Of a stretch of 64,000 bases of DNA, positions 1 to 64,000 are shown one piece after another; within the stretch, counting starts at the first letter, position 1; every line of letters starts with the position of its first letter. Source of the stretch: Sphaerolaimus hirsutus (taxonomy: Eukaryota > Nematoda > Chromadorea > Monhysterida > Sphaerolaimidae); contig OZ038450.1 of NCBI GenBank assembly GCA_964036195.1, positions 3,226,701 to 3,290,700 of the forward strand. The letters run 5' to 3'. Below the pieces are notes generated by a model. The model saw nothing but the letters and a program-made list of their open reading frames with translations, ran no database searches and was not told the DNA's origin. The position numbers and the translations under genes are program-made.

Positions 1-362
1 GCCCCAATATTGTCATATTCAGCATTTCCACCCCTACATCTCCTACTTTTGCCCGCCGCCCTACCCCTCTCAGACTGCATCACTTTGTGCTGTTTCAGTT
101 TCCGCACAGTTCTCGGAGGAGTGCCCAGTTTTGTAGGGTCATCGATCTGGCGCCCTACTTGTAGGGCGGCATTTGGCACAGCGCCAGTTCCCGCCCTCCG
201 ACGACGCACGGGAGAGACTGTCCAGCTACTTTTCGCCGGTAATCGGGGCGCTTTTTCCTCGTGCGACTTTCCATTGTCGTGATTTTGCTGCAGCTGGTCC
301 TCATTGTAGGCTGTACGGAGGGTTTGTAGGGCGTAAACGGAAGTAGGGCGTTCCAAAAGTGC
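1..362 (-). CDS. exon 20, runs off the left edge
   Basis: Acceptor GTGTGTCCAG, phase 0, matching exon 19. 120 codons are open to the window edge with no stop and no ATG needed. It encodes ALLERPTSVYALQTLRTAYN, APRLPAKSSWTVSPVRRRR, GTPPRTVRKLKQHKVMQ and ends with EYDNIG. The strongly basic C-terminal part and the SPVRRRR motif suggest phosphorylation-controlled binding or nuclear entry (inference). Open frames on the other strand here are shadows. Confidence 0.65.
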
Positions 363-3300
363 CTGGACACACGGAGCGGGGAAATGTTAATTTACCGCGT
401 ACGAGGGGCTTGCGGCACAGGTCGGGTGAAAAAGCGTTGCTGGCAACGTGCCCGTACCAGCGGTAGACGTGATTCATGATAATTAGATTAGTGAAATTGA
501 TGAAAAATCGATAGATTTTAGGAAGTGTAGTGTGTGATTAGTCAGTAATTATGTCAGGTTTTACAGGGACCCCTATTCCGATCGCATTATTGAAAATGCT
601 GTCAATAAGAGTAAACAGTAATAACGCATGCGATACTTTACACAGACGCATTTTGTCATAAACGGAGACACGTTGTAATCCTCAATAAACAAAAAGTGAA
701 CTTGAATTGAAGCATGACTTCTTCTGACCCTGATATGCAATTTGATCGGCCCGACAGGCTGTATTTTCGGGCAGCCCGATAAAGCGAATAAAAAAGAAAT
801 TATAAGCGAGCGCAATTTCAGACCTTGTAAGATGCCAAATGTCACGCAGAAGTCAGGTAAAATGGAAGATTAGTTTGCCATTTTTCATGGGATTTTACAT
901 GACTTTTGACACTTTGCATGACATTGTCATTTTACGGTACTTTTTGGGGGGTCTGGGATTGCCTCCAGGACCGAACGCATTATGATTCTGAATTGCTGTT
1001 TTTCCAGCACTTATTTTAGCAGTTCTGAATCTGACTTAGATTAGATTAGATAGGGGTTAGATTTCAAAAATTCACAAATGACAATGAACGGTTAGTGTCA
1101 AGTCAAATGTGACAAGTAAACCTTTTCCGACAAATATTTTCTTTTACAATACAGTTTTCATGTGAATTCGGAGTTCAATTGTCACTTTTGGGGTTCATGG
1201 TTAATGATCACGGTTGATCATTCACCACTTTTCTTGCCACATCCTGGTGCCACTCCCAGACCCTGTAAAACGCCCTGTAAGAGTCAAATGTCATGCAAAG
1301 TGTCAAAAGTCAAGTAAAATGTCAAGAAGAATGTCAAATGACCCGTAATTTTTCTGACATTTTACAGGGCATTTTGCATGACTTTTGACACTTTGCATGA
1401 CATTTGACACTTACAGGTCATTTTACAATGTCTGGGACTGGCACCAGGGTGTCATTTAAAACACGGGCAAAGAACCGGGCTACCCGAAAAACGCATCGGG
1501 CCAACCAATTTCCATCCCGGGTATTCGCTTCGCGTTCCACTTTCCAGCAGAAATTCGATGCTTGTGTAACAAAAAAGTCTCCATCAATCAGTCGAGTTTT
1601 GTTTCAGAGGCGGGTCCAAAAGTGATGAAGTAATAAAAATTGGCGCGCGGAGGTCAGCCAAGTAGCGCCGTCAATTGTGGACAGAAATATCGCTGACAGC
1701 GGGGAACAAATTGAAGCCAAATGTGTGAATTCATTTTGTCGCATTCATGGATAGATGGGTAGGCATTTTCTGGTAACCGTTTGTGTGTTTTACACTTCAA
1801 AAATTGGTGTGAACCGAATGCCGAATTGCACTCTTTGCCGGAAAAGTACCCGTGAATTTTTGATGAACTGAAAAATGCCTCAAAATTTGCTGGTCCAGAA
1901 GTTTACCTTATGATAGAATTTTTTACCGAACAATTTTTGATACTCCCTCAATGCGTCCAAAATTCGACGATGCTTCAAAAATAAATTGCGGCGCGATATA
2001 ATACTCGAATCTGTTTAATGATAGAGTGAATTTTTATGGTTTTTCTGTCATAAACATTTTGATTTGTGCGTGCCCGCCGGCGTGCACCAAAACAGGAAAA
2101 AGAAGTGAGGATTTGTGTTCGCAAAAAAATAATAAAACGCAATAAATGCACCGGAATAAATAATCCAGGCAATCCACAGCAGCAAAAAAATAATGAATAC
2201 TACTTTTATTGCAATTTTCAGGAATGGAAAAGCGAAATGGAAAAGCGAGATTCCGCCCTTCCAAAATTTAAAACCTATGTAAAATGTTGTCGTTCAGAAA
2301 AAAAACTGTCTGCGCAATTTCAGACACAACTTGTTATGTACATACATCATAATTGAATTGCCCATGATGATTGCAGGGAAACGCTCACTAGATACGGATA
2401 AGGTAGCAGGGGAAAGGTGCCAGGATTTCTGGCGCCAGCGCCAATAGTTTAAGGTGCTGCGCCCTAAAAATTCGATTTTCATTTTTAGCCACTCAGGGGG
2501 CAATTCGGCAAGTGAAAAAGTTCTAAATGTTCTGTCAAGTAACAAGTGAACGTATGATCATTCTTATCAGTTTTCTTGTAACTTGTCCACTTGCGGAATT
2601 TACAACTGGGCAACTGGAATTTACAACAATGGCGTCGGGCGACAAATTGGCGCCAGCAAAAATGGCGCCAAGCGCTAAGGGCGCTGGCGCCCTTTGGCGC
2701 CATTGAATGGCGCCATTCCATCACTACAGAGCACTTTTCAAGCATCGGGCAGTTTGCCAAGCGCCAAAACGTTGTCTGGCGCCACCGCCAGCACCATGGC
2801 GCCTTTCCTCAACTAGTGTTAAGGTAACAAATTAGGTTTATCAGCGAGATGCATGCAATGGAAGGGGCAAATGGAGTGATAATGTGATAAATAAATATGC
2901 TATTCGATGCACAAACTTTCGGGCTGCATGTGCGCATCAACACAGGGAAGGACGCGTTAAAATGCAAATAAATGTTTGAACATCAATGAGAACAAATATG
3001 GAAAATGTGAAAATTGTGATGTGTATTTAACACCCACACACGAATGCAGTTTGCCACTGAACACTTATTCATAAAACTTTTAAATTAAAAAAATAAATAT
3101 CCCGAAAACGTTGTAAAGCTTCGCTAACCTTCATACATGCTGGCATATTGCGGGAATCCGGCCGCCCGCAACCATTGACAAGCGTCCCATGCTTCAGATT
3201 CTGTGGGGAAAAGTGCTGTTTTTTGGATATAAGATTTTTTTGAAAAATATGCTATGTAGTGGAAATCGAAAGTTACTCAGGGCCAAAATAAATCCTACAT

Positions 3301-6300
3301 AATGCACATAAATCACTCCTACACAGTTTAAGTTAAATATCGGCAATAAATTTCCGACACTTACAACTAAATTGAATGCCAGAGGAAAGCTATAATTTTC
3401 TTTCACTTGTAGAAATGCACATAATACATAAATAAACGTCTCAAAATGTGAACATATTGTGTAGTAAATACTATTCGAAGGCCAAAGGATTCGATGCATA
3501 GTTAAATTTGCCCGGCACGTTTCTCGGGCAGCCGACTTAGTGATCTGAAAAAGCGCCAGAAATTTGGCGCCAAGCGCCAAGATACTTTTTATTGGCCTCT
3601 ACAACTTTCACACCACTGTAACGCGATTTGAAATTAGGTATGCGGTTCCAGATTCTAAATTATATCAATTAGCCTGTAGAAGCTAGAGTAGCCAGATAAA
3701 ATTAGTCGGGCAGCCCAAAAAGTCGGGCAAAATAAACCAAGTCCAAGGCCACTTTTCTCAATCTGAATACCACCCACCCAATTTGTTTGCCGAATGATTC
3801 GTGAACAACCAGATTACAAGGATTGCTATTTTACAGAAAAAAAACATCGAAATGATCAAAAGAACATAACAGGTTTGTCTTGTAAGAAAGCCGACAATTG
3901 AACAAGATGTTCGACAGCTATTGTTATTTAAATTTCAACAGTGAATTCTGAAATGTTTGCGCAGAAATTCTGCCTTTGTCATAAATCAAAAAACACAAAT
4001 TTATCAAGTCAAGTGGCTATAGTTTGAGTCATCCTAAATGGAAAATTTCAATCAAAGAGTCACTTTCTACTTCAGAAAAAACGGCGAAGCTTATGCTTTG
4101 TTTTCCAAAAACAAGTATTTTTAGAGAGATGTCTTGAGGGAAGCTCGAGGGAAGATCTCCAGACACTAATCAAAAAAGTGCGACAAAAAGCCTATGAATC
4201 AACAAGAAAAACAGTTTATTTACTCTTGGCTGCGCACAACAGTAAACAGGACAAAAACGTGCCGCCGCGGCAATTTTTGACTGCGTAAAATTCGTCAAAT
4301 GCAGCACATTCTCACAGCATATCCATCAAAAATGCTTCACACCACTTGCTATAGAAAATGCAAATTTTCGTCAAAGGCACAAGTGCCAAAATTTTGATCG
4401 GTGCTTTGTAAAATGCCGACATTTCAGAATGCATCAGAACAATTCCATTATGAATTTCATATCCATTTGAATGATGTAAATGTGTATTTTGTAAAACGTG
4501 CTATGGTGGTAACAAATTTACAGTAACATTTGACATTTCCAGAACATTTTTAAAACCACGTGGCACAAAACTTAACTTTTGTATAGCGTGATCACTGCCT
4601 ATTACCCGTTTTGCAGGATAATTAATAAACACGTGATGCGATCAAAACTTTATGACTCAGAGAAAACGACCTTTAGCGCTGAAATTACCGCTCCACATAA
4701 AACGGAGTGTCACGAACATGAAATTTCACCGCGAAATTATTGACATAATGATGATATAGATAGGTCTCCATTTTTCATGGAGTAAACAATATCCAATAAC
4801 TTGATAATCATGTCCAAAGTAGTCAAGCAGGGGTCTCCAAGATTTTGGCCCTCGCGGGGGCTGGATAGATATCAAATCGCTCCTCCGGAGGGATAGATAG
4901 CTGGAAAAAAATTTCTGGGGGGGGGGCTTAAGCCCCCCTCCCCAGCCCCCCCCCCCCTCTAGGTGACCCCTGTAGTTAAGGAAAATTTCACTCACCGATT
5001 TTATCCCTGGAATAATTGTAGATATTCCCGCTCGGCTCCCAGGAATCCTGGAAAAATTTCAACATGCTAATGTATTTTAATGAGAAACGGGTAAAAATGG
5101 CTAATCATTGGCTGGGGGTATTGAGAAAAATTTTTTTTACCTAAAACGGCATATAAAAAATATCTTAAAATCTGAATTCTACTCACAATTGTACTTGCTA
5201 CCACTCACTTAATACTATACTCCGCGGACCGCATGCTATGCATATTCTGAAGGTAACACTGCATCATGACGTCATCGTTGATAAAATATAAATTGTTCCA
5301 AAAAGAACAATAATTTTCAGACAGGATTGTATTTACTTGGCTGTACTCGGTTCCGCTTTTTTCTTTATAAAATATTTTTCCTTATTTTGTGAAGGTGCAT
5401 ACATAAGTATCCTGCTCGCACGTTATTGACTAAGACATAAGTAATTTTAAGCACATACCTTGCGATCTACCGAGTATACTTTACTATTCCAATACGCAGG
5501 TAGTGAGTTCAACACTTCAAGGGTGCAAATTGAAATTTTGCGTACAAGGGTTAATGTGTAAAAACTTCACCAAGCCTACGTGCAAACGTAATTTTTTGCA
5601 CCACACCGTAAATCATGATGTTGATTCGATGATCGCGCGTAAAAATGTGATTCATTATCGATACTCAATTTCAACAATTGTCGCATTTTGCGCGTGAAAA
5701 TGCACATTGTAATGTTGAGAAACCATCTTTAAGGCAGAAAGAAACGTCCAAAGTTTGCACAATAAAAATGTGCTAGAAAATTTGCCGCACGCACACTAAA
5801 TGCTATCAAAAATTTTACCATGTTTGCCCATGGAAAAAGTCTCACTTTAAGCTGAAATGAAAAATAAAAATGTAAAAATGAACAGCTGTAAGTCACTTCG
5901 AGTGCACATACAAAAGCACTTTCGTATCAAACCAAACACAGACATCCAGACGGGTACAAAATGTGCCATCAAACAAGACACGTGTTCAAACAAACCGCGG
6001 TACAAAATTACCGCAACGGAAATGTATGAAACGTGAAATCGAAAAGGCCTTTTAAATATTCGGAGGCATAAAATTATGGAAATGGTCATCTGTAATGGCC
6101 GCGATTTTCACACAGCAAGTAAACGTAATTTTATGATTTAACAAGCGTCCCTTTTCACAAACCGCCTCAAAAATGTGGACGTTGTTTTAACAGTTCCTTC
6201 GTGAACAAAAGAAACACTGCTGAATCTTAAAAATTAAGTTTCTTAGGTATCTACAAAAAAATATTTAGCCCTGAAGTAGGATTTTTCACACCAAAAACTA

Positions 6301-9300
6301 CAAATCAATTCGGAAATCACGTGTAATTTATATTTCTATATTGAAAAAATAAAGTAAAATGTGAATAAATATCTCAATCTGCACCTGATGAAAAAAATGT
6401 AGGTAAAACGGCTTGTACAAATCACACTTGTGATTCGTTCCAACCTCAGTTCCGTGGGCGGTGAATAAATTTCTATTTATTATACCTAAAATTCGGGACT
6501 CAAATTCACAGGGCAATGAAAGATGAGCAATGGAATCAGTCAAAATCGAAATACGCCCATTTGATATGCATGGATCAAGGTTTTCCGTCCACATGTCAAT
6601 TCAGTTGACATATCGGTTCGATTCAGTTGACATATCGGTTCAATTCGATAGACGCATCCGACAGAAAAGAGAGAAAGTGAGAGGTTTATCCGTTCCATTC
6701 ATTTGTTAGGTGAACGGTAATGCGGAAGTTGTCTGTATTTTTAGTGCAACTTGAAAATTCTGAAATGTTTTTTTTTGGATACCTAGATAAGTTACTTGTG
6801 AAGCTGGTGCTATTTTAGGATACCAAACAGCAGTGACACAAAGAAAATCTGCGCCTCTTTTGAACACAGTTTTCTAGTGTGACGCCTCTGGCTTCAACGA
6901 GGACTGAGAGACAAGTAATTTATATTTTATGGCGCTGTTTATTTCTGGCACCATTTTGGCCACTACCACAGGCACAATGCAATTTACAGGGTGTTCCATT
7001 TTCGACGCTAAATACATTACACAAAATGACAACATTAGTGCCACCTGTCAACGGAACCAGGATGCATGTAAAATATCAAGCATTGGATCCATGCATTATA
7101 TCCCCTATCAAGGTTACAGCAATGCCAATTTGCATACATGTAAATATGTTATGCTGTAAACAGCGTAAAAACAGGAAACGCGCGCACATTTGCAATATTC
7201 ATATCTAATTTATTCGCCGCCGCGATCCGCAGGTGGATTAAATTTTCAAAGTAAATTTGGCCGCCGTGTAAATCCGACGATTCGAAAATAAAATCCATTT
7301 GGAATGGGGCCAAAATGACTCGCTAATGGCGAACCATATCACCCAGAGTGAACCCTGCACTTATCAATTTCGCGAGTGACTGCATAATTGCATAATAACA
7401 ATGTCAGTCACACCAGTGTGCCGCGAATGCCACCTGCCGCAGTATTGCAGAGTTAAGTCCACACATGTCGACAAAAATCTTCGGACAAGGGCACATCTGG
7501 CAGCAGTTTCACACGTTTTAGTGTCATACTAGGACTTATGGCGCCAATGGTGTAATCATTGTGCATTGTACAGTGTATTGTATGAACCGAGAAAAGCTTC
7601 AGACAAATTTCATGAGGTCAACGGTAAAATTCGGGTAGAAATTTCCCCAATTTAGAAAGTCGGTTTTGCTCAATATTCAATACTAATATCCTGGAGCTCG
7701 ATTCAATGTAAATATCTACAATATTTCATGGATCAAATTTTGACATTATTAACCTAATTTACTGATTAACGGGCCATGGGAAAAATTGTGAGAAAGTCGT
7801 TTAGTCCATCGAGGGCACTGATATCTAAAAGTCGACAAGTTCAATTGTATACTGGACTTTTTCTTAGATGCTCTTTTGTTCCTGTCCAATTCTATTTTGC
7901 CGTAAACCCACTATACCCATTTGCGGAACATTTGACACCTAACCCTTTTGAACTTATCGACTTTTTTTAAGTAAAGGCCTCAGTTCATGATGAAGTCAAA
8001 GCACCACATTCAGCAATGGTTTTATTTACAGTATGGCGCACTCAAAATACCAAAAGCACCCCCCGCCAACCCCCCCCCCCAAAAAAAACCCCCACCCAAA
8101 AGGTCGCCCAAAACAACGCACCTCCCTCAAATGCAGTTCATTAGCGGAGCCGATCAGCTGTCTGTCCATGCTGCCGGCGTACCTGAGCGGCACTTGCTGC
8201 TGCGCCGCGGCGGCGGCGGAAAAGTGTCGCGGCGGCGGCAACTCAGCGCTGTCGTAGTGGGACGAGGTGCGCGGACGGGAGAAGGGATATGCTGAGATGG
8301 TTGGGGGGGGGGACACTGTCTTTGAGTTGCTTTTGGGCCGTAGCGAACAAAAAAAACGAGTCTCAAAATTGGGCGATTTTTTGGAAAATATAATTCAATA
8401 GAATGTTGGAAAAAATCTTTCAAAAAAATTTTTATCTCACTGAAAAATGCACATAAAATAGATAAAAAATATACCTTTATCAGATATTTTGATATATTTT
8501 CTTATCATAAATAAAATAGAATAAAAACTTGCTCGAAAAACCGGGTGACAATATAAATCAATATGAGTGTTATATATATTTTCTGATATTAAAAAAATCT
8601 CCCATTTTTCAGTGGTAATTGTATTGCTTACACAGAGGCATTAAAAACCACATTCCTACTAAAAACGTTGCACTGCAGCACAGCAACGAACAGAACCCGA
8701 AAAACTCAAAATCTCCCAAAATTCACCTTGTTTGTGACCAAAAACTGCAGGCGCCGGCGCGGAATCGCTATCGTCCATATCATCAAAACCATCGGGAAAA
8801 TCGGGTGCCAAACTAGGCATCGATTTGTAATAATTGTAGCCGGCTGCAGATGAACCCTGGTGCTGGGGGGTGTAGGCGCCCATCGAGGCCTGTGAAATTG
8901 GATTTTTTATCATAAAAATAAAGAAAATTATAATTTAGGATTTAGGAAAAATTAGATTTTTTGAACTATGAAACCACATATACTCGGCGGACATGATACT
9001 CTGCCCTCGCACTCAGTTATGTCTCACGTTGGATGCGTGCCAATGATGATAAAGCGTGCGATTTTTGTATAAAAAACGTAAAAAATCATTGTTGTGAATG
9101 AGTTAACGTTTTAGTATTATAACAACGATTACTTTTCTCAACTTTTTATGAAAATCGAATGCGTAAAAAATCGTTGGCACGCTTCCAGCGGGAACCACGT
9201 GTGCAGGGTGTAAAGTAACTGGAGTATAATTACGTTTTAGAAGTACGTAAATTAACTGACGCCCTACGTTTGCATATAAAAATCACGATATGCAAAATTC

Positions 9301-12300
9301 ACTCGACGTATTTAGGTATTTTTGTGTGTGCTCGGTTTAAATTAAAATTCATATGTAAATGCAGTTTTCATCATTTACCCATGTCGTCAGTCACTACAAT
9401 ATTCCAAAAGGTGAGACGGGTGCTCGAGTGTGGGGGCGGGGTGTAATTCAAGGGGGTTAATTTTTTTAATACGTTATTGGCTCTTCAACACATAAATATT
9501 TACAGATAAATACTAGCCTGTCCACGTAAATATTTATTAAAGGATTACGGTAAATAAATACTACCTAATAAAGCGGCACCCACCTTCTCCGAATGCACAT
9601 TGGCATAGAGACTCTGATCAGGCGGCGTATCATATATACCCCCGCCCGGCCTATCATAAGCGCCCATCGCCTGGTGGTAGCTCATCTGCATGTCGGCGCG
9701 TTGTCGCTGCGACGACAACTTTTCCGCCGCCGCGACGGCAGTTTGCTGCGGCTGCGACAGCCGCCTTTGATCGCTGCCGCCGGGCGGCGAATAATCGGGC
9801 GAGGCTGGGTAAGGCTCGTCGTAGATGTGGCGAGAGTTTGAACGGCCCATGTGACGCTGGATTTGGGGGGGGGGTATTTGAGATGGGTGATAGAAAGTTG
9901 GGTTGAAGGGTATTTGTTGGTGTCGCTGCGCTGGTTTTCAAACGGGATCCCGACTTCGAGTTTTAATTTCACGGCCTTAAAAGTTGAACCATAGCTGAAA
10001 CCGCGATCTGAAATTAGCTGTTATTTGCTGTCACTTGCTATCAACATACTTTGCTTGGCTTCATAAATTTCACAACTAAAAGCCTGAATACCCATTTTTT
10101 AATCAAGCACTCCGGCACCAATCAATATCAAAGCATTCTGAAAAACGGTTAGCTTTTACGAAACCCAACAAAACTAAAAAACGCCCAAAAATCACACCCA
10201 ACCAAAACAGGTCGAACCAGACTGACCCAAGCGTCCTTGTGGAATCTGGCTTGCTGTTGCTGCTGGAGCTCGCCGCTCGAGGCACCGTGCACGTACATGG
10301 CGCGCGTTTCGCTGGCGGTCGCGTGCAGCAGATCTGCGCAGTAGTTTCTTTGTATTGATGTGGGTTTTATAATGCCGCGACGCAATCGACCAGGCACGTG
10401 ACCAAAAGGGGGGGGGTCAAATATAAACGGGGGGGGGGGGGTAATCTTGAAAGTGGAGAAAGGACAAGGAAAAATGTCATAAGCGGCGAGTAAGGCGACA
10501 AGAACTTGAGAAGTTTAGAAATATACCTGTCACTTAGGTATAAACTTTCCAGTCACTTGGTTAACAACTTATAACTTTTCTTACCACTACCCATTTCTCC
10601 CTCAACTTGTCCACTTTACCACATTAGTGTTCAAACTATATACTGGCTTCTCGATAGTGCCTACACACACTAGTTTACACCGTGACTTAGTGTGAAAACC
10701 GAAATTTTTCAAATGCAAATTAATGAACAGGGTTGAACGATTTCATTTATTTTTAATTGGAATTTATATTAATGAAAGTTAAAATTTAAAAATTTGTTGA
10801 CTAAAACACATATAGCATACAAAAAGAGTAGGCTGGATGTCGCACTGTCGCCATTTCAGTTTTCACATCGGTCATGGTGCAAACTAGTGTGAAGGGCCAT
10901 AACGACACTGGCAAAATTTTCATTTTCATTCATTTTTGACATTAACATTGAAAGATACCGATACTGTCATTTTAATTTTCCGGTACCAGGTGTCGATACC
11001 GACACCGGAAAGTATCCACATATCGTCGACAAAATAGCCACCAAAAATGCCCTACCAAACCCAACCCACCATGGGGTCTCTGCGCACCGCCAACCCCACG
11101 TCTGTGCTGCAGCACCACGAAGTCAGCGGTGGCGTCCACAGTGCCGCCAACGTCGTTATTAGACCTGGCTGCTGGCAACCTGCCAGCTGGGGATGTCAGG
11201 TGCTGGTGGAGGGGGTCGTCAGGTTCCGCTGGCAGCGGTCTGTCCGCTGTTGGTGGTGAAGGGGAATCTGGGGGTGAAGAGGGTGAAGGTAAAGTTGGCC
11301 AGGGTTTTTTTCAACCGCTATTTTAAAAAAACGTTGCTTTTTGAAAAACGCGCAAAGCCCCCAGCGCTTTTTATAACTAGCGGGCTGTTAAAAAAACTGC
11401 TTTCCATCCCTAGGTGGAGTGATACAGTGAATGATGAATCGATTTGAATCAGCATGGTTCTATTATTTTATGGCGTGAACACATTTTTAAAAGAGATGCC
11501 ATGCAAACAGTTGAGAAATGTGAAACTATAAATATTCTTATGCTTCAACCACGGCTCGCGAAAAACATAAACATAAAAAACATGAGACATCTATCAATTC
11601 TATGCAAAAACAGTGACCCGTGGGCCGTGAAACTCAAATCGCACGTACCCAAATCGATGTTCTGATCCAAAAACGACGCTCTATCAGCACCCCTGGCGAC
11701 CACATTCTGCTGCGAGCTCCACGCATCCACAGTGGGCCGAAGCAACCCCCTCCTAGCCAGCCAGTACTGCTGCTGAGCGGCTTGATTCGTGTGCTGGTGC
11801 TGAGCGGCAGGGGGCGGCGGTGAGTGGCCACTGGCGCTCGTTGAACAGGCGCTCGCGTGGCTTTGGGCTTGGCTCTGGCTTTGTGAAGGGCAACTGCCCG
11901 GCTGGGCGCTGGACGATTGTTGCTGGCTGCCCGACACGTTGTCGTATTGCGATTCGAGCAGCACCTGCGGCGGCGGGTTTTTTTATTTTTAAAGTCTATT
12001 TAGTAGTAGTGTGTAGTAAGTAGGTGGTGGGTAGTAAATAGTAACGTATTTATGGCGACATAGGAAGGGTTGAGTGGTGGAAAAAATTATCGCTGGAGTC
12101 AAGTGATTACGGAATACAAGATTAGCAACATCGTTGCAATTCTCGCATCTTGCATTGTTTCCTTCATTTCCAAGATTTCATAACTACATAATATCGCATT
12201 TCCAAAGATTATTCCAATAATTTGCAATGTACAAAGAGACTTTCTCACATTGCACTTACAATACTCACGTTTATTCAAATGCTCTACAAAATTGGCTCTT

Positions 12301-15300
12301 TTCCACAGCAAATGTCGAACCTAAACTCCAGATCAAGAACATCAACCAAAAACAACCAACCCCCCCCCCCCCCAAGGACGTAGCCAGGGTAGGCCCCCCC
12401 CCCTTGCCGGGTCGGACAAAAAAATATGCCTGAAATGGCACTTCTTGAAGGGGTTTTGTTGGTAGCTCGGAAAAATTTTGCGCGCAAGCGCGCATTTCGT
12501 CACCCTACACTATATTTCATGGATACCTATAATTTGGGACAAAAAAGCCCCCAAGATCTGTCCCGGTCGCTGTATATGTAGGTAAAATACATACCTACAT
12601 GTACATCGGTATTTGGCGCCATTCCCAACGCCAATGGCGCCATGGCGCGGCGCCTACAAATGTCGCTGGCGCCATTCCTTTACCACAGTGTTTAAACTTT
12701 AGGGGGTGGGCGCCGCCCCCCCCCCGTTCGCCGGGCTCCGTATACAATCCGCCCCCCCCCCACCGATCAAAAATCCCGGCTACGTCCCTGCAACCCCCAA
12801 AAAAGGCCCCCGAAAAACAAACCTCCATATTTTCATGGGACCCCTGCGAGGCTCCGCCCACCCCCCTGCTGAGCCTTGCAGCGTTCTGTTCCACATATTG
12901 GTGATGTCTGGCAGCTGCAGAATTTGGCGCGTGGTGTGTGATCAATTTTTGATACGCTGCGCCACCGGCAGTCACGCTGAATGGGTACCTGAGGGGGGGT
13001 ATTTTTATTTGGAAAATCATTTACGTTATCTACATTATTTGTTAGCCATGAGATTCACATCAGAAACAACATCGGTGATGGAACTTTGGCGCTATTTTAA
13101 CGTCGATGGCATTTGTTGAATTCATTGTGAATTGAATCCGTCGTCACAATCCAACATGAAAAAGTACTGAAAACTACAACAAATAAACATACCATATTTG
13201 CTTGAATATAACAGTTGAATAATTCCCCTTCGAATAGTTTCCCCTGTAAAATGACTGAGGAAAAAATAATTCCCCCCCCCCCTCAAGATATGTGATCAAT
13301 TTGTTGTGTTCAATTTTACCAATAACGGCATTGTGTTGTGTTTATCAAGCACATTTTGTGGAACAAGTGGATAGACACATGCTTGAAAATGTTGACGAAA
13401 TAAAAAATCCCTCCCCTTGAATAATTCCCCCTCGAATAGTTCCCCCTCCCTCAAAAAAAGTACGACGAAAAAAAATCCGCAGGGGGATTATTAAAGCAAA
13501 TACGGTAAATAGATAACAATACAAAAAACATCAAATCGAAAACCAAAAACTCACTTCTCAATCGGCGCATTAATAGGCAGTTTATACGGCATGCCTGCTT
13601 TATTACCAATATCCGCACCAGTGCCAGCACAGGCCACGTTACTAGCAGAGCCTAATCTCGACCTTCGGCCCAGAGTGTGCGACGCGCCATTGGCGTCGCG
13701 CTGCGTCTGCGTGTGCGACTGCGTCTGCGCGTCGCCCGTTGCCGCGCTGTCGCTCAGCTTGCCCAGACTGCTGGCGCTGGTGCGCGTAGTGGATGACTGA
13801 AGGGGGGGGGGGGTTAAACCACTCTAAAAAACGGTTTTTATATTTTTTTAAACCCAGGTCGTTGAAAAAACGCTTTTTTATCCCTATTTTTAATCATATG
13901 TATTTATTTGTTGATTTTAGTGTATTAAGCATTATAGTGGTTTATTCAAAATGAATTCACAGCGATTATTTACAGTCAACACAAAAAAAGTATTTACTTT
14001 AACCAATTTTCAAGCATTCACAAATCCCACCCACAACCAACAAAAAATCCGCCAGTTGACCGATACAACACATTGCATCACTATTACTCAAACACCCCCA
14101 CCCACCTGTCTTCCCAGAGCGCCAACACCCCCTTCCTGTGCCGCCTGTCCACCAGCCAGCACCCCAGCACTCTGACCAGCCTGCCCACCGTGGCGTTGCT
14201 GTGAGCCACTGGTGAGGCCAGGCAGCTGCGCCCCATGCGACTGACTGTGGGAGACTGGGTGACTGTGGCTGTGCGTGGATAGACTGCCCGTGGTGGACAG
14301 CCACGAGTCTGTGGGGGTGGGGGTGGGGGGTTATGGGGGGTGATGGAGGTTTTGCCATAAGAGCCACTCCCAGACCCTGTAAAATTCCCTGTAAAATGTC
14401 AAATCTCATGCAAAGTGTCAAATAACCTGCGGAATGTCAAAAAATTTAGGGATCGTTTGACACTTTTTCTCGATTTTTTTGACATTTTCATGATATTAGA
14501 CATTTTACAGTGCCTAGGATTCATAATTGTAATTCAAGCATCGCAAATTTTGAATATTCAACTTAAAAAACACTCAACTTGAATTTGAAACCGACACAAA
14601 AACTTGAACAGATAACGGGCGTATAGTGGCCGCACAACATTACCCCTTTGCAGCAATAAGCAAGTCAGTCAATACAGGCAGTGCATGAGCAAACAGGCAC
14701 AATTTTTACCATCTGTGTGATTAACTCTAAGCGAGAAAGAACACAGAAATGAACCTCAACACACGAGGCACGCCGACATAAACATAGACATGTATTTAGG
14801 TATGTACCATACCTAAATTTGCACAATTTGAGTTGATTTTCAGTCAAAATTCACTAAATTTCACCAAATTTTCTCATTTTATCTGTTTATTTACTTGTTA
14901 AGCCTGCTTAAAGTAATTACTGCTATAAAAAAGCTTGTTCTGCATCCGAAAACGCGGTTTACAGTCCAGGTAAATAAATGATATTTACCCTCCTCCCGAC
15001 TCCCGAGGTAATTATATGTATAAAAATAAGAACCCTCGGCCTCACCCTGTGATAAAAGTTCTAGGTTTTTGTATGAAAACTTAGGATGGCGCAGTCCCGC
15101 ACTTTGTATAGTAAAGTATAAAGTAAAGTGTCAAATAAACATTTTACATTACATGATACTTTACTTAAACCTTTACAAGCGCGGTACTGCCACCTATTCG
15201 TCCAGATAAGGCACCAGGACAATGCTAGAATTTTCTGAACATTTGAGTTTTTATACATACCGTATTTCCTCGAAATACCCCTCCCCCCTCGTTCTACCCC

Positions 15301-18300
15301 CCCCCCCTCTCGGGACCACTATGAAACAATCACCCCCCCCCCCCCTCGAAATCCCCCCCAATTGAGTGTAAAATGATACATGACAATAACTGTAGTTTGT
15401 GTTCTGTGTAATGCAGAACACACGTTAAAACAATGTTGGTGTCACGTTAGAACAGTGTTTATACCGTCTACATACTAATATTAGTCTACAGAACCTTATA
15501 AATGGCGGTTTTTTGTTGTATTTTTTCGACGTCTGCGTACGTTTCAGACGACAATTTCGTACTGGGATTTAAAATTTTTTCGTGTGAAATAATAACCCCC
15601 CCCCCTCGAAATACCCCCCCCCCTCGTTCTAACCCCCCCCCCCCCCCTCTCGAGACCACTATGAAACAATCACCCCCGGGGGGTATTTCGAGGAAATACG
15701 GTAGGTACATATATTTAGGTAACATAACTGACTGACAGTTTTACCTAGGTAGAGAAATTCACGCAACTGATTGTTTTTACACGTTTAGAACATGTACCCG
15801 TGCAGAACGATTGCGCACTAGCTCAATGTGCTGATTAAATATATGTACCACAAATTGGCATCGTTCGCCCCGACCACATTTCGTGGTGCAGAAATTTATT
15901 AAATCCGACACGTTTGTCGGGCGACCCGATTCATTGAAACTGGGACCGGAATACGGTTTGGCTTTCTTCCAATACCGGGCACTGGATTTTTTTCACAAGA
16001 TGCTCGCAGTGCATCCTATTTCGAGCACGATTTTGCACATATATTACCAGGTGGAATTTTTGCTCAACATTTTTGATTTGATTAGAAACGTAATGCGGAG
16101 AGCAACATTCGAGCAACCTTTTATCCTCGAATAAGACCCCAAGTGAGTTAATGGCCCTACACACACTAGTTTTCACCGTGACACTTGTATTAAAAACTGA
16201 AATGGCGACATGGCGACATCCAGCCTACGCTTATTGTACGCTTTATGTGTTTTAGTTTTAAAATTTTTAAATTTTAACTTTCATAAATTTTAATTCAAAT
16301 TTATATTAAATTAAATTATTCAACAGTGTTCATTAATTTGAATTTGAAAAATTTCAGTTTTCACACGTTCAAGTCACGGTGAAAACTAGTGTGTGTAGGC
16401 ACATTATCTCGTCAGAAGTTTTGGTGTGGGAGTTGTTCAAGTGGTGGAGTGCATTTTTCCTTAGAACTTTCAGAAAAACTTGCACTTCCATTGTATTTAT
16501 TAATGAATGCATTCCGTCATCTCATATAATCCAGTTTAACAATTCAATGACAAAAAACAAGGTATCCATGCAAATACACAGATGGGGAATTATTCAAGAG
16601 GGGGTTATTTAAGTGGGTTATTTTTTCCTCACCTGACCAACAGGGGGGGGGGTTATTCAAGGTGGGTTTGATTGAACAATCTACGGTATAATGAATCGGG
16701 TTACCCGAAAAAATTTGCTGGGCAAATCATACTCCGTCCTTTACGGGTGATCAGTTTATTGCAAGCGACTGGGGAAAAAAATTAAATATAAGTTTGCTTG
16801 CAGTGATTGGAGGTATGTGCGACTGAGATACACTAATTAGTGACATGTTTGTTCGTGCCATTTTCATGATTACGATTTAAAGATACCCACCTATATATTT
16901 TGTAGAAGTCGCAGAGGTAAATATAAGTCAGATTCGGAACAGTACATAGCAGGCATAAATCATGGGTATTTTGGAAAACGGTTAAATGTTTTAAATGTGC
17001 GAGTGAAATTTTACGACAAAAGGCAGGTTGAAAATAGCGGATCAATTAACATGTGAAATTTACAACAAAAACCATGTGCATCGATCTCTCGCTGTTTTTT
17101 CATAAATACACCCATGAAAAAAAAGTAATGAGTCATTCAATGCACTCAAAAAGCATCGCTAATCATGGCACAAATGGAAATGACTACTTATCTCAGAACA
17201 CAGTAAACTAAATAAATCTAGTATTGATGGCGATAACAATGTGCTCCCACTACATGACCCTTATCTGCGTTCAACTCAATAAGGGAATGTCTAAATAGCT
17301 AACGCATGTCCGCACTCAGGAGCTCGGCCACATGTGCATCACTTATATGTGAATGCATTATTGAACTGGACAAAATTATTGCAACAGTCTTGTGAATTTC
17401 GAGTTGGATGGCTGAGTTTGCAGAATTTCCAGTGGCTGAGAAACACTGCGCATTTTGTGTAAATACAAAAAACGGATTGATTCTTCAGGTGGACAAGTGA
17501 CAAGAAATACAGGTGATAAATGATAAGACAAGTCATTAGTATGGGGTAAAGCAACATACAATTTTATCATCAGTGAATTTAGCATCAAGGAAACTTATAG
17601 GGACATGTAATTTGATGTATAATTTTACGTGGCACTCAGCACTTATGACTTTTCATGCAGCCTGATATTTTTGTGCCAATTGTCCACCAGCAGAATTCTG
17701 AGCAACATGTTCCGAATGATGCACAAATGCACTGCACAATGGAACATTGACACCACAAAACGATTCCCAGCGTTTTTCGTGCACACTGCCAATATCTATG
17801 AGAATTTTCAAAATTCCACTTTGCACAGGCCAATGCAAAAGCACATGCCCACCACCCACTCATTTGCAAAACCTTCTAATACCATAATGACTGTCCCAAA
17901 TAATTTGTCGCATACACTACCGCATACCATTACCAGCGGTGTGGTAAGCAAACTATGCCGCTGTACTGGCGCAACAGAAAGCACACCAGTGAGAGTGAAG
18001 TACGTCAAAGGCATGTATTTCAATACCCACAGAAGGTATTTGAGATACTTAAACAAGCAAAATTGTTATATATTCGAACTTTTTCTAAGTACCGTACCAC
18101 TACCTAGTCCACTCTGTGTACTTAAATATAATTATTTATGTATTTTATGTACAGGTAGGTACATACAAGAAAAATATAGATGTATGGATAACATCCTTGA
18201 GCACGTGCATAGCACAGCATTCGAAATTGCTTCCATCTATACGAGAGCTACATGACATGTTGGCGTGTTCGATATATTTACAATGGTGAGGCATGGAACG

Positions 18301-21300
18301 CAGATAAAAATGCAGGCTAAAGAAAATAGGGACCGGAATAACAAAACCCGACAAACGTTTGTCGGGCAGCCCGATTCATTCAACTCAAAATTCTCAGCTG
18401 CACCATATAATTTGGTACTTATGAGCAATAATTGCGAGCAATCAGAACCAAATTAAATCGGGCACTTTCAGATACAATAAATCGGGCAGTCCAGCTTGAG
18501 GTGTTCGAGTAAAGGGATGATCAAAGTGTGCTGCTGTGCAGTTATTAAAACGAGTCCTACAAAAAATTGCCATCCACACAATCATAAAACCACATCAACA
18601 AAATCAATTCACCAAAAAAAAAGAAGAAGAAAAAACCAACTTACCATCTTCATCGCAATTATCATACTCGCCAGTCAAATTGCTCTCAACCAAATCCCTC
18701 TGGGGACCCCCGGGGGTACTTTTGGACCCCCCGAGGCCCGAAAAACTGGCGTCAGTCATCCACGTGAAACTGGTCGACCTGCTCACGTCCAAGGGACTCG
18801 TTTGAGTGCACGCGTCCGAATTCTTTTGGAACGGGTGCTTTTTGTGCGGCGGTAATGCGGGGGGCCGCGGACGCGATGTCTGTGGGGGTTAATGTTAATG
18901 ATAAATATACCGTATTTTCCCGAATACCCCGCTTGAATTCAACCCCCCCCCCCTCCCGCTAGAAATGCATCGATATCTGAGTAGGGTTCAAACGGAATCG
19001 ACTGTTCGGGATCCGGATCTCGGGTTGTTTGAATTTCGGGATTGGGATCGGAACAGCAAAATTCGAAAATTATCGGGATTCGGGATCCCGTATGGACACT
19101 GTCTGAGTGAGTATATAATAAACCCCTCCCCAAATACCCCCGAATTGATTGTAAAGCGAGCGTAATGATTATAAAGATATTTATTGTATTAACAAGTATT
19201 TATACCCCTTGACTAGTGATGTTAAAGGCACCGGGAAAAATGGCACCGCACCGCACCGGCACCTTTGCCAACACATGAAAAGGGCACCTGGCACCCTGGG
19301 GCACCGGCCAGAAAATGGCACCGCACCGCACCGGCACCGGTGCGTTTTGGAAAAAATGGCACCGGCACCGAAGGGCACCGGCGGGTTGCCGGTGCTAGCA
19401 CCGAAAGGCACCGCACCGGGCTGGAATTTCTTAAGTGAATATCGGGCAGTTTCTCAGTGGTCTCACTTTTGGAAGCGCATATTTCCATGAATTTTCAACC
19501 GATTTTGATGGTTGAGCACTTAAAATGATCAGAATGATGTGGCAATCACTTTTATGAAGCAATTACAATGATTACAAATGAAAGATAAAATATTTAATGC
19601 ACTGCAAAGTCCATAGCCACTATTGTCTACTGATCGGAATCGTTGCTGTACAGAGAATGGAACTATCTCTGTCATAAACTGACAACAAATTTTGAACAAA
19701 CAAGTAAGATAAATATAAAATATAAAAATGATTTAAAATTCAACAAAATTTTAGATTCATTCATCAGATCACGTATCGGGTACAACAGTAGATTTCACAG
19801 TAGGTATATTTATTTGATGGGAGGTTTACAAAAAAGGCAAAAACGGTTGGGTAAATATATCGCTGTTTTTTGAAATATGAATAAGCACATACTATGGACA
19901 AAATTGCACAGCACATGAAGCCTTGGCCGGTGCCTTTCCCGGTGCCTTTTACTTTGGCCCGGTGCTAGCACCTTTGGCACAGGCAAAAAAATGGCACCGC
20001 ACCGCACCGGCACCGGTGCTATTCTGAAAAAAATGGCACCGGCACGGCATGGCACCCCTGAAGATTGCAATGGCACCGCACCAGCACCGGTGCTGGTGCC
20101 CTTCGGTGCTCAGCACCGGGGCACCGGTGCCCCGGTGCCTTTACATCACTACCCTTGACTTACCATCCATAAGTTTTCTTGGCAATTACTGGTTTACTTG
20201 GCACCGAATATGAGGATGCCGAAAAAAATGTTTCGAATAATGATAAATAACCGAAAAATAAAGAATTTTAAACATCTCAAAAACTCCAATTATTTTGAAA
20301 AAACACTCCCCCACAAACCTGTTCTCTATCGCTATTTCCGACACCAGGACTAGGTTTCCTTACGGTAACAAAATAAGTGCCCCCTCCAACAGTTTCCGTC
20401 CCTTTATTATTGTTGTTGGTTTTGGCGCTGGCGCCATTTCCATGGCGCTGCGACGCCAAACTTTGACCGTGCGATGGTTGATTGCTGATCGGTGATTGGT
20501 TGCGATTTGTTGTGGTGCTGGCGTGATTTTGGTGCTGCGGCGAGTCGGATAACTGAAAGTGTGGAAAGATGTTAAATTTGGATGTGTAGACTTCGGACTA
20601 TATGACTACCTATTTGATGTCGATTATCGATACTTTTTCGAAATTTTCGATTTTGATTTCGATGTGAAAAAACTATTCGATTTCAAATGTTCCGCGCGAA
20701 TATTTATCCGATATTTTGATGTAAATATTTATTTAACAACGTAACAAGAAAAAGGTCGAAGCATGACACTAAACGCGAAAAATCGAAAATCGCTCGATGC
20801 TTTGTGTACACGGCTGAGAGTAGATTCTATTAATCATATCAGCTATTTCTCCTACATTCACAGATTTCCTCAAATTTCCTATAAGAACATTCAAAAATTT
20901 CAACAATAAATGAAAGAAAAATTAATAAAATAAATTTTCAAAAAATAAATCTATTTCAAAAGCTTTACTGGTCAAATTCACTTCAAAGTAACATATCAAA
21001 ACGGACGGGGTTCGTTTTGGCCGCTTGCAGCAGGTGGTCAGCTGCCGCGTTTATCAAACGAAACATGTCCGCTTCTATTTCGAAATAAATACTTTTAAAA
21101 TTATGTAAATTATTCCTTTTTAATTGGCCCACTAAATAGCATCAGCGATGGGCGACCTGTCCCAACTATTTTGGAAACAATAAATGAATGTAAAATGGGC
21201 GGTTGTAAATTCTAATGTTTCAGTATCGAGCCGAGGCGCGAAATTGATTATTCCCTTTGAGGGTTTTCGGGTTACCCGATTCGGAGGTTACTTAGAATTA

Positions 21301-24300
21301 GGTTGATATTGGGCAGATAAAGGTAATTTATAATGAGCATGCTGAAATCAAGGACGTAGGCTTGCTTGGCATGTAAACCCGCTAGGCATGTACCTAGACC
21401 CGTTACGGGGGTCTCATGGAGGAGGGCTGCTCAACTACCTATCTTTCTATCCCGAGGCTACATCCATTGCGCCCCCCACAAATTGCTCAACTATCTAGGT
21501 ATGTATGTGGAGCAAACTTTGAGAAATTTTAGCACTAATTTTTACTCAAGATCACTAAATTTTGCTCCATTTTGTCAATTTTGACATATATATCATATAT
21601 ATAGTTTGCTCCAGCGAGCCCCAGAATAATTTTCACCTATTTATCTCTCCGGAGGAGCGATTTGCTATCTATAAAGCTCCCGTGGGGGTCAAAACCTTGG
21701 AAACCCCTGATCCGTTGTGTACATGCATAACGGGTTACATGCCAACAGGCACAGAATCAACTCAAGTATGCTGTGACCGAACGCTTTGCAGAAATTTTAC
21801 CATATTCTATGAATTATTAATAAATTAAGGTGAGAAAATGTGCACCAAATTTACAGATAAATAAATAGTATGAGCAATCCATGGGATGAGGGGAAAAATT
21901 GTTTCCTTATTCAGGCGATTTTGGTAGATTTAAGCGTAAAGTTTCTCGTCAGTAGAATTATACAGAGAAAATCGGGTTGCCCCAAAAAATTGTCGGGCTA
22001 AAAAGGTTAGACCATTGTTATTTCAGGGGTCACGTAGATGAAAAGTTTCAACATCTTTACGTCATTGAATCCGAAATAAAGTTCGATAGCACAGTTGAAA
22101 GAAGTCTGGTGTCATTTGTGTCCAGACACCAAATGTAACGCTACACTTTCCGCAGTCATTTTATACATGTTTTTTGTCTAAAACGGCGCCCGCAGACATT
22201 TGATACAGTGAAGAGAACAAACAACAGCACAACAATTTTTTATTTATTCATTGAGGGGTAGAAAGCAAAGGTAAAAATATTGAAATGGCTACCGAGGCAA
22301 TCGCGGAAGTGGATAAGTGACAAGAAAAGTGTTAAGTGATCAGGAGGCACTCCCAGACCGCGTAAAGTGTCCTGTCAAATGTAAAATGTCATGCAAAGTG
22401 TCAAAATTTCATGTAGAATTACAAACGTTAGCAAAAGTTGCTTTTCCAATTTTACATGGCATTTTACACGAATTGAGACACTTTGCATGAAATTTTACAC
22501 GCTAGAGCAGTGGCACTAGAAGTGTTAGGTCAAGTAAGAAGCAAACTTATGGGTAACAATTAAATTTTTCATACTCGACACTTTTAAGGTTACATGTCCG
22601 CTTGTGAAATTTTCACCAGTTAATTGCTGATTTATTTTCGGCATTGAAATTTTTTATAAAGTCGATTATTATGGTTAAAGTGGTGAAGATTCCCTCCGCA
22701 CGCTCTCCAAAACATTCTGAATCGACTGAAAATAAATACTAATTTCGCGAAAAATGTTGAAGTTGGTTTCGCTTTGAGAGTCAGGATTTTCCGAAACTTT
22801 TAACGTCAATTCGAATCTTGCGATGACGATTTATGTACCAAACTGAGCCATAAAAATTCACTTGGTACAATTTGAATGTTTCAGGAAGGAATACCGCAAA
22901 AATCTTTTAGCAGATGAGCGTTCCATCAATCACAGTATAGAGCAGACAAAACTTCACCATTACCAAACTAAATAAAAAACGAAATGACGAAACTTCAGAA
23001 TACCATTTCACATCACAAAAGTCACTAAGAACCCCGTATTATACTTTCGTACCGTTTGAGTTGAAATCTTTCACAGATTCGGAAAATAGAATACCGTATT
23101 ATCTGGTTTTTAACACTGTATCTGGCACTGTATTTTTTCAACTCATGCTAGCAGCAAAACTCGATTGAGCTACGCTCCCTATTGTGCCTGCGAACAGTTG
23201 ACAAATTATCAGCTGTCAACTGAAAATGACGTTTTTTGAATCTTGTTACTCCGGCAACACCAATTCACAAGTTTTCACATAAGGTGGAAGGCATTTTAAA
23301 CCAATTGAACTGTGGGGGGGTGTAGAGGGGACCAGTGAAACACTCAATCCACGCATGGCACTGTATACCTTGAAATTGACGTCGAGCCACATAAAAATCA
23401 AATAAACACAAAAATCTAAGATCAAATATCAAGTGGGGGCACGATGGGGGTTGTTTTCTTGTCTAAAATACCGTAGTAGAACGCAATGTCAACTGGAAAA
23501 GTCAACTGAATTTTATTGGACCTGCCTCTTCCCACCCCACGCAAACAATGTGTTGAATTTAAAAGAAATTTAAAGTTAAGAGCAATTTGCAAAATCAACA
23601 CACACAAAAAAAGTCAGCCACCATGATACTGTATTCGAGCATGCGACTAAATTCAAACAAGGCGCTAAAACAAGCCAATACAAAAACACGACATACATCT
23701 ACCCATACCCAGTTAAAGCTATACCCCGCGAGCAAACAAGTGCGGCGACATAATTCATTGCGGCGAAATTCGATACGCGTCCGCATGCAGGCAGAAGCGG
23801 GGCAAATGAAGTTGGTGCGCGTTCGCAGAACCGGCGTGCCTCCGCTGTGCAATGTCGCTGGTGATCTACATAGTGCTGGGAGGAACGCCAAGGGCACCAA
23901 GCAGTAGGGTCTCCTAGGGGGGCTGGGGGGGCTGCCCCCCTCCAAATCTGCCAACTATATATCTATCCCGGAGGCCGCTCAGCTATCTATCTATCCTGAG
24001 ACAAAATATTTGGCTACTACCCCCTGCCCCCCCCCCTCCAAACGCTCAGCTACCTACCTATCTGGAGCGATTTTTGAGAATTTTTGGCCCAATTTTCGCT
24101 CAAATTTTTCATACCATTTTATAGTTTTCCACCTTCAAAATCGCTGCTTTCGCCTATACACATGCTTATATACCTCGTTTTAGCTACTTTTAACCTGTTT
24201 TTAGTAATTTTTCCCATTTCTGCCTTCTATGCACTGAAAAAGCCTATATATTTGCCCCCCAAACCCCCCCCCCCAGAAAAATTGTCAGCTATCTATTTGC

Positions 24301-27300
24301 AGCCGGAGGAGCGATTTGCTATCTATCCAGCACCCGCAAGGGCCCAAATCTTGGAGACCCCTGCCAAGCAGAGAGAAGTGAATTTTTAGGGTGTTTCTAA
24401 AATGCGACTTCTAAAGTGAATTTTTCAAAGTTAAGTGCGCGCCTCTGCAGCTAAGTGCCATGTGCCAATCCCAAACCCTGTAAGATGTCAAATGTCATGC
24501 TAAGTTTCAAAAGTCATGTAAAAAGCCCTGGAAAATAGCCAAAGTACGTTTGCCATTTTCCAGTGCATTTTACATGACTTTTGACACTTTACATGACTTT
24601 TAACACTTTACATGACATTTGACACTTTACAGGGTAATTTACTTGACTTTTGAAACTTTGTAGATATTTGACATTTTCCAGGAGATTTTACAGATCTTGG
24701 AGTGCCCCATGGCACTCAATGGCGCCATGGCGCCTTAGAATTCCTTGATTGAAGCTAACTGAAAGTGAGCTCCATGTGAACAGAAAATGCAATTCTGAGA
24801 GCATTCATACGCTGAATTTGATGGGATTTTTTGAGTGCTTTGAACTGTATGATGAATTTTGGCGATGGGTGAAAATCGAAGAAAATAAGAGTATAAATCT
24901 TCTAGAATTCTAATGAATTTTGCCCAAAATCAGACAGAATGATGACACATTTTTCATTTTGCGCGACTTATCTCAGCTAGAAATCAGCACATCTGCTTTT
25001 CTAGACGAACTTTTGCACTGGTAAAATACCAAAATACGACATAGTGTATGTATAAACGGGAAACCGAGATAAATACAAGCGACACTTTCGGAAAAAGTAA
25101 AGTGTCGACATTTACATAAATACATGTGTCATTGAAAATGCATAGCAAACGTGAAATTAGGCACTTTGGAGAGAGAACATAATACCTAAATTTAAATATA
25201 TATGTAAAAATTTGTTCCAGACAGAATACTTTCTTTACACCGGCAGTCATTACTTGGGTCAAGAGCGAAGTTGATCAAAAACAAACGAACAGCTTTTTTA
25301 TTGTGACAGGTATATCAGATTCCAAATCGAAGCAACAACTTCATTAGGTTGCTAATTGTTATTAGCTATACATTTTCCATAAAACAGCTCTGGTGTGAAC
25401 GTAAAGCAACCTATAACTCCTAAAAACCTACTATATAAATTCACGCTACAAAAAGGTTCTCAAAATAAAAACACGAGCATCAAATGAGTTTATAAATATC
25501 ACTAATCCTAATAATTAGCCGGTAGTGCATGCATGTAAGCATGTATCCTAGTGCAGTGGCGCCGCGGCGGCACCATGTGACGTTTTGTTCATGCATTTTA
25601 TGGAGCCCCCCCCCCCCACCCCCAGACAGTCACAATCCACTGCACTGGGATTCAGGGACGAAACTATAATTGCCCGAGAAATTTTTGGGTAGATTGATTG
25701 GGTGGCACACTGATGGCAGGCTTAACAATTAACTGTACCATATTCCGTCTGAATAAAAACAACAGGAATTTTTTCCCATTACATTTTTCCCATCAGGTTA
25801 CATTGCAATTATATGTTTTTTATTAATGACACGCTACCGATATGTTTATTTTTCACAATATGTATCTACTTGAAAAACGGCACAATTTTAGTTGACATGC
25901 GAGTTACCGGGCTGCCAAAGTAAACAGGCGGGCAATTTGAATTTGGCTCCAGGCCCAGTCACTATAGCAGCGACAATGCACTGGCAGCTTTGAGTGAAAC
26001 TTGAATAGTTCAAGTAGAAACACGGACTTATGCAGGGTCAATTGTGGTCCAGGCGTAAATTTGCAAGAGGAGAAGTGAAAGGAGAAGTGAAAAAATTTTT
26101 AAAAAGATTATAAAAATTATAAGGATTAATGCTGACTTAGAAAGCATTGTTTCTGATGACGGTAATGATGATTAGTGGAAAACGTGCCGATTTTTCGCCT
26201 GCGTCGGAACTTTGGAATTGAAAATGTTACCCTATCCAAAAAAAAACTATTTCACATCACTTTTCGCTTCAAATCACTTTTCACTTCTCATTTCACTTCT
26301 CACTTTCCATTTCACTTTTCACTTCCGATTACACTTCTAACTTCTCCTTTGACGGAATTGGCACCAGATCGAATATGGTCGCTTACGTGGCATGTGGCAG
26401 CTGGGATTAATTGCATGCAATGATTTACTTGTGTTGGCAGCTTAAAAAAGGCATCACAGTGGGTCGGAATTGTGCCATTCCCAATTTCGCAAGTGTACGA
26501 GAGACGAGAAAAATTAAAAACAGAGTTTTTAGTGGTAAGGAGTGTAAGAAGTAAACTTAGTGTTGAGGAAAGTAATAAGGACTTTCAGCCAGAAATAAAC
26601 TGGTCACTGGTCACTTGAATTATCACATATAAATTAAAAATAATTCTTTTCACTTGGCAACCTGCGGGATCGAAATGAATACTGATTGAAAGAGACAGGA
26701 AAAATGGAGCCAGGAAAAAAGTAGAAAAGGGTGCAAAGCGCCAATAGCCGTTCCAAGTTTGAGTAACATATTTCTCAGATAACAATAAAACTGCAGTTTT
26801 CTGACCTTAAAAGACTATTGAAATTCAGATATTGCTTCAATACGTTTCAGAAAATTGGGCAATCAATTTTAAATTTTGATTATGTTTAATTTTTGGCTGA
26901 ATTTTCACTGAATCAATTTCTCCCATTTTACACAAATTTTGTTCATACATTCTGGAAATGGCATCAAATTAAAATAGGTATGTTACTCATGATATTAACC
27001 AATCAGCGAGCAGAAAAGAATGTAATAGCCAATGGATATTACCCATACCACCATATTTGTGTGTGCAAATGAATTTATGTATTTATCAGCTTATGTTTAA
27101 CTCTCTAAAAAATACTACCACGGTGAGACACAGTTTCCAAGTGTCAAAACTAAAATAAAATTTGTCAATCTTTGACAAGAACTGATTTTCGGTCACTGCA
27201 ATAAAGACATGAAAAGCTGAAAAACTTGAAAACGTCAAATATTGGACTCCATCCCATGTTCTCGAACTTACACATCTGAACAACTTATTATAAGAAAAAT

Positions 27301-30300
27301 ATCCATTTTCAGATAACCTGCAGCAGTCTATAGCAGTAGCCAGGCGGGCGCCATCCGACAAATTTGAAATTCATGCCAGCAAAATTCCGGAAAATTTAGA
27401 GGCTACACTCGTTGACATTAACACTGATAATTACATGTGTGCAGCATCTAAAGTATTTATAGTTCACTTTATGGTGATTACTATCTATACTCGCGGCCGC
27501 GTGACTTCAAGGTTATAGATGGTAGACAACTGAAATCTTTATGTACTGTCACGCGCAGTGCAATGCACGGATACAGGGTGACTCAAATTTCAAAATAAAT
27601 GTTTTGTTTCTTGCAACTTAAGTATTGAATATATTTAAGATTCAAATGGGATGCCGTGTACTTTCGTGGTCCGTGTCAAAAATACTGAGACAGTGTAGTT
27701 TTTTGGCGAGCTGGGACCTGTTTACACATTTATTTACATGAAATTTTCATATCGAAAAAAAAACAATATTTGGATGATCGCATGATGGGATATAGATACA
27801 CATTAACCCATAAAAGGTAGCATACCCATTGGTCTGCAATGGGGGGGGGGTGGGGGGGGGCGGGACTGGGACCCCATACTGTACCCGCAATATCAGAACA
27901 GCTCACTGTATTTACGCTCCCAGACAGATAAATACCACCAACTTTAGAGCTTCCTATTATAAAGCAAAGTGGAAATGATCGCGTGACGGGAACCATTCCA
28001 GCGATCAAAATACACTCTACACGGAAGGATAAAATTCGGTCTGAAAGTTCCTGAAACGGGCGATGTGACTTACACATCGGTGAATCACTTGAAAATGTAT
28101 AGACACAAATATTTGGGATTTTTTTTATGAGCGTCCCTTGCAAGGTATGTAAGCGTATATCAACGGATTTTGAGACAAAAAAGTAATAATTGTCGCACGG
28201 GTACACAAAGTAGTTGACACCAGAAATTTCCAAGAAGCTGATAAATCTGTTTTGATCGCATTTGAGTAAACCGGAATCAGTATTCCGACAACTATTGATG
28301 AAAATCAAAACTGATTTATTATTGTAAACTCAAATGTGTCCAAAACAGATTAATCTGTGTTGGAAATTCCCGTTGTCTACTAGTGTGCGAAGACACATTA
28401 TATCAGAATTTTCTCACACAGATAAGTGGGGGTGATCCCAAATACAAAAAGTAGAACACAACACATAAAAACATATTGCAAACTACTGTATCCAGCCAGA
28501 ACTCAATGAACATACCAGTGCGGCCAGCATTTTCGGTGAAGCATACACATTCGCTCCACAGTAAACATAGCGTACTCTCTGTAGATTCTGAGCGAAAATT
28601 TCCCGCCGATGACTCATTTTATCAGCTAGAGTAAGATTAGAACTGAAAAATTGTCTTGAACTTTGATTAGCCGCCACATTTGTTAAAAAAATTTATGTAA
28701 ACGCATCCATGCGAGCTGTAATTTATTGTCGAGGGTGCGCATAATGAATAAAAACATTATGGTTAATTATTAAACATTTCCATCAAAGTACTTAAGCCGG
28801 TTCACTGAACACCGACAAAAAGTCGGGAAATCCGCGCACCGTACATCCCGTCTTTTGTGTTCGATCACATGCAAAGTCAAACGGTGGCTAAAATATTGAA
28901 ATTGTACTACGTTGACCGCGGCTTAGCCTACATCAAAACAACACGACGAAAACTTCCAGTGCACCGCAGATGGGATCAATAGTCCCGGGGTTGGGAAGCG
29001 GTACTTTCGGTTCTTTCGAATGACCCGAAAATAACTAGAGAACCGACCCGAATCGGTTTCACTCAACCCGATAATGTTCAAACCGACTCGGATCGGTGTA
29101 AACCGAGACAAATCACTTAAACGAGGCCAGAATCTGCACAATTTGATTAATATTGCAGACTTGTCAGTAGTAAATAGTATTTATAATAGCGTTTTCAAAA
29201 ATCACAGCGTGCGGCGTGATTCCGAAAATGAATGGTGCCGAAAAGTCACGCCTTTCAAATTTAAAAAAAAAAACTAAAAATCGCATGGGGAGTATACTCC
29301 AAGAATCAAATTCACAAACACGATGCATTTTGCTTTGATATCAGAACCAGACGCAAGCGAGCGACCGATGCTAATCACTATTCGCTAGTTAGACCAGAAA
29401 ATCAGGCGATTTAGTGCCGTAAAACTACACACAACCCGACAAATATCCAAATCTCGACCCAAGTTCTACCCGCTACCTTGTCGGGTACCCGAAAATGTCG
29501 AGTCGGGTCTTCTTTCCATTCATCACTATCTACTGTGGGCGGCCGCAGCGCACTGCATGTGACAAACTGCAGCGGCGGCCATAAAATGGTGGCTGCGATG
29601 AAAAACTACGCCGCTGCAAAGTCAGATAAGCAGGTCGGGATGAGATATCGGAGGGTGAATGTGAGCTTTTTACATGATAGTGTACCAAAAATTTGAAACT
29701 GAAAATGCGACGGTAAAACCTACACACATTTTGTGCGGCCGTCAGAGAAGTCCACATAGAAAAACCCCTAAAAAAAACGCTAAAATTGGTCATTTACATG
29801 CATCGAGAAACTACATGCTTGTTGTATCAAAAATCTTTCTAATTTGCATGTTTTGCCGAATTCTTCATGCACTCTCATAAACCTAACCCGGGAAAAAGCG
29901 ACAACTAAGTTCCTCCAACGTTCACTCTATTGGATAAAATGGCTAGGAAACGGTTCCCACGAGAGTTTCAAGCGGACCGGAGATATGGGAAATATTCTCC
30001 GAGAACCACTGGCATCAGTTTGATAAAAAGTGCGCCATTTCGCCGTTCAGTACAGCAGCAGTGCGGCAATAGGGGGGGGGGGGAACATCGCATATATTGT
30101 GGCCGCACACACTAGTTTACTAACACGAGTAAACTCAATTTGGGTGCCCATAAAACAGCTTTGAACGGTTTTGAGTTGACCAGAATACGTTTTTTAGATC
30201 CTCGTCAACTGTAGTTTACAGATACCTCATTTTGGTAAACTCAAATGCGTTCAAAGCTGATTTATGAGCACCCAAAATAAGTTTATTTCTGTTAGTAAAC

Positions 30301-33300
30301 TAGTGTGTGCAGCGCCTTTCTGACGGGCACCCGAAAGAGACGTTTTATTTTGCTGCCAAGACTCTCACGCTGGGTATACACCCATCTACATGGGATGTGG
30401 CGGGGTAGATTTTTTTGACCATGTGAAGTGTAGTTTTGCAGACACATTGCTGTTGTGTTCACAAGTTTTGGAGTACTTAACCGATGTAATTCGGGAGCCA
30501 CTACCAGAGCCTGTAAATGTTCTGTAAACTTTCAAATTGCTGGTGAAAAAATTAAAAGAAAATTTGACATTTTACATGGCATTTTACATGACATTTAACG
30601 TTTTACAGGGTCAGGGTCCACGTGAATACATGCATATCTCTCACTATTAGTTATGTATCTATAATTCATCGACTCAATTGTTATGTTCACCCACTTTCCT
30701 GACATTCAACACCCGCCACACCATATTCCATGTAGAGTAGTAAATTTTTGCTTCAAAAATCACTTTTACTGATAATATTAAAATGGGGATGGCTCAAAAT
30801 GTAGGAAAATTGTGTGATCATTATGTGAAGAAATAACAGGTGCCACTCCCAGACCCAGTAAAATGCCCCCCTGAACATGACATGCAAATTGCCAAAAGTC
30901 ATGTAAAATGCCATGTGAAATGTCAATTGTCATGCAAAGTGTCAAATAACATGTAAAATGCCCTGTGAAATTACAAATGAATTCAAAGTGTCAAAAGTCA
31001 TGTAAAATGCCCTGGAAAATAGCAAAAGAAGTAAACCATTTTGCAGAGACATTTGACATTTTACAGTGTCTGGACTCTGAGGGCTCACAGTTCTGTCAGG
31101 TCCAATGTCGCACACTGTATATCCACTCTGGATATATTTTTCTAAGCCCATCATTTTTGGGCGGCACATACACATACAGTATTTATAAAGTAAACGTAAC
31201 TAGCCCAATGGGAGGGGATGTAATCTCAATTCGCTTGATATATTAATACATATCACGTACACATGTGAAAGCTGGTACTTACATGCGCGTAAATAAATAC
31301 ATTCATAAAAAATGTATAATCAGTGGAGACACGTGGTAATCGCAACCCTGAAACTCAATAGAAAGCTTGAACAAATGCCAAAAGATACAGAAAAATATTT
31401 TCCAAGGAAATTTTTTTTCCACCCATTGTCAAACTGTATACGAGAGCAGCGCATATCATTAATCATGGCGGCGGCTTCCCACGGGGCTAACAAAACCAAA
31501 TCAACTAGGTACAGTGCCCCACCTCAAGCAGGTTTACAAGTGAAATGTAGCCGGCGCATGGGCAGGATTCTAATCAAAATGCTGCAGCGACACGGCATTT
31601 CATCTGCTTACACGATGATATACCATGATGCAAGAAAGGAGTGGTTTTTAAATGCATGGTTGCAGTTTAAAATGAATAAATTAAAAATACAAGGTTTTTA
31701 AATGAATTGATAACTAGTGCGATAACAAGTGATCGCGGAAAGTTTCAAGTGTCATGTAAAATGTCATACAAATTTTGTAAAATGTCTGTAAAAAGTTCAG
31801 CGATAAAATGATTATTTTTTAATTTGGATGACATTTTGCATGTCATTTAACACTTGACTGTACACCTTACAACGTGCGGAACTGTCACAAGTTTTTTTTA
31901 CAGCCCGATTCATGAAAGATCCCTACATTTTGACCCGAATGTGGTTCGGATGACCAAAAAAGCCGGGTTAAATCGGCAAAGGAAGGGCATCCCCGGCGTC
32001 CCGGAGGGGGGTCGACAGCGCACCACGCAAAATTTAATGTAAAATGTCCGGTAAAACATTTACTTTAAGGTAAGAAAACTTTACCAGGCACTTTACTTTT
32101 ACGTGACAGTTCACGGAATTGGTTAACTTGATTTGATGGACGGAATTATATTCATCACAGACCGTTTTTCTTCTAATAGAACAGCGCCGTTTGCGCCGTT
32201 CTATTTTTTCCTCAAATTTTTACCTGCCGTTATATTAGAGGCTGCTATCCTACTAGAGGCTGTCGTTTTGTTTTCGTTAGTGTTCGTATAAAAGTGCCAA
32301 AACCTGCCGTTCTATTGGAGGTGCCCTTCTATTGGTGGTATGCCGTTCAATCAGAAGAAATACGTTTTTCGCTAACCCCTGCAAAGCAGTCATTCAATCA
32401 GTGTGCCGCGTCATACCCCAATTTTCTGTCCAGACCGCTAGCAAAAAGTCAGTCCTTTGATCCGGCTGTCCGCATTCCGCCAGCTTATTATTTCATATCT
32501 AACTTCAGTTGGTTTGAAGCTCGGCCGACATGTTACGGTAATGAATAGAAATTTTAATCACGGTCTTTGCTAGCGTAATATTATTGATATGTTAGAAGCG
32601 ACGATATGATTGAGAAGAACAGTGCTGAAAACAAAAAAGCATATTTTTTTCTTGAAGAATGTTTTTTATTTTTTTTTAAACCCGCCAATAGTGAACTGGT
32701 GCCAATTCCGCAAATTGAGGAGTGAGAAGTAAAATGGCAAATGCGAAGTGAATTGAAAAGATAATTGGCAAAAGCGAAATGAAATGGCAAGTAAATTGTC
32801 AAAAGCGAAGTAAAAAAAATAAAAATTAATTTCACTTCGCGTTTGCCAATTTCCTTCTCAATTCACTTCTCATTTCACTTCGCATTTGCCATTTTCTATC
32901 TCTCTTCTCAATTTGCGGAACTGGCCCCAAAAACCGCCCTCAACTCAAAGACATGACCGCAAAATCTTTCAATGTTACCTGACACTCAAAAAGTGCAGCT
33001 TCATGTGCACTCGGCGCAATTTCTGTACTAAAAACAGGGTCGGAATGGAGAACACAGCGCAGCTACCTAAATACACGGTCTCTCACGCAGTAGTCATGCG
33101 GCGAGTAAATTTTTGCCCCCTACAGCACACTTTTTCCGTGCGCAGAGCAACGCGCAGTGCAGCACATCTGCAGCGTGTACATAAATGTTCGGAAACTTAT
33201 GTACTATCCGGGGGTTCGCCGCGACGCGGGGGGAAAAGGCCCTTTTTATGTTTAGCTCGATAGTTCTCGCAGGGGAGCTGAAAGTGAATCTCTGAGACGC

Positions 33301-36300
33301 GCGGCGAGGTAATTTTCACGAAATTCCATGGAAAACGAGCGCATGAAAATGTTAATCGGGCGCAAAGGAAAGCTATTACGTAAATACATGGTTAGGTAAA
33401 TACAAAAAGGCGCACTCATGTAGGTAACGTATGGAGTCGATGAAATGTATGAGACACGGCACCTGCAGACTGTGGAGTGGCACCATGCACTTGTATTTAT
33501 TTAGATGGACCGTTCGTAAAGTTCTGGGACAGCGCGTTTTCTGGCCGCAGCTGAATAGCTTCCGTATAACTGCCGTTTTCAGATTCACTGCGCCGTACAG
33601 TTCAAAGACTCTAGATTTCCGAAATACAGTACAGTAAATACAAGTCATTACCGGTAACCGGTAAAAAATAAACCATCACGTTAACGCACAGATCATAAAC
33701 ACCGTAAACCATGCGTACACCGGATCAAGTACCGCAAAATTGTCCCATGACTTTTTGACCACACCGAAAACTAAGTACCCACAAGCGCAATCGCAGCGCA
33801 ACGCAAAAACGGGGCTAACACGGGCGAGTTTCACGCTTCGAGTGAGTGCGTCCTCTGTTTTTGCCAGCTGCAGCTTAGCGCAATTTACAAATGTCTGAAG
33901 CGAGTCGACATTGGCATTGCCAAGTTCGACATTGAAGTTTGCGCACGGCGGTAGTGAAAAATTGAATTTTATTCAACTGGATTTGAATGGTTGTGCACTT
34001 TGAGGAGAGGTTTCAAATGTTCAGTTTGCAATTGCAATTTCCTATTTTACTGATAATTTTACGCGATTTTTCAGATGGTCGGAATACTTATCCACGAACG
34101 CAGAATAAGTAAATACAGCCAAAAAGCCGCGTAGAAAGCAGAAAAGAACCCACGGCTTCCTTCCGTTTCCCATGGCTACGCGGCGCAGTAAATTACTTAC
34201 CTCCAGAACACACTGCGACTAGCGCATACAAAGCTATGTCGGTGAAAAACGTGAATACAACTTTAAATTCACTGTATTTAAAACCAGGCGCCGACTTTGA
34301 CTGTGCAAAGGGCTACAAAAAACAAAAACGGAGGCTTCTAGGCTTGAGGCTTGACGCCCCGTGTGTGCATGCATAGCGCTGTGCCCCGAGCATGATATGA
34401 AGCATTAGTCGCGGCAGCGCGGCAGGAACGCATGCATAGTAGTGGGCACTGGCCCTGTGCCTGTAGACATGTAAACCCGCTCGGCATGTAAAAAGGTAAA
34501 ATATACCTAGCTAACAATAGTTATATAACCAAGTATATATCCCAAAATAGCGATTTCAAGGTGAAAATTGACAGAATGGAACAAAAATTGACAATTTTGA
34601 GTGAAAATTCGGGAAAAATCGCTCAAAATTTGCTCCACGTGAATAGATAGATAGCTGAGCGATTTGGGAGGCAGCCCGCTTCCCCAAACAATAGGTCTAC
34701 ATGTCGGGTTTACATGTCTAGGGAGCCTACGTCGTGGGCACTGGGCGCTGGTCATGGCGCGGCGCCATACCGTATTTCCTCGAATAACCCCCTCGAAATA
34801 CCCCCGCGTCTGAGCGAGCTGGGAAAAAAATACACCCCTCGAAATCACCCGCCCCCCCCCACGCAGCGTAAATTGCACTACCTGGGGCCAATTTGCATTG
34901 CTCCTATGTAAATCCATATTTTTTACTACGATCCTGCACGAAAATTTCTGCCGAACCAATAAACCCCCTCCAATTACTTTAAATTTGCTGGCGAAATAAT
35001 AAACCAGATACCGTATTACCTCGAAATACCTCCAGGGGGTTTATTATTTCACCAGCAAAATTTGAGGGGGATAATTCGAGGGGGGTATTCGAGGGAGTCT
35101 ATTATCTCGCCAGAAATTGTTGGAAATTCCCTATACTACATCACTCAATCATCGGTTTTAACGTGTTTCTGCATTGTTCAGATCACAAACTGTGGTATTT
35201 GTCATGTACGTTCTCTTTACATTCAATTTTAGGGGGCGGGGTATTTCGAGGGCGGGTTATTATTTCCTCAGCCTAATTTTAGGGGGGGTATTTCGAGGGA
35301 GGGTTAATTCAAGAGGGGGTTATTCAAGGGGGGGGGTTAATTCGAGGTAATACGGTAGTCTTTTTTGGCGCGCCTGGCGCACTTCCATGACTATATATGC
35401 ATCACATGCGACTTTCTGCCTACGTGACGCTCCATGACTGCAAATGAATTTTTCGATCAAGTTAATCGTGGTCGGAATTCAAATAACTTTGTGAATCTTC
35501 GCATCTTTTTTTATTTTATTTATATTTCTTTTTTTTATTATCTTCGCATCTTATGAACCCTCGATTCAAATATACATCAATTGCATATTTTTCTGCGACA
35601 AATCCTCATTCTACCCTGCCAGGTGGAAAAAACCCCATGTTTATATGTTTAACAACTGTAAATGGAAATATGGCAGACCCATTGTGAAAGGGCTTGATTT
35701 CTTTGTGTTGACTGCATGTGAACGGATCATGGTCTTGAGGTGCTCTAAACCACTAAAAATATTTCGGTGGCAATATGCCAGATTTGATACACACACTGTT
35801 AATACATCAACAAATATGCATCCATGCGCAGAAATGGAACTCCTTTAAACGCACTAATTCAAATAAATTTGCATAGAAAGCGTATTTTGTTGTTTCAATC
35901 TCGAACGCAAATGTTCATTCTAACGCCATCTGATGAATACGTTATCCTGGTATTTCATGCCAGGGGGCACTTCCGCAAGTGGAAAAGTGACAAGAAAAAT
36001 GGTCACTGATAAGTGATAAGTGAAGTTGTGACAAGTAAACTCAAGTGTTTTCATTTACAAGTTAACTTAAATAAACCTCTTATTTGTTGACACTAAATAA
36101 AAGGTTACTAGTGCCACTTCCAGACCCTGAAAAGTGCCCTGTCAAATTTCAAATGTCATGCGACGTTTCAAAAGTCCTTTAAAATGCCCTGTGAAATGTA
36201 ATTCCCTGGAATTCCCTTTAAAAACTCATTTACCAGTCTGGAAGTGCAAGCAGGAGACAGACCCGAGCCTTCTAAAGTGCAAATTCAAGTGTAAAACGTC

Positions 36301-39300
36301 ATGCAAAATGTAAAAATCAAAACAAAAAAGAAAAAATATTATTACTGAACTTTGCATGACATTTGACACTTTGCACGACAACTGACAAATTTGCATGACA
36401 TTTTGCATGACATTTCACACTTGACTTTACACTTTCCAAGGCTTGAAACTAGCCCCAGGGTGGGGTGCAGATCACATGCCCGCCACCGGCTAACACAAAA
36501 GCCCGACTGCATGCAGCACGGCTGGAAAACGCATTAGCGCATGATATAATACAATACACGTGATGCATGCAAAACACACGAGCGCATGCAAACACATGGG
36601 GCTCTTTCTATCATGATCATTCGAAGATGGATTTTGCACCTCCGTCGGGCTTGAAAACTGCAAATCCGGTTAGGATTTTTTGCACGGCTTTCCTCAATAG
36701 AAATATATATTCACGAGGTGATAGCGGGGGAAATGAAGATTGAATTTCAGACGCTATCACACACAAAGTCGGATTAGCGGAAACACGCCGCGTGTGCCAT
36801 AAGAATGTGCTGAGCAGAAAACAAGTGCTATATACTTTCTAACCCATAAATACTTAACATAAGCCAGGGGGTACTTTTGCATTCAAGTGATTGATTAAAG
36901 CTGTAAAAAGTCATGATGTTCGCATGACATTGTGTTTAGACTTTGCGTGAATCTATAACTCTAGTCAATGCATATTGTCACTGGCAATCTCACTCTGGAT
37001 CTGTTGTGAATATTAGCGGCCCACACACAAGTTGACTCGTTTTTGTCAACTTTTTGTGTCAACTCAGATTTCGGCTTCACGTGCCGCAGAGCGCATTTGG
37101 AGATTGCTCTGCGACACGTGAAACCGAAATCTGAGTTGACACACATTACATAGTTGACAAACGTGTGTCAACTAGTGTGCGGGCCGCCATTGATCAAAAA
37201 GCTACTCATACTTTGGAATAAAAGTGGGTGCGTATTTATAACTACACGAATTGTACTATAGACATTGCGCAAACTGTAAACACATAAATGTTTATATTTT
37301 TCCAGAAAAAAAACATGGCAGTCGTGAATTTCCCGTAACTAAAATATTCTACCGCAACATTTTTAACGCGGCAAAACATAAAAGCATCAAAACTATATAT
37401 TTATTTATTGTGTTCATATACCTAGTCCATCTAGTTATCCCCCAGACAGAGATTGCGTAGGCTCCATAACCTACAGATAATAAAAATTTCAGGCACCAAA
37501 CCAGCATCCTGTCAAACTGCTAGTCAAGTGTCAAGTGTCAAATATCCAATATCAAGTGACGTTTTTCATGACATGGAAACATGGAAACTCAGCGCTTGTT
37601 AAGACACATTACTGAGAGCCTGAAACTAGACAAATTACTTTGAGAAAACCCGGCAAGGACTTGACCGGACATGGAATTAGTCCCCGGCTTTCAAAATCAG
37701 CTTTTCAATTAGAATGATAAGCGCATAAAAATCGAGCATGACGTCAATTGCCCATGATGTCAATTCCACAATTGCAAAAAGTGGGGTATGATAAGTAAAT
37801 TAAATCAGGTAAAGAAGTCGAATTATTAGTCAACTCATAATAGACATGTATTTTTATTCAGTAACTTACATACATAAATATTTACTACTTATTATTCTAC
37901 TTGTTTCTTAACTGGACATATAATACCATCTTGAAACTTGCGGAATTTACCCCAGGTACCAATCCCAGGCCCTGTAAAATGCTCTGAGAAATGTAAAATG
38001 TCATGCTAAGTGTTAAAAACCATGTAAAATGCCCTGCCAAATGGCACACGTACAATACTGACTACATGACATATTTACATGACTTTGACACTGTGCATGA
38101 CATTTCGACAAGAACTTAACAACCTTCGACATTCAACCCCCACTGCGTCAATGGAAAATTTTTAAAAAAATTCTAAAAACTATTTTTAATGGAATACAGT
38201 CATTATTTGACATTTTACAGGGCATTTTAAGCGGTCTGGGACTGCACTATGTTTTCTGCACAATGTTTTTCGTGTTTATATTATGCAACTGACGGATTTG
38301 CAAAACTGAGAAAGACAACTCACTGATTGTAAAATGTATAAAAAATGAGCGCAGAAACTCGAAAGTGATTGCCTTAATTAAATGCGTGTGAATGACACTA
38401 TAAATTCAAATGAAGTTGCAGTGTTGAAGTGTTTTAAGTGCGGCACTTTGTCGATACTTTTCCCAGACCATAATTTACACTTAAGCACCTGTTGATAGAT
38501 AGTGATAATGGTGGGACAATTATTCCCTGTCCACATCGAAAATCAGAATAAAATAGTACGTTTGAAGTGAATTCGTCCAAAATCCGATAATCGAAGTCAA
38601 AAACGAACAAAAAAGTTTTAAAAATGGCAGCCGGCCAACCTCAACGCCTTGTGGGTGGCAAAATTTGAGAAAATTTCCGGCGAACAACCAACACAAGACA
38701 AAAGAGAAAAATTTGTGTTAAATATTTCAGATTGAAAAGGAAAAAACTCATCAAGTGAACCTTAAACTGAAAAGCTAACAATTCAAAAACTCCCCTTATT
38801 TAACCCCCCAACCAACCTCATTAGGACTTGGCACAGGAGTTGCATCCACATTGATACTCCCCGATCCCGATCCCGACGTGGAATCAGCTATGCTCACTCT
38901 CAACGTGTCGTCGCATCTGGACGACTCTAGGTCGATAACGGTCGATTTGCCTTGATTTTGTCGACTTTCTGGTTGATCGGAAATGATCAACGTTGGCTGG
39001 GATGACCGGTCGATTAAGATGAACGGGTCTGTGTGGGAAGGGGGTGGGGATTTAATACAATATTTGATGTGGGGGAACGTGTACTGTTATCAACAAAATA
39101 AACAGTTTAGAGGCATTTATATTTAACTTGGGCAGCTATTTTAATTACAATTGAATAAATACATTCGATTGGAGGAAGTTACTATGCTGCTAAAAAGTTT
39201 GTTGAAGAATCAGTTGTGCTGAAATTCAACTTGCTGTGTCAGATCGCCATTTCTACATGCAAAATTTTGTTCAATATTCAAACACTTTTCGTCATCACTG

Positions 39301-42300
39301 CGTCGTTACCGCTTCCACGTTTATAATATTGATTTCTTGAAAAAATTCCTAATAAATATCTTCAGAAAGCTTCTCAAATACCTCTCAGCGAGAAAAATAA
39401 AAACGATTGATAAAAATTCAAAAACTACAAAAAAAATTGTTGAAAAACGCGGGCACACCTTGACCTTTCCTCCCGGCTGGCACATCCAAGCAACTGTCCC
39501 ATTTCCCAGCAGCGAAAAAATCTGGCTGGCTGCCAATTTGCATCAACTCATCGCACGCCTCATCCAATCTCCTCCTGGCCAGCGCTAGTCGTCCATTTCC
39601 GACCCTAGTTTCCACCCTCCCATTATTATTGTTACTGGCATTTTCGTTGTTGACTAGCAGCGCCGAGGCGGACAGCATCTTGGCGGTGCCGCGGGCGCCG
39701 GACTCAAAGTTGGAGCGCGGTTTGGACAGCGATTTCGCTCGGCTTTGGCCAGATGATAGAGCGCTGGTTGAGACGGCCGCCTGGGAATTTAGGGGATTGA
39801 GGTTGGTAGATATGGGAATTAATATACTATGCGGACTTGATAGTCTGCACTCGCAGTGATTTATGTCTTAGGCTGGCAGACCGCCAACCGAAAACTTATG
39901 AAACTTATGAAAGTGAATCTTTAATCCTACCTTTACCTATTTTAGTAAACAGATACACCAAAACAAATACTCATCTATTTTAGTAAACGGGCAAACATTG
40001 CCCTCTTATGTTATCCAAGTATTCAGACTCTGAGCACACAATTGCGAGCTGAAACAATAAGTGAAAAACTATCACGCATAGCATACATAAAAATATCCCA
40101 AAAACAAACTGATTTGACACGCTCCATTGCCGCGCCCGGAATTGTTGTGTTAAAAACGAGTTTTGTCCGGAAAAAATCGCCTCTCAAATCTCCAGCGATT
40201 GCTCAAACTTCTATCAGAACAAAATACATGCACTTTTGGATGATTTTAGGAGGTTGTTGTCATTGATCCAACAAAGTTCGGCACAAACACGAGCGCAGAA
40301 AATTGCGAAAATTACACCGAAAATACTGATTTCAGGAGAACAATTTCGCCTCTTATCTCTATTATTCCAAATATGTAAATACCTGTGCACACAAATACAA
40401 CTAGCTGAAGTGATAACAAAACTGTTTATTTACTTACACTGTAAACAGTGTCAATAAACACATTTGCAGCATGTCACAAGAAATGGATACAACCATGGCA
40501 TCTTTTCATGGCCATTTTGAACAAAGTTACACTGTAAATTAGATTTTCTATCAAATTACCGCATTATAATAGCCGCAACTAAATGGGGGGGGGGGCTTGT
40601 AAACTATTTAATGTACATACACGAGATATTTACAGGTGGCGCGCATTTCTCCCAACGTTTCAACCGACGCGCATTTACGCGAAACAATTTTATTTTAGAC
40701 ATAAAATTTATGTAGTGAAAAAGGCCCATAACGTAGTGTATTTAAAAGTCCGCCGATTTATTCCTAAATAAACTGACACCCATACCACCGGAAAAACGTA
40801 GATAGTGTCCGAACCTTTCCGAACACTACTGTATACATAGGAATGCGCCACGCAGCTACACAGTTTTATACCCACAAGGTGTGCGTATAAAAAGTGCGCC
40901 GCAGTCATTTCAAAGGGGCGCTTTTTCCTATATTTTTTCCGCAATCCATTTACGCGGCGCAGTGAAGCTTAGCATCTGCCTTTCAGTGATGGAATCGCTC
41001 TGGGCCCAGTCCCAGACCCTATGTTTGACATTTTCCAGTGAATTTTACATGACTTTTGACACTTTGCATGACATTTGACATTCTACGGGGCATTATACGG
41101 GCATTTTACATGACTTTTGACACTTTGAATGACATTTGACATTTTACACAGCATTTTACAGGGCATTTGACATGACTTTTGACACTTTGCATGACATTTT
41201 ACATTTTACAGGGTATTTGATGGGCATTTTACATGACTTTTGACACTTTGCATTACATTTGACATTTTACAGGATATTTTACATGACTTTTGACACTTTG
41301 CATTACATTTGACATTTTACAGGATATTTTACATGACTTTTGACACTTTGCATAACATTTGACATTTCACAGGGCATCCTACAGGATCTGGGGGTACCCT
41401 GCCGAATTCCGCAAGTGCATAAGTGACAAAAAAGTTATTAGTGATAAGGTGACTAACTTTGTAATTCAAGAGACACGAATAAATTTGTAAATGAAAATAG
41501 TTGTCACTTAAATCAAATTTTAATGGCCACTTCACTTGTTATTAAATTTTGCTTGACCGTAGTGGAACTGGCCCCAGATGAAATGGTACAACGATTACAT
41601 TATGAATGAAAATGCTGGGCAAAGTCTGAATACTTGATCAAATGCATGCAATCAGATGATCTTATCACCAAAAAATTCAAGATTGCATATGGAAAGGATT
41701 TTGGAAAATAACCAATCACGACCCATGGTGGTTTTCGAACATTTAAGGATATATTGATATTCAACCAGCGCGGAACTGGGCATCATAGTAAAAATATGTA
41801 AAATAAAGTAAAATCATAACTGGGACCATTTTGTCAACATAAAATAATACACAAAACACGCTTAAAACGAAAAAAATATATATTGAATAAATAAATAGAA
41901 AATATACCGACCTACCTATTTACCTGTTTTTAGCATTTATCCCATTTAGACATTTGCATGTCTGCCTACTTGCATCGGTGTGTTCAAAAGAATGTTATTT
42001 CACCGTTAGCGATGGAAAAAGCTCCCGGTAAAATTGACAATTGGAAAATTTAGAGATCACTTAGAAGGATTTTTTAGCCATTTGAACCATGTCCTCAAAG
42101 GACGATCGACTATTTACAGCATAGAAAAGCGGCTGGCCGCGAATTTTCTGGATTATTAATTTTCTGGAAACAGATTGGCCCAATCAACAACAGATTTTTT
42201 CGCGATTTCATAATCGAGGCGTCTAATTCTAAAAGTCGACAAGTTCACAAAATGCGATTTTGAGTAAATCGCATTTTAAGTTTCAGACCCAATTCCAGGC

Positions 42301-45300
42301 CCGTGGTGCGTGTCCAATTTTCTCTCTCATGCTTTCCATGTCCATAAAATTCCATTCGGGCAGAGCAAAACTGTTTTGGGGAGGGAAATGGACTTGTCGA
42401 CTTCTTGCACGCGAGAACATTTTTGTTCCCGGCGACGACGACGCTGCCTATGGGAAATTTATGGACTTGTCGACTTTTAGAAATAGGTGCTCACAGTGGA
42501 CTTATCACATTTCTTGCGTTTTTTTCCCATAAAAAAGGATGCGGAGGATGGACTTGTCGACTTTTAGCCCCAAACTAAGTGGACTTGTCGACTCCTTGCC
42601 CAAATTTTTTGCATTTTTCCCAAAAAATGCCATATGGGCATGTGAGGTCAAAAAATTTATGAAAAATAATGAAAAATGTGCGGGAGTAGCCCCAGTGCAG
42701 AATAAATGTTTTGGGTATTCAAAGCAAGTGAAAGCATGAATAAGACAAGTGTCAAATGACGAGTACACTGACGAAGTTCGCAACGTAACTTTTAAGGCAA
42801 ACGCCACCATAACTTTAATTAGAATTTGGTTTTTGTAAAACATAATGAGTATTAAACGCCGCTGGCGCCGGCGCACTTTTACACCATTTTTTGCAGCTGT
42901 CAATTTCCAGCTTGACATTTCCAATACATATTTATGCACCCTATGAATATGGCCGTAAAAAGCAGAGGAAAACAAAACACAGTGGCTTGCAATAGATAAA
43001 GAACATTCATTTGTCATATAAACTTTCAAAATGCCTGGTAAAAAACACGTGATCCACAGTCATCAGACATTTTTTGTCCAGACGCGGCATTATAAACTTT
43101 TTGGGATACTTTACATCAAATAACGCAGCGATTCACAAATGAAAATAAATATAACCAATTTTTTTATTTTCTCCCTTTATTCTCATGTGAATTGAGAACG
43201 ACTTCAAACTCCCAAAACACATAAAATTCACAAGTTTTCGGTGGGGTCCAGAATAGGTTAAACTTATTCAATTTGCGCAAAACGCACAATATTCATGGTC
43301 AAATTTAATTTAGGCGCACAGTCCCGATTTCGCAGATGAATAATCAAATTTCCGGGGCAACAAAGTTTGACGTAAAATTGTACCTTGTACATATGATAAA
43401 ATTACAAAATACAATAGCTTTGACGTAAAATAGATGATAAAAATTTTAGGCGAATACACACAGACGCATAAAAGTATTTCCGTAAAAAAATCGGCACGAA
43501 AAGTGTCAATGACATCGACAAAATCGAGGGAAACCCATTATTTAACCACAGCGACTCGTAACCCATCGACTCGCAAGCCAAAGTACATCAAGATTAAAGC
43601 CAAAGTGCCTCGTCTCTAAAGCCACAGTCAACCAATCGACCCATCACCAAAAGTGTATCATTATTTAACCCCATTGTGTCATTATTAAAGCCATGCGTAC
43701 ATAGTGCATATTTTGTGTCATTATTAAAGCCATGTGTACATTATATTTACTTCATATTTATATGTATTTATTTACGTGCCAGAGGATACATGAGGGCGTG
43801 CCGCGTGCGCAAAAAACATGGAAATATGGGTTTACACGGTGACCCAATGATAAACATGCGTAATGTAGGATCAAATGACGGAAAAAAATACTCGCAAATC
43901 TAATAAATATATTGTGCCCACTTTTCATTACTGTAACTACTTTTCACTACTGTACTTTTCACTACTGTCACTAATGTAATATACCGTATTTCCTCGAAAT
44001 ACCCCCCCCCCTCGAAATACCCCCCCCCCCTCGTTTGACCCCCCCCCCCCCTCTCGGGACCACTATGAAACAATCACCCCCCCTCGAAATACCCCCCCAA
44101 ATTGAGTGTAAAGGGAACGTACATGACAATTACTGTAGTTTGTGTTCTGTGTACTGCAGAACACGCGTTAAAACAATGTCGGTGTCACGTTAGAACAGTG
44201 TACATACCATCTACATACTAATATTAGTCTACAGAACCTTATAAATGGCAGTTTTTGTTGCATTTTTCGACGTCTGCGTACGTTTCAGACGACAATTTCG
44301 TACTTGGTTTTCAAAAATTTTCTTGTGAAACAATAACCCCCCCCCCCCTCGAAATACCCGCCCCCCCTCGTTTAACCCCCCCCCCCCTCTCGGGACCACT
44401 ATGAAACAATCACCCCCCGGGGGGTATTTTGAGGAAATACGGTAAATACTTGTAATGTATAATTGGACAAACATATCTAGGTATACTTGGCGGACCGCAA
44501 AGTATGCACAGAATCCTACCATAATTTTATGAAGAAAAAAAATCTTGTGATCAATTTCGTAATTTATTATCACATAGTAAAATCTAAATATTTTGATATG
44601 CCATTTACATCTGTTATCCATCTCTCTGTTCACACCGAAATTCTCCATGATCCACTTCATCGAGCCAAACAGAAATTGGCCACACATGTCCATTCAAAAG
44701 CGGATTACCCAAAAAAATGGCTGTGAACTTACCGCCACATGTATTTAAAAACTATACATCCATTTTGTTTGTGTATCATTAAGTATTTCCCTGTATTGCG
44801 GCTTGCGAGTCGACGTATTGGCTTTAATAATGACACACAATAGCTTTAATAATGACACATTTTTTATGACCGTTTTGGCTTTAATGTCGCTATACTTTGG
44901 CTTACCTAGCGAGGTACTTTGGCTTTACAGTCGATGGGTTAAATATCGGGTAGCTTTAATCTCGCTATACTCTCGACAAAATCCACAACCAATTTTCGCA
45001 AAAATCCGACCATGTGATTACGATTTATCACGCCACATCTACGGCAATTTCTCATGCAAATTTTCACGCCCGAATCTGACAAGTAAGCCACCGTTTTGGG
45101 GGCCGTAAAATCGGGCGACCAAAATTTCGACACTCGCACTCCTTGCCTAAATATTTTCGCAATAAACTTTTACGATCCCGTTACAAAAGTGTCCGAAATC
45201 AGTGGCCGTAATGAAAACGGCGGCGCGGCAAAAAAATGCAAAAATGGTCGCATTTCTAGAGTGCAAACTGGCGGCAAAAATCGCAAACTTGATCAAAAAA

Positions 45301-48300
45301 ATATATTTTACCCAAAACTCTCCGGTAAAGCTCCTAAAATTGATTCCGAATGTATTGCAATCAATCACTTCTACAGCAAGGCACCTAAATTATATATTTA
45401 AATTTACAAAGACAAATGCCCAGGTATGTATACTTCGAAATCAAATCCTACCCTATTTGCACAACAATAGAAGGACCGGGGGCAAATAATTACACAATGT
45501 CCACTGGTTTGACTCATAGTCAAGATCAACACACCTTACAAAACTCAAGCAAATTGGCCCCCTATGGAATGTCAGTGTTTAGTTGAAAATGGATGCACAG
45601 AGTTGGTAATTGGGGTGTACTGAGCAGACCGCAGTAAAAACTAATTGCAACATACCATGATTTGAATTATATTGCTGCCACACAAGCTAGGTTTCATGGT
45701 TCCAATTTGAAAACTCAACCGAAATCTCGTTAACCTTCTTAAACAGTAGTTCATGGATTGATCATTTCTGTAAACTGATAATTGCATCATAATACTAGTG
45801 TGCTGAGTCTAAGTGGTCAGTTACAGGATGGTGGAAGCATTAATCAGTGTTCACGTCACAATTTCAGTTTTTTTACATGTTTTCACTTTGGAACCATGAA
45901 AACTAGCTTGTGTGGCCACAATTTTGGGAGATCAATTATGTGATTCTAAATTCTAAATTAGTTCATGGGAAGTCAATCAATTTGGATGGAATATATAATT
46001 TTTCATTTATTAAGATGAATATGGTAGCTTCAGTGCAAAATATGCAGGCTGTAGACCTAGGATCATTTTGGCACCAGCTTTTATGTGATGTGGTGAAAAA
46101 GTGCTGATGATTGCTGCTCAGTTTTCTTGTTCTTTTTGTAAGAGTTTACCAAAACATTGTTGGATTTTTTACCGCATACTCATTGTACATGTTGAGGTGG
46201 GTCAAAAAATGATACAAATATTACAGAGATAAAAGAAAGCAATGGGAAATTAATTTATGTGTAAACAGCATTAATTTTGCATAGCTGTAAGGCTGTGGTT
46301 CAAGTCAGCTCTTCTTCTTTAGCTTAGTTCCTCCACAAAAATCAGTATTGCATTATCAGGAGCTCAGCACTATCAGATGCTCAGGACACTTCAATAGCTG
46401 CATGGAACCCAATGTTAAATATTCTGCTCAGGACACTTCAATAGCTGCATGGAACCCAATGTTAAATATTCTGCTCAGGACACTTCAATAGCTGCATGGA
46501 ACCCAATGTTAAATATTCTGCTCCCAACACAACATTCTCAAAAACTTGTCAAAATCCAGAAGACAACTCTGCTACACAGAAACACACCACTGCCCACGTG
46601 CGGCCACTTGTACTCGCGTTGCATTTGAACACACGCATCACAATTCACAATGTGATCAAATGTTCATGTGATCGATAGTGAATGGTGAATAAGATAGTGG
46701 AATGAAGTCAATAATGCGACTTTTGCACATGCGTAAAGGTTATACAAAATTGCAGTGACTACTGCGCTTGAAAAGAATGGGGTATGGGGATGTTAGGCGA
46801 TCAGGTGCCAATCCCAGAATTGTAAAATGTATATGTCGTGCAAAGTGTCTAAACTTATGTAAAATGGCCTGGAAATGGCAAACATTTCTTACTAGGTATT
46901 TAGAAAAAGAGTCTCGTTGGGTTGAGAGTGCGACCATATATTCTATTCAATACCAAATATTAGAAACGTCCATAAAAAATCAAATATCGGATATCGGATA
47001 AAAGAGTCACCATCATAAATAGGTTCTTAACCCTAACTCATTTGCTCAGAAAGTAGGTATCACTGAACACCAGATTCTACCTAATCACTCGCGGCAGAAA
47101 ATTATCCCACTAGAAGGAAGAAAACTAATATACTCCGGTGAGTTCAAACCTTGCACGCGTGGTTCACGCTGGAAGCCTGCCAACAATATTTAACGCATAC
47201 CACTTTCATATAAAAAATTAGAAAATCTATTGTTGTTATAACGTTTTCCGTTTTTGTTTCTTAAAATTATATTTTCACAAAAATTACATGCTCAAATAAC
47301 CGTTGGCACACTTCCAAGGTGAGACATAAATAACTGCGCGTGCAAAATGCCACGTCACAAGCCACTCCACTAAAGTACCCCAAACAGGACACAAACCACA
47401 CCCAGAAGAAACCTCCAACCCAATAGGACCTACCATAGGGGCGCCCTTGGCAACGTGCCCATTAGCCTTAACGCCAGGTAGCTTATCCAACTGCTCCAAA
47501 ACTTGACTAGTCCACATATTGACCGCGGCCGCGTCGCCGATCTGCAGTCGATGCAGCGACTGCAAATCTTCCCGCCGCGGCGGCACATTTTCCCGCCGCT
47601 GCAGCGGAATAAGGCCGCCGTTGTGCTGCTGGCTGGCACGCTGCCAATGGAGATCTTTGACCGACTGGGAACGCTGCTGATCGTATAGGGAGCGAGTCAT
47701 TGATAGCGCTGGATCTGGAGATGGGTGCAGTTTTGATTTGTGGTAGAAAAAAATCGAGTGGCGATTTCTTATAACTGGATGTGAGTGACACCGATTTAAG
47801 TTAGATTGTGTTTCGGCAGAAGTTTCCCTGAAAAATGTTTTTTTTTGCGACAGTTTAAAAATAGAAAAATTGTTTAATGGTATATATTTTTAAGGTATGG
47901 GTCAATTTGATAAGCAATGAGCATCTAGGTGACTAGTGATATAAAAGCGCCATGGCACTGGCGCCTGGCGCTAGCGCCAAAGCAAAAAGGGCGCTATTTT
48001 CCTGTGGCGCTATTGGCGCTTGGCGCCATGCCCATGAAAAGCGCCATGGCGCTTTTGGCACCTGGCGCTATTTCTGACCGGCGCCAGGAACCAAAGTCCT
48101 GGCGCTTTTCACATCACTAGTGGTGACCCTTCGCGCTAGTGCAAATGCAAAATGCGCCATGGTACTTTAGGCGATGTGGCCTAAAAACCGCTACAGCGCT
48201 TGGCGCCAAAATCGTGGCGCCTTTTAACTTCCTTCTAGTCCATGCTAAATACGGAAACAAAAGCGAACGCATGTGACAAAAACGACCGCGCGACAAATCG

Positions 48301-51300
48301 TTCTGCAGGAATCCAGTTTTGCCCAATTCGCAAAAAAATATCGCCACTTTTTATCCCATTCTTAAAAAAACAAACACTTCAAACCGACCGGCGTGCGCCA
48401 ATCTTCTCCTAATCCGGCGCTCGAGCGGCGAGCACGCGTCCAAATTTTGCGCAGTCGCGACGGCACAACTACCGATGTCGCCCTGGGGGCAGTCCCGGAC
48501 CCTGTAAAATGCCCTGAAAATGTCAAATGTCAGGCAAAGTGTCAAAAGTCATGTAAAATGCCCTGCAAAATGGCAACTCGGTTGCCAGTTTGCAGGGTAT
48601 TTTACATGACTTTTGACACTTTGCATGACATTTGACATTTTACAGTGCATTTTCCAGGGTCTGGGACTGGCACCTGCAGCCTTCGCTGCGGCTGCGGTTG
48701 CGGCTGCAGGTGCGACTTGGGCGGCTTGAGGCCGCGGCGCGACAAGTTGGTCGGACGGCGGAAACGAGACTGTTTTCGAAATAATTTCAAGTTTTAGTCA
48801 AATCGTTCAATGATTAAAAGTTTACTTGATGGTACTAAAATAATTTATGTTCATTCGAACTAATTGCCGCACCGCACACTGAAATTTTGCGTTCAGCGTT
48901 CGAACGTTTTTGCACGCTGAACTACAAATGCTGAAATCAAAATCTCAAGAACCTAACATTTTTGAAGCGTAAAACCGTTCGGAATTTGCAATATTCGCGT
49001 AATTGGCATGCAAGCCGCATTTTTACGCTTCAAAAACGCATTGTTCTGTAGATTTTGATTTCAGCGTTTGTAGTTCAGCGTGCAAAAACGTTCGAACGCT
49101 GAACGCAAAATTTCAGTGTGCGGTGCACCATTCAATCCAAATGATGACTACTGGGAAAAAGGCTTGTGCAAACGGCAATGGCAACGCGTTTTTTCAAAAA
49201 TCAAAGTTCACATTTTCTAAATATCGCTTTTAAAACCGGGTTGAAAAAACGCGCGCCACCTGACACCAACAGTTTTTCTATTTGAATTGAAAAAACGTCT
49301 ACAATCAAGTGCAGGTACCTTTTGATTGATTTCGTCGTCACTATTCGAACTGCTCGATGTCGCCGCTGCGGAACGATCCAGACACGACGGATCGACAACC
49401 TGGGAAAAATTTTTTGGGTAAAGTGAATGCGCATCAATTGACTCAACTTTTTGTTATCACTATCGATAAAACGTAGCAATTCTCTTATCACTGCAAGTGA
49501 TCAACAGCAAACTAGCAGCAGACAACAAAACAAAAATTTCCCATTCGCGGTGAAATGGGAGAAATGGAGATTCGGTGGAGAAATAGAGCAGTTTAACTCC
49601 GCTTAAGCGGCAGATAAAAGTTGTCTTCTAATACAGAAGCCAGTGTTTATGACCTGGGGCCACTCCCAGACTCTGTAAAATGTCAAGCAAAGTGTCAAAA
49701 GTAAATTGTCATGAAAAATGTCAAACGTCCTGTAAAAGGAAATTTCACATTCTACGGGGCAGTTTAGATAGCTTTTGACACTCTTCATGGCATTTTACAG
49801 GGCCTGTCGTGGTCCCAGATAACGATTTTTAGTCAACCTCAAAAGCTTCGTCAATCTTTTCTGGCACATCGAAAATATCCCGCCCTTCTAGGGTTCAAAC
49901 GGGACCGCGGTCCCGGTACATGGTTCGGCAAAAAGTCGGGATTAGGGCGGTTCCAGTCCCAGCCACCCAGTCCCGGTCCCGGTCCCGACACTAGAAAATT
50001 TCTGGTCCCGGTCCGAAAAACTGGTCCCGTTTGAACCCTACGCCCTTCCCACCTGAGTAGCCGATCTCCTAGAGTTTCTTCTCCGAACGGACCGCCTTTT
50101 TCTGTATTTCGTCACGGGCACCTTGGTCACGTCCGCATTCGTCCCGTTCACAAAAGAACTGCGTACCTGCGAAAAAAGACGTGACGATTTTGATGGATAG
50201 CGAAATAAAAAATTGAAAATTGAAACACTATTTTTTTAACAGTGGCACGAAAATGATGTAAAAAGTGCAGGCACCGTATCGGACTTTTTCACCGAGTTTT
50301 ATTTATGGAAAAGCGCCAGGAAAAGTATGGCGCCGTTGGCATTAGCGCCAGTACTTAAAAAAGCGTCATGGTGTTGCGGTTGGCTAATGTCTGCAGCATG
50401 ACCGGTCAGCATTCCAAAGATCTCGGAAGATTTATTTTTTAATACAAGAAATAGAAATGTCATTCATCACTTTTTATGTTAATTATTATTTATCCAGGAT
50501 TCTACAGAATATCTACCTAAGTATATTTTGTTTTCTAAAAAATATGTATAAGATTTATATTTTTACAGGGTTTTTTCAATAGGTAGGGAAATTTTTTATC
50601 CAATTTGATCAATTCAGAGGTTCAATTCTATTTTTAAAATCAAAAATTATTTTATTTTTTTTATCAAAAAAGCGCCAGAGTCACGACGCCATTTAACCCC
50701 ATCACTACAATTTAATAAAATGCAACATTGGCATCATTTTTAACCTAAAAAGCGTGACCCCTCAAAAATCGGCCGAGCGTCAGAAATGAGTGAAAACAGA
50801 GGAAAAATTCGGCGAGACTTCACGCGGCGCATTAGCGATACGCATAAAATCGAATCGAAATGAATGAAACATCATCGGAAAATAAACGGAATCATGCAAA
50901 TTCGAATTTATCATGCCTGAATATTATGTGAAACGAATATTCACAAAATCAGAACAAAACTGGTAAAATAAAAATGCGTCTTTTTGATAAATGGCCAATA
51001 ACAGTCGACGGGACCATATGGCATGAAATCGAAATGAACCCATTTGTTTATTATTAAATGTCTCATTATGAAATTGCGGCCATATTTAGTAGATTGCACG
51101 CGCAATGATCTTGAAAATGGTGATCAATTTTTATGAGAATTCATCGAAACGAGTGAACAATCTGTTCAAAATATCGTTTGCAGTGATTTGTATTATCGAG
51201 AAAATAGATACAGCGTGTCCAATTTTTTCCATAATTTTAGCACAAGATGGTTTAAAAACAGCATTTGAAAATTGACCAATTTTCAAAATCTCATGGAAAA

Positions 51301-52812
51301 TCAAGAAAAACTCTGCAGGTAGCCCAAAATCATAAATATAATACTGTATTAAATCGGACCACACACTGTGCAGCACGAGCGGCAGTAAACTAGATAAAAT
51401 AGATTCAACTTTATTTCAAATGAGATATTTAACTTGCGGTGATCGGTGATAACACTAATCATGAGTTATTACAGCACTATTTAACGATTATTATCACAAC
51501 CAAGCCATTTACACCCAATAGTAAATGTGTTGGTCAATGATAAATTCTGAGACCAATTGAGATTTGCATAAAATGATTTTTATTTTATCAGTGGTGCAAG
51601 TAGACAAGTGAATAGATAATGTCGATAAAAGTTTTGAGTGATAGGTCAAATAAGAAGTCCAGTGACAAGTAAATTTCTTGATCAAAATACTAATATACTC
51701 CAGTTACTTTACACCTTGCACGCGTGGTTCCCGCTGGAAGCGTGCCAACAATGTGTAACGCATGCGATTGCCATAAAAAGTTGCCGAAATTCATTCCTGT
51801 AATAACGTGATACGTAACATATCCGCAACGATTATTTTTTTCATCTTTATACAAGGATGGCATGCCTTAATTATTATTGGCACGCTTCCAACGAGAGACA
51901 TAAATCAGTGCGAGTGCAGAGTATCAAGTTCGCCGAGTATACTAGAAATTTTTCATATAATTTGTCCACATGCGAATTTCTCCCATTGTTATTCTCGAAC
52001 ACAGAAAACTTTTTCGGCTAAACAAGATTTCACCTGTCAAAAAAGCTAGACATTGCAGTAAAAATAACACTACTCAGCGCCGTTTTGCACGCAGAAAAAT
52101 GACAGCAAGAAAAACAGTTGACATTAAAACAGAAAAATGTCAATTGTTAACCTCCGTTCTTCGATTCGTTTTGGTTTTCTGGTTAAACTTTGACGTTGAT
52201 CTTTCATATGACGATAGTTTTCTAAATACCGTATTTGCTTGAATCTTGCCCCTTGTGAATAATACCCGTGCGAGATGAGTGAGCAAAAATAATTTCCCCT
52301 CGAAAAATTCCCCCTATAGGAATATACCTAGCTAGTCAATTTTTGTGTCCAATTTGAACAAGGTGTTTTTTCGTTTATAAACAATACATTGTTCAGAATC
52401 AATATTGACAAACATGTGGCATTTTTTGACGAAATAAACCTCCCTTGCTAAATTCCTCCCCTAGAATAACACCCCCCCCCCCCAGAAAAGTTCCCCCTCA
52501 AAAGTCTTCACAAAAAGATACTTCTCCAGGAGAACTTTTCAAGCAAATACAGTATTTTGTCCTTTCAAACACTGGCAAAACGAAAAACGATCCACTAACC
52601 ATCAAATCATCTTCCAAATTTCCCGCGTGATATCCGTTCTGCACAAGGTCGGCTTTTGGCGCCTTGCCAGCATTTTCAAATCCATATCCAGCCCGATCGA
52701 AAGAATTTGCATAACTTTGATTAGTAGCGGCATAACCCGGGTGGCAACTGGCTGACATAAAGTGATTTTGGTGGACATAACTTTGGTTTTCGGCGTACCT
52801 GTCCGTGTTCAT
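1..52812 (-). CDS. 20-exon gene model, Ser/Gln/Tyr-motif-rich scaffold-like protein, 3' end beyond window
   Basis: Joined exons (5' to 3'): 52812-52600, 50166-50053, 49399-49319, 48769-48674, 48482-48389, 47714-47434, 39780-39459, 39028-38817, 20552-20319, 18879-18645, 14308-14106, 13796-13555, 12988-12862, 11964-11649, 11246-11070, 10333-10227, 9856-9584, 8889-8727, 8291-8122, 362-1. Seen: each exon is a GC-rich island in AT-rich DNA, each has AG before and GT after, and all 19 junctions conserve phase, so about 1,340 codons are open. Arg-rich patches lie near residues 90-106, 137-149 and 188-196; a Gln/Ser-rich stretch near 825-880; tyrosine motifs YDNC (621), YDNV (825), YDEP (1030), YDTP (1093), YANV (1102), YDNI (1336). 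No signal peptide, membrane helix or catalytic motif is apparent. Inference: an intracellular, largely disordered adaptor or scaffold. The NHS/Guanylate-kinase-holder family is a weak candidate. The ATG at 52812 is the best visible start, but exon 1 has its own acceptor, so coding may begin further upstream. Confidence 0.8.
812..966. mobile_element. family A fold-back element, degraded
   Basis: The right arm (ATGACTTTTGACACTTTGCA ... GGGGTCTGGGATTGCC) is clear; the left arm is diverged (AGACCTTGTAAGATG). Confidence 0.6.
1245..1447. mobile_element. family A fold-back element, near full length
   Basis: Left end GGTGCCACTCCCAGACCCTG, right end TCTGGGACTGGCACC, with long inverted arms. The outermost bases CTGGTGCCA...TGGCACCAG are palindromic, so both strands begin GT and end AG one base in. 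It is the best copy for defining the element's ends. Length about 200 bp, no coding capacity. Confidence 0.75.
2415..2815. repeat. GGCGCC-rich stretch with AAGTGACAAGT arms
   Basis: Many GGCGCC/TGGCGC hexamers at 2,428-2,470 and 2,630-2,810, with an inverted pair GCAAGTGAAAAAGTTC / AACTTGTCCACTTGCGG at 2,508 and 2,580. Confidence 0.45.
4826..4978. mobile_element. family F element (GGGGTCTCCAAGATTTTGG)
   Basis: GGGGTCTCCAAGATTTTGGC, CTCGCGGGGGCTGGATAGAT and TCGCTCCTCCGGAGGGATAG, then a long G run/C run pair ending TAGGTGACCCCTG. Shared with 23,907 and partly with 21,640. Confidence 0.55.
6600..6650. repeat. 24-bp tandem duplication
   Basis: ATTCAGTTGACATATCGGTT occurs twice in direct succession, in the intron between exons 19 and 20. 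Confidence 0.7.
8122..8291 (-). CDS. exon 19
   Basis: Acceptor ACCATCTCAG preceded by a C run, donor GAG|GTGCGT. Two leading bases complete Ala; AYPFSRPRTSSHYDSAELP, a poly-Ala/Gln stretch, then RYAGSMDRQLIGSANELHL. It is followed by a 7,759-bp intron. Confidence 0.75.
8727..8889 (-). CDS. exon 18
   Basis: Acceptor CAATTTCACAG, donor CAAG|GTGAAT (phase 1). 54 codons: ASMGAYTPQHQGSSAAGYN, YYKSMPSLAPDFPDGF and the acidic DDMDDSDS. Confidence 0.8.
8979..9228. mobile_element. family C fold-back element
   Basis: Ends TATACTCGGCGGACATGATA and GTAAAGTAACTGGAGTATA. The inverted inner arms contain GTGCCAATGATGATAAAGCG and TCGTTGGCACGCTTCCAGCG. Located in the intron between exons 17 and 18. Confidence 0.6.
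9584..9856 (-). CDS. exon 17, cluster of tyrosine motifs
   Basis: Acceptor CAAATCCAG after a C tract; donor AAG|GTGGGT; 91 codons, phase 0 both sides. It encodes RHIYDEPYPASPDYSPP near the start and IYDTPPDQSLYANVHSEK at the end, with Gln/Ala/Arg-rich sequence between. YDxP matches the preference of Crk-type SH2 domains and YxN that of Grb2-type SH2 domains (established for those families). That these sites are used here is inference. Confidence 0.8.
10227..10333 (-). CDS. exon 16
   Basis: Acceptor CTACTGCGCAG chosen because it alone gives the two leading bases that exon 15 requires (an AG 14 bases upstream would shift the frame). Donor TGG|GTCAGT. It encodes LLHATASETRAMYVHGASSG, a Gln run and ARFHKDAW. 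Confidence 0.65.
10657..10898. mobile_element. family D fold-back element (CACACACTAGTT ends)
   Basis: GTGCCTACACACACTAGTTT at the left and TGGTGCAAACTAGTGTGAAG at the right, with GTTTTCACATCGG/AGTGTGAAAACCG as inner arms. Same subfamily as 16,152. Confidence 0.6.
11070..11246 (-). CDS. exon 15
   Basis: Acceptor CACCACCAACAG, donor CATG|GTGGGT. Two leading bases complete Ala; ADRPLPAEPDDPLHQHL, then ARSNNDVGGTVDATADF and VVLQHRRGVGGAQRPH. One base is carried to exon 16. Confidence 0.7.
11649..11964 (-). CDS. exon 14, Gln/Ser-rich with YDNV
   Basis: Acceptor CCGCCGCAG, donor TTGG|GTACGT (phase 1). 105 codons: VLLESQYDNVSGSQQQ, an SQSQSQAQSHAS repeat, PPPPAAQHQHTN, then the more ordered QYWLARRGLLRPTVDAW and ADRASFLDQNIDL. 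This last part is the least repetitive piece and the best probe for homology. Confidence 0.8.
12374..12797. mobile_element. family H element (GGACGTAGCC ends, poly-C core)
   Basis: GGACGTAGCCAGGGTAGGCC at the left and AAAAATCCCGGCTACGTCCCTG at the right are inverted. The interior holds C runs and a GGCGCC-rich stretch (12,608-12,680). Located in the intron between exons 13 and 14. Confidence 0.55.
12862..12988 (-). CDS. exon 13
   Basis: Acceptor ACCCCCCCTCAG and donor GGGGG|GTGGGC, phase 0 out. One leading base completes Lys from exon 12; then 42 codons YPFSVTAGGAAYQKLITHHA ... AARLSRG. The donor sits in a G run, so its exact base is uncertain, but only this GT gives the phase that exon 14 needs. 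Confidence 0.7.
13189..13507. mobile_element. family B (TACCGTATTT-ended) element
   Basis: Left end ATACCATATTTGCTTGAAT and right end GCAAATACGGTA are inverted. The interior has repeated AATTCCCC(T)CGAATA blocks and C runs. Located in the intron between exons 12 and 13. Confidence 0.6.
13555..13796 (-). CDS. exon 12
   Basis: Acceptor with a 13-base C tract then TTCAG; donor AA|GTGAGT (good consensus, phase 2). It encodes SSTTRTSASSLGKLSD, a Gln/Thr/His repeat (TQSHTQTQ) and KAGMPYKLPINAPIEK across the junction. Confidence 0.8.
14106..14308 (-). CDS. exon 11, Ser/His/Gly-rich
   Basis: Acceptor ACCCCCACAG, donor CAG|GTGGGT. Two leading bases complete Asp, giving DSWLSTTGSLSTHSHSH, then a Gly/Gln-rich tail. 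Two other open frames cover this DNA, but only this one joins exons 10 and 12 in phase. Confidence 0.75.
14363..14519. mobile_element. family A fold-back element
   Basis: GCCACTCCCAGACCCTGTAA at the left, TTTTACAGTGCCTAGGATT at the right. It lies about 55 bp upstream of the exon 11 acceptor, inside that intron. Confidence 0.65.
15258..15703. mobile_element. family B element, intact
   Basis: Ends TACCGTATTTCCTCGAAATA and its inverted copy TATTTCGAGGAAATACGGTA. Two blocks of C-run plus TCGAAATACCCC and TCTCGGGACCACTATGAAAC flank a 250-bp core. It closely matches the copy at 43,982. Confidence 0.75.
16152..16401. mobile_element. family D fold-back element
   Basis: GGCCCTACACACACTAGTTT at the left and GGTGAAAACTAGTGTGTGTA at the right; inner arms ACTGAAATGGCGACA and AATTTCAGTTTTCACACG. 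Confidence 0.65.
18645..18879 (-). CDS. exon 10, YDNC motif
   Basis: Acceptor AACCCCCACAG, donor GATG|GTAAGT (good consensus, phase 1). 78 codons: TSRPRPPALPPHKKHPF, DACTQTSPLD, STSFTWMTDASFSGLGG and EYDNCDED. The proline-rich start could bind SH3 domains (inference). Confidence 0.8.
18980..19095. repeat. GGGATC-array element, family E-like
   Basis: It begins AGGGTTCAAACGGAATCGAC like the copy at 49,890, but the repeated core is GGGATC/GGATCC. It ends near TCGGGATCCCGTATGG. Confidence 0.45.
19214..20151. mobile_element. family E element: GGCACC-array fold-back
   Basis: Left end TAGTGATGTTAAAGGCACCG and right end CGGTGCCTTTACATCACTA are inverted. Both arms (about 200 bp each) are dense irregular arrays of GGCACC/GGTGCC. 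The 500-bp middle is AT-rich and unrelated. It lies entirely in the intron between exons 9 and 10. Confidence 0.65.
20319..20552 (-). CDS. exon 9, Asn/Gln/Ser-rich
   Basis: Acceptor ACACTTTCAG, donor CAG|GTTTGT; 78 codons, phase 0 both sides. LSDSPQHQNHA, an Asn run and GGGTYFVTVRKPSPG, the only hydrophobic strand-like stretch in the exon. Because it is phase-symmetric it could be skipped without a frameshift. Confidence 0.75.
21340..21715. mobile_element. family F-related element
   Basis: CATGTAAACCCGCTAGGCAT and ACGGGGGTCTCATGGAGGAG at the left; TCCGGAGGAGCGATTTGCTA and CTTGGAAACCCCTGATCC at the right. Confidence 0.5.
22345..22517. mobile_element. family A fold-back element
   Basis: GGCACTCCCAGACCGCGTAA at the left and a diverged right arm ending AGTGGCACT. 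Inside the 18-kb intron. Confidence 0.6.
23907..24364. mobile_element. family F element
   Basis: GGGTCTCCTAGGGGGGCTGG at the left and AAATCTTGGAGACCCCTG at the right (inverted). The interior carries CAGCTATCTATCT and CGGAGGAGCGATTTGCTATC. Confidence 0.55.
24462..24715. mobile_element. family A fold-back element with expanded right arm
   Basis: GTGCCAATCCCAAACCCTG at the left; the right arm has several copies of ATGACTTTTGACACTTTACA and ends TTGGAGTGCC. Confidence 0.6.
26062..26365. mobile_element. AAGTGAAAAGTGA fold-back
   Basis: AGGAGAAGTGAAAGGAGAAGTG at the left; on the right, repeated CACTTTTCACTTCTCATTTC blocks run in the inverted sense. Confidence 0.5.
28985..29110. repeat. GACCCGAATCGG-type array
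   Basis: Irregular repeats of AACCGACCCGAATCGGTTT and AACCGACTCGGATCGG. A related stretch lies at 29,430-29,515 (ACCCGACAAA, GTCGAGTCGGGTC). It resembles the family E style with another core. Confidence 0.4.
30101..30316. mobile_element. family D fold-back element, different arm sequence
   Basis: GGCCGCACACACTAGTTTAC at the left, GTTAGTAAACTAGTGTGTGC at the right. The inner arms TGGGTGCCCATAAAACAGCT and GCTGATTTATGAGCACCCAA differ from those of the 16,152 copy. Confidence 0.65.
30495..30622. mobile_element. family A fold-back element, short
   Basis: GAGCCACTACCAGAGCCTGT at the left and TTTTACAGGGTCAGGGTCC at the right. Confidence 0.5.
30839..31078. mobile_element. family A fold-back element
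   Basis: GGTGCCACTCCCAGACCC at the left with three successive TCATGCAAA/TCATGTAAAATG units; the right arm is short (TTTTACAGTGTCTGGAC). Confidence 0.65.
31741..31860. mobile_element. family A fold-back element, ends missing
   Basis: The internal motifs TGTCATGTAAAATGTCAT and GACATTTTGCATGTCATT form an inverted pair, but the terminal TCCCAGACC sequences are not visible. Confidence 0.4.
32695..32930. mobile_element. AAGTGAAATGGCAAATGCG fold-back
   Basis: CTGGTGCCAATTCCGCAAATTGAG at the left and CTCAATTTGCGGAACTGGCCCC at the right are inverted, with arms of GAAGTGAA and TTCACTTC repeats. Confidence 0.55.
34455..34732. mobile_element. family F-related element
   Basis: GTAGACATGTAAACCCGCTC at the left and GGTCTACATGTCGGGTTTACATGTC at the right, an inverted pair. 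It ends 35 bp before the family B composite. Confidence 0.5.
34768..35356. mobile_element. family B element, composite
   Basis: Begins TACCGTATTTCCTCGAATAA and ends TTCGAGGTAATACGGTA. An internal ATACCGTATTACCTCGAAAT near 35,010 shows that one copy inserted in or next to another. Confidence 0.6.
36111..36456. mobile_element. family A fold-back element, enlarged
   Basis: GTGCCACTTCCAGACCCTG at the left. The right arm carries repeated CATGACATTTGACACTTTGC units and ends CTTGAAACTAGCCCC. Confidence 0.55.
37016..37189. mobile_element. family D fold-back element, different arm sequence
   Basis: GCGGCCCACACACAAGTTGA at the left, GTCAACTAGTGTGCGGGCCG at the right; inner arms TCAACTCAGATTTCGG and GAAACCGAAATCTGAGTTGA form a long perfect stem. 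Confidence 0.65.
37955..38248. mobile_element. family A fold-back element
   Basis: GGTACCAATCCCAGGCCCTG at the left and TTTTACAGGGCATTTTAAG...GTCTGGGACTGCAC at the right, with about 100 bp of unrelated sequence in the loop. Confidence 0.6.
38817..39028 (-). CDS. exon 8
   Basis: Acceptor TCCCACACAG, donor GAG|GTTGGT. Two leading bases complete Asp; then 70 codons including PFILIDRSSQPTLIISDQ, STVIDLESSRCDDTLRV and a Ser-Gly dipeptide run. It is followed by the largest intron of the model (18,264 bp). Confidence 0.8.
39459..39780 (-). CDS. exon 7
   Basis: Acceptor AATTCCCAG, donor CAAG|GTGTGC (one spare base, phase 1). 107 codons: AAVSTSALSSGQSRAKSLSK, an Asn run (ASNNNNG), and LALARRRLDEACDELMQ, which could form a short helix. 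Joins exon 8 through a split Asp codon (G + AC). Confidence 0.8.
39825..39890. mobile_element. family C fragment
   Basis: AATATACTATGCGGACTTGA and CTGCACTCGCAGTGATTTAT resemble one end of the family. It lies 45 bp upstream of the exon 7 acceptor. Confidence 0.35.
41003..41396. mobile_element. family A element with tandemly amplified right arm
   Basis: GCCCAGTCCCAGACCCT marks the left end. The rest is six to seven head-to-tail copies of a 50-60 bp unit containing ATGACTTTTGACACTTTGCA and GACATTTTACAGG. Two consecutive copies from about 41,231 to 41,330 are identical at period 50. It ends ATCTGGGGGTACC. Confidence 0.65.
42229..42600. repeat. cluster of GGACTTGTCGACTTTTAG motifs
   Basis: One inverted copy (TAAAAGTCGACAAGTTC at 42,230) and four direct copies of GGACTTGTCGACTT near 42,389, 42,463, 42,549 and 42,580. 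A similar AAAGTCGACAAGTTCAA is at 7,828. The spacing is irregular. Confidence 0.65.
43490..44965. mobile_element. large fold-back with nested family B element
   Basis: The left arm has ACCCATCGACTCGCAAGCCAAAGTAC and TTATTAAAGCCATG repeats; the right arm has GGCTTGCGAGTCGACG, GGCTTTAATAATGACAC and TTTGGCTTTACAGTCGATGGG in inverted sense. The family B element at 43,982-44,444 lies between the arms. Confidence 0.5.
43982..44444. mobile_element. family B element, nested
   Basis: Same ends and core as the copy at 15,258 (shared TGTAGTTTGTGTTCTGTGTA, ACAGTTTATACC-like core and AGAACCTTATAAATGGC). It sits inside a larger fold-back whose arms lie near 43,490-43,740 and 44,800-44,960. Confidence 0.7.
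45675..45919. mobile_element. family D-like fold-back element
   Basis: TGCCACACAAGCTAGGTTTC at the left and GAAAACTAGCTTGTGTGGCC at the right; inner arms CATGGTTCCAATTTG and CTTTGGAACCATGAA. Confidence 0.6.
46380..46520. repeat. 47-bp perfect tandem triplication
   Basis: Three identical copies of a 47-bp unit beginning CTCAGGACACTTCAATAGCT (46,380, 46,427, 46,474). No mismatch seen, so it is recent, or possibly an assembly artefact. Confidence 0.85.
46805..46885. mobile_element. family A fragment (left arm)
   Basis: GGTGCCAATCCCAGAATTGT, then GTCGTGCAAAGTGTC. The right end is not recognisable. Confidence 0.4.
47129..47352. mobile_element. family C fold-back element
   Basis: TATACTCCGGTGAGTTCAAA at the left, CTTGCACGCGTGGTTCACGC inside, and ACCGTTGGCACACTTCCAAG plus ACATAAATAACTGCGCGTGC at the right. 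Confidence 0.6.
47434..47714 (-). CDS. exon 6
   Basis: Acceptor ATCTCCAG (an alternative AG six bases inside keeps the same phase), donor ATG|GTAGGT; two leading bases then 93 codons. It encodes MTRSLYDQQRSQSVKDLHWQ, later RRENVPPRREDL, and an amphipathic stretch NMWTSQVLEQLDKLPG. The high G/C at third codon positions singles out this frame from two overlapping open frames. Confidence 0.75.
47933..48120. mobile_element. family E element: GGCGCC-array fold-back
   Basis: Left end CTAGTGATATAAAAGCGCCA and right end TGGCGCTTTTCACATCACTAG are inverted. The interior is an array of GGCGCC/TGGCGC hexamers. Located in the intron between exons 5 and 6. Confidence 0.65.
48389..48482 (-). CDS. exon 5, Arg-rich
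   Basis: Acceptor GCCCCCAG, donor GCCG|GTCGGT; starts in phase 0 and ends with one spare base, exactly what exon 6 (two leading bases) needs. It encodes GDIGSCAVATAQN, then SPLERRIRRRLAHA. Without this exon the junction from exon 4 to exon 6 would shift frame, which is independent support for it. Its acceptor AG is the outermost end of the fold-back element forming the upstream intron. Confidence 0.7.
48483..48673 (-). mobile_element. family A fold-back element forming a complete intron (introner-like)
   Basis: The 191 bases between exons 4 and 5 are one inverted-repeat element. Both arms, about 90 bases each, carry the family A sequence (CAGTCCCAGACCCTG, then TGTCAAATGTCATGCAAAG). In the gene's orientation it begins GTGCCAGTCCC and ends GGGACTGCCCCCAG. 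Nothing lies between the element and the splice sites. CAGG is found at both edges and might be a target-site duplication or simply exon consensus. Confidence 0.75.
48674..48769 (-). CDS. exon 4, basic and Pro/Gln repeat
   Basis: Acceptor TTCGAAAACAG, donor CTGCAG|GTGCCA; 32 codons, phase 0. It encodes SRFRRPTNLSRRGLKPPK and a QPQPQPQ run. The pyrimidine tract before the acceptor is poor. The donor GT lies inside the terminal repeat of the fold-back element that forms the whole next intron. Confidence 0.65.
48866..49128. mobile_element. fold-back element, possibly family D
   Basis: GCCGCACCGCACACTGAAAT at the left and ATTTCAGTGTGCGGTGCACC at the right with very long, nearly perfect arms (GCGTTCAGCGTTCGAACGTT on both strands). 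Located in the intron between exons 3 and 4. The transcript would form a stem of about 100 bp. Confidence 0.65.
49319..49399 (-). CDS. exon 3, Ser-rich acidic
   Basis: Acceptor TTTTTCCCAG, donor AAG|GTACCT; 27 codons, phase 0 on both sides. It encodes VVDPSCLDRSAA followed by a Ser run and the acidic SDDEINQK. It follows the Arg-rich exon 2 directly in frame. Confidence 0.75.
49656..49817. mobile_element. family A fold-back element
   Basis: GGGGCCACTCCCAGACTCTG at the left and TTTTACAGGGCCTGTCGTGG at the right. It lies within the intron between exons 2 and 3, away from the splice sites. Confidence 0.6.
49890..50040. mobile_element. family E-like element: GGTCCC-array fold-back
   Basis: AGGGTTCAAACGGGACCGCG at the left and CTGGTCCCGTTTGAACCCTA at the right are inverted; between them are repeated GTCCCGGTCCCGGT blocks. 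Only about 12 bp from the exon 2 donor. Confidence 0.6.
50053..50166 (-). CDS. exon 2, Arg-rich patch
   Basis: Acceptor TTTTTTCGCAG and donor CAG|GTGGGA; 38 codons, phase 0 on both sides. It encodes VRSSFVNGTNADV followed by a very basic stretch with the core YRKRRSVRRRNSRRS, which could act as a nuclear-localisation, membrane or RNA-binding patch (inference). A second in-line AG eight bases inside the exon would break phase with exon 1, so the outer AG was chosen. Confidence 0.75.
51691..51940. mobile_element. family C fold-back element
   Basis: ATATACTCCAGTTACTTTAC and CTTGCACGCGTGGTTCCCGC at the left; ATTGGCACGCTTCCAACGAG and CAGTGCGAGTGCAGAGTATC at the right. Best pair of arms in the family. 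Confidence 0.65.
52227..52554. mobile_element. family B element
   Basis: TACCGTATTTGCTTGAATCT at the left and AAGCAAATACAGTA at the right, with AATTCCCCCT blocks and a C run. It starts about 45 bp inside the intron after exon 1. Confidence 0.6.
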
Positions 52813-52834
52813 TGTGCAGGTAGCTGGCAGGTGT
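52600..52834 (-). CDS. exon 1 (first visible coding exon)
   Basis: Acceptor TTTTTTCAG precedes 52834 and donor ATG|GTTAGT follows 52600 (phase 0). The ATG at 52812 has A at -3. Upstream in the same frame a TGA lies just before the acceptor, so translation either starts at 52812 or enters by splicing with two bases of a codon from an earlier exon. Residues 1-71 are Asn/Tyr/His-rich (for example QSYVHQNHF, GYGFENAG) and end acidic (LEDDLM). Just before the ATG the spliced-in reading would be HLPATCT, which is of interest for the NHS hypothesis. Confidence 0.7.
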
Positions 52835-53900
52835 CTGAAAAAAGTTCATAAAATGACTGGAGTGAACGCAATACAGTATTGTACGGAGTTAACAAAGGAT
52901 ATTACCGTATTTTGATCAATAAAATCACATGATAAGTTGTGCGGCAAATACACCCATAGTGAGCGCATGTGATGAAAATTACAGTTTGTGGTTTTTATTC
53001 ATGTTGGACATGGTGGATTTTGTTGAAAATTGTTCCGTCTGGGAAAAGTGGACTATACGCATAATTTATTCATAGGTGGCAAATTTGTATAAAAGTTGTG
53101 TTTAGTTCGACCGATATCCTGGCACCAAAGTAAGCATGAAAGTTCGTGATAGAAACTGTTATATTGTTAAGCGTTCTAGGTATGTAAATATATTTGTGTA
53201 AAAACAAAATCATAAAAAAATTTCTAGCAACATTAAACAACATTTCTCGTTAAACGTTAAACGAGAAAAAAATCATTAAACAACATTTCTCGGTTCAGTG
53301 CTCATTACGTAACCGAGCTAAAATACTTCGAATATTTTCTCTCTCTGAAGCTTGAAAATGTCTACACTTATCAACATCAAAACCTAACATCAGGAAATGC
53401 GATTACAAATTACTAAATCCGTGTATACATATTCTACTTTAGGTATCATATAAAATAAAACCAGCCTTCAAACCAGTTAAAAATACTTTTAAAAAGCCTT
53501 GATTTCACAAAAGAATGTCTATAGAAAAAGACTTTTGATCCAAAGAAAATGTTAAAATGTTTGAATCATCATCCACGGATTGGCTTCAAACAATTCGAGC
53601 CGTAAAAATCCGCTCAAACTATTTCCGTTGACCAGAAAAAAAAGAAAAATAGAACAACCTTGGAATGGAAAAACTACGATGATAACAAACAAATTCAGTC
53701 TCATCTCGCATCAATGATTACAAAGAGGTGATCATACTTGAGAGCAGAACTTCATACACTTGCTTAATTACCCATCCAGTCTGTATTGACCGACTTAAAA
53801 GCACACCAACTCAAAAAAGATCACATTAAAATAGCCCGACACGCTTCGTCGGGCAGCCCGATTTACCGAAGCGAACCATATTCATTGCCCGCCTAAATGT

Positions 53901-54123
53901 TGACCAACACACACTAGTTGACCGCCGGTCAACTAAAACTAAAAGGATACTGAAAGTATGTTTTAACCGAATTTGTAGTTGACGCGAATGTAAAGTACTT
54001 GTTCGCGTCAACCAGTGTATCCAAAGTTTACGCTTCCGTTAACGAAATAACGCGGGTTGAAAACAGATTTTTCAGTTGACCACCAGCCGCAGTTGACCGG
54101 CGGTCAACTCATGCGTGTAGCGC
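53901..54123. mobile_element. family D fold-back element, different arm sequence
   Basis: ACCAACACACACTAGTTGAC, then CGCCGGTCAACT, at the left; AGTTGACCGGCGGTCAACTC and GCGTGTAGCGCC at the right. Confidence 0.6.
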
Positions 54124-54986
54124 CAATATAATTCCGATTAGCAGCTTAACTAATTCCGGGCAAGTTCAATTTCGTGCCAATGGTAATGTGCTTATTTGTG
54201 TACTTTCAGAGCCAGTGCAAAAGCTATTAGTAATTAGCACTTACTACATTTCCGTGTAGGAGTACTGTATTTGGCTGAATAAAATTAACAGCAAAGGCCT
54301 TGAATAAAACCACACTTTGCGATCGAGATGAAATTCCGCCGAAAACTTTGTTACGAGAAAACACCTAATGTGCAATATTTGAAAGAGAATTACGTAAGAG
54401 TTTTTTAGGTGTGGTAATAACATGTGGATAAAAAACCACGAATTTACAATATACCTAAGTATTTGAACTAGAATCAAGCTCGAACAAGTATTTGAACTAC
54501 CTCAATAAATTCGAACAAAAGCTCTTCTGGTATTTAAACTACTCATGGGGCTCTATTCAAGCACATACGATACCCACACATACGTACAGGTTATGTAATT
54601 TTCTGGTGCCATCACCACTCATCGTACAGAATTCTAGCACGCGAAACTCGGAAAGCCAAACATTTGCACAGAGTGCATCCGCACGCAAAATGCATTTTCC
54701 ATCACGCAGAGTGCATATTTTCGCAACTAGCGCATTTTTGCAACTTCTCACTGTTGTTGCATTGTAATAAATATCATGAAACAGCTCAAGTTTTTATCAG
54801 GCATAACTTAACAGGAATAAATTACCGTATTACCTTGAAATACCCGAAGGGGGTTTATTCTTTGCCAGCAAACTTTCAGGGGGGTAATTTTCAGGGGGTG
54901 GCTATTTTTTGCCAGAAATTTTGTGAAATTCCACATACTCAGATGTAGAAAAATATAACAATTACATAGATGTACGTGTTTATCAG

Positions 54987-55430
54987 TGACATAGCCAGGA
55001 TTTTTGTATTAGAGCCCAGCAAATGAGGGGCAATGGCGCCCCCCCCCCCCTAAAATAAGGCCCCGGTAATTGCGGAATGGAGTTATGGCGCTGGCGCAAT
55101 TTGTAAGCAATGCCCCATGCCATGGTGTGATTGGCTTGGCATCGGCATTGCCACCAATAGCTACAATTAGCTACCAAATAGCTACCAAATTAGCTACCAA
55201 TAGCTACCAATAGAAAACTTTTATACCTAAATGTATGAAAATTTGTAAGGCATTTAGTAATTTGAAGTGGTGTTTTTACTAATGCCATGTACATAATAAT
55301 AAAGGATATTGTGAGGGGCAATTTGGCAAAACAACCTACAACATCGGTATAGAAAAGTGACATTCTCGGTAGATTTTATGTCCAGCCTGGGTAAGCTGCC
55401 CCCCCTGCCCCTGGCTACGCCACTGGTGTT
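54987..55430. mobile_element. family H element
   Basis: GTGACATAGCCAGGATTTTT at the left; CCCCTGCCCCTGGCTACGCC at the right, inverted. It interrupts the family B element around it. Confidence 0.5.
55150..55212. repeat. TAGCTACCAA short tandem repeat
   Basis: Six imperfect copies of (AT)TAGCTACCAA in a row. Confidence 0.7.
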
Positions 55431-55867
55431 TATAGACATTTATAACTGTTTATATGCATAAACCCTGCCCTAACATCACAACATCACAACACCCTTAGTT
55501 TCAACATGTGTTCTGCATCATACAGATCACAAACTGCTGTAAGTGTTTGTTGTGTACATCTCATTACACTCAATTTGGGTGGGGGTTATTTTTTCAACAG
55601 CAAAATTTTAGGGGGTATTTCAAGGGGGGTTAATTCAAGGGGGATTAATTTCAGGTAATACGATAAATGGAAAAGTTATGGATGACACATCACTTTTTAC
55701 TGAGGATATGCAAGAAAAGCTAAACTCAAAAGCACATGCTATTTATATGTATTTTCTAGGATATAGATTTATAACTTATCAACTGTTGTTATTGATAAAT
55801 ATTTATAATAACAGAGAAAAACTTAATTCTATACATGCCGAATCTCAGCTTCTGTTACAATGGTAAC

Positions 55868-56297
55868 AGGGCCGTATACAGGGGGGGGTGGGGGGGCTGC
55901 AGCCCCCCCTTCCCGGGCGAGACCAGAAAGTGACTGGAAAATGCGACTTTATCAACGTCAGTGTAAAATTTTTTGCGCGCAAGCACGCATTCTTCACCAG
56001 ACATAAGGTATTGGCATCAGATTTGCTCCATGTGGCCGCACATCGTTATAAATACACTCAATGTCGTGCTTTTTGCTGTTTTGTATGTATATTTACATAC
56101 ATATAGAGCGTTCCATGGCGCTGGCGTCGACGCCAATGGCGCCATGGCGTGGCGCCTACTAATTGCGCCAGCGCCATGGCGCCATTCCGCCACTATGTAG
56201 CTAAAATTTTAGGGGGGGGGGGCTGAGCCCCCCCCCCCTTGCCGGCCTCCGTAAACAAGCAGCCCCCCCGCTCAAAAATCCAGGATACGTCCCTGAA
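55868..56297. mobile_element. family H element
   Basis: CAGGGCCGTATACAGGGGGG at the left; CAAAAATCCAGGATACGTCCCTG at the right. It contains G run/C run palindromes and a GGCGCC cluster at 56,113-56,190. Confidence 0.55.
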
Positions 56298-57520
56298 TGG
56301 TAAATCCAAATACCTAATCGAAAAAAAAAAAATAAATAAATAAAATGATAAATACGACAAAAAGCGACGAAAGGGTGTGAAAATCGCAATATGTGAAACT
56401 GGTTTTCTGCATCATGAACACGATGACAACCGCGTACAAGCTCACGCAATTAGTGCCGATGCTACGCATGATCGCTACGTATTTACATAGATTTTCAAGA
56501 AAATGTCCGATCGTTTTTTGTCATAGGTGACCAGCTGCGTTATTAAGAAATGTCGCGACATTTTCAGGAGCACGTGACATGCGGGATGGAAAATTAATGA
56601 ACTGAATATCTCTAAAATGACATTTCCCGCAGATGCTTCAGACGTTCATTTATTCGAGTATGACTGAAGAGAAATATGTTTCGTTCATGACAGCAGATGT
56701 AAAGAATGTGCTGAACAGTGATGTTAATATACATATTTCAACATATACCGATACCGGTAGAAAAATTCTGCGGTAAATACCTGGTTACCGGGGTTCAAAA
56801 AGTAGTACCTTCTTTAGTAGTAGTAAAGTAGAACTTCTACCTGCCGTATTAGCCGTTTTTACTTGCCTATGTTCACAAGTGCAAAAACGTGCCAAAACCT
56901 GTCGTTGTATTGTAGGTGCCCTTCTACTGGTGGTATGCCGTTCTATTAAACTAAATACGGTAAATAACAGAACTGGGATTTCCAACAGCGAGAAATCAGC
57001 AGAAAACACCGTATTTTACACAATCACTCAAAGTGGACAGATTTTCAAATGACAACAAAGAAAGAAGCGTAAAATACTGAAGAAATGCCAAGGAACGGGA
57101 TGCTACACATTATTGGCTGGGCAAATAAAACTTGTCAATTGGGTAAACATAAAAGGTATGGAGAACTACAATACAATTCAAATACCTGTGCTGTCGCGGA
57201 AAGGTGAATACCGAATGGGTTTTTATCTACCTATTTTTTTTTGAAACACTCGTTCTCGGTGAAGCTGCCTTATCCGCTTATTTTTTAATGCAGGCATACT
57301 GATAAAAATGTTTTTTTATTATAAATAAATTATTCCAAAAGTATTCTGTTCTGATTCCAGTTTCAGGAAAAACTGCACCGACAGATAATATTCAATGTAA
57401 ATACCTTTGCGTACTCCATAAAGAACGTATTTTATCGTTCCATCACACCGATGAACTTACAATGTGGGGAACATCTTTTTTTTCTCGCAAGTGCCAAGGT
57501 TATTTTCTCCTGTTCACACG

Positions 57521-57745
57521 GGTGGCAATCCCAAGCCCTGTAAAGTGTAAAGTAAAGTATCAAATGTAAAGTCAAATGCAAAGTAAAGTGTCAAATGTAA
57601 AGTCGAATGCAAAGTAAACTGTCAATTGTCATGCAAATTTCAGTAATAAAATATTTTCTTTTTTGTTTTGCTTGACACTTTACTTTACACTTGACTTTAC
57701 ATTTGACACTTTACTTTACACTTTACAGGGCTTGGGACTGCCCCG
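57521..57745. mobile_element. family A fold-back element, variant internal motif
   Basis: GGCAATCCCAAGCCCTGTAA and TTACAGGGCTTGGGACTGCC are near-perfect inverted ends. The interior uses AAGTAAAGTGTCAAATGT rather than the usual ATGCAAAGTGTC, a distinct subfamily. Confidence 0.65.
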
Positions 57746-57902
57746 GTGATCTCTTTTGCAATATCTAGCCAACTGCATGCGCAAATAAAATATACCTATA
57801 TGACGAGTGTATCAAATCACTTTTATGTCGGCAATTTATCAATGTTTGTGGGTTTCTGGACCTGAAACGCTCATAAAATTTTAGTTTTCTTCTCTTTGGA
57901 GT

Positions 57903-57997
57903 TACCGTATTTCCTCGAAATACCCCCGGGGGTTTATTTTTCATAGTTGAATGTTTGAGGGGGGTATTTCGAGGGGGTATTTCGAGGTGACACGGTA
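57903..57997. mobile_element. family B element, short
   Basis: TACCGTATTTCCTCGAAATA at the left and TTTCGAGGTGACACGGTA at the right, only 95 bp in all. Confidence 0.6.
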
Positions 57998-58613
57998 GAT
58001 AAATTCACTACAAATGTATTCATATATTAACAGAGATGACTACCTGGTCTGGAGACGATAAGTCCGCATGTCAGGTGACAAATGAAGTTCAAAGTGTAGA
58101 AGTCTAAATTTTACATCAGCCTACAGTTTAACATAGCTGGTTACATTCACAAAACAACAAGTTGTTTTTCTGAAAATTTATCTGAGAGTAAGAAGTTTGA
58201 ATTCAGAAAAAATGCTGTCGAAAAGCTGACGATCAAGAAATTCCCAAATTCCAACAAAAAACCCAAGTGCATAGCGAAATTCAGGGAGGGCACCCGCTGT
58301 CGCGCGCACCGCACTGCGTAAAATGCACACACTGCGGTGCGCCGCATATTTACCTATTTAAATAGAAATTCGCAGCTAACCAAATCAATCGGGAAATGCG
58401 TTTGGATGGGCCAAAACGGCACAACAACGGAACATCAAAGGTTCCCATCTAGTGGTGGAAAAAGGGCCGATGTTACCGAGGTCTGCATTTTGGGCACCGG
58501 GCCCAGAATTTCATAAGCACAATATATTAGGCATTATTTCTCGGGCAGTACGATCTATTCAATCCGAGTTGAAATGCCGGATCACCCGGACTTGCAGCAA
58601 TGAGCGCCAGACA

Positions 58614-58880
58614 GCACCATGGTGCGGTAGATGTGCACCAAAAGACGCCATGGTGCGGAACATGAGCACAAAAAGGCGCCATGGTGCGGTACATGTGCAC
58701 CAAAATGCACCATGGTGCGGTACATGTGCACCAAAATGCACCATGGTGCGGTACATGTGCACCAAATTACGCCATGGTGCGGTACATGTGCACCAAAAGG
58801 CGCCATGGTGCGGTACATGTGCACCAAAATGCACCATGGTGCGGTAGATGTGCACCAAGAGGCACCATGGTGCGGTACGC
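58614..58880. repeat. 31-bp tandem repeat, nine units
   Basis: The core ACCATGGTGCGGTACATGTG recurs with an exact 31-bp step (CATGG at 58,618, 58,649, 58,680, 58,711, 58,742, 58,773, 58,804, 58,835, 58,866). The unit is itself near-palindromic (GGTGCGGTACATGTGCACC). Because 31 is not a multiple of three and the unit lacks stops, long open frames arise on both strands. They are not evidence of a gene. Confidence 0.85.
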
Positions 58881-60001
58881 AATATACTCGCCACAGTGCG
58901 GTACCAAAAGCGCCGGAGCCATTCCATCGCTACTTTTCTCTCATGGGAATATTCCGCATGAAACACAAGAAAAGGATAGAAGCATTGTGAATAGTGATTT
59001 CTCCCATTTCACATGTCAATATTTGCATAGATCTTGTGGACACGCGCATTATTATTCATGGCCCTTTACTCTGAGGGATTCAATTTTGCCGGCGCTCAAA
59101 GCACCCGTTGAGTGCGTGTTTCCAATGAAAATTGGCTAGTGATTTGATTGGAAAGCCTTGGATTAGAATGCGAAACTTGTGGCAGCGGAAATATGTTGTG
59201 GGTTCAAAGAAAATGCGCTGGTTCTGTAGCAAATAACGCAGCGCAAACTCCGGTTTTAATCAACGCAAAATTGTGCTAATTAATGCAAATTTGGGTCGAA
59301 TTCAGCGTGTGAAATAGATAAGCATAAGCCGAAGTCCCAGTGGGCAACCAGCGCAAACGAAAAGGCACCAATTCCAAAAGGAAATCCATGTTTCTCCACA
59401 GTCAAGATTGCAAAATGGATATTTGCACCACAACAATAGCAGCCCAAGCGAGCCATAGATTTTGCGAGTGTTGTAAAAGCATAAAATGATGATAAATAAT
59501 TGCGACATCAAAGGAAGGATTATTATGGATGCGCAGGTAAACATAATGGATATAAACAACAAGGCAGTAAAAAAGAAAAGATAGATAAATTTTCTTCGGT
59601 AGATGAAAAAATTTCAAATACCGTAATTCCTCGATTAGTTTTCCCCTAGAATATTTCTTCCGTTAGCCGAGTGAGAGACAAATAATTCGCCTGAACACCC
59701 CCCCCCAACAAAAAATGGTAACGAAAAATTCCCAAGGGGAACTAAGGATTTACGAATAGACATTCAGCCCATGCATCTGGGGCAAGTTCCGCAACTGGGA
59801 AAGTAACTTAAGTCCACGCAAAAAGTTCAAAATCTATTGAGAACGCCTGGTGCGGGGTTCGCAGTTGGAACGTTTATTTATACGCATTGATGCATACGTT
59901 AACAATAAGAAGCAATAACTACCTGTGTTCTATATAAATACCACCGACCAAACAATCAGATCTTGACTGGCCGCTATATGAAGTATACATATTCGACAGA
60001 C

Positions 60002-60324
60002 TGGTGGCAGTTGCAGACACTGTCAAACGTCAAATGTCATGGGAAGTATCCAAAGTCAAGTAAAATGTCCGGAAAAATGGCAAACTACTGTAACTACGGA
60101 AAATGGCACATTACTTTTTACACTTGGCATGACATTTGACATTGACAGGGAATTTTACATTACTTTTGACATTTTAGAGGGCATTTTACATGACTTTTGA
60201 CATGTTACAGGACATTTTACATGACTTGACATTTCGCATTTGATTTGACATTATACAATACATTTTACATGACTCTTGACACTTTGCATGACATTCGACA
60301 TTTTCACGTTATGGGACTGGCACT
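60002..60324. mobile_element. family A fold-back element, amplified right arm
   Basis: The left end is diverged (TGGTGGCAGTTGCAGACACT). The right arm repeats CATTTTACATGACTTTTGAC several times and ends ATGGGACTGGCACTT. Confidence 0.5.
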
Positions 60325-61125
60325 TGTCGTCATGCTAACAGCTGTAAGCGGGGAGAAAGCACAATGCAAAATGGTTTTCGCAATGCATTTTGTGCGGTAG
60401 ACTGAGGGCAACAAATGTAATCACAAATTCACGTTCAGTTTTAACAAGCCCTGAGGCACAGTAGAAAATGTCTACCTAAGTGCGGATTCACCTGATAATT
60501 GGAAACTTTAATTCCGTTTTTTTCTGTCTTTTTTCAGGAAACTTGCATTCCGTTGTCCACTAAATTGGTAAACGTTAATGTTGTCCGCTGCGTATGCACT
60601 ACACAGGAGTGAAATTACGCAAAAGTATGAAGGATTAGGTATAGTCAATTTACAAATAGTTTTGCACGTCGTTGTGACAATTTTTTGTCACATCAGCAAA
60701 TTTTTGTCAAATTTAATGTCAATTTTTCGAGAAAACTCAACAGATGGTATAATAATTCGCGTGTACTCAGACGGCTAGCTATTAGAAATAAGCATTCACT
60801 GTATGAACTCGGAATGACAAATATTATCCGTTTTTAACCAAAAATAGAGGTCTATTTTTCAAAAATTTCCAGAAATGGTGGAGAATAAACAGCGGAGAAA
60901 TGAAGCATGCGATTTTATGGGACATCCTTGAATTCTACGGTGATCCATCACATTCTACATTCAATGTGATTGTGTAGTCTTATTTACGTAAAAACTCCGA
61001 ATTGTGGTCCCAAGTTCCACTTTCCTGCGATTGTTTTTCGAAGCTTGCAGAGTGCATCTAGAAAAAAAAAAGAATTCAGCCACTTGAAGATCAATTCAAT
61101 GTCACAGCGGCAAATTCCACAAGCA

Positions 61126-61285
61126 GGGGGCACCCCTAGACCCTGTATAATGCTGTCAAATTTAATGCAAAGTGTTTTAAGTCATGTAAAACGTTTGCTA
61201 TTTTTCAGTGCATTTTACATGACTTTAGACACATTGCATGACTTTTGACATTTTACAGGGCATTATACGGGGTCTGGGACCAGGT
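61126..61285. mobile_element. family A fold-back element
   Basis: GGGGGCACCCCTAGACCCTG at the left, CATTATACGGGGTCTGGGAC at the right. Confidence 0.6.
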
Positions 61286-63311
61286 AACCTGATCCAGTGA
61301 CAAACGGTAAAATGACAAACAAGTGACAAATGAATACAGGTAGAGGTGAAAAGTATATTTGCCGACAATTAGCTTGTCAATCATTGGTTTGCAACATGTA
61401 CTTATCATTTCCCTTGCCACTTGTAAAATTGGCACTTGAACGAAAAAAGCACACATCAAAACAACCTCAAATCTCACTCCACTCGGAACGCCAAACAAAA
61501 AAAAAGAGAAAAAGAGCCGTTATGAATGCCCAGAACGGTGAATTTGGGGACGACATAAGGTGGCCGGATCACATCGCGCATAACACCAAACCGCATGTGA
61601 AGGTAGTAATATTTTATCCCATCAAGCGCGACCTTGCTACAGGGTGATCCATTTAGTTTTAACCCGTTTTTATTGACCCTTACAAATCCCTTATCGATCT
61701 GACACATTTACAATTCTCGGTACGTTCAGATCCAAAATTTACCAGACTTTTCACTCTTACCCATCTGGCTACACTCCCACATCACAGCCAATTATATTAC
61801 CGCACACTAAACCTACAAAAATTCCCTAATCACATCAACAGTCAGTGCAAAAAAAAACTACCCAAAAATAGCCACCCTGTAAAACGCGTTGAAGGGCATG
61901 GCACCAGCACTTGAGCAGTCTGTTAGATGACCCATACAATGGGCCATTAGGTGCGCATTCTACAGCATGACACCAGTGGACCTTTGCTGAATTGGTCATA
62001 AATATGTGTATGGTGATGGCTTGGCGCCTTTGGCGTTGAGAAGTTATGGCGCCGTATGGCGCTGGCGCCAATTTATTTCCCATGTTGAGACAATCATTTT
62101 ATTACTGTCCATGATGGAAAGTCATGTCGCCGTATTCCACGTGGAGAACAATTTCGACGCGAAGCCAATGCCGAAAATTCAAATTTCAAATAAATCGCAA
62201 AAAAAATACCTCGCCATAATATTAAAAAAAACAAACAACAAAAACACATTTTCCGACCCACCCTGTACCCATACAAACATAATGCACGCGCCACAGCACG
62301 AAGGTTCACATGAGAAGCAATTTTGAATTCCCAAACTCAAGTAACCCTAGATGGGCGAGTAATGGCCGCGGAAAACGCGTTTGAATGTGATATGAAGGGA
62401 ACAAGTGAAGGTCGGTGAAGTGTAGTGAAGTGTTAACGAGATCCGAAAAATGCGGCCGAAAATTGGGCGAATTTTAAATGCATGTAAAATTGGATGTATC
62501 ATTATACTTTACTACGTATTTTGAAATGATGCCATATACCAGGTGCGCTACGAAACGGGGTGATAGCAACAATGCAAACACGAGTATTTTATGAGGAAAA
62601 AGCACTCAATTTTACTCGCATCGACGCGGTTTTACGAGGCTTAGCCGATTTGAAGCGATGATAAACAAAAGTAAAACCGGATCATCGAAAAGCAAACATT
62701 TTAGCGTATAAAATGTCTGCGGAAATTCGGTTTGCGCCCTACAGTGTGCGAATGGGTATTAAATAAGAGTTGTCAAAAATAACTATCATAGGTACGATAA
62801 ATTGATTAAAAATCAGTCAAGATCGAACGAAAAAAAACCTAAAGACAACTGGTTCTAAAAATACTTATCACCAGTTACCCTGTATTTCCATCAAAAGCCA
62901 ATTTCAAAGCCCGTCAAGTGTCAAGAATCTCGTCAAGTTACGAATTTCAGAAAATGTCACTCGGCACTTGACAGAAAACTTGACACTGATCGAGATTGGC
63001 ACTTGATTGCAGGTAACCAAACCAAAAGTAAATGTAATACGAATGCTTCCCTACCTGTGCATAATACCTGCACACATACTCACCCAACGAATGCAGGCAA
63101 TAGTGATGCAGTGTGGCCGGTTTGTTTGTGCGTTGTGCCCCCCCCCCCCCCCCCTTTGAGTCGACCCAGGTGCACCGCGGCGAAAATTCCGATCCCACCA
63201 GGGCACAGGTAGAATGCACACATGGAGCTGATTGGCAGCGCGGCGGCGGAGAAGTTGCGATTTGCGTATATACTCAAGTGACTTTACACTTAGCGCGGGT
63301 GTTTCACGTCA

Positions 63312-63570
63312 AGTATACTCCACTGACTTGATGCCAGGCACACGCGGTTACATATTTCTTCCGTTGGCAGGGTGCCAAAAACACCCAACGCGTCATCAGC
63401 CAACGCCAAAAACATCCAACGCATGAAGTTATGAAAAAAACTTCAGAAAAGTCATCATTTGAGCGTTTAAATGAAAAGACTTAACACCAACACTTTTGCA
63501 CGTCTAGAATATACGGATGTGATAATCAGTGTTGGCATTTTGCCAACGTGAACTGCAACTGGGGTGTATA
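63312..63570. mobile_element. family C fold-back element, diverged
   Basis: GTATACTCCACTGACTTGAT and GGCACACGCGGTTACATATT at the left; GTTGGCATTTTGCCAACGTG and CAACTGGGGTGTATA at the right. Confidence 0.45.
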
Positions 63571-64000
63571 AAGAACAGCCTGATGACCATCTCTATCATA
63601 AAAACCACCAAAAAATCAAAACCACACTGGCTCTTCACATTTAAACTTTTCAAACATATACCTAGTTGAAAACTAGTGTGAATAGGCACAATGAATTTCC
63701 TAGTCAACAAAATTGAAAATTTTCCGCCAATGCGCGGCGCCAATAGCAAAGCGGCGCCAGTGCGCTCTAAAGTAGCCCGAAAACTTTCGGCGCCCCTCTG
63801 AATTCGTTGATAGCTGTATTATGCCGCTTTATTTTGACTGCAGAAATTTTTTTGTGGCTTCTGCTGTTCACAAGCGTAAAATGTTTTTTTTATGGAGAGA
63901 CCATTATGCAATGAAAATTGCCCAATGTAAAAAACATGATGCATCAAATTGAACATAAACGATGGGCGTTTAGGATCAAAGAAACTCGTAGATCAAAGAA

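Follow-up and report, generated by a model that had tools for sequence, protein, structure and literature searches.

The intron between exons 4 and 5 of a minus-strand gene in the window (the whole stretch of 64,000 nucleotides analysed here, at 3.23-3.29 Mb of contig 1 in a genome of 348 Mb and 762 contigs) is, as far as the DNA can tell, part of a new animal introner family in a nematode-like host, with unusual acceptors. It belongs to a family that numbers hundreds of intact-ended copies, some of which would act as introns without an AG. It is very likely that the family is a fold-back DNA transposon inserting at C(A/T)G, that sense insertion into an exon creates an intron with the donor in the element and the acceptor in the target site duplication (TSD), and that TG ends are tolerated and later changed from T to A. 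How new introns arise has long been asked, and in the accessible part of a 2022 survey introners were all but missing from animals (PMC9860276). Here an intron source is visible as hundreds of intact-ended insertions with a clear target rule, and the series CTG/CTG, CTG/CAG, CAG/CAG could allow the evolution of acceptors to be measured.

On the minus strand, exon 4 ends in ...CGAAGGCTGCAG (48674), followed by GTGCCAGTCCCAG...GGGTCCGGGACTGCCCCCAG (48673-48483) and exon 5, GGCGACATCGG... (48482); the intron begins with GT and ends with AG, and its boundaries and sequence in the initial annotation were confirmed on this strand. The 191-bp intron had been described as one element from end to end. 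The fold-back does fill it, but the element proper is a 188-nt MITE (48486-48673), 2.7% away from the family consensus, and the remainder is one copy of a 3-bp target duplication, CAG. The terminal repeats had also been credited with both splice sites, which holds for the donor GT but not for the acceptor AG. The latter is target-derived, because the two CAGs are the two copies of the duplicated C(A/T)G. An origin of both splice sites in the inverted repeats of the element was rejected for the family as well, since C(A/T)G acts as a TSD and, in the SLC4 and VMAT genes, alignment shows the CTG to be an original Leu codon. The window element folds at -131.1 kcal/mol against a shuffle mean of -47.7 (z -18.6; none of 200 shuffles as good).

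The gene model, based on reading frame and GT/AG alone, has six exons (52812-47434, minus strand), GT-AG introns and 293 open codons (Table 1). In this model exons 4 and 5 are joined in phase 0, with the frame running on into exon 6 (47714-47434), in agreement with the earlier statement that this join is needed for the frame. The model frame of exon 5 is the top of six by codon score (0.26); that of exon 4 is not favoured (0.27, versus 0.30 and 0.31 in other frames), and upstream of the exon 4/5 join the best codon frame is antisense. Homology searches with the window protein returned no homologue in the protein collection, and exons 1-5 had no Pfam family above the cut-off. The exon 4/5 join is thus a predicted one. 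The window copy is probably spliced out as a GT-AG intron, and its reading as an introner is strongly supported by the family evidence. By eye, intron 3 of the same gene contains a large palindromic repeat (CACCGCACACTGAAATTTTGCG..., 48868-49135), seemingly unrelated to the introner, and GCGCCA/TGGCGC palindromic motifs form a dense array beside the gene (47940-48230).

Table 1. Features of the window gene (window positions) and family copies within conserved genes (locus handles).
Feature	Location	Strand	Splice sequence	Basis or remark
Exon 1, coding part from ATG, 213 nt	52600..52812	-		
Exon 2, 114 nt	50053..50166	-		
Exon 3, 81 nt	49319..49399	-		
Exon 4, 96 nt	48674..48769	-	acceptor ...cgaaaacag	open frame and splice signals only
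TSD copy 1, CAG, final codon of exon 4	48674..48676	-		genome-wide TSD pattern
Introner/MITE proper, 188 nt, GTGCCAGTCCC...GGGACTGCCCC (GTGCC...GCCCC)	48486..48673	-	holds GT donor	near-complete inverted repeat
TSD copy 2, CAG	48483..48485	-	candidate AG acceptor	sequence
Exon 5, 94 nt	48389..48482	-	donor gtcggt	open frame and splice signals
Exon 6, 281 nt	47434..47714	-	acceptor ...catctccag, donor gtaggtcc	
Col_cuticle_N, 1.8e-12	L018		acceptor CAG	domain spans join
SLC4	L030		acceptor CAG	domain spans join
VWA	L037		acceptor CAG	match exactly at Pfam cut-off
MAM	L045		acceptor CAG	match below Pfam cut-off
7tm_1	L011:3619		acceptor CTG	domain spans join
Glutamate transporter	L022		acceptor CTG	domain spans join
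Kir channel	L026		acceptor CTG	domain spans join
C2H2 zinc finger	L032		acceptor CGG	domain spans join
BCKDH E1-alpha	L050		acceptor CTG	from CTG/CTG-only fetch
VMAT	L059		acceptor CTG	from CTG/CTG-only fetch
P5A-ATPase	L065		acceptor CTG	from CTG/CTG-only fetch
GPCR introner copies	L011:2809, 3619, 4898		GC-AG, GT-TG, GT-GG	

The element is no chance occurrence: at E<=1e-3 a profile search located the family in 20 stretches of the window, the intron-4 copy included; the 19 others bear out the earlier count of at least 15. A DNA search of the same genome gave 2682 first-look candidates, of which 40 were scored and the other 39 of these fetched. Candidate ends were paired for 53 family stretches in 300 kb. 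Leaving out copies outside 170-200 nt and L028, a near-duplicate of L014, gave 46 copies for the consensus; the other window copies were also left out for codon scoring and orientation (45 copies), and five divergent copies for arm divergence (41 copies). L019 and L044, which seem to be two copies of one locus, were both retained. The family consensus is 189 nt long with 88 base pairs in its stem, so terminal inverted repeats are present. The arms can diverge, with 252 single-arm changes in the 41 copies. Changes in both arms numbered 52, of which 46 still paired, versus 22.7 expected under independence; these were not used as evidence for RNA structure, because some of them turn up in more than one copy and an identical pattern would result if one arm were copied onto the other at the DNA level. 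The asymmetry of transitions among copies (A>G 60, T>C 45, G>A 38, C>T 27) was uninformative. The donor is mostly GT and rarely GA or GC, the count of GT (40 of 45 copies) being biased upward because the orientation of the element was assigned by its GTGC-like end. One introner in a cysteine-rich coding exon (L010:4899) has the donor GA in place of GT (GA-AG). Genome-wide exact-end matches also contained a second subfamily (CAGTCCCAAGCCCTGTAAAGTGTAAAGTAAAG...) with the same ends and TSD and a different interior.

The family duplicates a 3-bp target, C(A/T)G. Among 354 exact-ended copies genome-wide, flanked by C(A/T)G and counted with segmental duplicates, 170 were CAG/CAG, 104 CTG/CTG, 51 CTG/CAG and 29 CAG/CTG, and a reversed-pattern control gave no match in any of the four genome-wide searches. 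The two sides agree in 274 of the 354 (Fisher odds ratio 12, p=9e-25). When the C and G of the 5' flank were required and the middle base left free (41 copies), the latter was A in 15, T in 26 and never C or G, and the base next to the triplet at the empty site was G in 33 of the 41. A 5-bp TSD, CCWGG, was dropped, since bases beyond the 3-mer are not repeated (e.g., L009 and L030). On the acceptor side the middle base can be A, T, G or C across copies, and 133 of the 354 exact-ended copies end in TG, not AG. CTG/CAG exceeds CAG/CTG (51 versus 29, p=0.018 with duplicates included, which inflate the CAG/CTG count; 10 versus 0 in the similarity-ranked set), and this suggests that a T-to-A change to AG was later favoured at CTG acceptors. 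Visual inspection assigned 15 of the 29 CAG/CTG sites to two sets of near-identical copies. Within 0.8 Mb (G000:C9:24957538-25757087) there are eight similar copies of the CAG/CTG type, 188 or 207 bp long, which are apparently duplicates of one insertion.

The firmest cases are 11 fetched copies that interrupt a conserved domain, in which excision of the element and one TSD rejoins the domain across an exact junction (Table 1); in conserved genes the protein is restored with no gap there. Eight come from the similarity-ranked set and three from 20 hand-picked CTG/CTG loci; the hand-picked loci comprised 20 of the 104 CTG/CTG and 12 of the 51 CTG/CAG copies. A Pfam match at E<=0.01 was obtained for 13 of 30 joined proteins and none for 17 (10 of 20 in the first set, 7 of 10 in the CTG/CTG set). 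Matches at L011:4898 and L021 do not cross the junction, the nAChR-like match of L021 beginning there and therefore giving no test of the join, and the match at L064 was weak and not counted. Weak Sr-type chemoreceptor matches also occurred among the joined proteins; together with the one Col_cuticle_N exon, they are the reason for describing the host as nematode-like. The Kir gene (L026) has six exons and five joins, four at ordinary GT-AG introns and one at the element (GTGCC...CCCCCTG). Its product of 292 residues matches Kir2.2 over 288 residues (E=2.7e-95) with no gap at the element join. A peptide GPCR gene (L011) with a match to cholecystokinin and related receptors (E=1.2e-29) carries three introner copies in addition to two ordinary GT-AG introns. 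By eye, the glutamate transporter exons around L022 seem intact.

These joins bear on the age of the introns. The element might have entered a pre-existing intron whose own sequence then vanished, the boundaries coinciding through trimming, and the palindromic repeat within intron 3 of the window gene indicates that insertion into introns does occur. We consider this extremely improbable: both boundaries are the TSD scar, the joins in conserved proteins are exact, and the same geometry recurs in unrelated genes. For the verified copies, where the boundaries are the insertion scar of the transposon itself, insertion into an older intron was rejected. Intron gain by transposon insertion, as proposed in the initial annotation, is thus supported by the family, with ends that equal the element plus one TSD and frame-exact joins in conserved genes.

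The coding strand is the sense strand of the element in 11 of 11 domain-verified copies. Codon scoring of the 45 copies of the similarity-ranked set found coding-like flanks on both sides in 33. The best frames were on the same strand in 25 of these (frame offset 0/1/2 in 23/1/1), the strands disagreed in 8, and 10 of the 33 were discordant altogether. By joint score, 19 of the 33 were sense, 1 antisense and 13 unclear; by separate best frames, 20 of 23 were sense and 3 antisense. Ten of the scored loci had also served to train the codon model, which makes this result partly circular, and the domain cases therefore carry more weight. Among the 20 CTG/CTG and 12 CTG/CAG copies of the second set, 10 and 7, respectively, were concordant, all sense, and 15 were discordant; the 20 CTG/CTG copies split into 10 concordant, 6 of them with coding-like flanks, and 10 discordant. 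L059 scored as discordant though it lies in a verified VMAT exon. By eye, L040:908 and L042:909 may be antisense in coding exons (donor side GG, acceptor side AG), in contrast to the general sense bias. Orientation also bears on a removal from DNA in the soma, like that of ciliate IESs, by which the mRNA would never contain the element. An exactly restored frame with one TSD left, irrespective of AG, would suit such a process, which we nevertheless regard as very improbable, since the sense bias favours an event at the RNA level, as does the higher number of CTG/CAG than of CAG/CTG copies.

The window copy ends in AG as a canonical GT-AG intron does; the family as a whole does not. An element in a CTG target has no AG at the seam, and 7 of the 11 domain-verified copies have a non-AG acceptor (TG or GG), three of the seven coming from the CTG/CTG-only fetch. 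Ordinary GT-AG splicing at the seams cannot explain all copies, as there are exonic ones with CTG or CGG acceptors. It is possible, if on balance doubtful, that only the AG-ending copies are real introns, the CTG/CTG and CGG copies being disruptions that are tolerated, alleles of recent origin carried by the assembled haplotype, or introns spliced at an ordinary GT/AG elsewhere in the element or exon. Human TG 3' sites, in the accessible text of the report on them, occur only as alternatives linked to AG and never as sole sites (PMC2374985), and the excess of CTG/CAG over CAG/CTG given above likewise makes AG seem preferred. Alternative GT/AG pairs were searched up to 60 bases from the seams and inside the element. 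At L026, L022, L011:3619 and L032, even the cheapest in-frame alternative would alter between 7 and 14 residues of conserved segments (7 to 21 when L016 is added), and no in-frame, stop-free GT-AG alternative was found within the range searched at L011:4898 and L033. Among 13 of the 20 hand-picked CTG/CTG copies, two have cheap ordinary sites (L062, 1 residue; L057, 4 residues), as a restriction to AG would have it, but nine cost at least 8 residues and L050 and L054 have no in-frame, stop-free alternative in that range. The Kir and GPCR genes are otherwise open and conserved. Moreover, single-arm change per site is the same, 3.5%, in 12 CTG/CTG and in 21 CAG-ending copies, so that the former are not younger and do not resemble fresh insertions that are still to be purged. 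With a dispensable AG one would not expect CTG/CAG to be more frequent than CAG/CTG, and with an essential AG one would not expect CTG/CTG to survive in intact genes; the data lie between. We infer that TG-ending copies in conserved genes would be removed at the TG, or at another base after mutation.

In C. elegans, SOS splicing removes inverted-repeat transposons from mRNAs. The hairpin could similarly be the signal here, with a structure-guided, partly spliceosome-independent excision regardless of the end bases. We take this to be unlikely as the account of the family, yet a serious rival or helper. It would fit the 88-bp consensus stem, the freedom of the acceptor middle base, the exact joins in verified cases and the two possible antisense exonic copies without GT, and an excision of this kind was hypothesised, in the part of the study available, for Amoebophrya introners with hairpins, 3-5 nt direct repeats and non-GT-AG ends (PMC7789003). 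A symmetric signal should, however, ignore orientation, against which stand the uniformly sense domain-verified copies, the 19 of 20 copies oriented by joint score and the 20 of 23 oriented by separate frames; the arms are also free to diverge. Our literature search found no paper on SOS splicing, and the term is absent from the accessible text of a 2026 review of non-canonical splicing (PMC13149111). The spliceosome is the probable excising machine, because orientation matters and GT stands at only one end.

We therefore return to the spliceosomal introner as the preferred reading. A non-autonomous fold-back transposon would enter C(A/T)G, usually with G next, and duplicate the three bases. 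When inserted in sense in a transcribed exon, it would form an intron made of the element and one TSD copy. The end of the element would serve as the 5' splice site, with GT or, rarely, GA or GC, and the second TSD copy as the 3' splice site. A CAG target would give an immediate GT-AG intron with the coding sequence unchanged, and the window copy may be such a case. A CTG target would give an intron ending in TG, removed there with a relaxed acceptor, and a T-to-A change to AG would be favoured later. There is about an even chance, in our estimate, that RNA structure replaces AG in defining the acceptor, so that the host can bear an insertion at any exonic C(A/T)G, with selection later converting many TG ends to AG, a two-step birth of introns.

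In the accessible text of Gozashti et al. 2022 (PMC9860276), introners are similar to each other up to the splice boundaries, and many families have terminal inverted repeats (TIRs) and short TSDs. The sequences studied here likewise contain similar elements up to both splice boundaries and exonic insertions with the frame restored by removal. The arrangement of their Figure 2C (Chrysochromulina), with the 5' splice site in the element and the 3' site from the TSD, is the same as ours, and GA and GC donors occur there too (PMC9860276). That family has 4-bp TSDs and no TIRs, whereas here the whole element is a fold-back and the TSD is C(A/T)G; and, unlike the introners of that survey, many acceptors here are TG or other non-AG (PMC9860276). 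As far as the available text goes, the survey found introners in two animal groups only and does not contain the word nematode (PMC9860276), whereas the animal studied here has a cuticle collagen exon of nematode type. Amoebophrya introners, from the accessible part of their description, share hairpin introns, inverted repeats, 3-5 nt boundary direct repeats and many non-GT-AG ends, but have widely varying end bases and no family-specific inverted repeat, in contrast to the one family with a GT-type donor seen here (PMC7789003); a literature search on Euglena nonconventional introns found this same paper only.

The ordinary introns examined here (four in the Kir gene, two in the GPCR gene and those of the window gene) are GT-AG. 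CTG as an acceptor is common to our copies and to human U2 TG 3' sites, which, in the text available, are alternatives near an AG, whereas here TG would be the sole frame-restoring site in most copies tested (PMC2374985). If the TG ends are used, they would break the rule reported there for human introns that TG is never the sole 3' splice site (PMC2374985), and the role of RNA structure in the choice of acceptor would become directly testable. Tunicates are likewise animals with introns outside GT-AG, for which the authors consider introner transposons with weak splice sites a possible origin; according to the accessible text, 95% of tunicate introns escape GT/AG, whereas here the exception is tied to one element family (PMC13326754). 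Limited intron gains were detected in Caenorhabditis and no source sequences were found, as stated in the part of the paper available (PMC9169325). Our search of titles and abstract openings, with preprints and most subscription papers outside it, returned no report of a nematode introner. One pair of loci dates an insertion relative to a gene duplication: L014 and L028 are near-duplicate genes, 16 kb apart on contig 13, with the same introner insertion, which is therefore probably older than the duplication.
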